Shown one piece after another: positions 1 to 64,000 of a stretch of DNA of 64,000 bases (positions are counted from its first letter, which is position 1; each line of letters starts with the position of its first letter). Both the position numbers and the translations under genes were made by a program. Source of the stretch: an uncultured Pelagibacteraceae bacterium (GTDB taxonomy: Bacteria > Pseudomonadota > Alphaproteobacteria > Pelagibacterales > Pelagibacteraceae); NCBI GenBank assembly GCA_902629215.1, contig CACOQC010000001.1, positions 62,001-126,000 of the forward strand, in the 5' to 3' direction. The notes beneath the pieces were generated by a model. The model was not told the DNA's origin and searched no databases. It was given only the letters and a program-made list of their open reading frames with translations.

Positions 1-1
1 A

Positions 2-1528
2 GCTCATGATCAAAGAGATTTTGACTTTGCAAAAAAATATAATTTAGAAATTAAAACTGTTGTTAGACCCAATGAAAAAGATAAAAATTTTAAAGTTGAA
101 AATGAAGCTTATTCAGGCCCAGGTGTAATAATAAATTCTGAATTTCTAAATGGTTTTGAAGCACCAAATAATTCGGTTATTGAGACTATAAAAATTCTTG
201 AAAAAAGAAAATTGGGAAAAAAACAAATTAACTATAGATTAAAAGATTGGGGCGTCTCACGACAAAGATATTGGGGTTGTCCAATACCAATTATATATGA
301 TCAAGATGGAAAAGTTCACCCAGTTCCTAAATCAATGTTGCCAGTAAAACTTCCTGAGAATATTGATCTGAATGTGAAAGGCAACCCTCTTGATAGTATT
401 GAAAACTGGAAACACATTGAAATTGATGGAAAAAAATATACTAGAGAGACAGATACTTTAGATACATTTGTGTGTTCTTCTTGGTATTATTTAAGATTTT
501 GTTCTCCTAATGAAAAAAATTATGGTTTTAACAAAACAGATATAGATTATTGGATGCCAGTTGATCAATACATTGGTGGTGTTGAACATGCAATATTGCA
601 TTTATTATATTCTCGTTTTTTTATGAGAGCTTTAAATTTTGAAAATAAAAATTTTGACATCAAAGAACCATTTAAAAGCTTATTTACTCAAGGAATGGTT
701 TGTCATGAAACATTTAAGGATGAAAAGAATAATTGGCTTAATCCAGATGAAGTATTTTCCGAAGATGGAAAAAATTTCCTTACAATTCAAGGAAAAAATC
801 AAGTTAAAGTTGGTCCATCAGAGTCGATGTCAAAATCAAAAAAGAATACAATCGATCCTGAAAAAATGATTAATAATTATGGTGCTGACTCAGTAAGATT
901 ATTTATAATGTCAGATAGCCCGCCAGAAAAGGATGTTCAATGGTCAACGGAAGGTATGGAAGGATCATTTAAATTTATACAAAAATTATGGTCCCTAAAT
1001 AAAAAATTTACAGATAAAATTAACAAGAATGAAAAAGGGATTAACAATGATACAATTATTAAATACGTTAACTCTTTAATCAATAAGATTACCAATAATC
1101 TAGAAAACTTTAGGTATAATGTAATTATTGCAAATTTTTATGAAATGTATAATTTTTTAAATAAAGAGTTAGAAAAACCTGTAAGTAAAAAAGTTCTGGT
1201 AGATAATTATTATATTATCTTAAAATTATTAAATCCCTTTGTCCCTCATTTTGCTTCAGAATGTTTGGAAAAATTTTCGAAATTTAAAAAAGACAATAAT
1301 GAATGGCCTAAGGCTAATGAAAAACTTTTAGCGGAAGAAAAAGTAAAAATTGTTGTTCAAATAAATGGGAAAAAGCGTGAAATTTTAGAAACAACAAAAG
1401 ATATAAGTGAAAATGAAATTCTAGATATGATAAATAGTAATGATAAATTAAAAAACTACTTATACAAAAAGGAATTAATAAAAAAAATATTTGTGCCTAA
1501 CAAAATAATTAACTTAATTATCAAATGA
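2..1528 (+). CDS. leuS: Leucyl-tRNA synthetase, C-terminal part (truncated by window start)
   Basis: Frame is open from nt 2 ([14 protein letters not shown]...), joining the 212 ORF; class I motifs [19 protein letters not shown] and [12 protein letters not shown] (KMSKS). Confidence 0.96.
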
Positions 1529-1989
1529 AAATATTTAAAATAATTTTAATAACTTTATTTTTTTTTCAAACAAATTGTGGATATAAAATAGTTAATAACA
1601 TTGATAATTTTAAATTTACAATTATTGACTACAAATTAACTGGTGAAAAAAGAATAAATAACCTTTTAGATAAAAATTTTAGAAGATTTGAAGATAATAT
1701 TTCACAATCAATATCAAGTTTTATTGTACATGCAAACAGTTCAATAAATAGATCCATTACTTCAAAAAATAGTTCAGGTGAAGCTTTAAGTTATGATCTA
1801 AAAATAACGATTGTAATGGAAGTTTATGAAAATAATAATTTATTAGATAAAACTTCATTTGATGAAAGCACTAGCTACGATAATTTAAATAGTAAATTTG
1901 AATTAAAACAGTATGAAAATATTTTAATACAAGATTTAACAAATGAAATGATATTCAAAATAAATAATAAATTAAACTCAGTAAAATGA
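1525..1989 (+). CDS. lptE: LptE-like LPS-assembly lipoprotein
   Basis: Signal peptide with lipobox-like Cys (FFQTNCGYK), position between leuS and holA. Confidence 0.7.
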
Positions 1990-2981
1990 TCTCGAAATCA
2001 TTTGAATTCAAAAAAATTAATATAAATAATTACAATTATTATCTTTTTTATGGTGAAAATAATGGCTTAAAAAATGAAATAATAGAAGTTTATTTTAAAA
2101 CCAGGTTTAAAGGAAATTATTATAATTATGACGAAGATATAATTTTAAAAAATAAAAATAATTTTTTTGATGAAATCTTAACGAAATCTTTTTTTGAAGT
2201 AGAAAAATTGATTATCATAAACGAGACAACTTCAAAAATTATTCCCATTATTGAAGAAATAATTGAAAAAAAAATACACGATATATTTGTAATTTTAATT
2301 GCAGGAAAATTAGAAAAAAAATCTAAATTAAGAAATATGTTTGAAAAAAATAAAAATACAATTTGTGTACCTTTTTATTTAGATAATTACCAAACACTAT
2401 TCTATAAAGTAGATAGTTTTTTTAAAGAAAAGAAAATACCAATCTCAAATGAAATAACTAATGCAATAATAAATAGAAGTAATGGTGATCGTCTACATTT
2501 AAACAACGAAATAACAAAAATAGAATATTATTCAAAAGGGAAAAAAAAAATTAACCTTGATGAAATTTTAAAATTAGTAAATTTGGTGGAAAATAGTGAT
2601 TTTAATGATTTAATAAACGCTTGTTTATCCAAAAATGAAAAAAAATTAAAGTATATAATTAATGAAAATAATTTTTCTAATGAAGATACTATCATAATCA
2701 TTAGAATTATTTTATCAAAAGTTAAAAGATTACTAAAAATAAGAAATGCAATGGATATAAATAAAAATATTGAAAATGTATTGTTAAATTTTAAACCACC
2801 AATTTTTTGGAAAGAAAAAGATATATTAAAACAACAAATTAGTCATTATTCTAAGGAAAACTTAGAAATTCTTATTAAAGATTTAACAGAAATCGAACTT
2901 CAAATAAAAAAAAACTACCAAAATTCCGTTAACATGACACTAGATTTCATTCTGAATGAAGTGAGAAGAACTAGTAATTAG
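1986..2981 (+). CDS. holA: DNA polymerase III subunit delta
   Basis: HolA-like sequence (YYLFYGENNGLKNEII, NRSNGDRLHLNNEITKIEYY) downstream of lptE. Confidence 0.85.
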   Translation: MISKSFEFKKININNYNYYLFYGENNGLKNEIIEVYFKTRFKGNYYNYDEDIILKNKNNFFDEILTKSFFEVEKLIIINETTSKIIPIIEEIIEKKIHDIFVILIAGKLEKKSKLRNMFEKNKNTICVPFYLDNYQTLFYKVDSFFKEKKIPISNEITNAIINRSNGDRLHLNNEITKIEYYSKGKKKINLDEILKLVNLVENSDFNDLINACLSKNEKKLKYIINENNFSNEDTIIIIRIILSKVKRLLKIRNAMDINKNIENVLLNFKPPIFWKEKDILKQQISHYSKENLEILIKDLTEIELQIKKNYQNSVNMTLDFILNEVRRTSN

Positions 2982-3819
2982 CTTTTATTATATCTATTAT
3001 TTTATTTAATTGATCAATTTCGTGATAAGAAAATGTAATTGTACCTTTATTTTTTTTATTATTTTTTATTGAAACACTAAGTCCGATTTTATCAGAAATA
3101 GAACGCTCCAATTGAGATATATTTGGGTCTTTTGATAAATTATAAGATTTTTTTCTTTTTTTAAAAATTTTTACAAAGTTTTCTGTTTGTCTAACTGATA
3201 ATTTTTTTTCAATGATTTTGTTAGCAATAAATAAGGCATTCTCTAGACCTACTAATATTTTTGCATGTCCTGCAGAAATCTTTTTTTGTTCAATAAATTG
3301 TAAAATTTCTGAAGGCAAATTTAATAGTCTAAGTGTGTTAGTAATATAGCTTCTGCTCTTTCCAATAAATTTAGAAACTTTTTCTTGATCATATGAAAAT
3401 TCATCTATTAATCTTTTATAACCTTGAGCTTCTTCCAAAGGATTTAAATCATGTCTCTGTACGTTTTCTATAATAGCAAACTCGAGAGATTTTAAATCAT
3501 CTGCTTCAGTAACAACAACGGGGATATCGTGTAACCCAGCTTTTCTTGCAGCTAACCATCTTCTCTCACCTGCTATTATTTCAAATTTAGAATTTTCTAT
3601 AGCTGATTTTCGTACTATGATTGGCTGAATTACACCTCGCTCTTTTATAGAATTTGTTAAATCATCCAAATTTTCCTTGTCGAAATTTTTACGAGGTTGG
3701 AATTTATTTTGAATTATGTCGCTCAAAAGAAGTTTATTAGTCTTAGTCTCAACTTTTGTTTCACCGATCAAAGATGACAATCCTCTACCTAAACCTTTTT
3801 TAATCTTAGAATTCATCAC
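2971..3819 (-). CDS. parB: Chromosome partitioning protein ParB
   Basis: GLGRGLSSLIGE, NKFQPRKNF, IAGERRWLAARKAG, ENVQRHDLNPLEEA. Confidence 0.97.
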   Translation of the reverse strand: MMNSKIKKGLGRGLSSLIGETKVETKTNKLLLSDIIQNKFQPRKNFDKENLDDLTNSIKERGVIQPIIVRKSAIENSKFEIIAGERRWLAARKAGLHDIPVVVTEADDLKSLEFAIIENVQRHDLNPLEEAQGYKRLIDEFSYDQEKVSKFIGKSRSYITNTLRLLNLPSEILQFIEQKKISAGHAKILVGLENALFIANKIIEKKLSVRQTENFVKIFKKRKKSYNLSKDPNISQLERSISDKIGLSVSIKNNKKNKGTITFSYHEIDQLNKIIDIIKANY

Positions 3820-4610
3820 GCAGCACTCCCGATACTATCCTCTTGTATTATGAATTCATCTGTGAAACTGTAATAAGATCTGCTACCTGGACAATTTTTA
3901 TCATATATTAAAACTGGAACTCCATGAGATGGTGCTTCGGATAACCTAACATTCCTTGGTATAACAGTTTTGTAAACTTTATCTTTAAAATAATCCCTAG
4001 CTTCTTGTTCTACTTGAGAAGATAACTTATTTCTTCTATCATACATTGTTAAAAGTATTCCTTGAATCTCCAGAGATGGGTTTAAATTAGCTTTGATCCT
4101 TTCAATTGTTTTCATTAATTGTGTTAAACCTTCTAATGCAAAAAATTCTGTTTGAAGTGGCACTAATAGTGAATTTGACGTCACTAGAGCCATAACTGTT
4201 AGTAAACTTAAAGATGGAGGACAGTCAATTAGCACATAATCATAAATGGCTCCAGAATCATTCAAATAAGCGGTTAATTTAGCCTTTAGAATAAATGCTC
4301 TATCACTATCTCCAGCAGTTTCAACCTCAAGTCCTGATAAATCCACGTTTGAAGTTATCAAATCTAAATTTTGAAACTCAGTTTTCTTAATTACATTTGT
4401 AATTGAAACAGTACCATTCAAAATTCCATAAATTGTTTGATCAGACTGATCGGTATTAGATAATCCCAATCCTGTTGTAGCATTTCCTTGTGGATCAAGA
4501 TCAATAACTAAAATTTTTTTCCCTTGTTGTGATAAGGCTGAAGCTAAATTTATTACTGTTGTTGTTTTACCAACTCCACCCTTTTGATTTATTATCGATA
4601 TAATTTTCAT
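3816..4610 (-). CDS. parA: Chromosome partitioning ATPase ParA/Soj
   Basis: Deviant Walker A KGGVGKTTTVINLA, DLDPQGNATTG. Confidence 0.97.
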   Translation of the reverse strand: MKIISIINQKGGVGKTTTVINLASALSQQGKKILVIDLDPQGNATTGLGLSNTDQSDQTIYGILNGTVSITNVIKKTEFQNLDLITSNVDLSGLEVETAGDSDRAFILKAKLTAYLNDSGAIYDYVLIDCPPSLSLLTVMALVTSNSLLVPLQTEFFALEGLTQLMKTIERIKANLNPSLEIQGILLTMYDRRNKLSSQVEQEARDYFKDKVYKTVIPRNVRLSEAPSHGVPVLIYDKNCPGSRSYYSFTDEFIIQEDSIGSAA

Positions 4611-5254
4611 ATAATTTTTTTCCGCATTTTTTTTATATTTAAAATAAATGAGTCATCATTAGTTAAACTTTTTTTTTCTTCAAAATCTAATTCCCACTCT
4701 TTAAGAACATCACTAAGAATTTTCCTTCCATTAGTTCCCATAAAAAAAATTATATTTTTATATTTTTGAAAATTTTCATTAATTATGTTTAGAATTACTG
4801 GCATTGGTTTAAAAGCTCTTGACATTATTGTTCCAGTTTCAATATTTTTAATTTTAAAAATATCTTTTTGAATTACCTCTGTATTCAAATTCATTTTTTT
4901 TGAAACTTCTTTTAAAAAAACGCATTTATGATAGCTTTTCTCATAAAGATGAATTTTCATACTATTTTTTATTTTTTTCATCACAATCGCAACTATCAAT
5001 CCAGGCATTCCACCACCAGTTCCTAAATCTGAGGTTGTATTACTATTTAAATCAACAAAATCAATTATTTGTGCTGAATCAATGATATGACGTTCCCTAA
5101 TTGCTGATTTTTCCTGCATTTTTTTGCTTATAATGTTAATTTCCGTATTTTTTTCCTGAATCATTGAAATTAACCATTCTAGCTCATTACAAGTTTCACG
5201 TGAAACATTTAAATATGATATTTTAGAGTAGGAATTTAAAATTACATTGTCCAT
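4607..5254 (-). CDS. rsmG: 16S rRNA (guanine-N7) methyltransferase RsmG/GidB
   Basis: NVSRETCNELEWL, DLGTGGGMPGLIVAI; adjacent to mnmG. Confidence 0.94.
   Translation of the reverse strand: MDNVILNSYSKISYLNVSRETCNELEWLISMIQEKNTEINIISKKMQEKSAIRERHIIDSAQIIDFVDLNSNTTSDLGTGGGMPGLIVAIVMKKIKNSMKIHLYEKSYHKCVFLKEVSKKMNLNTEVIQKDIFKIKNIETGTIMSRAFKPMPVILNIINENFQKYKNIIFFMGTNGRKILSDVLKEWELDFEEKKSLTNDDSFILNIKKMRKKII
5192..5207. promoter_or_regulatory. parS: parS centromere-like site (ParB binding)
   Basis: AGTTTCACGTGAAACA: perfect 14-bp palindrome GTTTCACGTGAAAC, 15/16 match to consensus TGTTTCACGTGAAACA; inside rsmG, encodes VSRET. Confidence 0.92.
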
Positions 5255-7125
5255 TAAGCTATATGCTTAATAAACTTTCTTTTGACGTGTGACAACAAAA
5301 TATATACAGCTGCCGGAGTAATACCGTCGATTCTTAATGCCTGACCCATTGTTTTTGGTCTTATTTGCTTAAATTTAGCTTTTACTTCGTTTGATAAGCC
5401 CGAAAATTGATCATAATCAATATTATCAGGGATAGATAAGTTTTCATCTCTTTTAAACGCCAAAATATCAGCTTTTTGTTTTTTCAAATATCCTCTATAA
5501 TGTGAATTAATCTCAATTTGTTCATCAACTTCATATCCATAATCTAAAATTTCAGGCCATATTTCTCGAATTTTACGCATATCAACATTTTTTTGTGTTA
5601 GTATTTCGTCTGCACTTCTAAAAATACCATCTTTTGCAATTTTAATACCGTATCTATCAGCCTTAGAAGGGGAAATATTTAAATTTGACATTTGCATTGA
5701 TATTTTGCTCAATTTTTGAAATTTATCATTAAACGTCCTTTTTCTAATATCTTTAATTAATCCAATTTTTATACCTTTGTGAGTAAGCCTTAGATCAGCA
5801 TTATCAGATCTTAAACTTAATCTATATTCAGCCCTAGATGTAAACATCCTATAAGGCTCAGCAACCCCTTTAGTTACTAAATCATCAATCATTACGCCAA
5901 TATAAGCATCTGATCTATCTAATATAAAAGGCTCCATTTTTTTTTGGGAAAGAGCGGCATTAATTCCTGCTATAAGACCTTGGGCAGCAGCTTCCTCATA
6001 GCCAGTGGTTCCATTAATTTGGCCAGCAAGATATAAATTTTTAATTTTTTTTGTTTCTAGCGTTAAAAAGAGCTCTCTAGGATCTATATAGTCGTATTCT
6101 ATAGCATATCCTGGTCTAATAATCTTTACATTATTTAAACCATTGATATTGTTGAGTATTTCTTGTTGCACTACCTCAGGTAGAGAAGTAGATATGCCAT
6201 TGGGGTAAATAGTATGATCATTGAGGCCCTCTGGCTCTAAAAATATTTGGTGTCTTAGTTTATCAGAAAATTTTACTATTTTGTCCTCTATTGAAGGACA
6301 ATATCTTGGACCGACACCCTGTATACTTCCTGAATACATAGCACTTTTAGATAAATTTTTTTTTATAATGTTATGAACCTTTTCATTTGTATAGGTCATC
6401 GAACATGTCACTTGTTTGTTCAAATTTTTTTTGGTTAAGAATGAGAAAAAATATGGGTTATCATCCGCGAATTGTTTTTCTAAATTATTAAAATTAATGG
6501 TTCTAGAATCTAATCTAGGAGGAGTCCCTGTCTTTAATCTTCCGATCTTAAAGTCATACTTCTTTAATTGTTCACTTAAACCTGTGCTTGGTTTTTCATT
6601 AAATCTCCCTGCGGGTGTTCTTTCATCACCAATATGTATCAAACCATTTAAAAATGTTCCTGTTGTTAGAATTAATTTATTACAGGTTACTTTGTTTCCA
6701 TTTAAAGTATTAAACCCATTTATTTCATTATTTTTAAAAATGAAATTAATTACAGGATCTGAAAAAATGCTTAAATTACAGTAGTTTACAAGTTTTTCTT
6801 GCATAAATTTACGATATAGTGATCTATCAGACTGAGTTCGAGGTCCTCTGACCGCAGGTCCTCTGCTCCTATTTAAAAGTCTAAATTGTATCCCAGATTT
6901 ATCTGCTACTTCACCCATAACTCCATCTAAGGCATCGATTTCTCTGACTAAATGACCTTTTCCCAAACCGCCAATAGCTGGGTTGCATGACATTTCTCCT
7001 ATTGTATTTTTATTATGAGTAAATAGAGCAGTATTAATTCCTAGACGTGCTGATGCAGCAGCAGCTTCACAACCAGCATGACCTCCACCAATTACTACTA
7101 TTTCAAAGAATAAATCTTTTTTCAT
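5254..7125 (-). CDS. mnmG: tRNA uridine-5-carboxymethylaminomethyl modification enzyme MnmG/GidA
   Basis: [57 protein letters not shown]. Confidence 0.98.
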
Positions 7126-7230
7126 AAAGTAAATTTATATTCAATTTTAATATTTACAAGATTTGAGTTTTTTTATTTAAATATTAAGATTTATTAGTGA
7201 AAACTAATGTAAAACTACTAAAACTTTTGG

Positions 7231-8577
7231 CTATTTTCCAATGCAAAAATCATTGAAAATACTGCCTAATATCTCCTCCACATCGACTTTTCCCACGATC
7301 ATACCTAAATGTCTAGTTGCCAATCTTAAATCTTCAGCTGCTTTATCAAAATCATTTTGATCATATTTATTCTGAAAATTTTTTAAATAGTCCGCACATT
7401 GCAACAGATGTTGTCTATGTCTTTCTCTCGTGATTAAAATGTCTTCTTCAGATATAAATTTAGTTTTTAAAATTTTTTTTATCTTTAAAATTAACTTATC
7501 TAAATTTAAATTATCTTTTAATGATATTAATACATGATTATGTTTAGTAAATTCAGGGTCTAATTTACCTTTTAAAAGATCTGATTTATTAACTACTAAA
7601 ATCGCATCATTCTTCAGCAAATCATTAAAAAAACCGCTTAAATCAATGTTTTTAGCGTCAACCACGACCAATTTTAAATCAGCATTTTCAGCTTTTTTGA
7701 GAGATAATTTAATCCCTTTTTTTTCAATTTCATTTTTTGAATCTCTTATGCCTGCAGTATCTGAAATAATAACAGGATAACCGTCTATATTTAAGTGTGC
7801 TTCAATAACGTCTCTCGTTGTACCAGCAATTTCAGAAACTATTGCAATCTCTCTATTTGATAAATTATTTAATAGACTTGATTTACCAGCATTAGTAGGT
7901 CCTATGATTGCAATCTTAAAACCCTCCCTAATTATTTCTCCGACTTTTTGATCACTTAAAATTTTATTTATCTCCTTTAAAACATCTAAAGAGTCCTTTT
8001 TTATTTTTTTCAAATTTTCTTCAGGTAGATCCTCTTCAGGAAAGTCAATTTTAGCCTCTACAAATGATAATGTTTTTAATAATTTTTCTCTTAACTGATT
8101 AAATTTCTCAGAAGATTTTCCTTTCATTATCTTTATTGCTTGAAGTCTCTGAATTTCGGTTTCTGCAGATATCAAATCAGCTATACTTTCTGCTTTTAAT
8201 AAATTTATCTTTCCATTTTGAAATGCAATTTTTGTAAATTCTCCAGGTTCTGCCAAACGACAATTTTTTATATTCGATATCTCTCTTTGAATAGCTAAAA
8301 CAATAGCTTTACCTCCATGAACATGAATTTCGGCCATATCCTCACCTGTATAGCTCTCAGGCCCAGGAAACCATAAGATTATTCCCTCGTCTATAAGCTC
8401 AGAACTGTTGATATTGTTTATTTTTCTAAGGGTAGCCATTCTTGGCTTTGGCATTTCTTTGCCAGTCAAAGATTTTATAACTACTGATGTTTCGGGGCCT
8501 GATATTCTTATTATTGCAACCCCAGACGTACCAGGTCCTGATGATAATGCATAAATAGTCATTTTATAAATAAGCAA
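7231..8577 (-). CDS. mnmE: tRNA modification GTPase MnmE/TrmE
   Basis: TIYALSSGPGTSGVAIIRISG, GPTNAGKSSLLN, C-terminal FCIGK. Confidence 0.98.
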   Translation of the reverse strand: MLIYKMTIYALSSGPGTSGVAIIRISGPETSVVIKSLTGKEMPKPRMATLRKINNINSSELIDEGIILWFPGPESYTGEDMAEIHVHGGKAIVLAIQREISNIKNCRLAEPGEFTKIAFQNGKINLLKAESIADLISAETEIQRLQAIKIMKGKSSEKFNQLREKLLKTLSFVEAKIDFPEEDLPEENLKKIKKDSLDVLKEINKILSDQKVGEIIREGFKIAIIGPTNAGKSSLLNNLSNREIAIVSEIAGTTRDVIEAHLNIDGYPVIISDTAGIRDSKNEIEKKGIKLSLKKAENADLKLVVVDAKNIDLSGFFNDLLKNDAILVVNKSDLLKGKLDPEFTKHNHVLISLKDNLNLDKLILKIKKILKTKFISEEDILITRERHRQHLLQCADYLKNFQNKYDQNDFDKAAEDLRLATRHLGMIVGKVDVEEILGSIFNDFCIGK

Positions 8578-8638
8578 TATATATAATTGTATTACAATTT
8601 GTTAATTTTTTTTAAAAGGTGAAGGAATGAAGATATAT

Positions 8639-10312
8639 TTAAGAACTTTTTATTAATTTTATTAGAATATCACTAAAGTTTTTTGTGAATTTATCTGTAT
8701 CAAATAATGGTGAGTTAATAACTTTTTCTCTAAGAGAAACTCTTAAATTAGATAATTTTTTTCTATCCTGAAACATAATTGCTTTATTTATATATTCATT
8801 TATATCTCTAGCTATAAATTCTTCTAATCCTAAATTTTTATTTATACTTTCTCCACAACGAGAATTCATATTAAATCCTTTCAATGTTAATACAGGAACA
8901 CCCATCAAATAAGATTGAAAAGAGGTAGTAACTCCAGTGTAAGGAAAGGTATCTAATGCTAAATCAATTTTGTAATAATCTTTCATAAATTCATCAGATT
9001 TTGTTTTATTTAAAAAAATAATTCTCTTTATATCGACACCTTCATTTTGAAACTTGTTAGCTAAATTTTCATAAACTTCTTTATTATAGCCACCTGAGTT
9101 CTTGAGATATAATTCAGAATTCGATTTCTTAAGTATTTTGGACCATACTTTAATCGTCTCATTTGAGATTTTCTTAAAACTATTAAATGACCCATATCTA
9201 AAAATTTCATTATCAATAAAAGGTAATTTGTTAACTTCTGGAAGATTTTCAGGTATAGACATAGCATTCCAAATATCAGGAAGATATAAAACTTCCTCTT
9301 TATATAAATTTTCTTCTTCTTTTTTTATAAGATTTTGATCGGCAATTAAATAATCCATATTTTTAATACCAAGAGAATTGTTATAACCACACCAAGAAAT
9401 TTGGATATTTGCTGATCTAGCAGCAAAAACATTAACCCTATTTCCAAAAGTAAATCCATTTAAATCAATAAGAATATCTAGCTCTAAAGATCTAATAAGA
9501 TTTACTAATTCTTCATCAGTTTGATCAATTACATCATGCCACTCATCAAAATTTTTCTGATAAAAACTAGTTATTATTTTATGATGTCTTGATAATTCAA
9601 GGTTACTAAACGCAAAAATAGTAAATTTATTTTTATCAATTTTAGAAATTAAATCTTTGAAAAAGAAATTAACTGAATGATCACGTAGATCTCCTGATAA
9701 AAAACCTAGTTTAATCTTTTTGTTATTTAGAGTTTTCTTTTCGAAATCTTTAAAATTTGAATTCTTGTCAAAAGACTCTCCGAGCTTAATACATTCACTA
9801 AAATAATCATTCTGATTAATTCCTGATGGATAATTCATTGAGGCTAAATATGTTAATCTACCACCATCAATTGTTGATGGAGGGTTCAAATCAACTAATT
9901 TCTTAAAGAACTGAACTGATTTATCCATATTGCCCAAAAGAAAATGAATTCTAGCAAGGCCCTCAATAACTTTTAAATCTTCTTTATTTTTTTCATATCT
10001 TTCATAAAGATGCTTTAAAACATAGTTAGATGTTTCTGCTTTTAAACTTGAAATTATTAAATTGTAAAAAGCTTCTAAATTTGACTTATTTTTTGAATAA
10101 ATTTGTTCAAACAAAATTGTTGATTTTAAATAATCATCTTTTTTTGAATTTGGATTTAAAGTCTTAGATCCAGCATATCCCATTATTAGATAGGCAGGTA
10201 AATTTTCGATTTTACCCAGCTTTTCCACTTCTTGCTCAAATCCTGAATAATCTTTTTTTTCAAAAAGTTTTTTTAACTTAATTTTTTGATCTTTATTAAG
10301 ATCATTGTTCAT
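8639..10312 (-). CDS. GT41 (O-GlcNAc transferase/SPINDLY-like) glycosyltransferase with N-terminal TPR-like region
   Basis: LGFLSGDLRDHSVNFF, DILIDLNGFTFGNR, LALDTFPYTGVTTSFQSYLMGVPVLTLKG; helical N-terminal repeats. Confidence 0.85.
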   Translation of the reverse strand: MNNDLNKDQKIKLKKLFEKKDYSGFEQEVEKLGKIENLPAYLIMGYAGSKTLNPNSKKDDYLKSTILFEQIYSKNKSNLEAFYNLIISSLKAETSNYVLKHLYERYEKNKEDLKVIEGLARIHFLLGNMDKSVQFFKKLVDLNPPSTIDGGRLTYLASMNYPSGINQNDYFSECIKLGESFDKNSNFKDFEKKTLNNKKIKLGFLSGDLRDHSVNFFFKDLISKIDKNKFTIFAFSNLELSRHHKIITSFYQKNFDEWHDVIDQTDEELVNLIRSLELDILIDLNGFTFGNRVNVFAARSANIQISWCGYNNSLGIKNMDYLIADQNLIKKEEENLYKEEVLYLPDIWNAMSIPENLPEVNKLPFIDNEIFRYGSFNSFKKISNETIKVWSKILKKSNSELYLKNSGGYNKEVYENLANKFQNEGVDIKRIIFLNKTKSDEFMKDYYKIDLALDTFPYTGVTTSFQSYLMGVPVLTLKGFNMNSRCGESINKNLGLEEFIARDINEYINKAIMFQDRKKLSNLRVSLREKVINSPLFDTDKFTKNFSDILIKLIKSS

Positions 10313-10318
10313 TTTGCT

Positions 10319-11587
10319 TTACGCAGGTTTATTCATTGAATTAAAAAATTCTGAATTATTTTTTGTATCTTTTAATTTAGAACTTATAAATTCAATAGCA
10401 TCCATCGTTCCCATTGGAGCAATAATTCTTCTTAGAACATTCATTTTTTGAAGATCATCTTTTTCAAAAAGTAATTCTTCTCTTCTTGTCCCTGATTTTG
10501 TAATATCTATCGCTGGATAAATTCTCTTATCAGCAATTTTTCTATCCAATACGGTTTCACTGTTTCCTGTACCTTTAAATTCCTCAAAGATTACCTCGTC
10601 CATCCTGCTACCTGTATCAATTAAAGCAGTAGATATGATTGTTAAAGAGCCACCTTCTTCAATGTTTCTTGCTGCACCAAAAAATCTTTTTGGTCTTTGT
10701 AAAGCATTTGCGTCAACTCCACCTGTTAAAACCTTACCTGAACTTGGAATAACAGCATTATATGCTCTACCTAATCTCGTAATTGAGTCTAATAAAATTA
10801 CAACATCTTTTTTATGCTCTGTAAGTCTTTTTGCTTTTTCAATTACCATTTCAGCAACGGCAACGTGTCTTTGTGCTGGTTCATCAAAGGTAGAACTTAT
10901 TACCTCACCTTTGACTGTTCTTTGCATGTCTGTTACCTCTTCCGGTCTTTCATCAATCAGCAAAACAATTAAATAACATTCGGGATAATTTTTAGCGATA
11001 GAATTTGCAATGCTTTGTAATATCATTGTTTTACCAGCTTTTGGGGGTGAGATAATAATTGATCTTTGACCTTTACCAATTGGACTTACAAGATCAATTA
11101 GTCGTGGAGTTAAATCTTGTTTTTTATCTATTTTTGTAGTTTCCACCTCCATCACTAATTGTTGATCAGGATAAAGAGGTGTCAAGTTATCAAATGCTAT
11201 TTTGTGCCTAGATTTTTCTGGCTCTTCAAAATTAATCTTACTTACTTGTAATAAAGCAAAATATCTTTCACCTTCTTTCGGGGCTCTTACGGGCCCCTCA
11301 ACCGTATCACCTGTTCTTAAACCAAACTTCCTAATTTGACTTGGGCTCACATAAATATCATCAGGCCCTGGCAGATAGTTTGACTCCATCGCTCTTAAAA
11401 AACCAAAGCCGTCTTGTAAAAGTTGAAGCACACCAGCACCAGTTATTTCCTCTTTTTCAGCAACTTTTTTTAGAATTGCAAAAAGAATTTCTTGTTTTCT
11501 TAAAGTACTTGCGTTTTCAATGCCCAGTTCTTCAGCCTGCGTAATTAGTTGTTCAGATGATTTTAGTTTTAGTTCTTGTATGTTCAT
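10319..11587 (-). CDS. rho: Transcription termination factor Rho
   Basis: [47 protein letters not shown]. Confidence 0.98.
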
Positions 11588-11650
11588 GATTTAGATTATT
11601 AAGGACTTAATAATATATTGAATATATATACTATTTAAAATTATTCAACC

Positions 11651-12085
11651 CTAGATTGGCTTAAAAATAGCCAAAAATACAACTATAATCAAAATTACAG
11701 TTGGTATTTCATTAATAATTCTAAAAAATTTTGCAGACCTTGTATTTGTAGAGTTTTTTAATGCTATATGACATTTACCTAAATAACTATTATACGCTGA
11801 TAATAAAATTACCAAAACAATTTTTATTTGCATCCAAAATTGAGATAAACTTTCTATTCCATTGAGATGAATTAATATTAATCCAAAAATCCAAGTCAAA
11901 ATCATAGCTGGTCGCATAATGTAAAAGAACAATCTTCTTTCCATCACTTCAAATACATCTGTTATTACTTTTTTATCTTTGTTCTCCACATGATAAACAA
12001 AAATTCTAGGTAGATACAAAAGGCCAGCCATCCAAGAAACAACTGCTATCAAATGTAAACTTTTAAATAATAAATAACTATTCAT
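11651..12085 (-). CDS. hemJ: HemJ-like protoporphyrinogen oxidase (CopD/UPF0093 family)
   Basis: KSLHLIAVVSWMAGLLYLPRIFVYHVE; adjacent to hemH/hemE. Confidence 0.88.
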   Translation of the reverse strand: MNSYLLFKSLHLIAVVSWMAGLLYLPRIFVYHVENKDKKVITDVFEVMERRLFFYIMRPAMILTWIFGLILIHLNGIESLSQFWMQIKIVLVILLSAYNSYLGKCHIALKNSTNTRSAKFFRIINEIPTVILIIVVFLAIFKPI

Positions 12086-13112
12086 AATTTAAACAAGGAC
12101 ATTTTGTAAATTGTTTTGGACATTGTACTTTTGGAGGAAAAAGCTTTCCATTATAACTATAATCTTTTCTATTAATTATTAAGTTAGACATTGCTCTTAT
12201 ATAGCTTTCATTTATCCCAAGGGCTGGAACTCTTGAATAATGTTTACAACCATTTTTATCAGCTAATTCTTTATATTCTATATCTAATTCAACTAAAGTT
12301 TCAGAATGTTCTGATACAAATGCAATGGGAACTAAAACAATATGTTTTCCTAACCTTGAATTTTCTATAATTATTTCTTCGGTAGATGGCCCAATCCACT
12401 TTAATGGTCCAACTCGACTTTGGTAGCTCAATACCCAATCTAAATCTTTAACATCTAAAGACTTAACAATTTTATCAACTGATTGTTCTATTTGCCATTG
12501 ATACGGGTCACCTTTTTTAATATTTTTTTCAGGCAATCCATGTGCAGAAAAAATTAACTTAAAATTCTCTAAATTTTTAATTTTTTTCATTATTAATTCT
12601 TTATGTGCCTGAATAAAATTTTCATCAGTTGGATAACAACAAATGGTGCTTGTTTTCACATTAAAATTATTTTTTTTACAAACATCATTCCATTCCTTTA
12701 TTGAAGAACCCGAGGTTGCTGCTGAATACTGAGGATAAAGTGGCATTAAAATTATTTCTTCTGGATTGTAGTTTTTTACTTCCTTCACAACACCCTCTGC
12801 TCTTGGGTGCCAACATCTCATAACTATGAAACATTTATATTCTGACGAGCTATCATCTTTTTTCAATTTTGATTCTAAAGCAGACGCCTGTTCCTCAGTT
12901 AATTTTAAAATAGGGGATGAGCCTCCTAATTCTTCATAAATTTTTTTTGCTGTTGGTGCTCTTCTATTAGCTATAAGTTTAGCTAAAGGATAGCGTAAAA
13001 AAATAGGTAAATTTAATATTGCTGGATCAAAAAATAAATTAAACAAAAAAGGTTCAACGTTTTCTAGTTTATCAGGACCACCTAAATTAAATAAAATAAT
13101 AGCTTTTCTCAT
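12078..13112 (-). CDS. hemH: Ferrochelatase
   Basis: LFNLGGPDKLENVEPFLFNLF, SAHGLPEKNIKKGDPY. Confidence 0.97.
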   Translation of the reverse strand: MRKAIILFNLGGPDKLENVEPFLFNLFFDPAILNLPIFLRYPLAKLIANRRAPTAKKIYEELGGSSPILKLTEEQASALESKLKKDDSSSEYKCFIVMRCWHPRAEGVVKEVKNYNPEEIILMPLYPQYSAATSGSSIKEWNDVCKKNNFNVKTSTICCYPTDENFIQAHKELIMKKIKNLENFKLIFSAHGLPEKNIKKGDPYQWQIEQSVDKIVKSLDVKDLDWVLSYQSRVGPLKWIGPSTEEIIIENSRLGKHIVLVPIAFVSEHSETLVELDIEYKELADKNGCKHYSRVPALGINESYIRAMSNLIINRKDYSYNGKLFPPKVQCPKQFTKCPCLNYE

Positions 13113-14113
13113 TTGTATTCTTTTACTAATTTTACTAAATATTCCACCATACTTGGATTTGTCTCAGGTAAGACGCCATGTCCAAGATTAAAAATATAAG
13201 GATGGTCCTTAAAAATTTCCAAATATTTCATTGTTTCTTTTTTTAAAGTTTCCTTATCCGTCAATAAAATTTTAGGATCTAATCCACCTTGAACAGGAAT
13301 TTTGATGTTTTTGATTATTTCCTTAGGGTTTGCGTTGTAATCAATACTTATTGCATCTGGTTTAACAATATCACAAAATTCTTTATAGTTTTTGATTTCT
13401 CTAGGAAAACATATTACTGGAACATTTAAAGATTTAACATAGTTTACAAGATTTAAAGTAGGAGTATAAATATAATTCGGTAAATCCTTTTCGTCTAATA
13501 AACCAGCCCAACTATCAAAGATTTGTATTACGTTTGCACCATTATCAATTTGGTTTTTAATATGGATCTTAAGAAACTTTTCAATGATTAATAAAATTCT
13601 GTTAATTAAAAATTCATCTTTAAAAAAATCTTCTTTTAAATTTTTTTTAGGGGATTGTTGATTAATCATATAAACTAATAGAGTCCATGGAGCACCAACA
13701 AAACCAATAGTATTTTTATCTTTTAAAATAGAGTCTGAGCTAACTTTTCTTAAAGCTTTATAAACTCGATGTACTTTTTCAATAAAATCAATTTCATCAA
13801 TTTGGGAGATTTTATCTAAATTTAATTCACCCAATCTAGGTCCAAAATTTTTTTCAAATACTACTTTTTGACCTAATCCATAAGGAAGCATTAAGATATC
13901 AGAAAATATAATTGCTGCATCTAAATTAAATCTTTTTAAAGGTTGTAGAGTTATCTCTGATGATAAATTTTCATTTAAGCATAAATTGATAAAATCAGGA
14001 TTTTTTTTTCTAATTTCTCTAAACTCCGGAAGATATCTTCCAGCTTGTCTCATAATCCATATAGGATTTATTGATGTGTTATTTTCTTTAATTACTTTAT
14101 TAATTAGTGTCAT
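13109..14113 (-). CDS. hemE: Uroporphyrinogen decarboxylase
   Basis: PIWIMRQAGRYLPEFRE, IFSDILMLPYGLGQ, FNLGHGVLPETNP. Confidence 0.98.
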   Translation of the reverse strand: MTLINKVIKENNTSINPIWIMRQAGRYLPEFREIRKKNPDFINLCLNENLSSEITLQPLKRFNLDAAIIFSDILMLPYGLGQKVVFEKNFGPRLGELNLDKISQIDEIDFIEKVHRVYKALRKVSSDSILKDKNTIGFVGAPWTLLVYMINQQSPKKNLKEDFFKDEFLINRILLIIEKFLKIHIKNQIDNGANVIQIFDSWAGLLDEKDLPNYIYTPTLNLVNYVKSLNVPVICFPREIKNYKEFCDIVKPDAISIDYNANPKEIIKNIKIPVQGGLDPKILLTDKETLKKETMKYLEIFKDHPYIFNLGHGVLPETNPSMVEYLVKLVKEYK

Positions 14114-14375
14114 ATATTAAAATATTAATTAATTAGTTGTATTATTAATAGTTTATGTGGATAGTGGTAATTATATTTTATTAACATCTTCTTAACTATT
14201 TATTCATAAATTATTTATTAATTAACTTAACATTTAAAATTTATTCAAACATTTGTATAATTGTTTTCCACTATCCTAAAAATGTTAATAAAACCCTTAT
14301 TTTACAAGGAATTTAATCTAAAAATAAATTTGTTTAATTTTTATTAAATATTACAAAGATATTAACAAGATATAC
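14114..14375. other. Candidate chromosomal replication origin (oriC)
   Basis: Highly AT-rich gap between divergent hemE and ppsR (the same context as Caulobacter Cori); inverted near-repeat GGATAGTGGTAA (14159-14170) / TTTCCACTATCC (14265-14276) overlapping DnaA-box-like CTATCCACA (complement of 14156-14164) and TTTTCCACT (14264-14272). Confidence 0.72.
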
Positions 14376-15206
14376 ATGAGTAATACTTATCAAATATTCT
14401 TAATTTCAGACTCTACCGGTGAGACTTTAGATAGGATCTTTTTATCTTTAAAAGCTCAATTTAAAAATATTGATTATAAAGTAAACTCTTATTCGTTTAC
14501 TAGAACAGAAAACCAAATACTTAAAATACTCGATTTAGCCAAAAACCAGCCCAATTCTATAATTTTATATACTATTGTTGATAATAATTTAGCAAAATTT
14601 TTAGCTAATAATTGTGATGAAAAAAAAATTCCATGTTTTGGAGTTCTTGGTAGTTTAATTCTAAGTTTTTCAAAATTATTCAATCAAAAAGCTTCTCATG
14701 AACCAAGTGGACAGCATGTACTAAATGAGGAGTATTATAATAGAATTGAGGCCATTCAATTTACAATGAATCATGATGATGGAAATTTACTCGGTGATGT
14801 CGAAAAATCTGACATAATACTATTAGGAGTCAGTAGAACAAGTAAGACACCAACATCTATTTATTTAGCTAACAAAGGATATAAGACTACAAATATTCCT
14901 TTAGTAAATAAAAACTCTATCCCTGAAATAATAAAAAAAAACCCACAAAGTTTTTGTATAGTAGGATTAACAACAGAAGCTGAACGGTTGGCTGATGTAA
15001 GAAAAAATAGAATGAACTCATTAAAAGAAAAAAATAACAAAAATTATACAGATTTAGAAAAAATTAAAAAAGAAGTAGAAGAGGCAAAAAGTACATTTAA
15101 AAAATACAAATGGCCAACTATTGATATAACAAGAAAATCTGTTGAAGAAACAGCAGCTTCTATCATCAAGATTCATGAAATTTATATAAATAAGAAAAAA
15201 GGATAA
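14376..15206 (+). CDS. ppsR: Pyruvate,phosphate dikinase/PEP synthase regulatory protein (DUF299 family)
   Basis: FLISDSTGETLDRI, LLGVSRTSKTPTSIYLANKGYKTTNIPLV. Confidence 0.95.
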   Translation: MSNTYQIFLISDSTGETLDRIFLSLKAQFKNIDYKVNSYSFTRTENQILKILDLAKNQPNSIILYTIVDNNLAKFLANNCDEKKIPCFGVLGSLILSFSKLFNQKASHEPSGQHVLNEEYYNRIEAIQFTMNHDDGNLLGDVEKSDIILLGVSRTSKTPTSIYLANKGYKTTNIPLVNKNSIPEIIKKNPQSFCIVGLTTEAERLADVRKNRMNSLKEKNNKNYTDLEKIKKEVEEAKSTFKKYKWPTIDITRKSVEETAASIIKIHEIYINKKKG

Positions 15207-15207
15207 A

Positions 15208-15783
15208 ATGATAATTTTGGCTTCAAAAAGCAAAGTTAGAAAAAAAATTCTTGATGAAAATAATATCATTAGCCAAGTAGTGCCATCAAATGTAGATGAA
15301 GATATCGTAAAGGACAGTCTATTAAAAGAAAAAGCAACCCCTACAATTATTTCAAAGAATTTAGCAGAACTTAAAGCTAATAAAGTCAGTTTAAAGCATG
15401 CAGATAAAATGGTTTTAGGCGCTGATAGTGTAATAGATTTAGAGGGCAAATTAATATCAAAACCAAATGATAGAAGAGAGGCTTTTGATATTCTTAAAAA
15501 ACTTAATGGGAAAAAACATGATTTAGTTAGCTCGGTGTGCATCTCTAAAAATGGGACAATGGTTTGGAACTATTCAGATAAGGCAACGCTTTCCATGAAA
15601 GAATTTAGTGATGAAGATTTACAAAAATATTTATCTAGAATATCTGATGAAGCACTTTATGCTTATAATGTTTACCAAATAGAGGGCGAGGGTAGAAATT
15701 TGTTTGAAAATATAGAAGGGGATGAAGATACAATTATGGGGTTACCTGTAAAAAAAATTAAAGAATATATAGGCTCATTATAA
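15208..15783 (+). CDS. maf: Maf-like nucleotide pyrophosphatase
   Basis: ILASKSKVRKKIL, VLGADSVIDLEGKLISKP, GDEDTIMGLPV. Confidence 0.93.
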   Translation: MIILASKSKVRKKILDENNIISQVVPSNVDEDIVKDSLLKEKATPTIISKNLAELKANKVSLKHADKMVLGADSVIDLEGKLISKPNDRREAFDILKKLNGKKHDLVSSVCISKNGTMVWNYSDKATLSMKEFSDEDLQKYLSRISDEALYAYNVYQIEGEGRNLFENIEGDEDTIMGLPVKKIKEYIGSL

Positions 15784-16574
15784 TGAAAAAATATTTTGTA
15801 ATTGGAAACCCCATTGATCATTCATTGTCACCTCAGCTCCATAATTACTGGTTGAAGAAAAATAATATAAATGGAGTTTATGATAAGAAAAAATTAAATA
15901 GTAATAATTTAAAAGATTTAGTTTTAAGAATTAAAAATAATGAAATTAATGGGCTTAATATAACTGTTCCATTTAAGAATGAAATTATTCCTTATTTGGA
16001 TGAATTAAGTAATGAGTCCAAAAGTACTCAATCAGTCAATACGATTTATTTATATAGAGATAAAATCATTGGACATAACACTGACATTGATGGATTTGAG
16101 CTTGCCATTAAAAATGCAGAGTATGAAGTAAATGGAAAGAAAATTTTGATATTAGGAGCTGGGGGCGTGGTCCCATCTATTATATTTGCTTTAAACAAAA
16201 TGGGAGCTTCAGAAATAATTTTGTCAAATAGGACTAAACATAAAGCTGAAGCTTTAAAAAAATTATTCAAAAATTTATCAGTTGTTGATTGGGGTCAGAT
16301 TCCATATTTTGATATGATTGTTAATGCAACCAGTTTAGGTTTAAACAACAATGAAAATATTAATTTAGATTTTTCAAAAATTGAAAAAGAAAAGCTTTTT
16401 TTTGATGTAATTTATAACCCTAAAGAAACAAATTTTTTAAAAAATGCTAGAGTATTAGGAAATAAAACAGAAAATGGAAAAAAAATGTTTATTTATCAAG
16501 CTGCAGCTGCTTTTAAAATTTGGCATAATATTTATCCACAAATTGATAATGAAGTTAACAAGCTTTTAGATTGA
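15783..16574 (+). CDS. aroE: Shikimate dehydrogenase
   Basis: VIGNPIDHSLSPQLHNYWL, GLNITVPFKNEIIPYLDE, LGAGGVVPSI. Confidence 0.96.
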   Translation: MKKYFVIGNPIDHSLSPQLHNYWLKKNNINGVYDKKKLNSNNLKDLVLRIKNNEINGLNITVPFKNEIIPYLDELSNESKSTQSVNTIYLYRDKIIGHNTDIDGFELAIKNAEYEVNGKKILILGAGGVVPSIIFALNKMGASEIILSNRTKHKAEALKKLFKNLSVVDWGQIPYFDMIVNATSLGLNNNENINLDFSKIEKEKLFFDVIYNPKETNFLKNARVLGNKTENGKKMFIYQAAAAFKIWHNIYPQIDNEVNKLLD

Positions 16575-17140
16575 TGAAAAGAATTGGAATTTTAGGGGGC
16601 ATTGGATCAGGCAAAAGTTACATTGCTCAAATATTCGGATGTCCAGTTTTTAATGCAGATAAAGAAGTTGGCTACCTATATAAAAAAGATAAAAAAATTT
16701 TTGATAAATTAAAAAAATCTTTACCAAAATATTTTAACAAATTTCCAGTAAATAAGGATGATGTTACGAGAGCAATATTAGATAAAGATCAAAATTTAAA
16801 AAAAATTATAGAAATCATTCATTTAGAAATTAGAAAAAAAATGAATAAATTTTTAAAAAAAAATAAAAATATGAAGTTTGTAATTTTAGATATTCCACTT
16901 TTGTTAGAAAATAAAATTAATCGAAAAGGTGACATTCTTGTTTTTGTAGACTCAAAAAAAAAAGATGTTTTAAAAAGATTAAAAAAAAGAAGAAATTTTA
17001 ATTTAAAAATATTAAAAAAATTTCAAAATATTCAACTTTCACTTGATTATAAGAAAAAAAAATCAAAATTTATTATAAAAAATGATTTTACTAAAAAGAC
17101 AGCCACAAAATATGTTAAACATATCCTAAAACAAATTTAA
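16574..17140 (+). CDS. coaE: Dephospho-CoA kinase
   Basis: RIGILGGIGSGKSYIAQIFG, FNADKEVGYLY; ATG at 16574 one codon inside the ORF. Confidence 0.9.
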   Translation: MKRIGILGGIGSGKSYIAQIFGCPVFNADKEVGYLYKKDKKIFDKLKKSLPKYFNKFPVNKDDVTRAILDKDQNLKKIIEIIHLEIRKKMNKFLKKNKNMKFVILDIPLLLENKINRKGDILVFVDSKKKDVLKRLKKRRNFNLKILKKFQNIQLSLDYKKKKSKFIIKNDFTKKTATKYVKHILKQI

Positions 17141-17142
17141 CA

Positions 17143-17808
17143 ATGAAAGAAATAGTTCTCGATACTGAAACTACTGGTCTAAATGTAAGAGATGGGCACA
17201 GAATTGTAGAAATAGGATGCTTAGAATTAGAAAATTTAATTCCAACAAAGAAAAAATTTCATTGTTATCTTAATCCTGAAAGAAAAGTATCTGAAAAGGC
17301 ACTAGAAGTTCATGGTTACACAGATGAATTTTTATCAAACAAAAAAAAATTTATTGAAGTCGTTGATGAATTTTTATCTTTTATTAAAGATAAAAGACTT
17401 ATAATTCATAATGCAGAATTTGATTTGTCACATTTGAATAATGAATTAAAAATTTTAGGAAGAGATCAAATTAATAACGAAATAATTGACACGCTTGTCC
17501 TTGCTCGAGAAAAATTTCCAGGAGCATCATCAAGCTTAGATGCCCTGTGTAAACGATATAGAATTGATAATTCTAAAAGGACTCAGCACACTGCTTTAAT
17601 TGATTGTGATTTATTAGCTAAAGTATATATTAATTTAACTGATCAAAAAGAACCAACTCTAGATTTTAATTTAACTGAAGATAAAACTGAAATTGCTAAA
17701 TTTAAAAGTAATTTATATTGTAAAAAAGTTGTTCAATTAAATGATAAAGAAATTCAACTTCATAAAGAATATTTAAAAACAAGTCTTAAAAAAAATTTTT
17801 TTAATTAA
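17143..17808 (+). CDS. dnaQ: DNA polymerase III epsilon subunit (3'-5' exonuclease)
   Basis: EIVLDTETTGLNVRDGHRIVEIGCLEL, HNAEFDLSHLN. Confidence 0.96.
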   Translation: MKEIVLDTETTGLNVRDGHRIVEIGCLELENLIPTKKKFHCYLNPERKVSEKALEVHGYTDEFLSNKKKFIEVVDEFLSFIKDKRLIIHNAEFDLSHLNNELKILGRDQINNEIIDTLVLAREKFPGASSSLDALCKRYRIDNSKRTQHTALIDCDLLAKVYINLTDQKEPTLDFNLTEDKTEIAKFKSNLYCKKVVQLNDKEIQLHKEYLKTSLKKNFFN

Positions 17809-18223
17809 ACCTTTCATTATAAAGTTTAACGAAGTCTATTTTTTTTTCTAATTTAATAGAAGGATGGCCAGAATTATGAACTAAATTTAAAAAAGCTGTT
17901 TCGAGTTTTGGATAAATTTCAGTTTGAACATCACATAGTATTATTTTCTCTAAATCTTTTTTATCTTTTATTTCATCATTAACCTTAATTATGGTTGCAT
18001 AAATTATCTCAAAATAAGATTTTTTTTCATTGGCCTCAACATCACTAAATTTTAATGATGTATTTACCTCTATAAGTTTATCTTTAAGAGCTTTTGAAGT
18101 TATATCTATGTTAAGGTTATATTTAGAAATATTATCTTTAACGAATAAATATGTTTCAACATTTGGCGTTTCACTTGATAAATCTTTTATGTATTGTGCA
18201 AGTATTTTAAATTTTTCTGTCAT
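17801..18223 (-). CDS. secB: Protein-export chaperone SecB
   Basis: SecB-like N-terminus (ILAQYIKDLSSETPN), conserved position next to dnaQ. Confidence 0.85.
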   Translation of the reverse strand: MTEKFKILAQYIKDLSSETPNVETYLFVKDNISKYNLNIDITSKALKDKLIEVNTSLKFSDVEANEKKSYFEIIYATIIKVNDEIKDKKDLEKIILCDVQTEIYPKLETAFLNLVHNSGHPSIKLEKKIDFVKLYNERFN

Positions 18224-18632
18224 TGTTATCGTCTATGTCTTCAAACTCACCTTCTATATAAGGTTTTTTAATTGTTGTCTCTTTTTTAAATTTTTTTAAA
18301 AATTTCCCAAAAAATAATTTTCTTGTTAATGGAAAGATTAATAAAAAACCTAAAAAGTCTGTAGCAAAACCTGGTAATATTAGCAACAAAGCTGCAAAAG
18401 CAATCGCAGCACCTGAAATTATTTCATAAGCAGGAACTTCATTTTTTATTAATTGTGAGAAACCTGATTTAAGCGTGTTTAATCCCTCGTATCTTGCATA
18501 AATGACCCCAATTATTGCGGTAATGAATATTAAAGAAATCGTATTAAACGCACCAATTTGGGAACCAATTTTAATAAAAAGGTAAATTTCAACTATTGGG
18601 ATTAAAATTATTGTTAATATTACTGTGTTCAT
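18207..18632 (-). CDS. fxsA: FxsA family membrane protein
   Basis: PIVEIYLFIKIGSQIGAFNTI, ALLLILPGFATDFLGFLL. Confidence 0.88.
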   Translation of the reverse strand: MNTVILTIILIPIVEIYLFIKIGSQIGAFNTISLIFITAIIGVIYARYEGLNTLKSGFSQLIKNEVPAYEIISGAAIAFAALLLILPGFATDFLGFLLIFPLTRKLFFGKFLKKFKKETTIKKPYIEGEFEDIDDNNDRKI

Positions 18633-18690
18633 TTGTCTTTAATGTAATTGCTAGTTGAAATTATTCAACATAGTAATTAAGTTATTTCCT

Positions 18691-19287
18691 ATGAATTATA
18701 GTTTCGAATATATCGACATAATATTACTTGCGATGATTGCTGGATTTATTTTTTTAAGATTGAGAGGAATTTTAGGAAAAAGAACTGGGCATGAAGGAAA
18801 ATCCTTTACTCAATTTGAAGAGATAGTGAAAAATGTTAATTCAGAAGTTAACAATAATCGTGTTAAAGTTTTTGATGAAAATGCACAAAAAGAATTTCTC
18901 AAAGGTGCTAAAATTGCTTATGAAACCATAATTACTGATTTTAGTGATGATGATAATAAATTGATTAAGAGCAAACCTTTGCTAAGTAAAAAAATACAGG
19001 ACCAATTTAATGAAGCTCTAAAAGAAAGAAACAAAAGGGGACACTTTGCTGAAATAACTTTTATTGGTGTTAATTCGGCTGACATTAAAGAACATAAAAA
19101 CGTCAACAGTATCTTAAAAGTTACGGTTGATTTTGTAGGTGAGGTTATAACTTGTATTCGAGATAAAGATAAAAAAATTATATCTGGCGATCCTGAAAAA
19201 ACAAAAAAGATATACGACACTTGGGTTTTTTCTAGAGATACAAAATCTAATAATCCTAATTGGCTTTTAGTTGATATATTAACTTAA
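18691..19287 (+). CDS. Tim44/TimA-like domain protein
   Basis: DIILLAMIAGFIFLRLRGILGKRTGHEG plus Tim44-like C-domain; ATG at 18691 preferred over the upstream TTG at 18655. Confidence 0.85.
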   Translation: MNYSFEYIDIILLAMIAGFIFLRLRGILGKRTGHEGKSFTQFEEIVKNVNSEVNNNRVKVFDENAQKEFLKGAKIAYETIITDFSDDDNKLIKSKPLLSKKIQDQFNEALKERNKRGHFAEITFIGVNSADIKEHKNVNSILKVTVDFVGEVITCIRDKDKKIISGDPEKTKKIYDTWVFSRDTKSNNPNWLLVDILT

Positions 19288-19701
19288 TTGAATAAAAAAA
19301 TTTCAGATAAAGATCTTAAGGATTGGGAAGCTTTTTTATCAAGCAACGAAAATTTACCTGATAAAGACTCCAATTCTACTAAAAGAGAAAAAATAAAAAC
19401 TTATACTTTTGATTTACATGGTTTTTCTCTTGAGGATGCAAATAAAAAAATAGGAGAGTTAATAAATAAATCCTATGAAATAGGAGTAAGAAAATTAGTT
19501 ATAATAACTGGGAAAGGTATCCACTCAGATAATGAAAAAAATCCTTATGTATCAAAAGAATTTGGTAAATTAAAATATTCAGTTCCTGATTATATTAAAA
19601 AAAATGATCAACTTATGAATAAAATAACCAATATTGAAGATGCAGATATTGAGGATGGAGGGTCAGGAGCTATTTATATTAATTTGAAAAAAAAATTATA
19701 A
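19288..19701 (+). CDS. Smr domain protein
   Basis: [36 protein letters not shown]. Confidence 0.88.
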
Positions 19702-21069
19702 AATAAATTTTGATAAATCAGTATCTTTAACTAAATTATCAAGATTTTTGCTAATATAATCTTTGTTAATAATAATTTTTTCGCCTGATCTATCTGTTGC
19801 TGTGAAACTTATATCATCTAATATTTTTTCAATAATTGTATGAAGTCTTCTTGCACCAATATTTTCAACTGTTGCATTTACCTCGGATGCAATATTTGCA
19901 ATTGCGTCTATACCATCGTCAGAAAATTCCAAATCAACATTTTCAGTTTTTAATAATGCAACATATTGTTTAATCAAACTGTAGTCAGGTTCTTTTAATA
20001 TTCTTTTAAAATCCTCACTTGTTAGAGCTTCTAGCTCAACTCTGATAGGAAGTCTTCCTTGCAGTTCTGGTAACAAATCTGAGGGTTTAGCAAGTTGGAA
20101 AGCACCAGAGGCAATAAATAAAATATGGTCAGTTTTAATTGGTCCGTATTTAGTGTTTACAGTTGTACCTTCAATTAATGGAAGTAAATCTCTTTGAACC
20201 CCTTCTCTAGAAACATCACCACCAACTCTATCAGTTCTACCTGAAATTTTATCTATCTCATCTAAAAAAACTATCCCATTGTTTTCTGTAGAGGTTTTGG
20301 CAGCTTTAATTATTTTATCTTGTTCAATTAATTTGTCTGACTCATCATTTATTAAAATTTCATGAGACTCTTTTACAGTCATTTTTTTCTTTTTTTCTTT
20401 TGCACCCATTGATTTACCAAGCATCTCACCAATATTTATCATGCCAACATTTGCACCTGGCATTCCTGGTATCTCAAAAGAAGTATTGTTTCCTCCTGTA
20501 TCGTTTACAGCAATTTCAATTTCATTATCATCAAGATCACCATTTCGCAGTCTTTTTCTAAAACTTTCTCTAGTAGCCAAACTTGCTTTTTTACCAACTA
20601 ATGCATCTAAAACTTTTTCTTCAGCTAATTTTTGGGCTTTTGCATAAACTTCTTTTCTTTTTTTAACTTTTTCCATTGAAATAGCTATTTCAATTAAATC
20701 TCTTATAATTTGTTCCACATCTCTTCCAACGTACCCAACCTCTGTGAATCTTGTTGCTTCAACTTTTACAAATGGGGCTTCTGCTAGTTTTGATAAACGT
20801 CTAGATATCTCTGTTTTCCCAACTCCTGTTGGTCCAATCATTAAAATATTCTTTGGTAAAACTTCATTTTTCATTTCTCCTTCTAAAGCCTGTCTTCTCC
20901 ATCTATTTCTTAATGCTACAGCTACAGCTTTTTTTGCTTTATTTTGACCAACTACAAATCTATCTAGTTCAGAAACTATTTCTCGTGGAGAAAGCGAGCT
21001 TCCTACTGAAGAATTTGATTTTTGTTCTTTTCCTTTAGGATGCAATTTTGTTACGTTTGAATTATCCAT
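19696..21069 (-). CDS. hslU: ATP-dependent protease ATPase subunit HslU
   Basis: [56 protein letters not shown]. Confidence 0.98.
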
Positions 21070-21584
21070 TATATTTTTTCAGTTTTGATATTATTATTTG
21101 TAAAAACACATATCTCTGAAGCTACCTCAATTGCTTTTTTTGCAAGTTGTTCAGCACTCATATCAGTTCCCATTAAAACTTTTCCAGCAGCTAAAGCATA
21201 ATTTCCACCTGAACCAATACCAATTACATCACCTTCAGGTTCTAAAACATCTCCAGTGCCTGAGATAATGTAACTATTTTCTTTATCACCAACAGCCATT
21301 AAAGCTTCTAGTCGTCTTAAGTATTTGTCTGTTCTCCAATCTTTGGCTAATTCTACAGCAGCTCTTGATAAGTTACCCGCATGCTTTTCTAATTTTGCTT
21401 CCAACCTTTCAAATAATGTTAAGGCATCTGCTGTAGATCCTGCAAATCCAGCAACAACACCTCTTTTTTCAATTTTTCTAACCTTTGAAGCAGTACTCTT
21501 AACAACTGTATTACCCATACTTACTTGGCCATCACCAGCCACTACTACTTCATTATTTTTTCTAACCAATACAATTGTTGTCAT
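21069..21584 (-). CDS. hslV: ATP-dependent protease peptidase subunit HslV
   Basis: [39 protein letters not shown]. Confidence 0.98.
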
Positions 21585-21675
21585 AGCTTATAAATGGATA
21601 CTAATTTAAATAGTTCAAGCCCAGGTTTAGTATTATTGCCATAATTGAATAATATATGTATACCTGTTTTTAATT

Positions 21676-22266
21676 ATGAAGCGTAAAGGGAAAATAAGCA
21701 GGAAAACTAAAGAGACTAGCATCAGTGTAGATTTAAATATTGATGGTAAGGGAAAATATAAAATTGATACTGGGATTGGTTTTTTAAACCACATGCTAGA
21801 ACAGCTTTCAAAACATTCATCTATAGATATGAATATTAAAGCTAAAGGCGACACGCATATCGACTTGCATCATACTACTGAAGATACAGGTATTGCGATT
21901 GGGGAGGCATTGAAAAAAGCTTCAAAAAAATTTATTGGAATAAGAAGATACGCACATGCAATGATTCCTATGGATGAAACACTAACAAGAGTAGCTATCG
22001 ATGTTTCAAATAGACCTTATTTAATTTGGAAAGTTAACCTTAAAGTAGAAAAGCTTGGAGAAATGGATACAGAATTATTCAAAGAGTGGTTTCAGGCTTT
22101 TTCTCAAGCAGCTGGAATTACTTTACATGTTGAAAATATTTATGGTGACAATAGCCATCACATTATTGAGTCTTGTTTCAAAGGTTTAGCAAGATCCTTA
22201 AGAACTGCATTGGAAATGGACCCAAGGAATAAAAAAACAATTCCTTCTACCAAAGGTTCTTTATAA
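21676..22266 (+). CDS. hisB: Imidazoleglycerol-phosphate dehydratase
   Basis: [33 protein letters not shown]. Confidence 0.97.
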
Positions 22267-22271
22267 GTTTA

Positions 22272-22898
22272 ATGAACGTTACAATTGTTGATTATAATTC
22301 GGGTAATATAAGCTCGGTGATAAACTCTTTTAAAGAAGTTGCTCAAGATAAAGTTAATATCGAAGTTACTTCAGATTTAAACAAGATAAAATCAAGCGAT
22401 AAAGTAGTTTTGCCAGGGCAGGGCTCATTTAAAAGTTGTGTAGATGCTTTAAATATAATTAATGGGCTTTCAGATACATTAAATGAATTTGCAATAATGA
22501 ATAAAAAACCTCTTCTTGGGATTTGTGTTGGTTTGCAGATGTTTGCAGATGTTGGTTATGAAGAAACTGAAACTAAAGGCTTAGGATGGATTTCAGGAAA
22601 AGTTGCAAAAATAGATAATCAAAATGGTAAATATAAACTTCCTCATATTGGTTGGAATCAAATTAATATTGTCAAAGATAGTAAAATTTTTAAGGATGTA
22701 GAAAATAACTCTCATATGTATTTTGTTCATAGTTATGAATTTATTCCTAATGATAAAAGTGTAATTTCAGCTACAACAGATTATTCATCAAATATCGTTT
22801 GCTCTGTTGAAAAAGAAAATATCTTTGGAACCCAATTTCACCCTGAAAAGAGTGATAAGATTGGGCTTAAAATAATAGATAATTTTATCAATTTATAA
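22272..22898 (+). CDS. hisH: Imidazole glycerol phosphate synthase subunit HisH
   Basis: VDYNSGNISSV, PLLGICVGLQMFAD, FGTQFHPEKS. Confidence 0.97.
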   Translation: MNVTIVDYNSGNISSVINSFKEVAQDKVNIEVTSDLNKIKSSDKVVLPGQGSFKSCVDALNIINGLSDTLNEFAIMNKKPLLGICVGLQMFADVGYEETETKGLGWISGKVAKIDNQNGKYKLPHIGWNQINIVKDSKIFKDVENNSHMYFVHSYEFIPNDKSVISATTDYSSNIVCSVEKENIFGTQFHPEKSDKIGLKIIDNFINL

Positions 22899-23615
22899 AT
22901 GAAGATATTTCCAGCAATAGACATTAAAGATAAAAAATGTGTGAGGTTAGTTAAAGGAGATTTTGAAAATAAAACTGAGTATGAAATCACACCAGTAGAG
23001 CAAGCTGGCAAATATAAAGACCATGGATTTAAAAATTTACACATTGTTGATTTAGATGGTGCTTTAACTGGTGAAACAGTAAATTTAGATATTATTCAAG
23101 ATATAGTTGGTAAATTTAATTTAAAGGTTGAAGTAGGTGGTGGTATTAGAAATTCTAATAGTATTAAAAAATATATTGATGCTGGTGTTGAGAAAGTGAT
23201 CCTAGGAAGTGCTGCTATAAAGGATAAAAAATTTTTAAAAGGAGCATGTGAAAAATTTCCTAACAAAATTGCTTTAGGTTTAGATGCTAAAGACGGATAT
23301 TTGTCAGTATCAGGATGGAAAGAAAGCTCTAACCAATTAACTTTAGATTATTTAAAAGAAGTTAATGATTATGGAGTTAGTAGATTGATTTATACTGATA
23401 TTAATAGGGATGGCATGAAGCAAAGTCCAAATTTTGATGAAACAGCAAAAGTTGCAGAAATATCAAATTGCCCAGTGATTATATCCGGTGGAGTTTCATC
23501 AATAGATGATATTAAAAAAGCAAAGAATTTAAAAAATGTTGAAGGTATAATAGTTGGTAAAGCTATTTATGATGGTGATATAAAATTAGAAGAGCTTGTA
23601 AAAGAAGATGCTTAA
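22899..23615 (+). CDS. hisA: Phosphoribosylformimino-5-aminoimidazole carboxamide ribotide isomerase
   Basis: [28 protein letters not shown]. Confidence 0.97.
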
Positions 23616-24363
23616 AAATAGAATAATTCCTTGTTTAGATGTTAAAAATGGACGTGTTGTTAAAGGTATCAACTTTGTTGATCTAAAAGATGCTGGAGAT
23701 CCCGTAGAGCAAGCAAAAATTTACAGCGATGGAGGGGCAGATGAGATTTGCTTTCTTGATATTACCGCATCAAATGAAAATAGAGATATTATTTATGAAG
23801 TTGTAGAAAAAACTTCAAAGAAATGTTTTGTACCTTTAACTGTTGGTGGCGGTATAAGAAGTGTGGAGGATATCAATAAATTACTAAATTGCGGTGCAGA
23901 TAAAGTTTCCATAAATACTGCAGCAGTTGAAAATTCAAAAGTTGTAGTTGATAGTTCAAAAAAATTTGGATCTCAATGTATTGTAGTTGCAATTGATGCA
24001 AAAAAAAACGGAGATAAGTGGGAAGTTTTTACCCATGGAGGAAGGAATAATAGTGGTATTGATGCATTGGAATATGCAAAAAAAATGGAAGAAAATGGAG
24101 CTGGAGAGCTTTTAGTGACTTCAATGGATAGAGATGGAACACAAGTCGGATATGATATTGATCTAATGTCTAAAATTTCATCTAAAGTAAATATTCCAGT
24201 AATTGCTTCAGGTGGTGTAGGTAATTTAGATCACTTAGTTGATGGAATAAAATTAGGAAAAGCTAGTGCCGTTCTTGCTGCATCTATATTTCATTATGGA
24301 AAACATTCAGTAAAAGAAGCGAAGGAATATTTGGACTCAAAAGGAATACCTGTTAGAATTTGA
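23608..24363 (+). CDS. hisF: Imidazole glycerol phosphate synthase subunit HisF
   Basis: [30 protein letters not shown]. Confidence 0.98.
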
Positions 24364-24364
24364 C

Positions 24365-24637
24365 ATGCTTAGCACATTAGAAAATTTATTTAATCTTGCA
24401 AGGGAGAGAAAAAAATCTCCTGTAGATGGATCTTATACAAATAAATTACTTAGCAATAAGTCTTTAAGTAAAGAAAAAATTCTCGAGGAAATAAATGAGT
24501 TGGTAGAAGCAGTTGAAAATAATTCAAACAAAATCCATGAAGCTGCAGATGTTTTTTATCATTTAATAATGTATTTAGAGGCTAATGAGGTAAAAATTGA
24601 AGATGTTATGGAGGAATTAAATAAAAGAAAAAAATGA
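24365..24637 (+). CDS. hisE: Phosphoribosyl-ATP pyrophosphatase
   Basis: SYTNKLLSNKSLSKEKILEEINELVEAV, EAADVFYHLIMYL; last gene of the his cluster. Confidence 0.93.
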   Translation: MLSTLENLFNLARERKKSPVDGSYTNKLLSNKSLSKEKILEEINELVEAVENNSNKIHEAADVFYHLIMYLEANEVKIEDVMEELNKRKK

Positions 24638-24999
24638 TTTACGATGATAATAATATCTTTGCAAAGATTTTGAGAGGAGAAATTCCTTGCAAAAAAATTT
24701 ATGAGGATGATTTTGTATTATCATTTCATGATATAAATCCACAAAAAAAGATTCATGCATTGGTCATTCCAAAAGGTAAATATATTGACCTCGATGATTT
24801 TAGTGCAAAGGCTTCACCTGAGGAGATGGTAGGCTTATTAAAAGGGATAAATACTGTTGCTAAAAAACTTGAAATTTCTGTAGATACAGGAAAAGGTTAC
24901 AGAGCTTTAGCAAATATTAGTGAGCATGGAGGCCAAGAAGTACCTCATTTACATTTCCATTTATTTGGTGGTGAAAGAGTTGGCAAAATGGTTGAGTGA
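24634..24999 (+). CDS. HIT family protein (HinT-like)
   Basis: NIFAKILRGEIPCKKIYEDDFVLSFHDI, HGGQEVPHLHFHLFGG (HxHxH). Confidence 0.95.
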   Translation: MIYDDNNIFAKILRGEIPCKKIYEDDFVLSFHDINPQKKIHALVIPKGKYIDLDDFSAKASPEEMVGLLKGINTVAKKLEISVDTGKGYRALANISEHGGQEVPHLHFHLFGGERVGKMVE

Positions 25000-25499
25000 A
25001 TAAAAAAATAGATAGAAATTATTTAGAAATATTTTCACTCAGTGAATTGAATGAAACAAAAAAACCATCAAATGAATTTATTTTAGAGTTAATCGATCCA
25101 CCAAATTTTCAATTAAATAAATTTTTTTATAAAGAAATTGGAAAAAATCATCGTTGGGTAGATAGATTAATATGGATTGATAAAGAGTGGATTGAATATA
25201 CAACAAACAATAATACCAAGACTTACATTTTAAAAAAAGAAAATGATTTAGTTGGTTATTTTGAGCTTATATTTCATCGTGATAAGAATGAAACCGAAAT
25301 AGCTTATTTAGGAATATTGGAAGAATATTTAAATAAAAAGTTAGGATCATATTTACTATCAAATGCTATTACCAAATCATTTTTGGACAAACCAAAAAGA
25401 GTTTGGGTGCATACTTGTTCTTTAGATCATAAAAATGCTTTAAATAATTATCTTTCGAGGGGCATGAAAATTTTTAAAAAAGAAACAATATCGATTTAA
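24996..25499 (+). CDS. GNAT family N-acetyltransferase
   Basis: VGYFELIFHRDKNETEIAYLGILEEYLNKKLGSYLLSNAI acetyl-CoA-site-like region. Confidence 0.75.
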   Translation: MNKKIDRNYLEIFSLSELNETKKPSNEFILELIDPPNFQLNKFFYKEIGKNHRWVDRLIWIDKEWIEYTTNNNTKTYILKKENDLVGYFELIFHRDKNETEIAYLGILEEYLNKKLGSYLLSNAITKSFLDKPKRVWVHTCSLDHKNALNNYLSRGMKIFKKETISI

Positions 25500-26044
25500 T
25501 TTTGAGCAGGCAGTTTAAAGAGATTTTTTTTTAGTTTTTGATTTTTAGTAATAGATGAAAGATATGTGTTATTAAGATTTTGATATATATCAATTGTTTG
25601 CCACCCAATTAAATTATAATTTTTTCTACTAAAAAAAATATTAATTTCATTATTATCCTCAACAAATTTATAATTAATAAATTCTTCATTAATCAATTTT
25701 TCTTCCATAATAGATATTTTTTGTAATAGAAAATCTTTGTCCAAAATTAAGTTTAGTGGGGTACTTTTTAGAGGATAGAGATAATAACTAGTTTTTGATT
25801 TTATTACTAGAGACTTACCATTTGAAACTAAAATTTTTTTATTACTTGAATCATATTCACAATAAATTTTCTTTGGATATTGAATTGTACAATTTCCTTT
25901 TTCAATTTTACCATTTATATTTTGCTCAAAATTAAAAGAAAAATTGTCAATTTCTTTTAAATTTTTTTTTATTGCATTCTTTTCTGATGCAGAAATTTCT
26001 AAAATTCCTAGTGATAAAAATACTATTAGAATAAATTTTTTCAT
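25496..26044 (-). CDS. lolA: Outer-membrane lipoprotein carrier LolA-like
   Basis: Signal peptide, FSFNFEQNINGKIEKGNCTIQYPKKIYCEYDSSNKKILVSNGKSL; adjacent to ftsK. Confidence 0.82.
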   Translation of the reverse strand: MKKFILIVFLSLGILEISASEKNAIKKNLKEIDNFSFNFEQNINGKIEKGNCTIQYPKKIYCEYDSSNKKILVSNGKSLVIKSKTSYYLYPLKSTPLNLILDKDFLLQKISIMEEKLINEEFINYKFVEDNNEINIFFSRKNYNLIGWQTIDIYQNLNNTYLSSITKNQKLKKNLFKLPAQN

Positions 26045-28167
26045 TTAAGAACATCACGTTTTCCAACATGATTTGCTTTACTTACTATGCCTTCGGACTC
26101 CATCATATCAATAATTCTTGCCGCCCGGTTGTATCCAATTTGTAATTTTCTTTGCAAAAAAGAAGTTGAAGCTTTACCTTCTGATTTAATAATCTCGACC
26201 GCTGACTCATAAAGTTCATCTTTATCAGTTTGACTTTTTGAATTTTCATTCATTTCTTTTTCATCTGCAAAACTTAAAATTTCATCTACATAGTCTGGTT
26301 CTGCTTGAGATCTTAAAAAATTATTTATTTTTTCAATTTCATTTTCAGATACAAAAGGTGCATGAATTCTGATTATTTTATTTGCAGAAGACATATAAAG
26401 CATATCTCCCTTACCCAATAGTTGCTCTGCACCTTGTTCACCTAGAATAGTTCGGCTATCAATTTTTGATGTAACTTGAAATGAAATACGAGTTGGAAAA
26501 TTTGCTTTAATAGTACCAGTAATAACATCAACACTTGGTCTTTGCGTTGCCATTATAATGTGAATACCTGCCGCTCTAGCCATTTGAGATAGTTTTTGAA
26601 TATAGTTTTCAATTTCTTTTCCAGCTACTAACATTAAATCAGACATTTCATCGACAACCACTACAATATAAGGCATAGGTAATTTATGTTTTGTATTATA
26701 GCCATCAATATTTCTTACACCTTCTTTTGTCATTAACCGGTATCTACTTTCCATTTCTTTAACTACCCATCCTAAAACAGATGCAGCTTTTTTTGCTTCT
26801 GTAATAACTGGACAAAGTAAATGTGGCACACCTTCGTAAGTTGATAATTCTAACATTTTAGGATCAATTAAAATAAATTTACATTTCTCTGGCGTATGTC
26901 GATAAAGCAAAGATAAAATTATCGTATTTATACAAACTGATTTTCCCGATCCTGTTGTACCAGCTATTAAAAGATGAGGCATTGATGTTAGGTCACCTAT
27001 AATTGGTATACCTGAAATATTCTTACCTAATGCAATTGGTAATTTGATATCTTTTTTTTTAAAGTCTGAATTGTTTAAAATTTCACTTAGATAAACATTT
27101 TCTCTCGAAGAATTAGGTAGCTCAATACCAATTGTATTACTTCCTGGAATTGTAGAGATACGAGCCGACTCTGAACTTGTATTTCTTGCTATATCATCCG
27201 AAAGGTTAATTATTTTTGATACTTTTATCCCTGCTGCAGGCTCAAACTCATTTAAGGTAACAACTGGACCATGACTTACCTTTTTAATATTTCCATTAAC
27301 ACCAAAATCTAAAAGAATTTTTTCAAGAAATTTAGGATCATTATTTTCATTATTGTTTGATTTTTCTTTTTCATTTTTTTTTGGTATTTTTAATAGATCT
27401 AATGAAGGTAATTTGAATTTATTTTTATTATAAGCGTTGTTACTTTCGGCTTTTATGAAAGGTAAATCTTCTTGAATTAGGTTTTTAATTTCTTCCTGAG
27501 GAATATACTCATTAATTATTTCATCTTTATTTGTATAATTTTTTTCTTTCTTTCCAAAAAAGATATTTGAAATTTGCTTAATATAGTTCCAAAAATTTTT
27601 GGGATTAAAATTAATACTTATCAAGAATAATATGAGAATAATGATTATTAAGGAATAATATGAAATTTTTTCATTGAAACTAATAATTGAACCCATAAAT
27701 GTTTTATCTAAATAATTACCTACAAATCCACCATTTCCATTTATGTAAAGATCAAAAGCTGGGTTATAGAAATAACTAAAAAATAAAGAGCCTATAATTA
27801 AATAAATAGATATAAAAAATAAGTTTTCTATAATTAAAAATAATTCTTTACGTCTAAATATATTAATTCCTGTAAAAATTAGTGTTATTGGAACTAAAAA
27901 AGCTATTAGCCCAATTGATTGAAAAAATAAATCTGAAGTATAGCTACCTTGAAATCCTAATAAATTTTTTATTTCAGTGTTTGCAGGAAATATAAAGTTT
28001 GGGTCTTCAGGATTGTAAGAAATAAGAGATAAAAACAACAAAACACCTAATAAAGAAATTATTACTCCAGATATTTCTATTAATCTATTTATTACAAAAA
28101 TAAGTGTTGAATTAGCTAGTTTTTTTATGTCCATAGCAGATGAATCAAATATATCACTTTGTATCAT
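26041..28167 (-). CDS. ftsK: DNA translocase FtsK
   Basis: Four N-terminal TM segments, IAGTTGSGKSVCIN, IDPKMLELSTYEGVPHLLCPV, C-terminal gamma-type winged helix (ASTSFLQRKLQIGYNRAARIIDMME). Confidence 0.97.
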   Translation of the reverse strand: MIQSDIFDSSAMDIKKLANSTLIFVINRLIEISGVIISLLGVLLFLSLISYNPEDPNFIFPANTEIKNLLGFQGSYTSDLFFQSIGLIAFLVPITLIFTGINIFRRKELFLIIENLFFISIYLIIGSLFFSYFYNPAFDLYINGNGGFVGNYLDKTFMGSIISFNEKISYYSLIIIILILFLISINFNPKNFWNYIKQISNIFFGKKEKNYTNKDEIINEYIPQEEIKNLIQEDLPFIKAESNNAYNKNKFKLPSLDLLKIPKKNEKEKSNNNENNDPKFLEKILLDFGVNGNIKKVSHGPVVTLNEFEPAAGIKVSKIINLSDDIARNTSSESARISTIPGSNTIGIELPNSSRENVYLSEILNNSDFKKKDIKLPIALGKNISGIPIIGDLTSMPHLLIAGTTGSGKSVCINTIILSLLYRHTPEKCKFILIDPKMLELSTYEGVPHLLCPVITEAKKAASVLGWVVKEMESRYRLMTKEGVRNIDGYNTKHKLPMPYIVVVVDEMSDLMLVAGKEIENYIQKLSQMARAAGIHIIMATQRPSVDVITGTIKANFPTRISFQVTSKIDSRTILGEQGAEQLLGKGDMLYMSSANKIIRIHAPFVSENEIEKINNFLRSQAEPDYVDEILSFADEKEMNENSKSQTDKDELYESAVEIIKSEGKASTSFLQRKLQIGYNRAARIIDMMESEGIVSKANHVGKRDVLK

Positions 28168-28198
28168 CTAATTTTTATTGTTAAAATTAAAAATTATT

Positions 28199-29269
28199 AT
28201 GAAAGTATGCATATTAGGAGATGGTTTAACAAGTTTAACTTTTGCTAAAGCCTTAGTAAATAAAGGAATAGTTGTAGATATTTTCTCAAATAATAAGAGT
28301 AGAAATATTACAGATAAAATAAGAACAATTGGTATTTCTAAATCAAATATAGAATTTTTAAATAAAGATATCCTTAATATTGAAAAATTCCTTTGGGATA
28401 TCAATAAAATAGAAATTTATAGTGAGAGTTCTATTAATGAAAAAATATTAAATTTTAATAACAATAATCAAAGACTTTTTTCGATAGTTAAAAATTATAA
28501 ACTTAAAGATTATTTTTTATCCAACCTTAAAAAAAATAAATTTATCAATTTTAAAAAAAATATTAATTTTGAATTAATTAAAAAAGATTATAAATTGATA
28601 ATAAACTGTGATTCTTCAAATGTTATTACTAAAAAATTTTTTTATAACAAAATAAATAAAAATTATAAAAGTAATGCTTATGTAACAATTATTAATCATA
28701 AAAGAATAAAAAATAATACAGCAACACAAATTTTTACTTCTAAAGGTCCACTAGCTTTTTTACCAGTATCTGAAAATGAAACATCTATAGTTTATTCCAT
28801 AAGAGGTTTAGAAAAGATTGATCTTTTAAACCTGATTAAAAAATATAATAAAAAATATCAAATTTTAAAAATTATAAATCCAAAAAATTTCGAAATTTAT
28901 TCATCAAATTTAAGGTCTTACCATTATAAAAATATTTTAGCTTTTGGAGATTTATTGCATAAGTTACATCCTCATGCGGGTCAAGGATTTAATATGACTT
29001 TAAGAGATATTAAAGAAATATTGGATATGATCGATGTTAGAATAGAAAACGGATTAGAACTAGACAGAACAATTTGTTCAGATTTTGAAAAAAAAAGAAG
29101 ACACACAAACCATCTTTTTTCACAAGGAATAGATTTTTTATACGAGTTTTTCAAGTTTGAGTCTGAAATTAATAATTACGCTTTAAATAAAACAATAAAA
29201 TTTTTAGGAAAAAATCAGATAATAAATAAACTAGCTACAAAATTTGCAGACAGAGGTATTGTTGTTTAA
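28199..29269 (+). CDS. FAD-dependent hydroxylase, UbiH/VisC family (ubiquinone biosynthesis-like)
   Basis: N-terminal ILGDGLTSLTFAKALVNKG, C-terminal AFGDLLHKLHPHAGQGFNMTLRDI; ATG at 28199 preferred over TTG at 28178. Confidence 0.8.
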   Translation: MKVCILGDGLTSLTFAKALVNKGIVVDIFSNNKSRNITDKIRTIGISKSNIEFLNKDILNIEKFLWDINKIEIYSESSINEKILNFNNNNQRLFSIVKNYKLKDYFLSNLKKNKFINFKKNINFELIKKDYKLIINCDSSNVITKKFFYNKINKNYKSNAYVTIINHKRIKNNTATQIFTSKGPLAFLPVSENETSIVYSIRGLEKIDLLNLIKKYNKKYQILKIINPKNFEIYSSNLRSYHYKNILAFGDLLHKLHPHAGQGFNMTLRDIKEILDMIDVRIENGLELDRTICSDFEKKRRHTNHLFSQGIDFLYEFFKFESEINNYALNKTIKFLGKNQIINKLATKFADRGIVV

Positions 29270-29271
29270 AA

Positions 29272-29919
29272 TTATTGAATTGTTGTGTTGTGGAATTGAT
29301 CAAAAGTATAAGTAGTTAATATATCTGCTATTTTTGATTTTCTTGATTTTAAATTTTGTGCTTCTAAAAGCACTTGTTTTTCCTCTAATGTAAATGGTGA
29401 AGCCATAGCTAGAGCATTTATAATCTCATCAAGGCTTTGTTTTTCTAATGCTTTCCAATTAATTATAAATCCTTTTCTTTCAAATATATTTTTTAAATCT
29501 TTAAAAATAATTTCTAAATCAGAAAATTTTATATCCTCTTTTTTATCAATTAGATCATCATGAAATTTCTCAAAATTTATTTCACATTCCCTATACTTTT
29601 TGTTGGAATTTATTTCTTTTATTATTTGAAATCTTATCAATCCCCTAAGCTCAATTAAAAAACGTTTATCTTCAGTTTCTTTAAAGCTTGTTATTTTACC
29701 CATGCACCCTATTTCATATAAATCTGGAATATTTTCATTTTCATTGTGCTTATTTTTAGGTTGTATCATACCAATCAATTTGCCAGTTTTCATACAATCA
29801 TTGACCATATCAATATATCTTGGTTCAAAGATATTTAGTGGCACAGTAGTTCTAGGAAAAATAATGAAATTACTTAATGGAAAAACAGCTAACTTTTTTG
29901 GTAAATCTTCTTTTTTCAT
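29272..29919 (-). CDS. Lon N-terminal substrate-binding domain protein
   Basis: LAVFPLSNFIIFPRTTVPLNIFEPRYIDMVNDCM. Confidence 0.88.
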   Translation of the reverse strand: MKKEDLPKKLAVFPLSNFIIFPRTTVPLNIFEPRYIDMVNDCMKTGKLIGMIQPKNKHNENENIPDLYEIGCMGKITSFKETEDKRFLIELRGLIRFQIIKEINSNKKYRECEINFEKFHDDLIDKKEDIKFSDLEIIFKDLKNIFERKGFIINWKALEKQSLDEIINALAMASPFTLEEKQVLLEAQNLKSRKSKIADILTTYTFDQFHNTTIQ

Positions 29920-29951
29920 TTTAATTATAATTATAGCATATTTAATATTGC

Positions 29952-29980
29952 TTGAATTAAAAAAAACAGCTAACTATAAT
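29952..29980 (+). promoter_or_regulatory. Sigma70-type promoter for tRNA-Gly
   Basis: TTGAAT (29952-29957) - 17 nt - TATAAT (29975-29980), 8 nt upstream of the tRNA 5' end. Confidence 0.85.
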
Positions 29981-29988
29981 ATTTTTAT

Positions 29989-30063
29989 GCGGGTATAGCT
30001 CAGTGGTAGAGCGTCTCGTTGCCAACGAGAAGGTCGAGGGTTCGACCCCCTTTGCCCGCTCCA
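29989..30063 (+). tRNA. tRNA-Gly (anticodon GCC), CCA encoded
   Basis: GCGGGTA acceptor pairs with TGCCCGC; anticodon arm CTCGT-TGCCAAC-GAG with loop TTGCCAA; GTTCGAC T-loop; terminal CCA. Confidence 0.97.
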
Positions 30064-30068
30064 AATTT

Positions 30069-30413
30069 ATGAGTGATTTATTAGATAAAAAATGTGTGCC
30101 TTGTGAAGGTGGAGTGATACCTTTTGATATTTCTGAAATTCATAAATATCAAAAAAAAGTTGATGGTTGGTCATTAATTAAAAACCAAGAAGAAATTTTT
30201 TTTTTAGAAAAAGAATTTAAATTTAAAGATTTCCTTGAAAGCCAAAATTTTGTTAATCAAGTTGGTAAAATATCAGAAGAAGAAGGACACCATCCTGACA
30301 TCATGTTTGGATGGGGTTATGCTAAGATTAAAATAACCACACATGCAATAAAAGGTTTATCAGAAAACGATTTTATATTAGCTGCGAAGATTGATAAAAT
30401 TATTAATGCTTAA
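30069..30413 (+). CDS. Pterin-4a-carbinolamine dehydratase family
   Basis: MSDLLDKKCVPCEGG, VNQVGKISEEEGHHPDIMFGWGYAKIKITTHAIKGLSENDF; in-frame ATG at 30069 after the tRNA. Confidence 0.93.
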   Translation: MSDLLDKKCVPCEGGVIPFDISEIHKYQKKVDGWSLIKNQEEIFFLEKEFKFKDFLESQNFVNQVGKISEEEGHHPDIMFGWGYAKIKITTHAIKGLSENDFILAAKIDKIINA

Positions 30414-31938
30414 AATGTCTTGTTTTAGAAAAAACAAGTATAGTGTTAGTATCATTTGCATATCTGATTATATTTTTGTCATTAATAGATCCTGATGGTT
30501 GTATGACCGCTGAAACTCCAGATTGAATTAATTTCTCTATCCCATCAACAAATGGGAAAAAAGCATCAGAGGCTGCAACAATTTCTTTAGATGGATTTAC
30601 AAATTTTTTCATTTTATTTAAAGCAATTTGACAACTATCAACCCTACTAGATTGGCCAGAACCTATACCTACAGTACTTTTATTACAAGCTAAGACAATC
30701 GCATTAGATTTAACATACCTACATATATTAAAAGCAAAAATTAAATTTTTCATCTGTTCTGCATTAGGTTTATTTTTTGAAACAATTTTAAAATCTTTCT
30801 GACTAAATTTTATATTATCTTCACTTTGTAATAAAATAGCATTGTTTGAGGAATTCATCTTATAATTTTTATTAAATACAAAGTTACTTGCATCAATTAG
30901 TCTAATATTTTTCTTTTTTTTTAAAATTTTAACAGCTTCATTGTCAAATTTGTTAGCAACTATAACTTCTAAGAAAATCTTATTTAATTCTAAGGCTAAT
31001 TTCGGACCAACTTTAAAGTTGAAAGAAACAATTCCACCAAAAGCACTAATTGGATCACATGCTAAGGCAGATTGATAACATTTTAATTTATCCTTAATAA
31101 TTGATACACCACAAGGGTTTGCATGTTTTACAATTACAACACCAGTATCTTTAGGCAAAGATTTTGAGATGGTTAAGGCTGCATAAATATCATTAAAATT
31201 GTTGTAGCTAAGTTTTTTTCCATGTAATTGATTTAAATTCAAAGAGTCATCAAGAGAATAGATTGCGCTTTTTTGATGAGGATTTTCTCCATATCTTAGA
31301 TTTTCGATTAATTTAGAGTGAAATATTTTTTTTTGAGGAAAAGAAGTGTTATTAATTTTGTTAAAATAATCAGCTATTAAAGAATCATAATATGCAGTTT
31401 CAGAAAAAGCTTCTTGAGACATTTTTTTTCTAAATTCTAAGCTTGTCGATCCATCATTTTTTTTTAGTTCATTTATTAATTCATCGTATTGATTTAATGA
31501 AGTAATTACAGTTACATCATTATAATTCTTTGCAGCTGCACGAACCATAGTTGGCCCACCGATATCGATATTTTCTATGATATTTTGATGATTTAATTTA
31601 TTCTTTATCACTTTCTCAAATGGGTAAAAGTTTACAATTACTAAATCAATATTTTCTATATTATTCTGTTTAATATCTTTTAAATGTTTTTTATTACCTC
31701 TTTTATTTAAAATCCCTCCATGTATTTTGGGGTGAAGTGTCTTTACTCTTCCATCTAAAATTTCAGGGGATTTAGTAAAATTTGAGATTTCTATAGCTTT
31801 AAATCTTAGTTTTTTAATTTTTTTGTAAGTTCCACCGGAACTTAGAATCTTAATATTGTGTCTTTTTAATATAGTTAAAAGAGATTTTAAATTTCCTTTA
31901 TCTGATACAGAAATTAAGGCATTTTTGATTTTACTCAT
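30403..31938 (-). CDS. purH: Bifunctional AICAR formyltransferase/IMP cyclohydrolase
   Basis: ALISVSDKGNLKSL, EILDGRVKTLHPKIHGGIL, GSINDKNIIRYANDTNTILVFS. Confidence 0.97.
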   Translation of the reverse strand: MSKIKNALISVSDKGNLKSLLTILKRHNIKILSSGGTYKKIKKLRFKAIEISNFTKSPEILDGRVKTLHPKIHGGILNKRGNKKHLKDIKQNNIENIDLVIVNFYPFEKVIKNKLNHQNIIENIDIGGPTMVRAAAKNYNDVTVITSLNQYDELINELKKNDGSTSLEFRKKMSQEAFSETAYYDSLIADYFNKINNTSFPQKKIFHSKLIENLRYGENPHQKSAIYSLDDSLNLNQLHGKKLSYNNFNDIYAALTISKSLPKDTGVVIVKHANPCGVSIIKDKLKCYQSALACDPISAFGGIVSFNFKVGPKLALELNKIFLEVIVANKFDNEAVKILKKKKNIRLIDASNFVFNKNYKMNSSNNAILLQSEDNIKFSQKDFKIVSKNKPNAEQMKNLIFAFNICRYVKSNAIVLACNKSTVGIGSGQSSRVDSCQIALNKMKKFVNPSKEIVAASDAFFPFVDGIEKLIQSGVSAVIQPSGSINDKNIIRYANDTNTILVFSKTRHFKH

Positions 31939-33521
31939 TATATTTTAATTAATTCCCATTTTATATAATTATTTTGAGTATTTGTTATCCCAGAAATAAA
32001 TATATTTTGATTTTCAGTGTAAGTATTTTTCTTACCGAAATAAAAGCCATTATCAATATCAATTTCATAATTTTCACAAGTAAACCTCCATCCCTCATCT
32101 TCAAATTCTATAAATATAGATTTATTGTCTTGTGTTTTCATTGTCTTTGATGAGGGATCTAGATGAAAACGAAGATCAAATTTAAGATTTGGTAGCATTT
32201 TTTTTCCTATCAATTTTTCATTACCAATTAATTTGTTATTTTCAGGGTAAAATTCAATCTGACGCTCATAAAATAGTTTATATTTTTTCAAATATCCGTC
32301 ATGAGTTGCATTAATTTTCCAATAGTTTTTTTCATTGATAATTTTCTTATTTGTTATTTTAAGACCATCTTTAACTTCTGATCCTAAATTAGAATTTTTT
32401 TTAAATTTACAGGAAGAATTATCATCAATCACCAAGACATTATGAACTGCTGATGACTTTGATAAATCATTAAGTTTATTAATATTTTTATTAAAATATC
32501 CAGAGTTGGTAAGTATTTTTTTTCCATTAGAAACAAATTCAAAAGAAAGAGCACCAGCTTGGTATTTATTTGAAAATTTTTTATTAGGAGATGGTCCGAT
32601 ATCCATAATTAAATTAACCTTTTTATTTCTTAAGCTTACATAATTTGAAAACTCGTAATTTTCATTTTTGAATGAGTAACCTAATCGTTTCAAATAAAGA
32701 TCAAATTCATGATTATTAGAGATATTATTACCGTTAAATAATGGATCAAAATTTAAATTTTTCCAAAAAAATGCATACGATTGACCAAGGTAAAATATAT
32801 TTTCATCTATAAAATCAGGCATTTCTGTTTGAGACTCTTTAAACCATTCTCGTATTAATATTAAATGTTTCAGAAAAAAAATCGCAGAATTGATACTTCT
32901 AGATTTAGGAAATCCAAAAGCGTCTAAATTAGATTTGATATTTTTTTTTAAGTGGTCCAATCCCTTGATGATTAAATTTTTTTCGTCATTATATGCAAGA
33001 CCAACAAGAATAATTGCCGAGATACCAATTAATTTATCATGATCATCTTTTATCGTATTTATTTGATTAAGGAGATGAAATGCTTGTTTTTGAATTATGT
33101 AATTAAAATCTATTTTATATTGTTCATTAGAATCATCGTAAGAAAGTCTTGAATTAGAAAGCCACGAAATAATTCTTTTTGATGTTGTTTTAAAATTCCA
33201 AGTTTTAGAATTATATTTATAATTAATTTCCGTCCAATTTTTAATAATTTTTTGAACATTTATATTTGATGATTTCAAATCTAAACTAAAAAGCCAAAAA
33301 AAATTATTCAGTTTATTTATTTGTTTTTCATTCAGTTTTTTATCTATCCAAACAGTTTCCAAAGAAAATTCATTTATATTAAACTTTTTAGTTTGAATAT
33401 TTACAATTGAAGAAAGCAAATGTGCGCTAGGTTTATACTTTAAGTTTTTTGATGAAATGTTAGATATTTTTTTATTATATAAAAATGAATTAAGATAAAT
33501 TTTTCTAAAAATATCGAGCAT
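31938..33521 (-). CDS. Heparinase II/III family protein
   Basis: FGFPKSRSINSAIFFLKHLILIREWF, MDIGPSPNKKFSNKYQAGALSFEF; adjacent to purH. Confidence 0.82.
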   Translation of the reverse strand: MLDIFRKIYLNSFLYNKKISNISSKNLKYKPSAHLLSSIVNIQTKKFNINEFSLETVWIDKKLNEKQINKLNNFFWLFSLDLKSSNINVQKIIKNWTEINYKYNSKTWNFKTTSKRIISWLSNSRLSYDDSNEQYKIDFNYIIQKQAFHLLNQINTIKDDHDKLIGISAIILVGLAYNDEKNLIIKGLDHLKKNIKSNLDAFGFPKSRSINSAIFFLKHLILIREWFKESQTEMPDFIDENIFYLGQSYAFFWKNLNFDPLFNGNNISNNHEFDLYLKRLGYSFKNENYEFSNYVSLRNKKVNLIMDIGPSPNKKFSNKYQAGALSFEFVSNGKKILTNSGYFNKNINKLNDLSKSSAVHNVLVIDDNSSCKFKKNSNLGSEVKDGLKITNKKIINEKNYWKINATHDGYLKKYKLFYERQIEFYPENNKLIGNEKLIGKKMLPNLKFDLRFHLDPSSKTMKTQDNKSIFIEFEDEGWRFTCENYEIDIDNGFYFGKKNTYTENQNIFISGITNTQNNYIKWELIKI

Positions 33522-33550
33522 AATTGAAAAAGTTCTACTGAGTTAATAAT

Positions 33551-34210
33551 TTATACTGTTCTCAATAAATCAATATTTTTTTTTATATTTCCATCATTAC
33601 TTTTAAAAATAGTTGTCCCAGATACCAGAATATTTGCACCTGCTTTTATGGCTAACTTAGAATTATCAAAATTTATACCTCCATCTATTTCAATATCAAA
33701 AGATAATTTCTCTTTTTCTCGAATATCTACTAATTCTTTAATTTTATTTAAAACTTCAGGCATAAATTTTTGTCCACCAAATCCTGGATTAACACTCATT
33801 ATTAGAACTAAATCTACTTTATTTAAGAAATTTTTTATTATATCAACTTTAGTTTCAGGATTTAGTGAAACTCCAACTTTTTTTTTGAATTCTTTTATTT
33901 TATCAATTGAATTTTGAAGATTATCGGTTGCCTCGGGATGAATAGTAATTATATCCGCTCCTGCCATTGCATAAGACTCAATATACTTATGAACTGGTGA
34001 AATCATAAGGTGAACATCAAATGGGACCAAAGAATTTTTTTTTAATGCTTTAATTACTGGAGGACCAATTGTTAAATTTGGCACGAAATGACCATCCATT
34101 ACATCGACATGTATCATGTCAGCCCCAGCCTCGTTAAGTCTTTTAATCTCATTTCCTAGTTGACTAAAGTCAGCAGATAAAATTGAAGGTGAAATTTGTA
34201 TTTTTTTCAT
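33551..34210 (-). CDS. rpe: Ribulose-phosphate 3-epimerase
   Basis: ISPSILSADFSQLGNEI, HVDVMDGHFVPNLTIGP, MSVNPGFGGQKF. Confidence 0.98.
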   Translation of the reverse strand: MKKIQISPSILSADFSQLGNEIKRLNEAGADMIHVDVMDGHFVPNLTIGPPVIKALKKNSLVPFDVHLMISPVHKYIESYAMAGADIITIHPEATDNLQNSIDKIKEFKKKVGVSLNPETKVDIIKNFLNKVDLVLIMSVNPGFGGQKFMPEVLNKIKELVDIREKEKLSFDIEIDGGINFDNSKLAIKAGANILVSGTTIFKSNDGNIKKNIDLLRTV

Positions 34211-34238
34211 TGATAACTAGGATAACTAGTATCAATTT

Positions 34239-34595
34239 TTAAAATTTAATTGAATTAAAAAATTGGTAAATTTGTCTCGAAATTTCACTCTCCAATGGAA
34301 AAGACAACATTCCCATAACTGAATATCCTAAAATCCATGGCATCAAGTAAAATCTAATCATAAAGAAAAACCAAGCAACATAAAGTGGAACTAAGGGTCC
34401 AATAATAAATGATGGCGTAATTGGTTTGAATAAAGTCATTAAAGGATTGGTAAATTTTACAAACACTCTCATGAAAAAGAACTGAGAGTCTTCTCTTTGA
34501 AATATATTCATTGCAACCCTTCCGATTAAAGTCCACATAATTACTCCAAGCACATAATCAATAATATAAACTAAAGGATGAAAGTTAGCTGACAT
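34239..34595 (-). CDS. Integral membrane protein, possibly YggT-like
   Basis: Hydrophobic segments and FVKFTNPLMTLFKPITP motif; family assignment tentative. Confidence 0.5.
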   Translation of the reverse strand: MSANFHPLVYIIDYVLGVIMWTLIGRVAMNIFQREDSQFFFMRVFVKFTNPLMTLFKPITPSFIIGPLVPLYVAWFFFMIRFYLMPWILGYSVMGMLSFPLESEISRQIYQFFNSIKF

Positions 34596-34628
34596 TTAAA
34601 ATTTATATTGGAAAAATTTAGAAATTAA

Positions 34629-34652
34629 AAGGGGCGAAATTAATCGCCCCTT
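34629..34652 (-). terminator. Rho-independent terminator of the symporter operon
   Basis: AAGGGGCGATTAATTTCGCCCCTTTT on the minus strand: 9-bp stem (GGGGCGA/TCGCCCC core) plus T-run, 12 nt after the symporter stop. Confidence 0.87.
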
Positions 34653-34663
34653 AATAAGATTAT

Positions 34664-36478
34664 TTAATGTTGTTTACCAAGGATCGATTTACCAGATGGT
34701 ACACGAACCTCATCAACCATTTTTTGCGTTGCAGCATTAGGCTCTGCAGTAATTAAACTTACTACCACCATAGCTACTAAGCTGACAGCTGAACCGAAGA
34801 TACCAAACGTTAACTGTGTAATACCTAGGAAACCACTTCCGCCGTTTCTTACCCAAATTAGGTAACCAGCACCAGAAATTAATCCTAAAGCCATACCAGC
34901 TATAGCACCTTCTCTGTTAGCTCTCTTCCACCATACACCAAGTACAAGTGGGAAGAACAATCCAGACATCGCAAAGTCAAAAGCCCAAATTACTGAACCT
35001 AAGATACCTTGGATCTCCATTGCTGCAATAGTTGCTCCAGCAAAACCAATTACTACAAGTAATACCCTTGCAACAACTAGTCGTTTTGCAGTTTCTGCTT
35101 TTGGATCGATGATCTTGTAATACAAGTCATGAGACAAAGCATTTGCAATCGCTAGAATCAAACCATCCGCTGTAGACATGGCAGCAGCCATACCTCCAGC
35201 AGCAACTAGACCTGAGATTACATATGGTAATCCAGCTATTTCTGGAGTTGCTAACACAACGGCTTTACCACCCATGAAAAACTCATTTAATTCAAGAGTT
35301 CCATTTCCGTTAAAGTCGCTTACAAACATTAAGTTTGCTTGGTTCCAGTTTTGATACCAATCTATTGATTGAACTTCTGCAATTGATTTACCGATAATAC
35401 CAGTTGGTAATGACGGGTCAATCAACGACAATTTAGAAAGTGTCGCTAACATTGGAGCAGAAGAATAAAGTAGGAAGATAAAGAATAATGACCAACCTAC
35501 TGATTTTCTAGCTGCTTTTACACTTGGAGTAGTGAAATACCTCATCATCACGTGCGGTAATGAAGCTGTTCCCATCATCATCGCTAGTGCTAATGAAATA
35601 AATGCCCAAGGTGTAGCGTTAACCGCTGAGTGAGCTTTAGTTATTCCAGCTAAACCTTTTGGTACCGCAGCAAGATTCTCTTTTGAGTTTGCCACAAAAC
35701 CAAACTGTTGTTCTAGTTCACCAATTCTAGCTACTTCGTCAGCTAACATAAAGTGTGGGAAGAAACCCGCACCCATTTTGTTACTGATCCAAAATACTGG
35801 AAGTAAGTAAGCTATAATTAGTACAATGTACTGTGCAACTTGTGTCCAAGTTACCCCTCTCATACCACCTAACATTGAACATAATAAGATACTTATTAGT
35901 CCAACATAAACTGCGTATTGGAATGGAATATCAAGAGCAACAGACGCAATAGTACCTGTAGCGTTAATTTGTGCAGTCACATAAGTAAATGAAGCAACAG
36001 TTAAAACTATTACTGCCATTAACCTTGATAAATTACCACCGTATCTTGTACCAATAAAATCTGGAACTGTGTAACAGCCAAATTTTCTTAGGTATGGTGC
36101 TAATAAAGATGCTACTAACACATATCCACCTGTCCAACCAACAAGTAGTGCCATATAACCATAGCCTTTAAAGTAAATACCACCAGCCATTGCAACGAAC
36201 GATGCACCGGACATCCAGTCTGCTGCTGTCGCCATTCCGTTGAACACGGTAGGTACCTGTCTTCCAGCTACGTAATACGCATCTGCTTGAGCTGTACGTG
36301 ATAGATAACCAATTATCGCGTAGATGGCTACTGTAAAGGCTACGAAACAAATTCCGATAGCTTTAGCTGACATACCCATCTGCTCAGCAATTGCCATAAT
36401 TATTATGAAAGCTAAAAATCCACCCGTATAGATTCCATAAACTTTAGGCAAATTGTCTATAAAATTACCTTTTAACAT
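34664..36478 (-). CDS. Sodium:solute symporter family permease (ActP-like/VC_2705-type), partner of DUF4212 protein
   Basis: SRTAQADAYYVAGRQVPTVFNGMATAADWMSGASFVAMAG, GGMAAAMSTADGLILAIANALSHDLY; contains DFNGNGTLELNE. Confidence 0.93.
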   Translation of the reverse strand: MLKGNFIDNLPKVYGIYTGGFLAFIIIMAIAEQMGMSAKAIGICFVAFTVAIYAIIGYLSRTAQADAYYVAGRQVPTVFNGMATAADWMSGASFVAMAGGIYFKGYGYMALLVGWTGGYVLVASLLAPYLRKFGCYTVPDFIGTRYGGNLSRLMAVIVLTVASFTYVTAQINATGTIASVALDIPFQYAVYVGLISILLCSMLGGMRGVTWTQVAQYIVLIIAYLLPVFWISNKMGAGFFPHFMLADEVARIGELEQQFGFVANSKENLAAVPKGLAGITKAHSAVNATPWAFISLALAMMMGTASLPHVMMRYFTTPSVKAARKSVGWSLFFIFLLYSSAPMLATLSKLSLIDPSLPTGIIGKSIAEVQSIDWYQNWNQANLMFVSDFNGNGTLELNEFFMGGKAVVLATPEIAGLPYVISGLVAAGGMAAAMSTADGLILAIANALSHDLYYKIIDPKAETAKRLVVARVLLVVIGFAGATIAAMEIQGILGSVIWAFDFAMSGLFFPLVLGVWWKRANREGAIAGMALGLISGAGYLIWVRNGGSGFLGITQLTFGIFGSAVSLVAMVVVSLITAEPNAATQKMVDEVRVPSGKSILGKQH

Positions 36479-36738
36479 TAATCGTCTCCTCTCTCACTGA
36501 AGCCGAACTCTTCATCAATTTTTTCTTGTCTATTCGCAAACCAGAAAATTAAGATTACGAAAATTCCAAGAGAACCTTGACAAGTGAACCAATAAGTTAA
36601 CGGGTATCCAAATGGACCTGTTACCTCATTCATTTCTGCTCCAAAAAGGAAGATGCCAATTGAGAATACAAACCAAATTGCCAATGTAACTATTAACAAT
36701 CCCCTGGTTTTTTCCCAGTGTTGTGCTTGTTTTGACAT
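36478..36738 (-). CDS. DUF4212 small symporter-associated membrane protein
   Basis: QHWEKTRGLLIVTLAIWFVFSIGIFLFGAEMNEVTGPFGYPLTYWFTCQGSLGIFVILIFWFANRQEKIDEEFG. Confidence 0.9.
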   Translation of the reverse strand: MSKQAQHWEKTRGLLIVTLAIWFVFSIGIFLFGAEMNEVTGPFGYPLTYWFTCQGSLGIFVILIFWFANRQEKIDEEFGFSERGDD

Positions 36739-36864
36739 TATATACCTCTCTCTTTTTAGTTATAACTGGCAAAAACCATAACCATTATGAAGGAGATTTA
36801 AAGTATTAAAATTGTTCAAATTAAGCGACTTTTTGAGGTATAAATACGCAAATTATCGCATTTT

Positions 36865-37488
36865 ATGGCAAAATATAAACTAACCTGGAAAGATCTAACC
36901 TGGAGAGATTTTAAGATATATTTATTTGCTCTATTTAAAGCATTTGTACCCAAAAAAAAAATTGATAATTTTGATGCTTTAGAGGATTTTATTCAAACTA
37001 AATCAGCATGGGTTACACAGGTAACTCTTTATGGGTATCTAAAGACTAGAATGGGTACAAGATATGTTCTTCATTTTGAAAATGACGTATTTATGTCATC
37101 AGTCAATTTAGCTAAGTGGAATATTTATGCAGTTGCATTACAAGATCTGACTTTTTTCACGTTTTCATATTTAAAAAAAAATTTTAGTTATAACGAAGTT
37201 GAAAAAGCAAAAGAAATTTTTTTGAAAATTTTAGATGACGAAATTTCAAATAAAATGCCTTTAGATATAATTGAAAATGCAAAAAAAAGTTTTGATGAAA
37301 GACTACAAAATATAAATTGGGATCTGTATCATGATGATTTACCCTTTAATCCAAGTGCATTATCTTTATATAAATGGGCACCTATAGCAGAAGATTTAAA
37401 AACATTAGATCGTAAAATAGTTTTAAATTCTGTAATTTTAAAATGGGATATTGTAAAAAAAGAATTTAAAGAAAGAATTCAATTTTAA
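36865..37488 (+). CDS. Conserved hypothetical protein
   Basis: Long ORF divergent to the symporter operon with a W-rich N-terminus; no recognised family. Confidence 0.7.
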
Positions 37489-39572
37489 GTATTTTTTCTA
37501 TTTTCAACTAAACTATCCACAACACTTGGGTCAGCCAAAGTGGTTGTATCACCTAATTGATCATGCTCATTAGCAGCAATTTTTCTCAAAATTCTTCTCA
37601 TAATTTTTCCTGATCTTGTTTTTGGTAATCCAGGGGTAAAATGAATTAGATCGGGAGTTGCTAAAGGACCTATTTGTTTTCTTACCCATAGCTTTAATTC
37701 TCTTTCCAAATCTCCTGTTTCAATCTCCCCAGCATTTAATGTAACATAACAATATAAACCATTACCCTTAATATCGTGGGGATATCCAACCACTGCTGCT
37801 TCAGCTACTTTTGAGTGAGCAACAAAGGCACTTTCTATTTCTGCAGTACCAAGATTATGTCCTGAAACAATTATTACATCATCTACTCTTCCTGTTATCC
37901 AATAATAACCATCTTTATCTCTTCTACATCCATCACCAGTAAAATATTTACCATCAAATTGAGAAAAATAAGTATCTATAAATCTTTGATGATCACCATA
38001 AACTGTACGCATTTGTCCTGGCCAAGATTGTGAAATACAAAGTCTGCCTTCGCCTGCACCTTTAACTTCTTTTCCATCTTTATCGACTAAACAAGGCTTA
38101 ATTCCATAAAAAGGTTTTGTTGCAGAGCCTGGTTTTAAAGGGATAGCACCTGTTTGGGGTGCAATTAATATTCCTCCAGTTTCGGTTTGCCACCATGTAT
38201 CGACTATTGGACATTTAGAATTTCCAACAGTTTTATAATACCACATCCAAGCCTCAGGGTTTATTGGTTCACCTACTGTGCCAAGTAATTTTAATGATTT
38301 TCTAGATGTTTTTTTAACGGGCTCTTCACCTTCTCTCATTAAAGCCCTAATTGCAGTTGGTGCCGTATAAAAAGTATTTACTTTAAATTTATCTACAATT
38401 TGCCACCACCTTGAGCTATCCGGGTAGTTAGGAACACCCTCAAACATTATAGTTGTTGCTCCATTAGAGAGCGGTCCGTATATGATATAACTGTGACCAG
38501 TAACCCAACCAATATCTGCAGTACACCAGTATATATCTTTAGGTTTGTAATTAAAAATATACTGATGAGTCATTGATGCATAAACCATATATCCCCCAGT
38601 TGTATGCAAAACTCCTTTTGGTTTACCAGTTGATCCTGAAGTATAAAGTATGAATAATGGATCTTCAGCGTTCATCTCTTCAGGTTCAGAATAATTGGAA
38701 ACATCTTTAATAAGGTCGTGATACCATACATCTCGATCGTGATTCCAAAAGACGTAATTTCCAGTTCTTTTAACAACAATGCATTTTTTAACATTAGGAC
38801 AATTTGTTAAAGCTTCATCAGTTGTAGCTTTTAGAGGAATCGTTTTTCCTCCCCTTACACCCTCATCAGCAGTGATAATATATTCTGACTCACAATCATT
38901 AACCCTACCTGAAATTGACTCTGCAGAAAAACCTCCAAAAATAATTGAGTGAATTGCCCCAATTCTAGCACAAGCTAACATCAGTATTGCTAATTCTGGT
39001 ATCATTGTTAAGTAAATTGTTACTCTGTCGCCTTTTTTTATTCCAAGTTTTTTTAGTCCATTTGCTGCTTTTGAAACTTTTTGATGTAATTGTTTGTATG
39101 AAATTTTTTGTGTGTCTTTAGGATCGTCACCAACCCAAATAATTGCGGTTTTATCTTTTTTATCTTTAAGATGTCTGTCTATACAGTTTGCTGATGCATT
39201 CAATGTTCCGTCCTCAAACCACTTAATTTTAACTTCATCTTTACTGTATTTAACGTCTTTGATTTTTTTGTATGGTTTGATCCAAGTAATTCTTTTTCCT
39301 TCTTTTTTCCAAAAATTATTATTATTTTTTATGGATTCATTATATTTTTTTTGATACTGAGCTTTATTTGCAAGGCCGCTTTTTATCCACTCAGGTTTAG
39401 TTTTAAATACTAATTCAGATGATGATGAATTATCTTTTTTTTCGGTTTTTTTAAAACTTTTTTTTTTGTTTTTGATTTTTTTTCTAATAACTTTTCTTCT
39501 TTTAATAATTTTCTTTTTTCTTTTTTTAGAAGATTTTTTTTTAGTTTTAGATTTTCTCTTTTTTTTTGGCAT
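37485..39572 (-). CDS. acs: Acetyl-CoA synthetase with Lys/Arg-rich N-terminal extension
   Basis: [76 protein letters not shown]. Confidence 0.97.
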
Positions 39573-39586
39573 AAATAAATCTTATA

Positions 39587-40006
39587 CTAAATTTTAACCA
39601 TGTTATTTAAAATTTTCCAGCTTTTAGAATCAATAGGCATAACGGATAATCGACTTTGTCTGATCAATGATAAATGGCTCAATTCCTTATTTTTCTTAAT
39701 ATTTTCCAGTGTAATCGGTCTATCTAGTTTTTTGATAAATTTAACTGTTACAGCAACAAAACGGCCAGATTGGTCAGTTTTGTCTAAATATGCCTCTTTA
39801 ATGACTTCAACAATCCCAACTATCTCTTTGCCAATGTTTGAATGGTAAAAAAAACAATGATCACCTTTTTTCATTGCTTTCAAATTTTTTGCAGCCTGAT
39901 AGTTCCTAACACCATCCCAAGGAGCCCCTTTATTGCCAGCATTTTTTTGTTGATCAATAGACCAAACATCAGGCTCAGATTTAAGTAACCAATATTTTTT
40001 ACTCAT
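39587..40006 (-). CDS. EVE domain protein
   Basis: YWLLKSEPDVWSIDQQ, WDGVRNYQAAKNLKAMKKGDHCFFYHSN. Confidence 0.93.
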   Translation of the reverse strand: MSKKYWLLKSEPDVWSIDQQKNAGNKGAPWDGVRNYQAAKNLKAMKKGDHCFFYHSNIGKEIVGIVEVIKEAYLDKTDQSGRFVAVTVKFIKKLDRPITLENIKKNKELSHLSLIRQSRLSVMPIDSKSWKILNNMVKI

Positions 40007-40013
40007 GTTTTTT

Positions 40014-41087
40014 TTATAATTTTACACCTGCACCTTTAAGAAACGCTGCATCTTCATCTAAAGGCCATCTTGGTTTTGCAGGATAATCTAAATTATCAAA
40101 TTGTTTTAATTTAAATTTTTCTAATCCCACCATTGCAATCATTGCAGCATTATCACCACATAGTTCTATCGGTGGAAAGATAGATTTGTAACCTTCCTCC
40201 TCACAAAGATTTATTAACATTTTTCTAATTTCTTTATTTGCTGCAACACCCCCTGCTACAACAAATTTTTTTTCTTCAGGTTTAATTTGATTTTCAAATT
40301 CTTTGAAAGCCATTTTTGTTTTTTTATACAAAATTTCAATTATTGTTTTTTGAAAAGATGCAGCAAGATCAAACTTTTCTTGATCAGTTTTGATTTTTTT
40401 TGTTATTTTTAGTATTGCTGTCTTAAGTCCAGCAAATGATAAATTACAGCCACCTTTATTAAAAATTGGTTTTGGTAAACTATATTTATTTGGATCTCCT
40501 TTTTTTGCTAGAATTTCTATTTGTGGTCCACCTGGAAATTCGACTCCCAAAAGTTTTGCAGTTTTATCAAACGCTTCACCAATAGCATCATCAATAGTTG
40601 TACCTAGTCTTTTATATTTATTTAAATTTTTAACACTTAAATATTGAGAATGTCCTCCTGAAATTAATAAAAGTAAATATGGGTAATTTAATTCTAAATT
40701 TAATTTTGGACTTAATGCGTGACCTTCTAAGTGATTTACTGCTATAAATGGTTTGTCTAAGGATGTGGCAAAAGCTTTTCCAAAACTTAATCCAACTGAA
40801 AGACAAACAACTAATCCAGGTCCTGCAGTAGATGCAACAGCATCAATCTCATCTATTTTTATTCCACTATCATCAATTGCTTTTTTAACAATCCAGTCAA
40901 TCTTTTCTAAATGTGACCTTGCAGCTAGCTCAGGAACAACCCCACCAAACTCTTTGTGGACATCCACTTGACTAGAAATAACATTAGATAAGACCATAGG
41001 GTTTCCTTGGTTATTTTCAGTTATTATAGATGCAGCTGTTTCGTCACAACTAGATTCTATTCCAAGAATTAAGGGCTTTTTACTCAT
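40014..41087 (-). CDS. tsaD: tRNA N6-threonylcarbamoyladenosine transferase TsaD
   Basis: LGIESSCDETAASI, VNHLEGHALSPKL, AGGVAANKEIR. Confidence 0.97.
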   Translation of the reverse strand: MSKKPLILGIESSCDETAASIITENNQGNPMVLSNVISSQVDVHKEFGGVVPELAARSHLEKIDWIVKKAIDDSGIKIDEIDAVASTAGPGLVVCLSVGLSFGKAFATSLDKPFIAVNHLEGHALSPKLNLELNYPYLLLLISGGHSQYLSVKNLNKYKRLGTTIDDAIGEAFDKTAKLLGVEFPGGPQIEILAKKGDPNKYSLPKPIFNKGGCNLSFAGLKTAILKITKKIKTDQEKFDLAASFQKTIIEILYKKTKMAFKEFENQIKPEEKKFVVAGGVAANKEIRKMLINLCEEEGYKSIFPPIELCGDNAAMIAMVGLEKFKLKQFDNLDYPAKPRWPLDEDAAFLKGAGVKL

Positions 41088-41143
41088 TCAAATAGTTTTT
41101 AATAATTGTACAATCTCGGTACAAAAAATAAATAAATTTATCA

Positions 41144-42061
41144 ATGAGTAGAAAAATAATAATTGGATCTAGAGGCAGCAAATTAGCTTTACTATATGCA
41201 CAAAAAGCTAAGGATACTATCATTCATAAAACAGATTTTAGCGATGAAGAGGTTTTTATAAAAACAATAACTACTGAAGGCGATAAAGTAAAAGATAAAA
41301 GATTGTCTGAGTTTGGAGGAAAAGGTTTGTTTTCAAATAACATTGAAAAAGAACTTCAAAATAAAAATGTTGATATAGCAGTTCATGCACTTAAAGATTT
41401 ACCCGCAATTGAAACAATGGGTTTAATGACTGATAGTTTTTTAGAAAGAAATAATCCGAGAGAAATTTTGATTTCTAAAAATAACAAAAAATTAAAAGAG
41501 TTAGATATAAAATCTATCATAGGAACATCTTCATATAGGAGAGAATTTCAAATAAAAAAGATACGACCTGATGTTCAATGCAAACTTATAAGAGGTAATG
41601 TTGACACTAGAATACAAAAATTAAAAAATGGCTTGTATGATGCAATTATTCTTTCATATGCAGGAATTAAATATTTGCAACTTGAAAATGAAATTGCTGA
41701 AACATTTACAACGAAGGAAATAATTCCAAGTGTAGGTCAGGGTATTATTGCATTACAGTGTAGAGAGGATGATAAAGAGATTATTTCTATTTTAAAAAAA
41801 ATTAATCATGACGAGACTTATAAAAGAGCTCATGCTGAAAGAGATATTTTAAAAGTTTTAGAAGGAGATTGTGAAACAGCTATAGGAGCACATTCTATAA
41901 TTGATGGGAAGAATATTATTGTTGAAGCTGAACTTTTTTCTTTAGATGGATCAAAAAGATTTTACGAAAAAAAAATTGAAAAAATTGAAAAATTTAATTC
42001 AATTGGAAAAGAAATTGGCAAAATTTTAAAAACTAAATCAAATAATTCATATAAAAGATGA
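41144..42061 (+). CDS. hemC: Hydroxymethylbilane synthase
   Basis: IIGSRGSKLALLYAQKAK, DIAVHALKDLPA, LEGDCETAIGAHS. Confidence 0.96.
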   Translation: MSRKIIIGSRGSKLALLYAQKAKDTIIHKTDFSDEEVFIKTITTEGDKVKDKRLSEFGGKGLFSNNIEKELQNKNVDIAVHALKDLPAIETMGLMTDSFLERNNPREILISKNNKKLKELDIKSIIGTSSYRREFQIKKIRPDVQCKLIRGNVDTRIQKLKNGLYDAIILSYAGIKYLQLENEIAETFTTKEIIPSVGQGIIALQCREDDKEIISILKKINHDETYKRAHAERDILKVLEGDCETAIGAHSIIDGKNIIVEAELFSLDGSKRFYEKKIEKIEKFNSIGKEIGKILKTKSNNSYKR

Positions 42062-42062
42062 T

Positions 42063-42761
42063 ATGCATATTTTATTAACTAGACCATTAGAAGATTGTTC
42101 AGAAATGATTTTGAAATTTCAATCATTAGGTCATCAAGTTTCCCATCTTCCATTATTATTAATAGAAAAAATGAGTTATGAAGAGGTAAATTTTTTGGAC
42201 TACGGTGGAATTATTTTTACAAGTGCTAATTCGATAAAATTTCTAGAAGCAAAAAAAATAGATAAAAATATTATTTGTTTTTGTGTAGGAAGTAATACCG
42301 AAAAAAAAGCAAGAAATTTAGGGTTTCAAAATACGATCGCTGCTGAGGGAAATGTTTCAAATTTAAAGGAATTAATTTTGCAAAATTACGAAACTCAATC
42401 TAAACCACTTCTTTATGTAAGTGGAGAAATAATTTCAGCTGATTTAGATAAGCAGCTTTTGAAAGAGGGCTACAATATTAAAAGAATTATTAATTATCGA
42501 GTGAGTCACAATCAAAAATTTGATGAAAATTTCATTAAAGAATTAAAAATTAATATACCGGACATGGTCTATGTTTATTCCCAAAATAGTGCTTCTAGTC
42601 TGTTAAATTTTATTAAGGTTCATCAAACAGAAAATATATGGATGAATACTAATTTAATGTGTATAGGTGAAAAAACTTCGTCTATATTAAATGAAATTAA
42701 ATGGAAAAAAATATTTCTTTTTAATCCTGGAGAAGAGGAGTTTTTGTTATATAAAATTTAA
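42063..42761 (+). CDS. hemD: Uroporphyrinogen-III synthase-like
   Basis: ILLTRPLEDCSEMILKFQSLGHQVSHLPLL, IIFTSANSIKF; directly after hemC. Confidence 0.85.
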   Translation: MHILLTRPLEDCSEMILKFQSLGHQVSHLPLLLIEKMSYEEVNFLDYGGIIFTSANSIKFLEAKKIDKNIICFCVGSNTEKKARNLGFQNTIAAEGNVSNLKELILQNYETQSKPLLYVSGEIISADLDKQLLKEGYNIKRIINYRVSHNQKFDENFIKELKINIPDMVYVYSQNSASSLLNFIKVHQTENIWMNTNLMCIGEKTSSILNEIKWKKIFLFNPGEEEFLLYKI

Positions 42762-42763
42762 TT

Positions 42764-43849
42764 ATGGAATTGATAAATAATTTTTCAGAAATATTTTTAT
42801 CCGTGTGGAATAAAGGGATACTCGGTGTTGATATTTTTCAAATTTTAATTGGGATTGGAATTTTTTTAATTTTCTTAATTTTTAGAGGTTTAATAAGTAA
42901 ACTTATAATCAAAAAGTTAGAAATTATCTCTAAAAGAACTACAAATAAATTAGATGATACATTTGTAAATGCCCTAATTGGACCAGCAAGATTTTTACCA
43001 ATTGTTTTAGGTTTTTTTATTGCAAGCTACTATATGACATTTTCAATCGAAGGAAGAGAGGTTGTTGATACAATTAATAGGACTTTAATCACAATTTTAA
43101 TTTTTTGGATAATTCATCAAATCATAGAACCAGTATCGTATATTTTAAGTGGTCTTGATAAACTTTTAACGAGAGAATTAATTGGTTGGATAATTAAATC
43201 ATTAAAAATTCTTATTTTTATTTTGGGTTTAGCCGCAGTTTTAGAATTATGGGGTATCAAAATTGGACCAATTATTGCCGGCCTTGGTTTATTTGGAGTA
43301 GCAGTAGCTTTAGGAGCGCAAGATTTATTCAAAAATTTAATCTCAGGAATTTTAGTTCTTGTAGAAAAAAGATTTAAGATTGGTGATTGGATTTTAGTTG
43401 ATGGAATAATCGAGGGTATTGTTGAGAAAATTGGTTTTAGATCTACTACAATTAGAAAATTTGATAAATCTTTGGCCATTATTCCAAATTTTCAATTTGC
43501 AGAAAACGCAGTTATTAATATTAGTGAGACCTCAAATTGGTTAATAAGCTGGATAATAACTCTTCAGTATGACACTACTGTAGATCAACTCAAAACTATT
43601 AGAAATCAAATTGAGGAACACATTAATAAGAGTGAGGATTTTAATACAAGTGTTGGAGTTGCTGTAAGAGTAGATAAATTTTCAGACAGTTCAATAGATA
43701 TGTATGTTCGTTGTTTTACAAAAACAGACAGTTGGAATGATTGGTTATCAGTAAAAGAGCGTTTAGCTATTGCAATAAAGCAAATAGTTGAAAGTAATAA
43801 AGCTTCTTTTGCTTTCCCAAGCCAGTCTATTTATGTAGAAAAAAAATGA
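42764..43849 (+). CDS. MscS family mechanosensitive channel
   Basis: AGLGLFGVAVALGAQDLFKNLISGILVLVEKRFKIGDWI, IIPNFQFAENAVINIS. Confidence 0.93.
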   Translation: MELINNFSEIFLSVWNKGILGVDIFQILIGIGIFLIFLIFRGLISKLIIKKLEIISKRTTNKLDDTFVNALIGPARFLPIVLGFFIASYYMTFSIEGREVVDTINRTLITILIFWIIHQIIEPVSYILSGLDKLLTRELIGWIIKSLKILIFILGLAAVLELWGIKIGPIIAGLGLFGVAVALGAQDLFKNLISGILVLVEKRFKIGDWILVDGIIEGIVEKIGFRSTTIRKFDKSLAIIPNFQFAENAVINISETSNWLISWIITLQYDTTVDQLKTIRNQIEEHINKSEDFNTSVGVAVRVDKFSDSSIDMYVRCFTKTDSWNDWLSVKERLAIAIKQIVESNKASFAFPSQSIYVEKK

Positions 43850-44136
43850 TTGCTGTCTTTTATTTAGTTTTACAATTATTAAAACTTTATTCTTATGTAG
43901 TTATAGCAAATGTTATAATAAGTTGGTTAATTGCTTTTAATATTCTAAATACTCAAAATAGATTTGTATATTTAATTTTAGATTTTACTTACAGACTAAC
44001 AGAGCCTTTTTTAAGGAGAATAAGACGATTTCTTCCAAATCTAGGTGCTTTAGATATATCTCCAATAATTTTACTTCTATTGATTTGGTTCATAGAAATG
44101 TGTATGAAGCTTTACGTCGCGCCAATGATATTTTAA
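43846..44136 (+). CDS. YggT family membrane protein
   Basis: IISWLIAFNILNTQ, YRLTEPFLRRIRRFLPNLGALDISPIILLLLIWFI. Confidence 0.88.
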   Translation: MIAVFYLVLQLLKLYSYVVIANVIISWLIAFNILNTQNRFVYLILDFTYRLTEPFLRRIRRFLPNLGALDISPIILLLLIWFIEMCMKLYVAPMIF

Positions 44137-44142
44137 AAATTT

Positions 44143-44988
44143 ATGATTTTAATTGATGGTAAAAAAGAAGCTGCACTTTTAAGAGAGGAACTTAAGAAAG
44201 AAGTTTCAGAGTTAAAGGTAAAATATAACAAAGTTCCTGGTTTAACAGTTATTTTAATTGGCGATTTAACTCCAAGTCAAATTTATGTTCGAAATAAAGA
44301 AAAATCTGCAAATGAAGTTGGACTGAAATCTGATGTTGTAAAATATCCAGACTCTGTAGATGAAAAAGTTGTTTTAGAAAAAATAGAGGAATTGAATAAA
44401 GATGAAACTGTATCTGGTATTTTAGTTCAGTTACCTCTACCTAAGCATATAGATAAACAAAAAGTTATTGAAGCCATTCATCCCTCAAAAGATGTTGATG
44501 GTTTTCATCCTATGAATGTAGGAAATCTTTCATCTGGTTATGAGAGTTCAGTACCATGTACACCATTGGGGTGTTACTTATTAATCAAAAAGATAGAACC
44601 AAACTTAAGTGGTAAAAAAGCTGTTGTAGTTGGTAGATCAAATTTAAATGGCAAACCTATGACACAACTTCTTTTAAAAGAAAATTGCACCGTTACAATT
44701 ACACATTCAAAAACAAAAGATTTAAAAGCTGAATGTCTTGAAGCTGATATTATTGTTGCTGCAGTTGGAATACCTGAACTTGTAAAAGGGGATTGGGTTA
44801 AAAAAGATACTATTGTAATTGATGTGGGTATTAATAAAACAGAAAAAGGTATTGTTGGAGATGTAGCTTTTGATGAAGTTTCCAAAAATGCAAAAGCTTT
44901 GACACCAGTTCCTGGAGGTGTTGGGCCAATGACTATTGCTTGTTTACTTAAAAATACAATTGACTGTTTCAAAAGATCGCAAATTTAG
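44143..44988 (+). CDS. folD: Bifunctional methylenetetrahydrofolate dehydrogenase/cyclohydrolase
   Basis: VSGILVQLPLPKHID, KDVDGFHPMNVG, TPVPGGVGPMTIACLLKNT. Confidence 0.98.
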   Translation: MILIDGKKEAALLREELKKEVSELKVKYNKVPGLTVILIGDLTPSQIYVRNKEKSANEVGLKSDVVKYPDSVDEKVVLEKIEELNKDETVSGILVQLPLPKHIDKQKVIEAIHPSKDVDGFHPMNVGNLSSGYESSVPCTPLGCYLLIKKIEPNLSGKKAVVVGRSNLNGKPMTQLLLKENCTVTITHSKTKDLKAECLEADIIVAAVGIPELVKGDWVKKDTIVIDVGINKTEKGIVGDVAFDEVSKNAKALTPVPGGVGPMTIACLLKNTIDCFKRSQI

Positions 44989-45025
44989 CATTTAAATCGT
45001 TAAAAAATATTTGATAACTTAGGTT

Positions 45026-45229
45026 ATGAAAAAACCTAAATATCCATACAGGATTGCTATCATAATGGGTATACTCACTATCCCACCGATTGGAGCTACT
45101 CAATTAGGTTGGTACCTTTATGATCAACAAACTGGATTTGATTATGGTATGATTGTTGGAACTTTTTCTGTAATATTTGCAGCATGGTTAATGTATGAAA
45201 AAAATTGGAGAGAGGAAGATGAAGACTAA
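45026..45229 (+). CDS. Small hypothetical membrane protein
   Basis: 67-aa ORF with two hydrophobic segments, in series with the next gene. Confidence 0.6.
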   Translation: MKKPKYPYRIAIIMGILTIPPIGATQLGWYLYDQQTGFDYGMIVGTFSVIFAAWLMYEKNWREEDED

Positions 45230-45232
45230 TTA

Positions 45233-45496
45233 ATGGAAAAGATAATTTTTTTTGGTTTAGTTATCCCAATTTTTGCTTTTGTACTGTACTTAGGTGTTAG
45301 TGCGATAATGAAAGGGTCACAGGCCAAAAGCGCACTTAAGGAGGAAGCAAATTTAAAAAATGATGAGTTCGAAAATTCTCTAGATAATAAAAAAAATTTA
45401 AGTGAGGAAATTGACAAATTAAACAATCTTTTAAAAGATGGTGTTTTAACTCAGGAAGAATTCGAAAAAGCTAAAAAAAAATTATTAGATGACTAA
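45233..45496 (+). CDS. SHOCT-like domain small membrane protein
   Basis: N-terminal TM; C-terminal IDKLNNLLKDGVLTQEEFEKAKKKLLDD. Confidence 0.72.
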   Translation: MEKIIFFGLVIPIFAFVLYLGVSAIMKGSQAKSALKEEANLKNDEFENSLDNKKNLSEEIDKLNNLLKDGVLTQEEFEKAKKKLLDD

Positions 45497-46560
45497 TTAT
45501 AATTAAGTAATTTTTTTAAAGATCCAAATTCACCGATCTTATAAATAATAGCATCTTCTTTCTTGAATCCATATTTCTCTGCACTAGCTTTGAATCTTAA
45601 AGGTGGTTCCATGATAGGTTCCAGAGATAATACAAAAGTTCCCCAATGTGTTCCTAAAACTTTTTTACTTTTTAAATCTTGCGCGATTTCAAGAGCTTCT
45701 TCTGGAGTAGTATGATAAATTGATTTTTCAAACATAGGTCTAAAATCATATGCTCCAATATTAATCATTGATAAATCTATTGGACCATATTTTTTACCAA
45801 GTTCTTTATAAATATTTCCATAACCAGTATCACATGCAAAAAGTATTTTTTTGTTTTTGTATTCAATTAAAAAATTTCCCCAAAGAGTTTTATTTGTATC
45901 AGTCAAACTTCTTTTTGACCAATGAACTGCAGGTAATAATGTAATCTTTAAATCATTGTTAATTTTTATTTCATCATACCAATCCATTTCATTAACATCT
46001 TTGTATCTTTGAAAATATTTGCCAAGTTTAAGAGGGAGTAGAACTTTTGTATTTTTATAAGGAAAACCTCTAATAGTTGACATGTCTTGATGATCATAAT
46101 GATTGTGAGTGAGTAAAAAGACATCCGTTTTAGGAATTTCTTTTAAATCAAGTGCTGGTTTTACGTATCTCTTCGGTCCAAAAATTAAAGGTCCTGCATT
46201 TTTTGAAAAAACTGGATCTGTAATAATTGTTGTTTCACCTAATTTAATTAAAAATGTAGCATGCCCTATCCAAGCAATATAATCATCATCTTTAAATTTC
46301 TCTAAATTTTCTTTTACAATTTTTTTATCGATTACATGATCTTTTGGGACAGTTATATCTATTTTCTTTTTTTCTTTAGTAAATGTTTTGTAGGAAAATT
46401 TTACATCTTTTGATCTAACCGGAGACCCTTCGGGATTTCTAAAAGTTCCATCTGGTAAATGGTGATAAGGTTTTTCTGCCATTGCTAAACTAATACAATT
46501 ATAAAAAATAATTCCAATTAAAAAATGTAGAATTTTAGTTAATTTTTTTGCATTAGCCAC
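45493..46560 (-). CDS. MBL-fold hydrolase (UlaG/NAPE-PLD-like) with signal peptide
   Basis: WIGHATFLIKLGETTIITDPVFS, LLTHNHYDHQDMSTI, LGTHWGTF. Confidence 0.9.
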   Translation of the reverse strand: MANAKKLTKILHFLIGIIFYNCISLAMAEKPYHHLPDGTFRNPEGSPVRSKDVKFSYKTFTKEKKKIDITVPKDHVIDKKIVKENLEKFKDDDYIAWIGHATFLIKLGETTIITDPVFSKNAGPLIFGPKRYVKPALDLKEIPKTDVFLLTHNHYDHQDMSTIRGFPYKNTKVLLPLKLGKYFQRYKDVNEMDWYDEIKINNDLKITLLPAVHWSKRSLTDTNKTLWGNFLIEYKNKKILFACDTGYGNIYKELGKKYGPIDLSMINIGAYDFRPMFEKSIYHTTPEEALEIAQDLKSKKVLGTHWGTFVLSLEPIMEPPLRFKASAEKYGFKKEDAIIYKIGEFGSLKKLLNYN

Positions 46561-47603
46561 AAACTATCTCCACCTAAAAAATAGATTTTTCCGTTAATCG
46601 GATGTATCTGTATATCTCTTATTCTACCAATTTTATTTTTAAAAATAATATCCTCTTTAATGTTTGATAAATCATTAAATATCAATTTTCTAAGTGATTG
46701 ATCTTTAAGAGAAGTTATTAAAGCATGTCCATCCCATTCACTGAATTCTTTACCCTTATAAATAGTTATGGCACTTGTTGCGATAGAAGGCACCCAATAA
46801 TGTATTGCTTTTGTAAAACCTGGTTTCCATTTTGGACCAATCGGAATACCAGAATAATTTGTTCCTCCCCATCCTAGAATTTTCCATCCATAGTTTTCAC
46901 CATTTTTTGCTTCACCAAACCAATCACCACCTCTAGCACCATGGTTGCTCATATAAATTTTTTTATCAAATGGAGATAAAGTTAAACCCTGAGGGTTTCT
47001 AATTCCTATTTGATAAATTTCTGGTAGCCAATCAGATTTCCCTTGAAATTTTGGGTTATCTTTAGGAATACTTCCATCAATATTAATTCTAATAATACTT
47101 CCTGGATGTTTTGTTGGATCTTGTGCAATCATTCCTTCTCCTCTTTCACCAGCTGAAGCAAATAAGAAATTATCTTTAATCGCTAATCTTGATCCAAAGT
47201 GATATCCTGAATTAATGGGAGGGTTTGCTTGAAAAATATTTTTAAAATTTAATTTTTTTTCATCAAATTTTGCTTTAGCTATTGAAGTACTGGTTTTTCC
47301 ACTTCCTCTATTTTCTGAATAAGAAATATAAATAAAACTATCTTTAAACAGAATATCTAACAAACCCCCCTGACCATGTTCTAGATAATTAAGATTATGA
47401 TTAATTTCAGAGATTTTTTTAGAATTAAGATTAATCAACTTAATTTTCCCACTTTTTTCTGTAATCAATATTTCATTATTATTGATGAATGTAGAGCCCC
47501 ATGGGTCATTCAAATCTACAATCTTTTCAAAGTTAAGATTTTCTGCAAATGAAACATTTATAGAAATTAAAAACAAGAATATGGAAGTAAAAAGTTTACT
47601 CAC
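46539..47603 (-). CDS. PQQ-dependent sugar (glucose/sorbosone) dehydrogenase-like secreted beta-propeller
   Basis: DPWGSTFINNNEILITEKSGKIKLI, HGQGGLLDILF, NHGARGGDWFGEAKNGENYGW; GTG at 47603 just after the SDR stop precedes the signal peptide VSKLFTSIFLFLISINVSFA. Confidence 0.86.
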   Translation of the reverse strand: MSKLFTSIFLFLISINVSFAENLNFEKIVDLNDPWGSTFINNNEILITEKSGKIKLINLNSKKISEINHNLNYLEHGQGGLLDILFKDSFIYISYSENRGSGKTSTSIAKAKFDEKKLNFKNIFQANPPINSGYHFGSRLAIKDNFLFASAGERGEGMIAQDPTKHPGSIIRINIDGSIPKDNPKFQGKSDWLPEIYQIGIRNPQGLTLSPFDKKIYMSNHGARGGDWFGEAKNGENYGWKILGWGGTNYSGIPIGPKWKPGFTKAIHYWVPSIATSAITIYKGKEFSEWDGHALITSLKDQSLRKLIFNDLSNIKEDIIFKNKIGRIRDIQIHPINGKIYFLGGDSLWLMQKN

Positions 47604-47604
47604 T

Positions 47605-48315
47605 TTAAGAAAGTTTTGATCTACCACCATCAACGGCAATAATCTGACCAGTAACCCATGAACTATCATCAGTAATGAGAAATTTTGCAAGTGAAGCCGA
47701 GTCTTTCCCTTCACCCAATCTTTTTAAAGGATGAGCTTTTGCTATCCCATCTGCTAATGCTTTATTTTTCAACATCGGTTCTGCAATTTTCGAATTAGTT
47801 AAACTTGGTGCAATGCAATTCACTCTGATATTTGGAGCAAATTCGGCAGCCAAAGAAACTGTTAATCCTTCGACAGCAGCTTTAGCAGAAGCAATTATTG
47901 CATGATTAGTAAATCCCCTTTGTGCTGCCACTGTGGAGAATAAAACCACTGAACCTTTATTTTTTTTTAAACTTTCTTGATAACCTTTAATAACTTCAAC
48001 TGCTGAATAGAGATTTAATTTCATACATTTGTTAAAATCATTTTCATTAACCATTCTCAAAGGTTTTAAATCTATTGAACCAACACAATAAGCAACACCT
48101 TTTATATCTGAAATGTCATTTTTAACCTTTTCAATAAATCCATCTTCTAAAACATCAGCAATGGTAAAGGCACAACCAAGTTTTTCTGAAATACTTTTTG
48201 TTTCATTTTCATTTCTTCCAACTAAATGAACAGAATTTCCTGAGTTTACTAATTGTTCAGCTAAGCTGGATCCGATTGAACCTGTCGCACCAAAAATAAG
48301 ATATTTTTCTGACAT
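47605..48315 (-). CDS. Short-chain dehydrogenase/reductase
   Basis: FGATGSIGSSLAEQLVNSG, AIIASAKAAVEGLTVSLAAEFAPNIRVNCIAPSL, ITGQ-type end VTGQIIAVDGGRS. Confidence 0.93.
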   Translation of the reverse strand: MSEKYLIFGATGSIGSSLAEQLVNSGNSVHLVGRNENETKSISEKLGCAFTIADVLEDGFIEKVKNDISDIKGVAYCVGSIDLKPLRMVNENDFNKCMKLNLYSAVEVIKGYQESLKKNKGSVVLFSTVAAQRGFTNHAIIASAKAAVEGLTVSLAAEFAPNIRVNCIAPSLTNSKIAEPMLKNKALADGIAKAHPLKRLGEGKDSASLAKFLITDDSSWVTGQIIAVDGGRSKLS

Positions 48316-48342
48316 AAAAAATTTTATTCGTTATATTTAATT

Positions 48343-49833
48343 ATGAAGTTATTTTTTATACTGGGTAATCAATTATTTCCATCAAAATACTTGGACCGCT
48401 TCAAAAAAGACCACCTATTTTTTATGGCTGAAGATTACCAGTTATGTACTTATGAAAAACATCATAAGCAAAAAATACTTCTTTTCTTATCATCAATGCG
48501 CTCACATGCAGATAATCTTAAAAGAGATAAATTTAAATTAGAGTACATTAAAATTGAGGATAAAGAATTTAAGGATGATTATTTAAAAAAATTAAAAAAA
48601 GTAATTAGCTCAAAAAAAATAAAAGAGATTTCAAGCTTTGAAGTTGAAGATAAATTTTTTGAAAAAAAAATTAATCAATTTCTTAAAAAGGAAAAAATAA
48701 AATGGAATATCATTCAAACTCCAATGTTTTTAAACTCAAGAGAGGAATTTAAACAATATCTCTCCAAATCAAAAAAACCTTTCATGGCAACTTTTTACAA
48801 GGATGTTAGAAAAAAATCAGGAATATTGATGGGTTCAGACGGAAACCCAATTGGAGGTAAATGGAGCTTTGATGAAGATAATAGAAATAAATTACCAAAA
48901 AATATTTCAATTCCAAAGTTTCCAAAAATAAATGAGACTAATCATACCAAAAAGTTAAAACCAATTATTGAAAAATTATTCAAAGATCATCCAGGTAAAA
49001 CTGAAAATTTTTGGTTCGCTACTGAATATAATGACGTTGTAAAGCTTTTAAATTTTTTCATTAAAGAAAAATCAAATTTATTTGGTGATTATGAAGATGC
49101 TGTTGATCAAAAAGATAATGTTTTATTTCATAGTGCATTAAGTCCATATATTAATTTAGGTTTAATTACTCCAGAATTTATTATTAAAAAAGTTTTAGAA
49201 TTCCATAAAAGTAAAAAGATAAGATTAAATTCATTAGAAGGTTACATACGTCAGGTAATTGGTTGGAGAGAGTTCATGAGAGGAATTTATCAAAGTTATT
49301 CAAATGAAATGGAAACCGGAAACTTCTTCAAACAAAATAGAAAAATGAAAAAATCTTGGTATGAAGGCACAACTGGTTTACCTCCGCTTGATTATGCAAT
49401 TAAGAATGCTTTAAACTATGGATGGTCTCATCACATTGAAAGATTAATGATTTTATCTAACATTATGAATCTTTGTGAAATAAAACCTTCTATTGTCTAC
49501 AAATGGTTCATGGAAATGTTTGTAGACTCCTCAGATTGGGTAATGGTGCCTAATGTTTATGGTATGGGATTATTTAGTGATGGAGGAATTTTTGCAACCA
49601 AACCTTATATATGTGGATCAAGTTACTTTATGAAAATGATGGATTTTAAAAAAGGTGAGTGGTGTAACACAATGGATGGTCTTTATTGGAGATTTATTGA
49701 TCGTAATAGAAAATTTTTTCTGAAAAATCCTAGACTTTCTATGATGGTAAGAATTTTTGATAAAATGAAAACTGAAAGAAAAAAAATAATTTTGTCAGCT
49801 GCAGATAAATTTATCAAACAAAATACAATCTAG
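48343..49833 (+). CDS. Cryptochrome/photolyase-related protein of the FeS-BCP (CryB/PhrB-like) type
   Basis: [87 protein letters not shown] (cluster-type Cys). Confidence 0.93.
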
Positions 49834-49961
49834 TGAAAAAAGAAAATCTTCCTTCAAAAATTTGTCCTGTTTGTAAAAGACCTTTTGTTTGGCGTAAGAA
49901 ATGGAGATTAAATTGGGAGAGAGTAAAATATTGTTCTAAGAAGTGTTCTAAGCTAAATTAA
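49833..49961 (+). CDS. DUF2256-like small zinc-ribbon protein (42 aa, absent from the supplied ORF track)
   Basis: GTG start overlaps the photolyase [45 protein letters not shown]; CxxC + CxxxC. Confidence 0.88.
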
Positions 49962-49966
49962 GATTA

Positions 49967-50686
49967 TTGAACATAATTATTTTACAACATATCAAAATTG
50001 AAGATCCTGGTTACATAAAAGATCTTATGTTAGCTGATGGTTTTAATCTCACTACAATTGAGTTAGATGAAGGTGAAAAAATTCCAAATGATTTTAGTAA
50101 ATTTGATGGAATGCTCTGCATGGGTGGTCCGATGGATACGTATATGGAAAAAGAATACCCTTGGTTAATTGAGGAAAAAAAAAGAATTAAAGAGTTTGTT
50201 GTTGATTTAAAAAAACCTTATTTAGGTTTTTGTTTAGGCTGTCAGTTATTGGGTGAAGTTATTGGTGGTGAAGTTGTAAAATCAATTCCTGCAGAAATTG
50301 GAATGATGGATATCAATTTTACTAAAGAAAAAAATCAAGATATCTTGTTTTCTAAATTTCCTGATAAAATTAAAAGTTTGCAATGGCATTCATATGAAGT
50401 TCAAGGAATACAGAACAATAATGATGTTACTTTGTTAGCTTCATCACCTGTTACTAAATTTCAAATTTTTAAATATCAAAATCACGCTTATGGAATTCAA
50501 TTTCATATTGAAATAAAGGATACAACAGTCAATGAGTGGGGATGTGTGCCAGAATATAAAAAAGCTTTAGAAGATCAACTAGGTGATGGAGCATTAGAAA
50601 AATTTGATCAATCTGCAAAAGAAAATATGACAGATATGAATAATTATTCTAAAATTCTTTATAATAGTTTTAAAAAACTTTTATGA
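49967..50686 (+). CDS. Class I glutamine amidotransferase (GMP synthase-like)
   Basis: KPYLGFCLGCQLLGEVIGGEV (Cys nucleophile), YGIQFHIEI; TTG start. Confidence 0.9.
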   Translation: MNIIILQHIKIEDPGYIKDLMLADGFNLTTIELDEGEKIPNDFSKFDGMLCMGGPMDTYMEKEYPWLIEEKKRIKEFVVDLKKPYLGFCLGCQLLGEVIGGEVVKSIPAEIGMMDINFTKEKNQDILFSKFPDKIKSLQWHSYEVQGIQNNNDVTLLASSPVTKFQIFKYQNHAYGIQFHIEIKDTTVNEWGCVPEYKKALEDQLGDGALEKFDQSAKENMTDMNNYSKILYNSFKKLL

Positions 50687-50874
50687 TTTGCATTAAGGCT
50701 GAAATACCTGAAGAGCTAAATAATATTGATGATGAGTTAAAGGCAATTTATCATAGCAAAGATACTATCTGTTTTTATATATTTAAATCTAGAGATTTAA
50801 GAAATGAATTCATAGAAAAAACAAAAGGTATGAATAAAATTGATCGAGAGGAAATTTATAGGGATTATGAATAA
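50683..50874 (+). CDS. Small hypothetical protein
   Basis: 63-aa ORF overlapping the preceding stop (ATGA); probable operon member. Confidence 0.5.
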   Translation: MICIKAEIPEELNNIDDELKAIYHSKDTICFYIFKSRDLRNEFIEKTKGMNKIDREEIYRDYE

Positions 50875-51088
50875 TAAAATTTTTGAATGGGCAGGAGTTA
50901 TTACAGCAATATTATATTCTTTATTTGTGGCAATGAATATTGGCGTAGAGTTTTTTGGTTTTTGCTTATTACTTATATCTGCAATTTTAATTGGAATTTG
51001 GGCTTATAGAGGTGGTCATAGAGGAATATTATTTTTACAATTCTTTTATGCAACGGCAGGTATTATTGGAATGTTTAGGTGGTTTTAA
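50867..51088 (+). CDS. Small hypothetical membrane protein
   Basis: MNNKIFEWAGVITAILYSLFVAMNIGVEFFGF..., 2-3 TM; ATG at 50867 overlapping the preceding stop is preferred over 50840. Confidence 0.6.
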   Translation: MNNKIFEWAGVITAILYSLFVAMNIGVEFFGFCLLLISAILIGIWAYRGGHRGILFLQFFYATAGIIGMFRWF

Positions 51089-52224
51089 TTAATAGCTGAA
51101 ATTATTTTAGGAATATAATTTTTAAAATTAAAAAAACCCTTATTACAATATTGCCAAGAATACTGATCAAGTTTTCTATATAAAAAATCTATTTTTATAT
51201 TATTTGAATTTAGATAATCTAAGTTTTCACCCACAGTTGGATATAAAATATAACAATTTTCAATTTTTTTAATTTCACTTATATCTATGACTTCACAATC
51301 AATAGACTTAGCTTTTAACCTTTGTTCTTGGTCTTCGATTAATAAGGATTTAAATTTCACTACTTTTTCACTTAGTTTGATAGATCTATTTTCGTTTTTA
51401 CTAGAAATTAAATAAATTTTTTTAAATTTATTATTTTGAAAATCAGTGATTTCAAAAGAAAGATTATTTTCAAAAATTAATAGATTTTTATCATCTATAT
51501 TTTGTGGATTATTAAAATCTTTTTTTATGATTTGGTAAGTTTTTTCAGATACTTTTGGAGGAGCATCTTCATTTAATTTAATATTATTAAATCTATTATT
51601 AGTAAATTTTTTTATATTCCATTCACTTGCTAAATAATGTTTTCCTTGAGTTTGAATACCAGCGACCCATCTCCATCCAAGAGTATTTGATGCAGCGTCC
51701 CCATCATAAAGATGTTGCATAAAAAATTCCGCACCTAATTGCCAAGGTAGTTCTAAAGTAAAAATCCAAATACTTGCAAACCACATTCTTGTGTGGTTAT
51801 GTAAATAATTGTTTTCCTTCAGTTCATTTATCCATGCATTAAAACATTCAATATTAGTTTTACCTTCTATAGCATTAAGATAGTTCTGATTATTTTTAAA
51901 TTCTTCTTTAATTTTATTTAATTCCATTAAATAGTCTGACCAAACATTTGGTCTTAATTCTAACCAACCTTTCCAATATGTACGCCATAAAACTTCTTGT
52001 ATAAACTTTTCATTTTTTGAGAAAGAAAATTTACTAAGTGCTTTTTCAATTACTTCTTTTTCACCAATAACTCCGTGAGTAATGTAAGGAGATAAACAAG
52101 AAATATTGGATCTTTTCTCTGGTCCAAAATCAAAATTTCTAAGCTTAGAGTATTCTGAAAGATTATTTTCTACAAAATAATTTAATTTATCTAAGGCCTT
52201 GGCCCTTGAAGCTTCAAAATTCAT
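51085..52224 (-). CDS. Photolyase/cryptochrome FAD-domain protein with atypical domain order
   Basis: FAD domain at the N-terminus: CLSPYITHGVIGEKEV, EVLWRTYWKGWLE, HNHTRMWFASIWIFTLELPWQLGAEFFMQHLYDGDAASNTLGWRWVAG; C-terminal alpha/beta-like region. Confidence 0.88.
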   Translation of the reverse strand: MNFEASRAKALDKLNYFVENNLSEYSKLRNFDFGPEKRSNISCLSPYITHGVIGEKEVIEKALSKFSFSKNEKFIQEVLWRTYWKGWLELRPNVWSDYLMELNKIKEEFKNNQNYLNAIEGKTNIECFNAWINELKENNYLHNHTRMWFASIWIFTLELPWQLGAEFFMQHLYDGDAASNTLGWRWVAGIQTQGKHYLASEWNIKKFTNNRFNNIKLNEDAPPKVSEKTYQIIKKDFNNPQNIDDKNLLIFENNLSFEITDFQNNKFKKIYLISSKNENRSIKLSEKVVKFKSLLIEDQEQRLKAKSIDCEVIDISEIKKIENCYILYPTVGENLDYLNSNNIKIDFLYRKLDQYSWQYCNKGFFNFKNYIPKIISAIN

Positions 52225-52230
52225 ACTAAA

Positions 52231-52611
52231 TTATTTTGATTTTTTTTTCTTTAGACCCAATTTATCACTGTGTCTTAATCTTAAGATTACAATTGCTCCA
52301 GCAATTAAAACAATTGCTATAGCTTCGTAAACCAATGCAGTTGGATCCATTTCTTTTCCTTGTAGGATTATAAACCGCGCTAGAGCAGTAATGGCTATCA
52401 ACAATGGCAAAGTAATACTAATTGATTGTTGGTTCCAAAAAACTCTTACCATTGCTAGAACTTCTAAATATAGAAACATTAATAGCAAATCAGCTAGTGT
52501 TACTGATCGATTTTGAAACATTTTGCTCATTTCAATACCAACTGCAATTACTGTACTTATCAAAATGATAACCATCAAAACAAGTTGTAAATTTTTTGCT
52601 ATTTTTTCCAT
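52231..52611 (-). CDS. PsiE-like phosphate-starvation-inducible membrane protein
   Basis: LADLLLMFLYLEVLAMVRVFWNQQSISITLPLLIAITALARFIILQGKEMDP. Confidence 0.82.
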   Translation of the reverse strand: MEKIAKNLQLVLMVIILISTVIAVGIEMSKMFQNRSVTLADLLLMFLYLEVLAMVRVFWNQQSISITLPLLIAITALARFIILQGKEMDPTALVYEAIAIVLIAGAIVILRLRHSDKLGLKKKKSK

Positions 52612-53069
52612 TATTTATCTTTACTAAATGGTAGCCATTTTTCAAATACTGATTTTGAGGAACCGTCATATGGAATTGAGTAAGAATATGGGTTTGGACT
52701 GGTTAACACCTCAATACCTTTAGAAAAAACAAATATAAATACAATTACAAAAACGAGAACCATTATTTTAAAGGGATCAAAATTTTTGGTTTTAAAAACA
52801 CTTGCAGAATTTTCTTCAGCTCTATGAAAATGTTTAAACGTCATATACACAGCAAATATAAGACCAATGTGCGCCAAAAAAAGCCCAGTCCAGCCAAACA
52901 CAAAAGTTGTATATGAAAATACGTATAAACTAAAAACAGTAGTCCAAATAAAACTTAAGACTAGCAAAATTTGTAATCTTACAGTTTTGGGAAGAGAACG
53001 TAGATCATTTTTACTATCATCAAACAAAATATTTGCAGCATCTTTCATCCAATTTTTTATTGATTCCAT
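52611..53069 (-). CDS. Hypothetical membrane protein
   Basis: Three hydrophobic segments; overlaps the psiE-like gene start. Confidence 0.65.
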   Translation of the reverse strand: MESIKNWMKDAANILFDDSKNDLRSLPKTVRLQILLVLSFIWTTVFSLYVFSYTTFVFGWTGLFLAHIGLIFAVYMTFKHFHRAEENSASVFKTKNFDPFKIMVLVFVIVFIFVFSKGIEVLTSPNPYSYSIPYDGSSKSVFEKWLPFSKDK

Positions 53070-53128
53070 AAAATCAAATTATGTTTTTTTAAAAAATAAA
53101 CAATCCCCAAATTGTCCTAAATAATTAG

Positions 53129-54316
53129 CTAGTTTCTTAACTTTTTTTTGTGAAAATTAATAAATTTCTCTACATTTGATTTATTGAAAGATTTATTTTC
53201 TTCAAAAGATACCTTTTTCATTGAATAAGCTTCACTATTAGTGGTTCTAGATTGAATTGTTATATTTCCTTTATAAAGTTTAAGTTTGATAGATCCGTTT
53301 ACTTTATTTTTCTTATGGTCGACAATTTTTTGAAGTTTAAATCGTTCTTTTGAATACCAATAGCCGTTATATATAAGTTCAGCATATCTTGACATTATAT
53401 TATCTTTTTTATGCATTGTTTCTTTATCTAAAGTAACAGACTCCATAGCTCTGTGAGCATGAATTAATAATGTTCCACCTGGAGTCTCATAAACACCTCT
53501 TGATTTAATTCCTAAAAATCTATTTTCAACAAGATCAACTCTACCTATCCCATTTTTTCCAGCTAACTGATTTAACTTTTCGAGTAACTTTGAAGGTCTT
53601 AATTTTTTTCCATTTATACCAATTGGATCTCCATTTTTAAAATTTATCGTAACTAAAGTTGGTTTGTTGGGAGCTTTTTCTGGTGAAATCGTTCTTTGAA
53701 AAATAAATTCTGGTGCTGAATTTTTTGGATTTTCTAAAACTTTTCCCTCTGTTGATGTATGAAATAAATTATCATCTACAGAAAAAGGTGGCGCACCTTT
53801 TTTATCTTTGGGAATTTGGATATCATGTTTTTTTGCATAACTAATTAAATCTGTTCTAGATTTAAGTTTCCAAATTCTCCAGGGTGCAATAATTTTTATT
53901 TTTGGACCAAAGTAATGATATCCAAGTTCAAATCTGACCTGATCATTTCCTTTACCAGTAGCACCATGAGAAACTGCATAAGCTTTATACTTTTTTGCAA
54001 CTTTAATTTGATCTTTCGCAATTAATGGTCTTGCGATTGAAGTCCCCAATAGATACACACCTTCGTAAATTGCATGACCACGTATCATAGGATAAACATA
54101 ATCTTTTACAAAAATATCTTTTAGGTCATTGATGATTATATTTTTTACTCCAAATTTTTTTGCATTTGAGATAATTTTTTTTCGATCAATTTTTTGACCA
54201 ATGTCAGCTGTGTAACATATTACTTCTGCATTATAATTTTCTTGTAACCATTTCAAAATAATGGACGTATCTAAACCACCTGAATAAGCTAAAACAATTC
54301 TCTTTTTTGATTCCAT
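53129..54316 (-). CDS. argG: Argininosuccinate synthase
   Basis: RIVLAYSGGLDTSIILKWLQE, SHGATGKGNDQVRFELG. Confidence 0.98.
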   Translation of the reverse strand: MESKKRIVLAYSGGLDTSIILKWLQENYNAEVICYTADIGQKIDRKKIISNAKKFGVKNIIINDLKDIFVKDYVYPMIRGHAIYEGVYLLGTSIARPLIAKDQIKVAKKYKAYAVSHGATGKGNDQVRFELGYHYFGPKIKIIAPWRIWKLKSRTDLISYAKKHDIQIPKDKKGAPPFSVDDNLFHTSTEGKVLENPKNSAPEFIFQRTISPEKAPNKPTLVTINFKNGDPIGINGKKLRPSKLLEKLNQLAGKNGIGRVDLVENRFLGIKSRGVYETPGGTLLIHAHRAMESVTLDKETMHKKDNIMSRYAELIYNGYWYSKERFKLQKIVDHKKNKVNGSIKLKLYKGNITIQSRTTNSEAYSMKKVSFEENKSFNKSNVEKFINFHKKKLRN

Positions 54317-54319
54317 TAA

Positions 54320-54832
54320 TTAGCTGCAGGCTTTTTTTGCAGTGTTATAAGCTTTTGTAAATCCAAGAAGTGAATAATGATCTATAGTTTGAGAACCTTT
54401 TTCATTAAAGCCAGTTACCATGATTCTTGATCCTTTTTTCATGACCTTTACCATGATCTTTTCTTTTTTATTACTAGTCATCCAAGCAAAGCCTTGCTGT
54501 TTTATGTCAAACTTAAATTTATTATTTCCTGATGTTGCTAGTACTGAATTGTTTTTATTAAATTCGTAACCTGAGGTCGTGCTGATTTCGTTTGAAATTT
54601 TTTCACTGGGTCTAAATGTTACAAATAATCTTGCATCTCTTTTGTTTTTTTTTGGAGCTTGCAAAACCGGAATTGATTGAGCAAAACATACTTTTCCTGA
54701 AGTTTCGGAGACAACCATAACTTCCCAGTCTTTAAATTTTCCAACTTTTTTAAGATCTGAGGCAAAAGTGTTTGATAATGAAATTACCAAAATAAAAGTT
54801 GATAAGAAAAATACTTTTTTAATTATGGACAT
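54320..54832 (-). CDS. Invasion-associated locus B (IalB) family protein
   Basis: Signal peptide; VGKFKDWEVMVVSETSGKVCFAQSIP, GFNEKGSQTIDHYSLLGFTKAYNTAKKAC. Confidence 0.85.
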   Translation of the reverse strand: MSIIKKVFFLSTFILVISLSNTFASDLKKVGKFKDWEVMVVSETSGKVCFAQSIPVLQAPKKNKRDARLFVTFRPSEKISNEISTTSGYEFNKNNSVLATSGNNKFKFDIKQQGFAWMTSNKKEKIMVKVMKKGSRIMVTGFNEKGSQTIDHYSLLGFTKAYNTAKKACS

Positions 54833-55860
54833 GGATTTGGATAAATTTTTTGTATTTCATTAATTTCATCTAATACTTCATTTGTTAAATTCATATTTAC
54901 ACTTTCTATATCAGTTTTCAACTGATCCATTGTCGTTGCCCCAATTATTACACTTGTAATGAAAGGTTGAAGTTCACAAAATTTTAAACTCATTTGAGCA
55001 AAATTTAATTCATGTTTATTTGCTATTTCATGGTATTTCTCTATAGCTAATTGACCATTTTTTGTTTTGTATCTCGAAAATTGATCACCAAATAACTTCA
55101 TTCTAGAATTTTTTGGTAATTTACCATTTATATATTTTCCAGTTAAATATCCAAATGCCAGAGGAGAGTAGGCTAACAAACCACTTTCCTCTCTTATTGA
55201 GACTTCAGCAAGACCTATTTCATATGTCCTATTCAAAAGACTGTACGGGTTTTGAACTGACATTATACGTGGAAGATTTTTTATTTTTGAAATCTCTAAA
55301 AACTTTGAAAGCCCCCATGCTGTTTCATTAGAAAGTCCGATATATCTTATTCTTCCGCTTTTGATTAACTTATCAAGAGAATTGAGTATATCCTCAAATT
55401 TATTCCAATCATCTTCGTCTTTATGTTGATAACCAAGTCTTCCAAAAAAGTTACTTTTTCTCTCAGGCCAATGAAGTTGATAAAGATCAATATAATCAGT
55501 CTTTAATCTCTTTAAACTTCCATTAACTGCTTCATTTAAATTTTTTTCGTCATACTGATTTCCACCACCTCTAATCCAATTAAGACCAGGTCCAGCAACT
55601 TTTGTAGCAAGAATTACTTCAGATCTTTTTTTTGTTTTTTCAAACCAATTTCCAATTACTTCTTCAGTTTTCCCGTACGTGTTTTCTTTAGGGGGTATGG
55701 CATATAATTCTGCTGTATCCCAAAAATTTACACCCTGATCTAAAGCATAACTCATTTGTTCAAAACCTTCTGCTTGAGTATTCTGTTCACCCCAAGTCAT
55801 CGTACCGAGACAAATTGTACTTACATCAAGATCTGTATTTCCTAATTTTTTGTAATTCAT
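54823..55860 (-). CDS. Aldo/keto reductase (Tas-like)
   Basis: MNYKKLGNTDLDVSTICLGTMTWGEQN, FWDTAELYAIPP, DYIDLYQLHWPER. Confidence 0.95.
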   Translation of the reverse strand: MNYKKLGNTDLDVSTICLGTMTWGEQNTQAEGFEQMSYALDQGVNFWDTAELYAIPPKENTYGKTEEVIGNWFEKTKKRSEVILATKVAGPGLNWIRGGGNQYDEKNLNEAVNGSLKRLKTDYIDLYQLHWPERKSNFFGRLGYQHKDEDDWNKFEDILNSLDKLIKSGRIRYIGLSNETAWGLSKFLEISKIKNLPRIMSVQNPYSLLNRTYEIGLAEVSIREESGLLAYSPLAFGYLTGKYINGKLPKNSRMKLFGDQFSRYKTKNGQLAIEKYHEIANKHELNFAQMSLKFCELQPFITSVIIGATTMDQLKTDIESVNMNLTNEVLDEINEIQKIYPNPCP

Positions 55861-55936
55861 TTAGGTTTTTAGTATTATTTTAATTTATCTTTTAAGGTAT
55901 CTTGAATAATTAGTAAAAGATTATATATTTCTAGTT

Positions 55937-56698
55937 ATGGAATTTAATAAAAAAGGAATACTTGCAAGAGCAAAATCAGCTGCTCAAGAAACTGCTGTAA
56001 TGGATGAAGGCTTAAGGGCCTACATGCTTAAGGTTTATAATTACATGGCAACTGGAGTTTTGCTTACTGGGATTATTGCACTTATAACATTTAAAATGTC
56101 AGTTGTTACTGATGCTTCAGGATCAATCGTTGGGCTAACACAAATGGGTAATGCAATTTATTTATCTGGTTTAAAATGGCTTGTAATGTTAGCTCCTTTA
56201 GGAATTGTTTTTTACATGAGCTTTGGCATCAACAAAATGAGTGCATCAAAAGCTCAGACTACATTTTGGATTTTTGCTGCTTTAATGGGATTGTCTTTAT
56301 CTTCAATCCTATTAGTTTATACAGGAATGAGTGTAACTAGAGTATTCTTCATTACTTCAGCAACTTTTGGTGCGATGAGTATTTATGGTTATACAACCAA
56401 AAGAGATCTTACTAAATTTGGATCTTTTTTAATGATGGGATTGATTGGAATTATTATAGCTTCTATAGTGAATATATTTATGAAATCTTCTATGATGTAT
56501 TTTGTAATTTCAATTTTAGGTGTTTTAATATTTGTAGGTTTGACTGCCTATGACACACAAAAAATAAAAAATATGTACGTAGCTTCTGATACAGGCGAAT
56601 TAATGGGAAAAAAAGCTGTAATGGGAGCTCTAACATTGTACTTAGACTTTATAAATTTATTTATAATGCTTTTAAGACTTTTTGGTCAAAGAAGATAA
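55937..56698 (+). CDS. Bax inhibitor-1 family membrane protein
   Basis: YMLKVYNYMATGVLLTGIIAL, GLTAYDTQKIKNMY, ALTLYLDFINLFIMLLRLFGQRR. Confidence 0.95.
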   Translation: MEFNKKGILARAKSAAQETAVMDEGLRAYMLKVYNYMATGVLLTGIIALITFKMSVVTDASGSIVGLTQMGNAIYLSGLKWLVMLAPLGIVFYMSFGINKMSASKAQTTFWIFAALMGLSLSSILLVYTGMSVTRVFFITSATFGAMSIYGYTTKRDLTKFGSFLMMGLIGIIIASIVNIFMKSSMMYFVISILGVLIFVGLTAYDTQKIKNMYVASDTGELMGKKAVMGALTLYLDFINLFIMLLRLFGQRR

Positions 56699-56700
56699 TT

Positions 56701-57045
56701 TTATTTTTTAAGCTTTTTCCAATTAGTATTTTTTAACAACAAATCCAAATCAGAAGAGTTTTTTAGAATTTTTCCATTAGTATCTGTTATCAAATATTTA
56801 AGATTTTTATTTTTTGGCTTAAAATTTTTGCAGATTTTATATAGAGCATTCTCAGCTGCATTTTTAAATACACTAAAACCAACTTGTTTACTTGATATAC
56901 TTAGGCCATAATCTTTCCATGATCCTTCCGAAACCATTTTGGCATAAAGATCTAAAATTATTTTTAATTCATCTTTTTCAAAAAAATGTTTATCTTCAAT
57001 CTGTTTATTAACATTATTAATTACTAGTCTAAGATTATTATTCAT
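56701..57045 (-). CDS. DUF2794-like protein
   Basis: FEKDELKIILDLYAKMVSEGSWKDYGLSISSKQVGFSVFKNAAENALYKICK. Confidence 0.75.
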   Translation of the reverse strand: MNNNLRLVINNVNKQIEDKHFFEKDELKIILDLYAKMVSEGSWKDYGLSISSKQVGFSVFKNAAENALYKICKNFKPKNKNLKYLITDTNGKILKNSSDLDLLLKNTNWKKLKK

Positions 57046-57589
57046 GTGTTTTATATTTATTAATTAAACCTATTTGAAATGCTGTAAAAATAAAAGTTAT
57101 GGGTAATAATCCCCAAACTTTAAAATTAACCCAAAATTCTTCTGATTGAGTTCGCCAAACTAATTCATTTAAAATTGCTAAAGCAAAAAAGAAATATATC
57201 CATCTTTTGTTTAATATTTCCCAACCTTCATTAGTTAGTGCAATTGATTTTCCCATTAATTTTTTTAACACTGGTTCTTGACTAAAAAATTTCCCAAAAA
57301 TTAAAGCTAAACCAAATAAAACATTAATTATTGTTGGTTTGATATAAATAAATATTGGATTATTAAAATAAATTGTCAAACCTCCAAAAAAAGTAATTAG
57401 CAAACCACCCAATAATGGAATTTTAGGTATTTTTTTTTCCAAAAACCATACTAAAGTTAATGCTAAAATTGTCGCAATTATTAAAGGTGGAATTGCAACT
57501 TTTAAATCTTTTCCACTATCGTAGTAATAGTAAAAAAAAATTATGAGGGGTCCAAAATCAGTGAGAAACTTTAAAAATGATCTATTCAC
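57038..57589 (-). CDS. yciB: Septation protein A/IspZ-like (YciB) inner membrane protein
   Basis: FLTDFGPLIIFFYYYYDSG, LNELVWRTQSEEFWVNFKVWGLLPITFIF. Confidence 0.92.
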   Translation of the reverse strand: MNRSFLKFLTDFGPLIIFFYYYYDSGKDLKVAIPPLIIATILALTLVWFLEKKIPKIPLLGGLLITFFGGLTIYFNNPIFIYIKPTIINVLFGLALIFGKFFSQEPVLKKLMGKSIALTNEGWEILNKRWIYFFFALAILNELVWRTQSEEFWVNFKVWGLLPITFIFTAFQIGLINKYKTHE

Positions 57590-57676
57590 CTTAAGATATT
57601 AACATAAATAATATTTATACAAAAATTTAAAATTTTTATTATTGATTTTTATTTTTAAATACCCATACTAAAGTTA

Positions 57677-57997
57677 ATGGCAATTCAAAAAGCTAAATTC
57701 TCAATTGGCGACATTGTAAAACATAAACACTTTGAGTTTAGAGGTGTAATTTATGATGTTGATTTTGAATTCAATAATTCTGAAGAATGGTATCAATCTA
57801 TCCCTAAAAATGTAAGACCTAGAAAAGATCAGCCATTTTATCACTTACTAGCTGAAAATGATGAAATTACCTATGAGGCCTACGTGTCAGAACAAAACTT
57901 ATTATTTGATGACTCTGATGAACCTATAAAACACCCTCTTATTGAAGAAATATTTTCAGGAAAAAAGGGTTCGACCTATTTTAAGCAATCTAATTAA
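57677..57997 (+). CDS. hspQ: Heat shock protein HspQ (YccV-like)
   Basis: AKFSIGDIVKHKHFEFRGVIYDVDFEF, QPFYHLLAENDEITYEAYVSEQNL. Confidence 0.93.
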   Translation: MAIQKAKFSIGDIVKHKHFEFRGVIYDVDFEFNNSEEWYQSIPKNVRPRKDQPFYHLLAENDEITYEAYVSEQNLLFDDSDEPIKHPLIEEIFSGKKGSTYFKQSN

Positions 57998-58062
57998 AAA
58001 ATCACTTTTTAAACACATTTGGTTCAAATCTTAGACACACCTAAATGATACTTTTATGAATA

Positions 58063-58122
58063 CTGATCAAGGATGTAAAAAATTTACCCTTCGTTATTAT
58101 CTCCCTCTGCATTCTTGATCAG
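58063..58122. repeat. 13-bp inverted repeat with 34-nt spacer in the hspQ/ccmC intergenic region
   Basis: CTGATCAAGGATG (58063-58075) / CATTCTTGATCAG (58110-58122), one G-T pair; T-run shortly downstream (58126-58130). Confidence 0.8.
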
Positions 58123-58177
58123 CTAATTTTTCATATTAAATTTCTATAAATTATAATTAATATATAGATAATATTTT

Positions 58178-58885
58178 ATGTATAAATTTTTTGAACCTAA
58201 TAAAATTTTTTCAATCACTTCAAGAGCGCCGAAGTATGTATTAATTTTATTTGTTATTGTTCTAACTATAGGTTTGATTGAATCACTTATACTATCACCC
58301 GAGGATTATAAACAGGGTCATTCAGTTAGGATTATGTATGTTCATGTACCAGCTGCATGGACTACACTTGGAATTTTTTCAACTATTACTTTGCTATCAA
58401 TTTTTGGGTATATTTTTAAATTAAAAAATTTTTTTTTAATTTCCAAAAGTTTAGCACCCTCAGGATTTATTTTTAATTTAATTGCATTAGTAACAGGCTC
58501 TCTTTGGGGAAAACCAACCTGGGGAACCTGGTGGGCTTGGGATGCTAGAATAACTTCTATGTTAATTTTAGCATTATTTTATTTAATTTATCTTCTTGCT
58601 TGGAGAATTTATGAAAATAAAGAACAAGTTTATAAAATAACTTCCATTATAACAATTTTTGGTATTATAAATGTTCCAATAATAAAATACTCTGTTGATT
58701 GGTGGAACACTCTTCACCAGCCAGCTTCAATTAACATTTTGTCAAAATCATCAATACATTCATCAATGTTATTTCCATTAATCATAATGACTGCGGCATT
58801 TGCACTATTTTCGTTGTTAATTTTTTTGATGAAATATAATACAGAACTGATAAAAATTAAAAATAAAGGCTTAGATAGACTATGA
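58178..58885 (+). CDS. ccmC: Heme exporter/cytochrome c biogenesis protein CcmC
   Basis: MYVHVPAAWTTLGIF, GSLWGKPTWGTWWAWDARITSMLILALFYLIYL. Confidence 0.97.
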   Translation: MYKFFEPNKIFSITSRAPKYVLILFVIVLTIGLIESLILSPEDYKQGHSVRIMYVHVPAAWTTLGIFSTITLLSIFGYIFKLKNFFLISKSLAPSGFIFNLIALVTGSLWGKPTWGTWWAWDARITSMLILALFYLIYLLAWRIYENKEQVYKITSIITIFGIINVPIIKYSVDWWNTLHQPASINILSKSSIHSSMLFPLIIMTAAFALFSLLIFLMKYNTELIKIKNKGLDRL

Positions 58886-59109
58886 TTAACGAAATATTAT
58901 TAATGAATGGATACGGACTTTATGTTTGGTCTGCTTTTGCATTTACTCTTTTATGTTTTACATCACTTTATGTAGTAATAAAAATACAGTACACAAAAGA
59001 GAAAAATAAATTTATTGCAAAGTTTGGAACTTTAAATTCGGAGAAAGCATCATTTGCTAAATCTCAAGGTACTATTAAAGAGATACTATCTAATACTTCA
59101 AATATTTAA
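58882..59109 (+). CDS. ccmD: Heme exporter protein CcmD
   Basis: 75-aa single-TM protein (NGYGLYVWSAFAFTLLCFTSLYVVIKIQY) between ccmC and ccmE. Confidence 0.88.
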   Translation: MINEILLMNGYGLYVWSAFAFTLLCFTSLYVVIKIQYTKEKNKFIAKFGTLNSEKASFAKSQGTIKEILSNTSNI

Positions 59110-59120
59110 TCTTTTAAACC

Positions 59121-59540
59121 ATGTATGGTAGAAAAGTTAAATTAAGATTTTTTTTTATTGTTTTAATTTTAACTATTTTAGCATTATCTATTTATCTTGT
59201 TTTAAAATCACTTGAAGAGAATGTTGTATATTTTCAATCACCATCAGAAATTAAAAATATTGCTGAATTTAAGGAAACAAAAATAAGAATAGGTGGCATG
59301 GTTAAAAAAGATTCAGTATCAATTAATATGAATGAGATTAATTTTATAATAACAGACTTTAAAAATGAAATTAATGTAATTTATTCTGGAGCAGTCCCAA
59401 ATCTTTTTGAGGAAGGAAAAGGTGTTGTAGCTGAAGGATTTTTGAAAGACAGAAATTTCTTTATGGCGTCTAAGATTTTAGCAAAACATGATGAAAACTA
59501 TATGCCTCCTGAAGTAAAAGCTGCCTTAGAGGAGAAATAA
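59121..59540 (+). CDS. ccmE: Heme chaperone CcmE
   Basis: [43 protein letters not shown] (heme-binding His, HDENY). Confidence 0.96.
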
Positions 59541-59543
59541 ATT

Positions 59544-61421
59544 TTGCCAAGTTTAATAGGATTTTACTCATTAGCCTTAGGGTCTAGTTTATCTTTTTTA
59601 ATAATTTTTTTTTCTATTAAAAATTTTAGAAATTCAAAAATATTTGATAGTAGAATTATTTTTTTTAGTTTTCTCCAATTATTGTTAGTTTCTATAAGTT
59701 TTCTTGGATTGATTATTTCTTTTATAAATTCTGATTTTAGTAATGAAACCGTTTTTAACCATTCCCATACTACAAAACCATTATTTTATAAAATTTCAGG
59801 AACTTGGGGAAATCATGAGGGAAGTTTGTTGCTTTGGTTATTGGTACTAACATTATTTATTTTTTTATTTATTATTAAATCTCAAAGACAACCTACTCAA
59901 TACAGGATATTAACTTTATTATTTCAACAAGTGATAATAGTTGGTTTTTTTGTTTTTTTATTAAAGTCTTCAAGTCCATTTAATTATATATTTCCTATTC
60001 CACAAGAAGGCTTAGGATTAAATCCAATATTACAAGATCCAGCTCTCGCAATTCATCCACCAATTTTATATTTAGGATATGTAGGCTCTTCAATAATTTT
60101 TTCATCAGCTCTTTCAGCTACATGTTTGAATTATATATCAAAAGAATGGGCTTCTCATATTAAACAGTGGGTTTTAATTTCTTGGATTTTTTTAACTCTT
60201 GGAATTCTATTAGGATCCATTTGGGCATATTATGAATTAGGTTGGGGTGGATTTTGGTTTTGGGACCCAGTTGAGAATGTTTCATTGATGCCCTGGCTTG
60301 CTTTAACAACATTAGTTCATTGTATATTGGCTTTAGAAAAGAGATCTATTTTAACTTCCTGGGTGGTTGTTTTATCTATTTCTACTTTTACCTTAAGTAT
60401 GTGTGGTACTTTTTTAGTAAGATCTGGCATTTTAAATTCAGTACACACATTTGCAAATGATCCTGAAAGAGGTTTATTTATTTTAATTTTTTTATTTTCG
60501 CTAATTTTCTTATCATTGTTTGTTTTCTTTTTTTTTCATAAAGAAAATCGTAAAATTGATAGTTCTATATTTTTAATTAGTAAAGAAACATCAATCATAA
60601 TTAATAATTGGTTTATGATGTATTTTCTCTCAGTAATTTTGATTGGAACAGTTTATCCAATATTTTTAGAGGTAATCTCATCTGAAAAAATTTCTGTAGG
60701 ACCACCCTTTTACAATAAATTAATTGCGCCCTTTTTAATTCCATTTATGTTTGTAATGGCTCTTGGACCAAAATTAAAGTGGATAAAATCAGATATTAAA
60801 AACAAAATATATCTATTTATATTTTTTTTAATTTCACTTTTATTATCAATATTAATAATCAAAAATTTAGAAATAAATTTCCTTTTAAATACATTACTTG
60901 TCAGTCTTGCTTTTTACTTATTTTTTTTAACTCTTAGAGATTTTTTTGTTATGAAGTATAAAAATTTATCTCAAACAATTGCTCATTTTGGCTTTAGTTT
61001 ATTTATCTTAAGTATCTTATTTAATAACATTTTTACAACAGAAATAATTACAAATTTAAAAGTTGGTGAAACTTACACTTCTCAAAAGTTTAATATTAAA
61101 TTTGAAAATTTAAATCAAAAACAAGGGCAAAATTTCAAATCAATTGTTGGTAAATTTACTATTGTAAATTCTAAAGGAAAAATTGAAACTTTGGAACCGG
61201 AGTTAAGGATTTATAATCAACCAAATATAACAACTAGCGAAGCTGATATAAGAACGAATTTATTATCAGATAGATTTATTACGATGAATACAGTTCAAAA
61301 CAAGGATTATTTTAATATAAGATATCAGATAAAACCTTTTATGATTTGGATTTGGTTATCAATATTATTGATTGCTACAGGTGGTTTCCTAAGTTTATTT
61401 AAAAAAAAATATGAAAATTAA
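59544..61421 (+). CDS. ccmF: Heme lyase CcmF
   Basis: ISGTWGNHEGSLLLWLLVL, WAYYELGWGGFWFWDPVENVSLMPWL; TTG start. Confidence 0.98.
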   Translation: MPSLIGFYSLALGSSLSFLIIFFSIKNFRNSKIFDSRIIFFSFLQLLLVSISFLGLIISFINSDFSNETVFNHSHTTKPLFYKISGTWGNHEGSLLLWLLVLTLFIFLFIIKSQRQPTQYRILTLLFQQVIIVGFFVFLLKSSSPFNYIFPIPQEGLGLNPILQDPALAIHPPILYLGYVGSSIIFSSALSATCLNYISKEWASHIKQWVLISWIFLTLGILLGSIWAYYELGWGGFWFWDPVENVSLMPWLALTTLVHCILALEKRSILTSWVVVLSISTFTLSMCGTFLVRSGILNSVHTFANDPERGLFILIFLFSLIFLSLFVFFFFHKENRKIDSSIFLISKETSIIINNWFMMYFLSVILIGTVYPIFLEVISSEKISVGPPFYNKLIAPFLIPFMFVMALGPKLKWIKSDIKNKIYLFIFFLISLLLSILIIKNLEINFLLNTLLVSLAFYLFFLTLRDFFVMKYKNLSQTIAHFGFSLFILSILFNNIFTTEIITNLKVGETYTSQKFNIKFENLNQKQGQNFKSIVGKFTIVNSKGKIETLEPELRIYNQPNITTSEADIRTNLLSDRFITMNTVQNKDYFNIRYQIKPFMIWIWLSILLIATGGFLSLFKKKYEN

Positions 61422-61929
61422 GTCAGTACCATTAATTGTTAGTTTATTATTTATAACTTTTTTTATTATTTTTTTTAAGGGACTAAAAAATTCAAATATT
61501 TACGTTCCAAATATTAATTATGAAAAAGAAATTCCTTCATTTACTACTCAGTTTTTTGATACAAATATTAAAATTAATTCAGATGAAATTTTTAAAGAAG
61601 ATTATTATTATTTGATAAATATATGGTCTTCTTGGTGTTTACCATGTAGAGAAGAACATCGTTTTTTAATGGAATTGAATAATGAGAATAATTTGAAAAT
61701 TATTGGTTTTAATTACAAAGATAATATTAAAGATGCAAAAAAATTTTTGGATGAGCTTAAAAATCCTTATTCAAAAATTTTTTTAGATAAAGATGGATTA
61801 ATTGCTATTGAATGGGGCGCATATGGAGTACCCGAGTCTTTTTTAATATATAATAAAAAGATTATTAAAAAAGTCATTGGTCCTCTCAATACTAATTTTG
61901 TGGATGAAATTAAAAGACTAATTAAATGA
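61411..61929 (+). CDS. ccmG: Thiol:disulfide interchange protein CcmG/DsbE
   Basis: YLINIWSSWCLPCREEHRFLMEL (CxxC), GAYGVPESFLI. Confidence 0.95.
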   Translation: MKIKSVPLIVSLLFITFFIIFFKGLKNSNIYVPNINYEKEIPSFTTQFFDTNIKINSDEIFKEDYYYLINIWSSWCLPCREEHRFLMELNNENNLKIIGFNYKDNIKDAKKFLDELKNPYSKIFLDKDGLIAIEWGAYGVPESFLIYNKKIIKKVIGPLNTNFVDEIKRLIK

Positions 61930-62300
61930 AATATTTAAGATTTTTTACAATTATATTTTTTATATTCGTTTCTCAGATTTCTAATGCATTAGAAAACAAT
62001 TTGGAGATTAAGATTACAAAAAATTTAAGATGCTTAATTTGTCAAGGGCAATCGGTTCACGACTCTGACTCAGAATTTGCAAATAGTATTAAAACTTTAG
62101 TTTCACAAAAGTTAGATGAAGGTTTTACAGAAAAAGAAATTTATAGTTTTTTAAAAGATAAATATGGAGAATGGATTTTATATAATCCAGAGTTCAATAA
62201 AAATACATATTTTCTTTGGTTATTACCCATCTTGATGTTCTTACTCGGTGGTGCAATAATATATAAATTATTTATTTTTAAAAAAAAAAAACTATATTAA
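61926..62300 (+). CDS. ccmH: Cytochrome c biogenesis protein CcmH
   Basis: NLRCLICQGQSVHDSDSEFANSIK (LRCxxCQ), YGEWILYNPEF. Confidence 0.95.
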   Translation: MKYLRFFTIIFFIFVSQISNALENNLEIKITKNLRCLICQGQSVHDSDSEFANSIKTLVSQKLDEGFTEKEIYSFLKDKYGEWILYNPEFNKNTYFLWLLPILMFLLGGAIIYKLFIFKKKKLY

Positions 62301-62304
62301 CGGC

Positions 62305-62814
62305 ATGAAAATAAAGAGCATATATGTATTGCTAACCTGTATTTTACTAAATATTCCAGTTGTAGCTGATGAAAAAACTTCAGAAAACAATACGGAGCTT
62401 AGTTTTTATACAGGTATGTTTGATTTTAGTGATGATGGAAAAAAATCAAGTTTAATTGGATTTCAGCATCAAAATGAAAATTTGAATAGAGATACTTTTT
62501 TAGGAAATCTATCACCAATTACTGGAGCAATGATTACAGCTGATAATGCAACATATTTTTATACAGGTGTTCAAGCTCAATATAAGATAGGTGTTTTAAA
62601 TTTTACCCCGAGTTTTACGCCAGGTTATTACAAGGAGGGTGATGGAAAAGATCTTGGACATGCATTAGAATTTAAAAGTGAAATTCAATTGTCATTAGAA
62701 CTTCCAAAAGATAGTCAACTTGGTTTTTCTTATAATCATTTGTCTAATGCTAGTTTAGGAGACAAAAATCCTGGGGCAAATAGTTATATGTTTAATTTTT
62801 TTAAAAAATTCTAA
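62305..62814 (+). CDS. PagL-like acyloxyacyl hydrolase (lipid A deacylase-like outer-membrane protein)
   Basis: Signal peptide; C-terminal FSYNHLSNASLGDKNPGANSYMFNFFKKF resembles the PagL His/Ser catalytic region and ends in aromatic F. Confidence 0.78.
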   Translation: MKIKSIYVLLTCILLNIPVVADEKTSENNTELSFYTGMFDFSDDGKKSSLIGFQHQNENLNRDTFLGNLSPITGAMITADNATYFYTGVQAQYKIGVLNFTPSFTPGYYKEGDGKDLGHALEFKSEIQLSLELPKDSQLGFSYNHLSNASLGDKNPGANSYMFNFFKKF

Positions 62815-62824
62815 TATTACCTTA

Positions 62825-63976
62825 ATGAGATTAAAAGATTGTCATAATTTTGCTGATTTTAGAAAACTGGCAGAAAAAAAATTACCATCTCCAATTTTCC
62901 ACTATATAGATGGAGCAGCAGATGATGAAATAACTTATGCAAGAAACACAAGTGCCTTTGACGATGTTGATTTAGTTCCAAACGTTTTAAGAGGTGTTGA
63001 GAATGTTGATTTATCAACCACAATTTTTGGTAAGAAATTAGACTTACCTTTTTATCTTTCGCCAACAGCATTGCAAAGATTGTTTCATTACGATGGAGAA
63101 AGAGCTGTTGGAAAAGCTGCCAAAAAATTCAATACAATGTTTGGTGTATCTGCTTTAGCTACAGTTAGTGTAGAAGAAATATCATCCTTGATTGATACAC
63201 CCAAAATGTTCCAATTTTATTTTCATAAAGATAGAGGCCTAAATGATTCTTGTTTAGAACGAGCTAAAGCAGCTAAATTTGATGTAATGGCCTTAACAGT
63301 TGATACCATTACTGGAGGAAATCGTGAAAGAGATTTAAGAACTGGTTTTACTTCTCCTCCAAGACTAACATTGTCAAGTTTATTTAGTTTTGCAATTAAA
63401 CCAATGTGGGGAATAAATTATTTAACAAAAGGTAAATTTGAATTACCTCATCTTCAAGATTTTGTAAAAGAGGGCACAAGTACAAACTCTTCCATTGGAA
63501 ATTATTTTTCTACTATGTTAGATCAATCTATGAATTGGAAAGACGCTGAAAAACTTTGTTCTCAATGGGGAGGTCATTTTGCACTTAAAGGTATAATGAG
63601 TGTAGAAGATGCAAAGAAAGCAGTAGATATAGGCTGTACTGGAATAATGGTTTCAAATCATGGCGGACGCCAATTAGATGGATCAAGATCACCTTTTGAC
63701 CAGCTTGCAGAAATCGTTGATGCTGTGGGAGATAAACTTGATGTGATATGTGAAGGTGGAATCCATAGAGGAACACATATGCTTAAAGCGTTATCACTTG
63801 GTGCAAAGGCATGTTCAGGTGGAAGACTTTATCTCTATGCTCTAGCAGCAGCAGGTCAACCAGGTGTTGAAAGAGCTCTAGAATTATATAAATCAGAATT
63901 GATTAGAGATATGAAATTGATGGGATGTACAAAAATTTCAGATCTACACAGAAATAATTTAAGATTTAGAAGATAG
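62825..63976 (+). CDS. lldD: FMN-dependent alpha-hydroxy acid (L-lactate) dehydrogenase
   Basis: YIDGAADDEITYARNTSAFDDVDLVPNVLRGV, GIMVSNHGGRQLDGSRSPFDQL, EGGIHRGTHMLKALSLGA. Confidence 0.95.
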   Translation: MRLKDCHNFADFRKLAEKKLPSPIFHYIDGAADDEITYARNTSAFDDVDLVPNVLRGVENVDLSTTIFGKKLDLPFYLSPTALQRLFHYDGERAVGKAAKKFNTMFGVSALATVSVEEISSLIDTPKMFQFYFHKDRGLNDSCLERAKAAKFDVMALTVDTITGGNRERDLRTGFTSPPRLTLSSLFSFAIKPMWGINYLTKGKFELPHLQDFVKEGTSTNSSIGNYFSTMLDQSMNWKDAEKLCSQWGGHFALKGIMSVEDAKKAVDIGCTGIMVSNHGGRQLDGSRSPFDQLAEIVDAVGDKLDVICEGGIHRGTHMLKALSLGAKACSGGRLYLYALAAAGQPGVERALELYKSELIRDMKLMGCTKISDLHRNNLRFRR

Positions 63977-64000
63977 TGAGTCTAAAGAATTGTTATAATT

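Follow-up and report, generated by a model that had tools for sequence, protein, structure and literature searches.

The gene at 51085–52224 of the window, the 64,000-nucleotide stretch of uncultured Pelagibacteraceae DNA that was analysed, encodes a 379-residue photolyase in which the FAD domain comes first, and is a further member of the already known NewPHL class. The joint explanation that best accounts for the data (probability about 0.9) is a SAR11 NewPHL photolyase whose FAD domain would repair CPDs and whose C-terminal Z-domain is probably a shortened photolyase alpha/beta domain.

A conserved gene of the NewPHL class

The gene and its immediate neighbor were delimited as follows.
51085–52224, minus strand: NewPHL-type photolyase gene (FAD domain plus Z-domain), 379 aa, ATG start, based on the ORF, Pfam, alignment and tree
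52231–52611, minus strand: PsiE-like membrane protein, directly upstream, ending 6 nt before the photolyase ATG

The initial annotation had described a protein that begins in the FAD domain without an N-terminal alpha/beta domain, and Pfam and NCBIfam bore this out, recognizing the photolyase FAD domain alone (residues about 3–209). Upstream of the ATG the frame stays open for two more codons only (381 aa in all), so no N-terminal domain is hidden in frame. From this 5′ limit together with the adjoining upstream gene, whose distance had earlier been given as 7 nt, it follows that the FAD domain has no alpha/beta domain before it. The further statement that the missing domain was not simply split off upstream also held, as PF00875 matched none of the neighboring window genes covered by the scan.

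Same-length orthologs with 84–95% identity were present in many Pelagibacteraceae single-cell genomes. In the FAD part of the gene, dN was far below dS (for example 0.08 versus 0.8–0.9), and the same was true of the C-terminal part (for example 0.10 versus 0.75–0.83), so purifying selection acts on both halves, the C-terminal domain included. Because of these orthologs and dN/dS values, 51085–52224 is a real, conserved gene, neither a fragment nor a chance ORF. The missing N-terminal domain and the small genome might have suggested a truncated, decaying photolyase gene, yet the same observations, and a DPRP-type photolyase neighbor in 69/69 loci (described below), led us to reject a truncated pseudogene, which we regard as having next to no chance of being correct.

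The FAD-first architecture has already been published. Phr7/NewPHL was described as an N-terminal FAD domain followed by a C-terminal Z-domain (PMC9426592); that paper traces the class to Emmerich et al. 2020 and reports that the D. shibae and M. mesophilicum members are CPD photolyases with single-stranded DNA (ssDNA) as substrate. NewPHLs or SPLs were likewise reported to repair CPDs in ssDNA and to have an "inverted domain topology", the characterized proteins being D. shibae A8LJA9 and M. mesophilicum M7YZC8 (PMC13274461). The name SPL, attributed to Xu et al. 2021, and a proposal that SPLs are ancestral appear in PMC9649867. The label given to such proteins by NCBI is only "FAD-binding domain-containing protein", and no curated NCBIfam model covers the 379-aa photolyase above its cut-off.

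We assigned the SAR11 gene to NewPHL by its architecture and the published description of the class, with which it shares the N-terminal FAD domain lacking a preceding alpha/beta domain, the CPD residues, and a short Z-domain behind the FAD domain (residues 222–379, conserved in 27 aligned sequences). After the FAD domain it has no C-x2-C...C motif of the Fe-S type, unlike the photolyases of L139, L142 and L189 discussed below. Within the class, as compared by published description, it represents a Pelagibacteraceae branch that adjoins a DPRP-type gene. Class I CPD photolyases have the same FAD fold and active-site residues but the opposite domain order; the SAR11 protein has no PF00875 before its FAD domain, and Pfam sees no antenna domain at its C-terminus. 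DASH cryptochromes/ssDNA photolyases act on the substrate reported for NewPHLs, CPDs in ssDNA, but differ in domain order, and the match to TIGR02765 (crypto_DASH) was weak and confined to the FAD domain (66 versus a cut-off of 317 bits). Neither the PF04244 N-domain nor the Fe-S cysteines of the FeS-BCP/prokaryotic (6-4) group were found, and that group formed a separate clade in the tree.

The catalytic domain and its proposed function

The following features were located in the N-terminal half.
51580–52224, minus strand: N-terminal FAD-binding catalytic domain, residues 1–215, based on Pfam, PDB alignment and profile match
51994–51996, minus strand: E77, equivalent to A. nidulans E283 in the 1owl alignment, invariant in 27/27 sequences
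51781–51801, minus strand: HNHTRMW, residues 142–148, invariant except T145; M147 is equivalent to A. nidulans M353
51685–51705, minus strand: DGDAASN, residues 174–180; D174, D176 and N180 are equivalent to A. nidulans D380, D382 and N386

Pfam PF03441 (FAD_binding_7) matched residues 74–198 (E 7e-19), the class I photolyase structures 1dnp, 1tez and 1owl aligned to residues 4–197 (E 1e-16), and the profile of the N-terminal domain matched that of the class I FAD domain with E 7e-35. Equivalent residues were numbered by alignment to A. nidulans photolyase 1owl, with an offset of 206 in this part. In addition to the residues listed, W80, R81, N143 and W161 correspond to A. nidulans W286, R287, N349 and W367, and W184 and W186 to W390 and W392. 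In 27 aligned, diverse Alphaproteobacterial sequences, E77, W80, R81, N143, M147, W161, D174, D176, N180 and W184 were all invariant, and W186 was kept in 26/27. The roles of these aligned active-site residues in CPD repair are established for the class I family; we take E283 to contribute to CPD binding, M353 to be a CPD-photolyase signature position, and D380, D382 and N386 to bind FAD. Judged by this alignment, the SAR11 protein has retained the residues on which FAD binding and CPD repair are expected to depend. At the position of the distal electron-chain tryptophan, W314 of A. nidulans, it has F109. Electrons must therefore take another route in the final step, for which the invariant W131, W148 and W153 are candidates.

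The displaced distal tryptophan of the classical triad would suit a photoreceptor or regulator of the cryptochrome kind that repairs no DNA, as would the coexistence of class I and DPRP-type enzymes in the genome, where the 379-aa protein is not the sole member of the photolyase family. Against such a role, E77, W80, M147, W186 and N180, the CPD-repair residues, are invariant or nearly so, and two members of the class repair CPDs in ssDNA according to PMC9426592; we consider it improbable.

CPD repair, to which the conserved active site points, would proceed in the N-terminal helical domain, which would bind FAD and carry out the chemistry: photoexcited reduced FAD would give an electron to a CPD lying near E77, W80, M147 and W186, and the dimer would split. 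By analogy with the D. shibae and M. mesophilicum proteins, the preferred substrate may be a CPD in ssDNA. The Z-domain is unlikely to hold an antenna pigment; in the most likely arrangement it lies against the FAD domain and covers the flavin, a shielding reportedly seen in the class. A DASH photolyase was not found in the window's genome (84% complete), and the enzyme could take its place; the three FAD_binding_7 proteins of that genome are a class I photolyase, the DPRP photolyase and the 379-aa photolyase.

Origin of the C-terminal domain

Two features were located in the C-terminal half.
51088–51561, minus strand: C-terminal Z-domain, residues 222–379, with a predicted five-strand alpha/beta fold; probably a degenerate photolyase alpha/beta domain
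51124–51156, minus strand: C-terminal signature W357-x5-GFFNF, residues 357–367, the best conserved stretch of the Z-domain

Every one of the 27 aligned Alphaproteobacterial sequences places the FAD domain first and has the GFF signature region at its C-terminus, in which G363 and F365 were invariant and W357 was kept in 25/27. Pfam gave no match above cut-off in the C-terminal part and no DNA_photolyase domain (PF00875) in the Z-domain. In a full-length AlphaFold2 model built from 58 close Pelagibacteraceae sequences, residues 234–350 were mostly predicted with pLDDT 70–90 and the FAD half with low confidence (30–50). The Z-domain modeled alone reached a mean pLDDT of 74 and a pTM of 0.75. 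Strands and helices alternate in this model, and the five strands of the core are preceded by a short one. A Foldseek search of the PDB with this model placed the (6-4) photolyases 9q8f (E 0.0057), 9hnk, 8ijy and 4dja at the top, and photolyases held ranks 1, 2, 6, 8 and 18 with the highest probabilities (1.00; TM about 0.5 by query length, E 0.006–0.02); no PDB match passed E 0.001, and Rossmann-like folds other than photolyases, such as eIF2B, ranked closely behind. Judging from fold and length, the matched part of the (6-4) photolyases would be their N-terminal alpha/beta domain. The prediction thus agrees with the initial annotation in placing an alpha/beta domain last. Compared directly by hhalign, the Z-domain matched the class I alpha/beta domains weakly (E 0.005, probability 7%).

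A closer relative was provided by photolyases that place the alpha/beta domain second. PMC9426592 describes such proteins as Phr4/Phr5 (split) and Phr6 (fused), and the split and fused FAD-first genes considered here fit those descriptions. In several Alphaproteobacteria (L135–L137, L139, L179, L184–L187 and L189), a gene for a FAD-only photolyase is followed by an adjacent, often overlapping gene of about 140–170 aa. Deinococcus plasmids encode fused FAD-first photolyases (L142:3815-5185, L180:2104-3477 and L181:2116-3534) with a cysteine-rich motif of the Fe-S type between the domains, and in Deinococcus sp. QL22 the FAD and alpha/beta pair is encoded by separate genes that overlap by 4 bases. 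A split of another kind was seen on a Halorubrum plasmid (L183:2290-3888), where a photolyase of normal domain order is annotated as two genes, a 129-aa "photo-lyase" and then a 380-aa FAD-binding protein.

The partner domain of the FAD-first photolyases matched the class I alpha/beta domains by hhalign with E 1e-10 and a probability of 97%, and PF00875 without reaching the curated cut-off (E 2e-4 to 0.013, with 7e-4 for the C-terminus of the fused L142 protein); by these profile matches it is a photolyase alpha/beta domain. The Z-domain profile aligned with it colinearly over the whole length (score 32.1, E 1.3e-4, probability 54%), compared with scores of 19.8 for USP, 10.8 for a response regulator and at most 17.7 in 100 column shuffles. 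The full-length NewPHL and FAD-first profiles were also colinear across both domains, the FAD domain supplying most of the score. Compared with the Phr4/5/6 partner, which is still weakly PF00875-like, the Z-domain is more degenerate, ends in W-x5-GFF and lacks the C-terminal PF00875 of Phr6, and some Phr4/5/6 FAD domains carry a C-rich motif of the Fe-S type.

In the FAD-domain tree, the 27 Alphaproteobacterial NewPHL sequences formed one clade (support 100/100). A moderately supported branch (70/92) set NewPHL, split and fused proteins, the last two being the nearest FAD group, apart from the rest in unrooted trees, in which groups other than these three carry a long-branch warning. What unrooted trees can bear, with this moderate support, is a shared origin of NewPHL and the split/fused lineage rather than descent of one from the other.

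Homology of the Z-domain to the photolyase alpha/beta domain is likely, at moderate E-values. A conventional photolyase could instead have lost its N-terminal domain and gained an unrelated C-terminal domain of the common Rossmann-like alpha/beta fold, as the lack of a Pfam match, the 7% probability of the direct class I comparison and the closeness of eIF2B and similar folds would allow. This alternative has to contend with the photolyases leading the PDB matches, with a Z profile that is colinear from the first strand to the C-terminus with the FAD-first partner and beats both control families and all 100 shuffles, and with the nearest FAD clade, where that partner likewise follows the FAD domain; we judge it rather unlikely. 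We lean toward the Z-domain being a degenerate photolyase alpha/beta domain, with NewPHL/SPL sharing its origin with the split/fused Phr4/5/6 lineage. The shortened alpha/beta domain would most likely have come to stand behind the FAD domain via a split-gene or fused FAD-first ancestor. The initial annotation had proposed a circular permutation, which we rejected in the strict sense: whole domains are re-ordered, with no evidence of permuted strands inside a domain. Since the Z-domain resembles the photolyase alpha/beta domain and is colinear with the FAD-first partner, "domain-order inversion" fits better.

Distribution, synteny and significance

One further gene of the window belongs to this locus.
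48343–49833, plus strand: second photolyase-family gene, DPRP N-domain plus FAD domain, of the prokaryotic (6-4)-like type, 1.3 kb from the NewPHL gene

Among 61 genomes, a full-length or fragmentary NewPHL copy was present in 25/37 of the same genus (Pelagibacter), many of these incomplete and the window's own included, and in 2/24 of the neighboring family, as counted from individual match rows with class I photolyases left out. Full-length copies occurred in about 24 of 289 Alphaproteobacterial genomes besides the window's own (about 8%), so the class is patchy in Alphaproteobacteria. Searches of viruses with the protein and the alignment confirmed no relatives, and a phage collection gave partial FAD-domain matches only. 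Three Alphaproteobacterial plasmids from different taxonomic orders (L140, L141 and L143) carry a gene for an AarF/ABC1/UbiB kinase adjacent or close to NewPHL.

The 69 complete Pelagibacteraceae loci had the order argG, m152, psiE-like gene, NewPHL, small membrane gene, (glutamine amidotransferase) and DPRP photolyase, the DPRP gene being present in every one. In the DPRP photolyase of the window and its relative in L264, a 10-residue gap takes the place of the C-x2-C and subsequent C found in FeS-BCPs, and an Fe-S cluster is probably absent, to judge from the alignment; in this the protein resembles Prochlorococcus PromaPL, which is likewise described as having no Fe-S cluster.

The SAR11 distribution and synteny are new in this work, as is the moderate evidence for a degenerate Z-domain. 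Few bacterial groups of the sunlit ocean are as abundant as SAR11, and the conserved NewPHL together with the second photolyase gene suggests a small light-repair locus. The domain comparison bears on the question of whether the short FAD-first form of photolyases represents an ancestral or a derived state. If the Z-domain is indeed a degenerate alpha/beta domain that shares the origin of Phr4/5/6, SPLs would be derived enzymes in which the domain was relocated and worn down, which would argue against their being ancestral photolyases that never had it.
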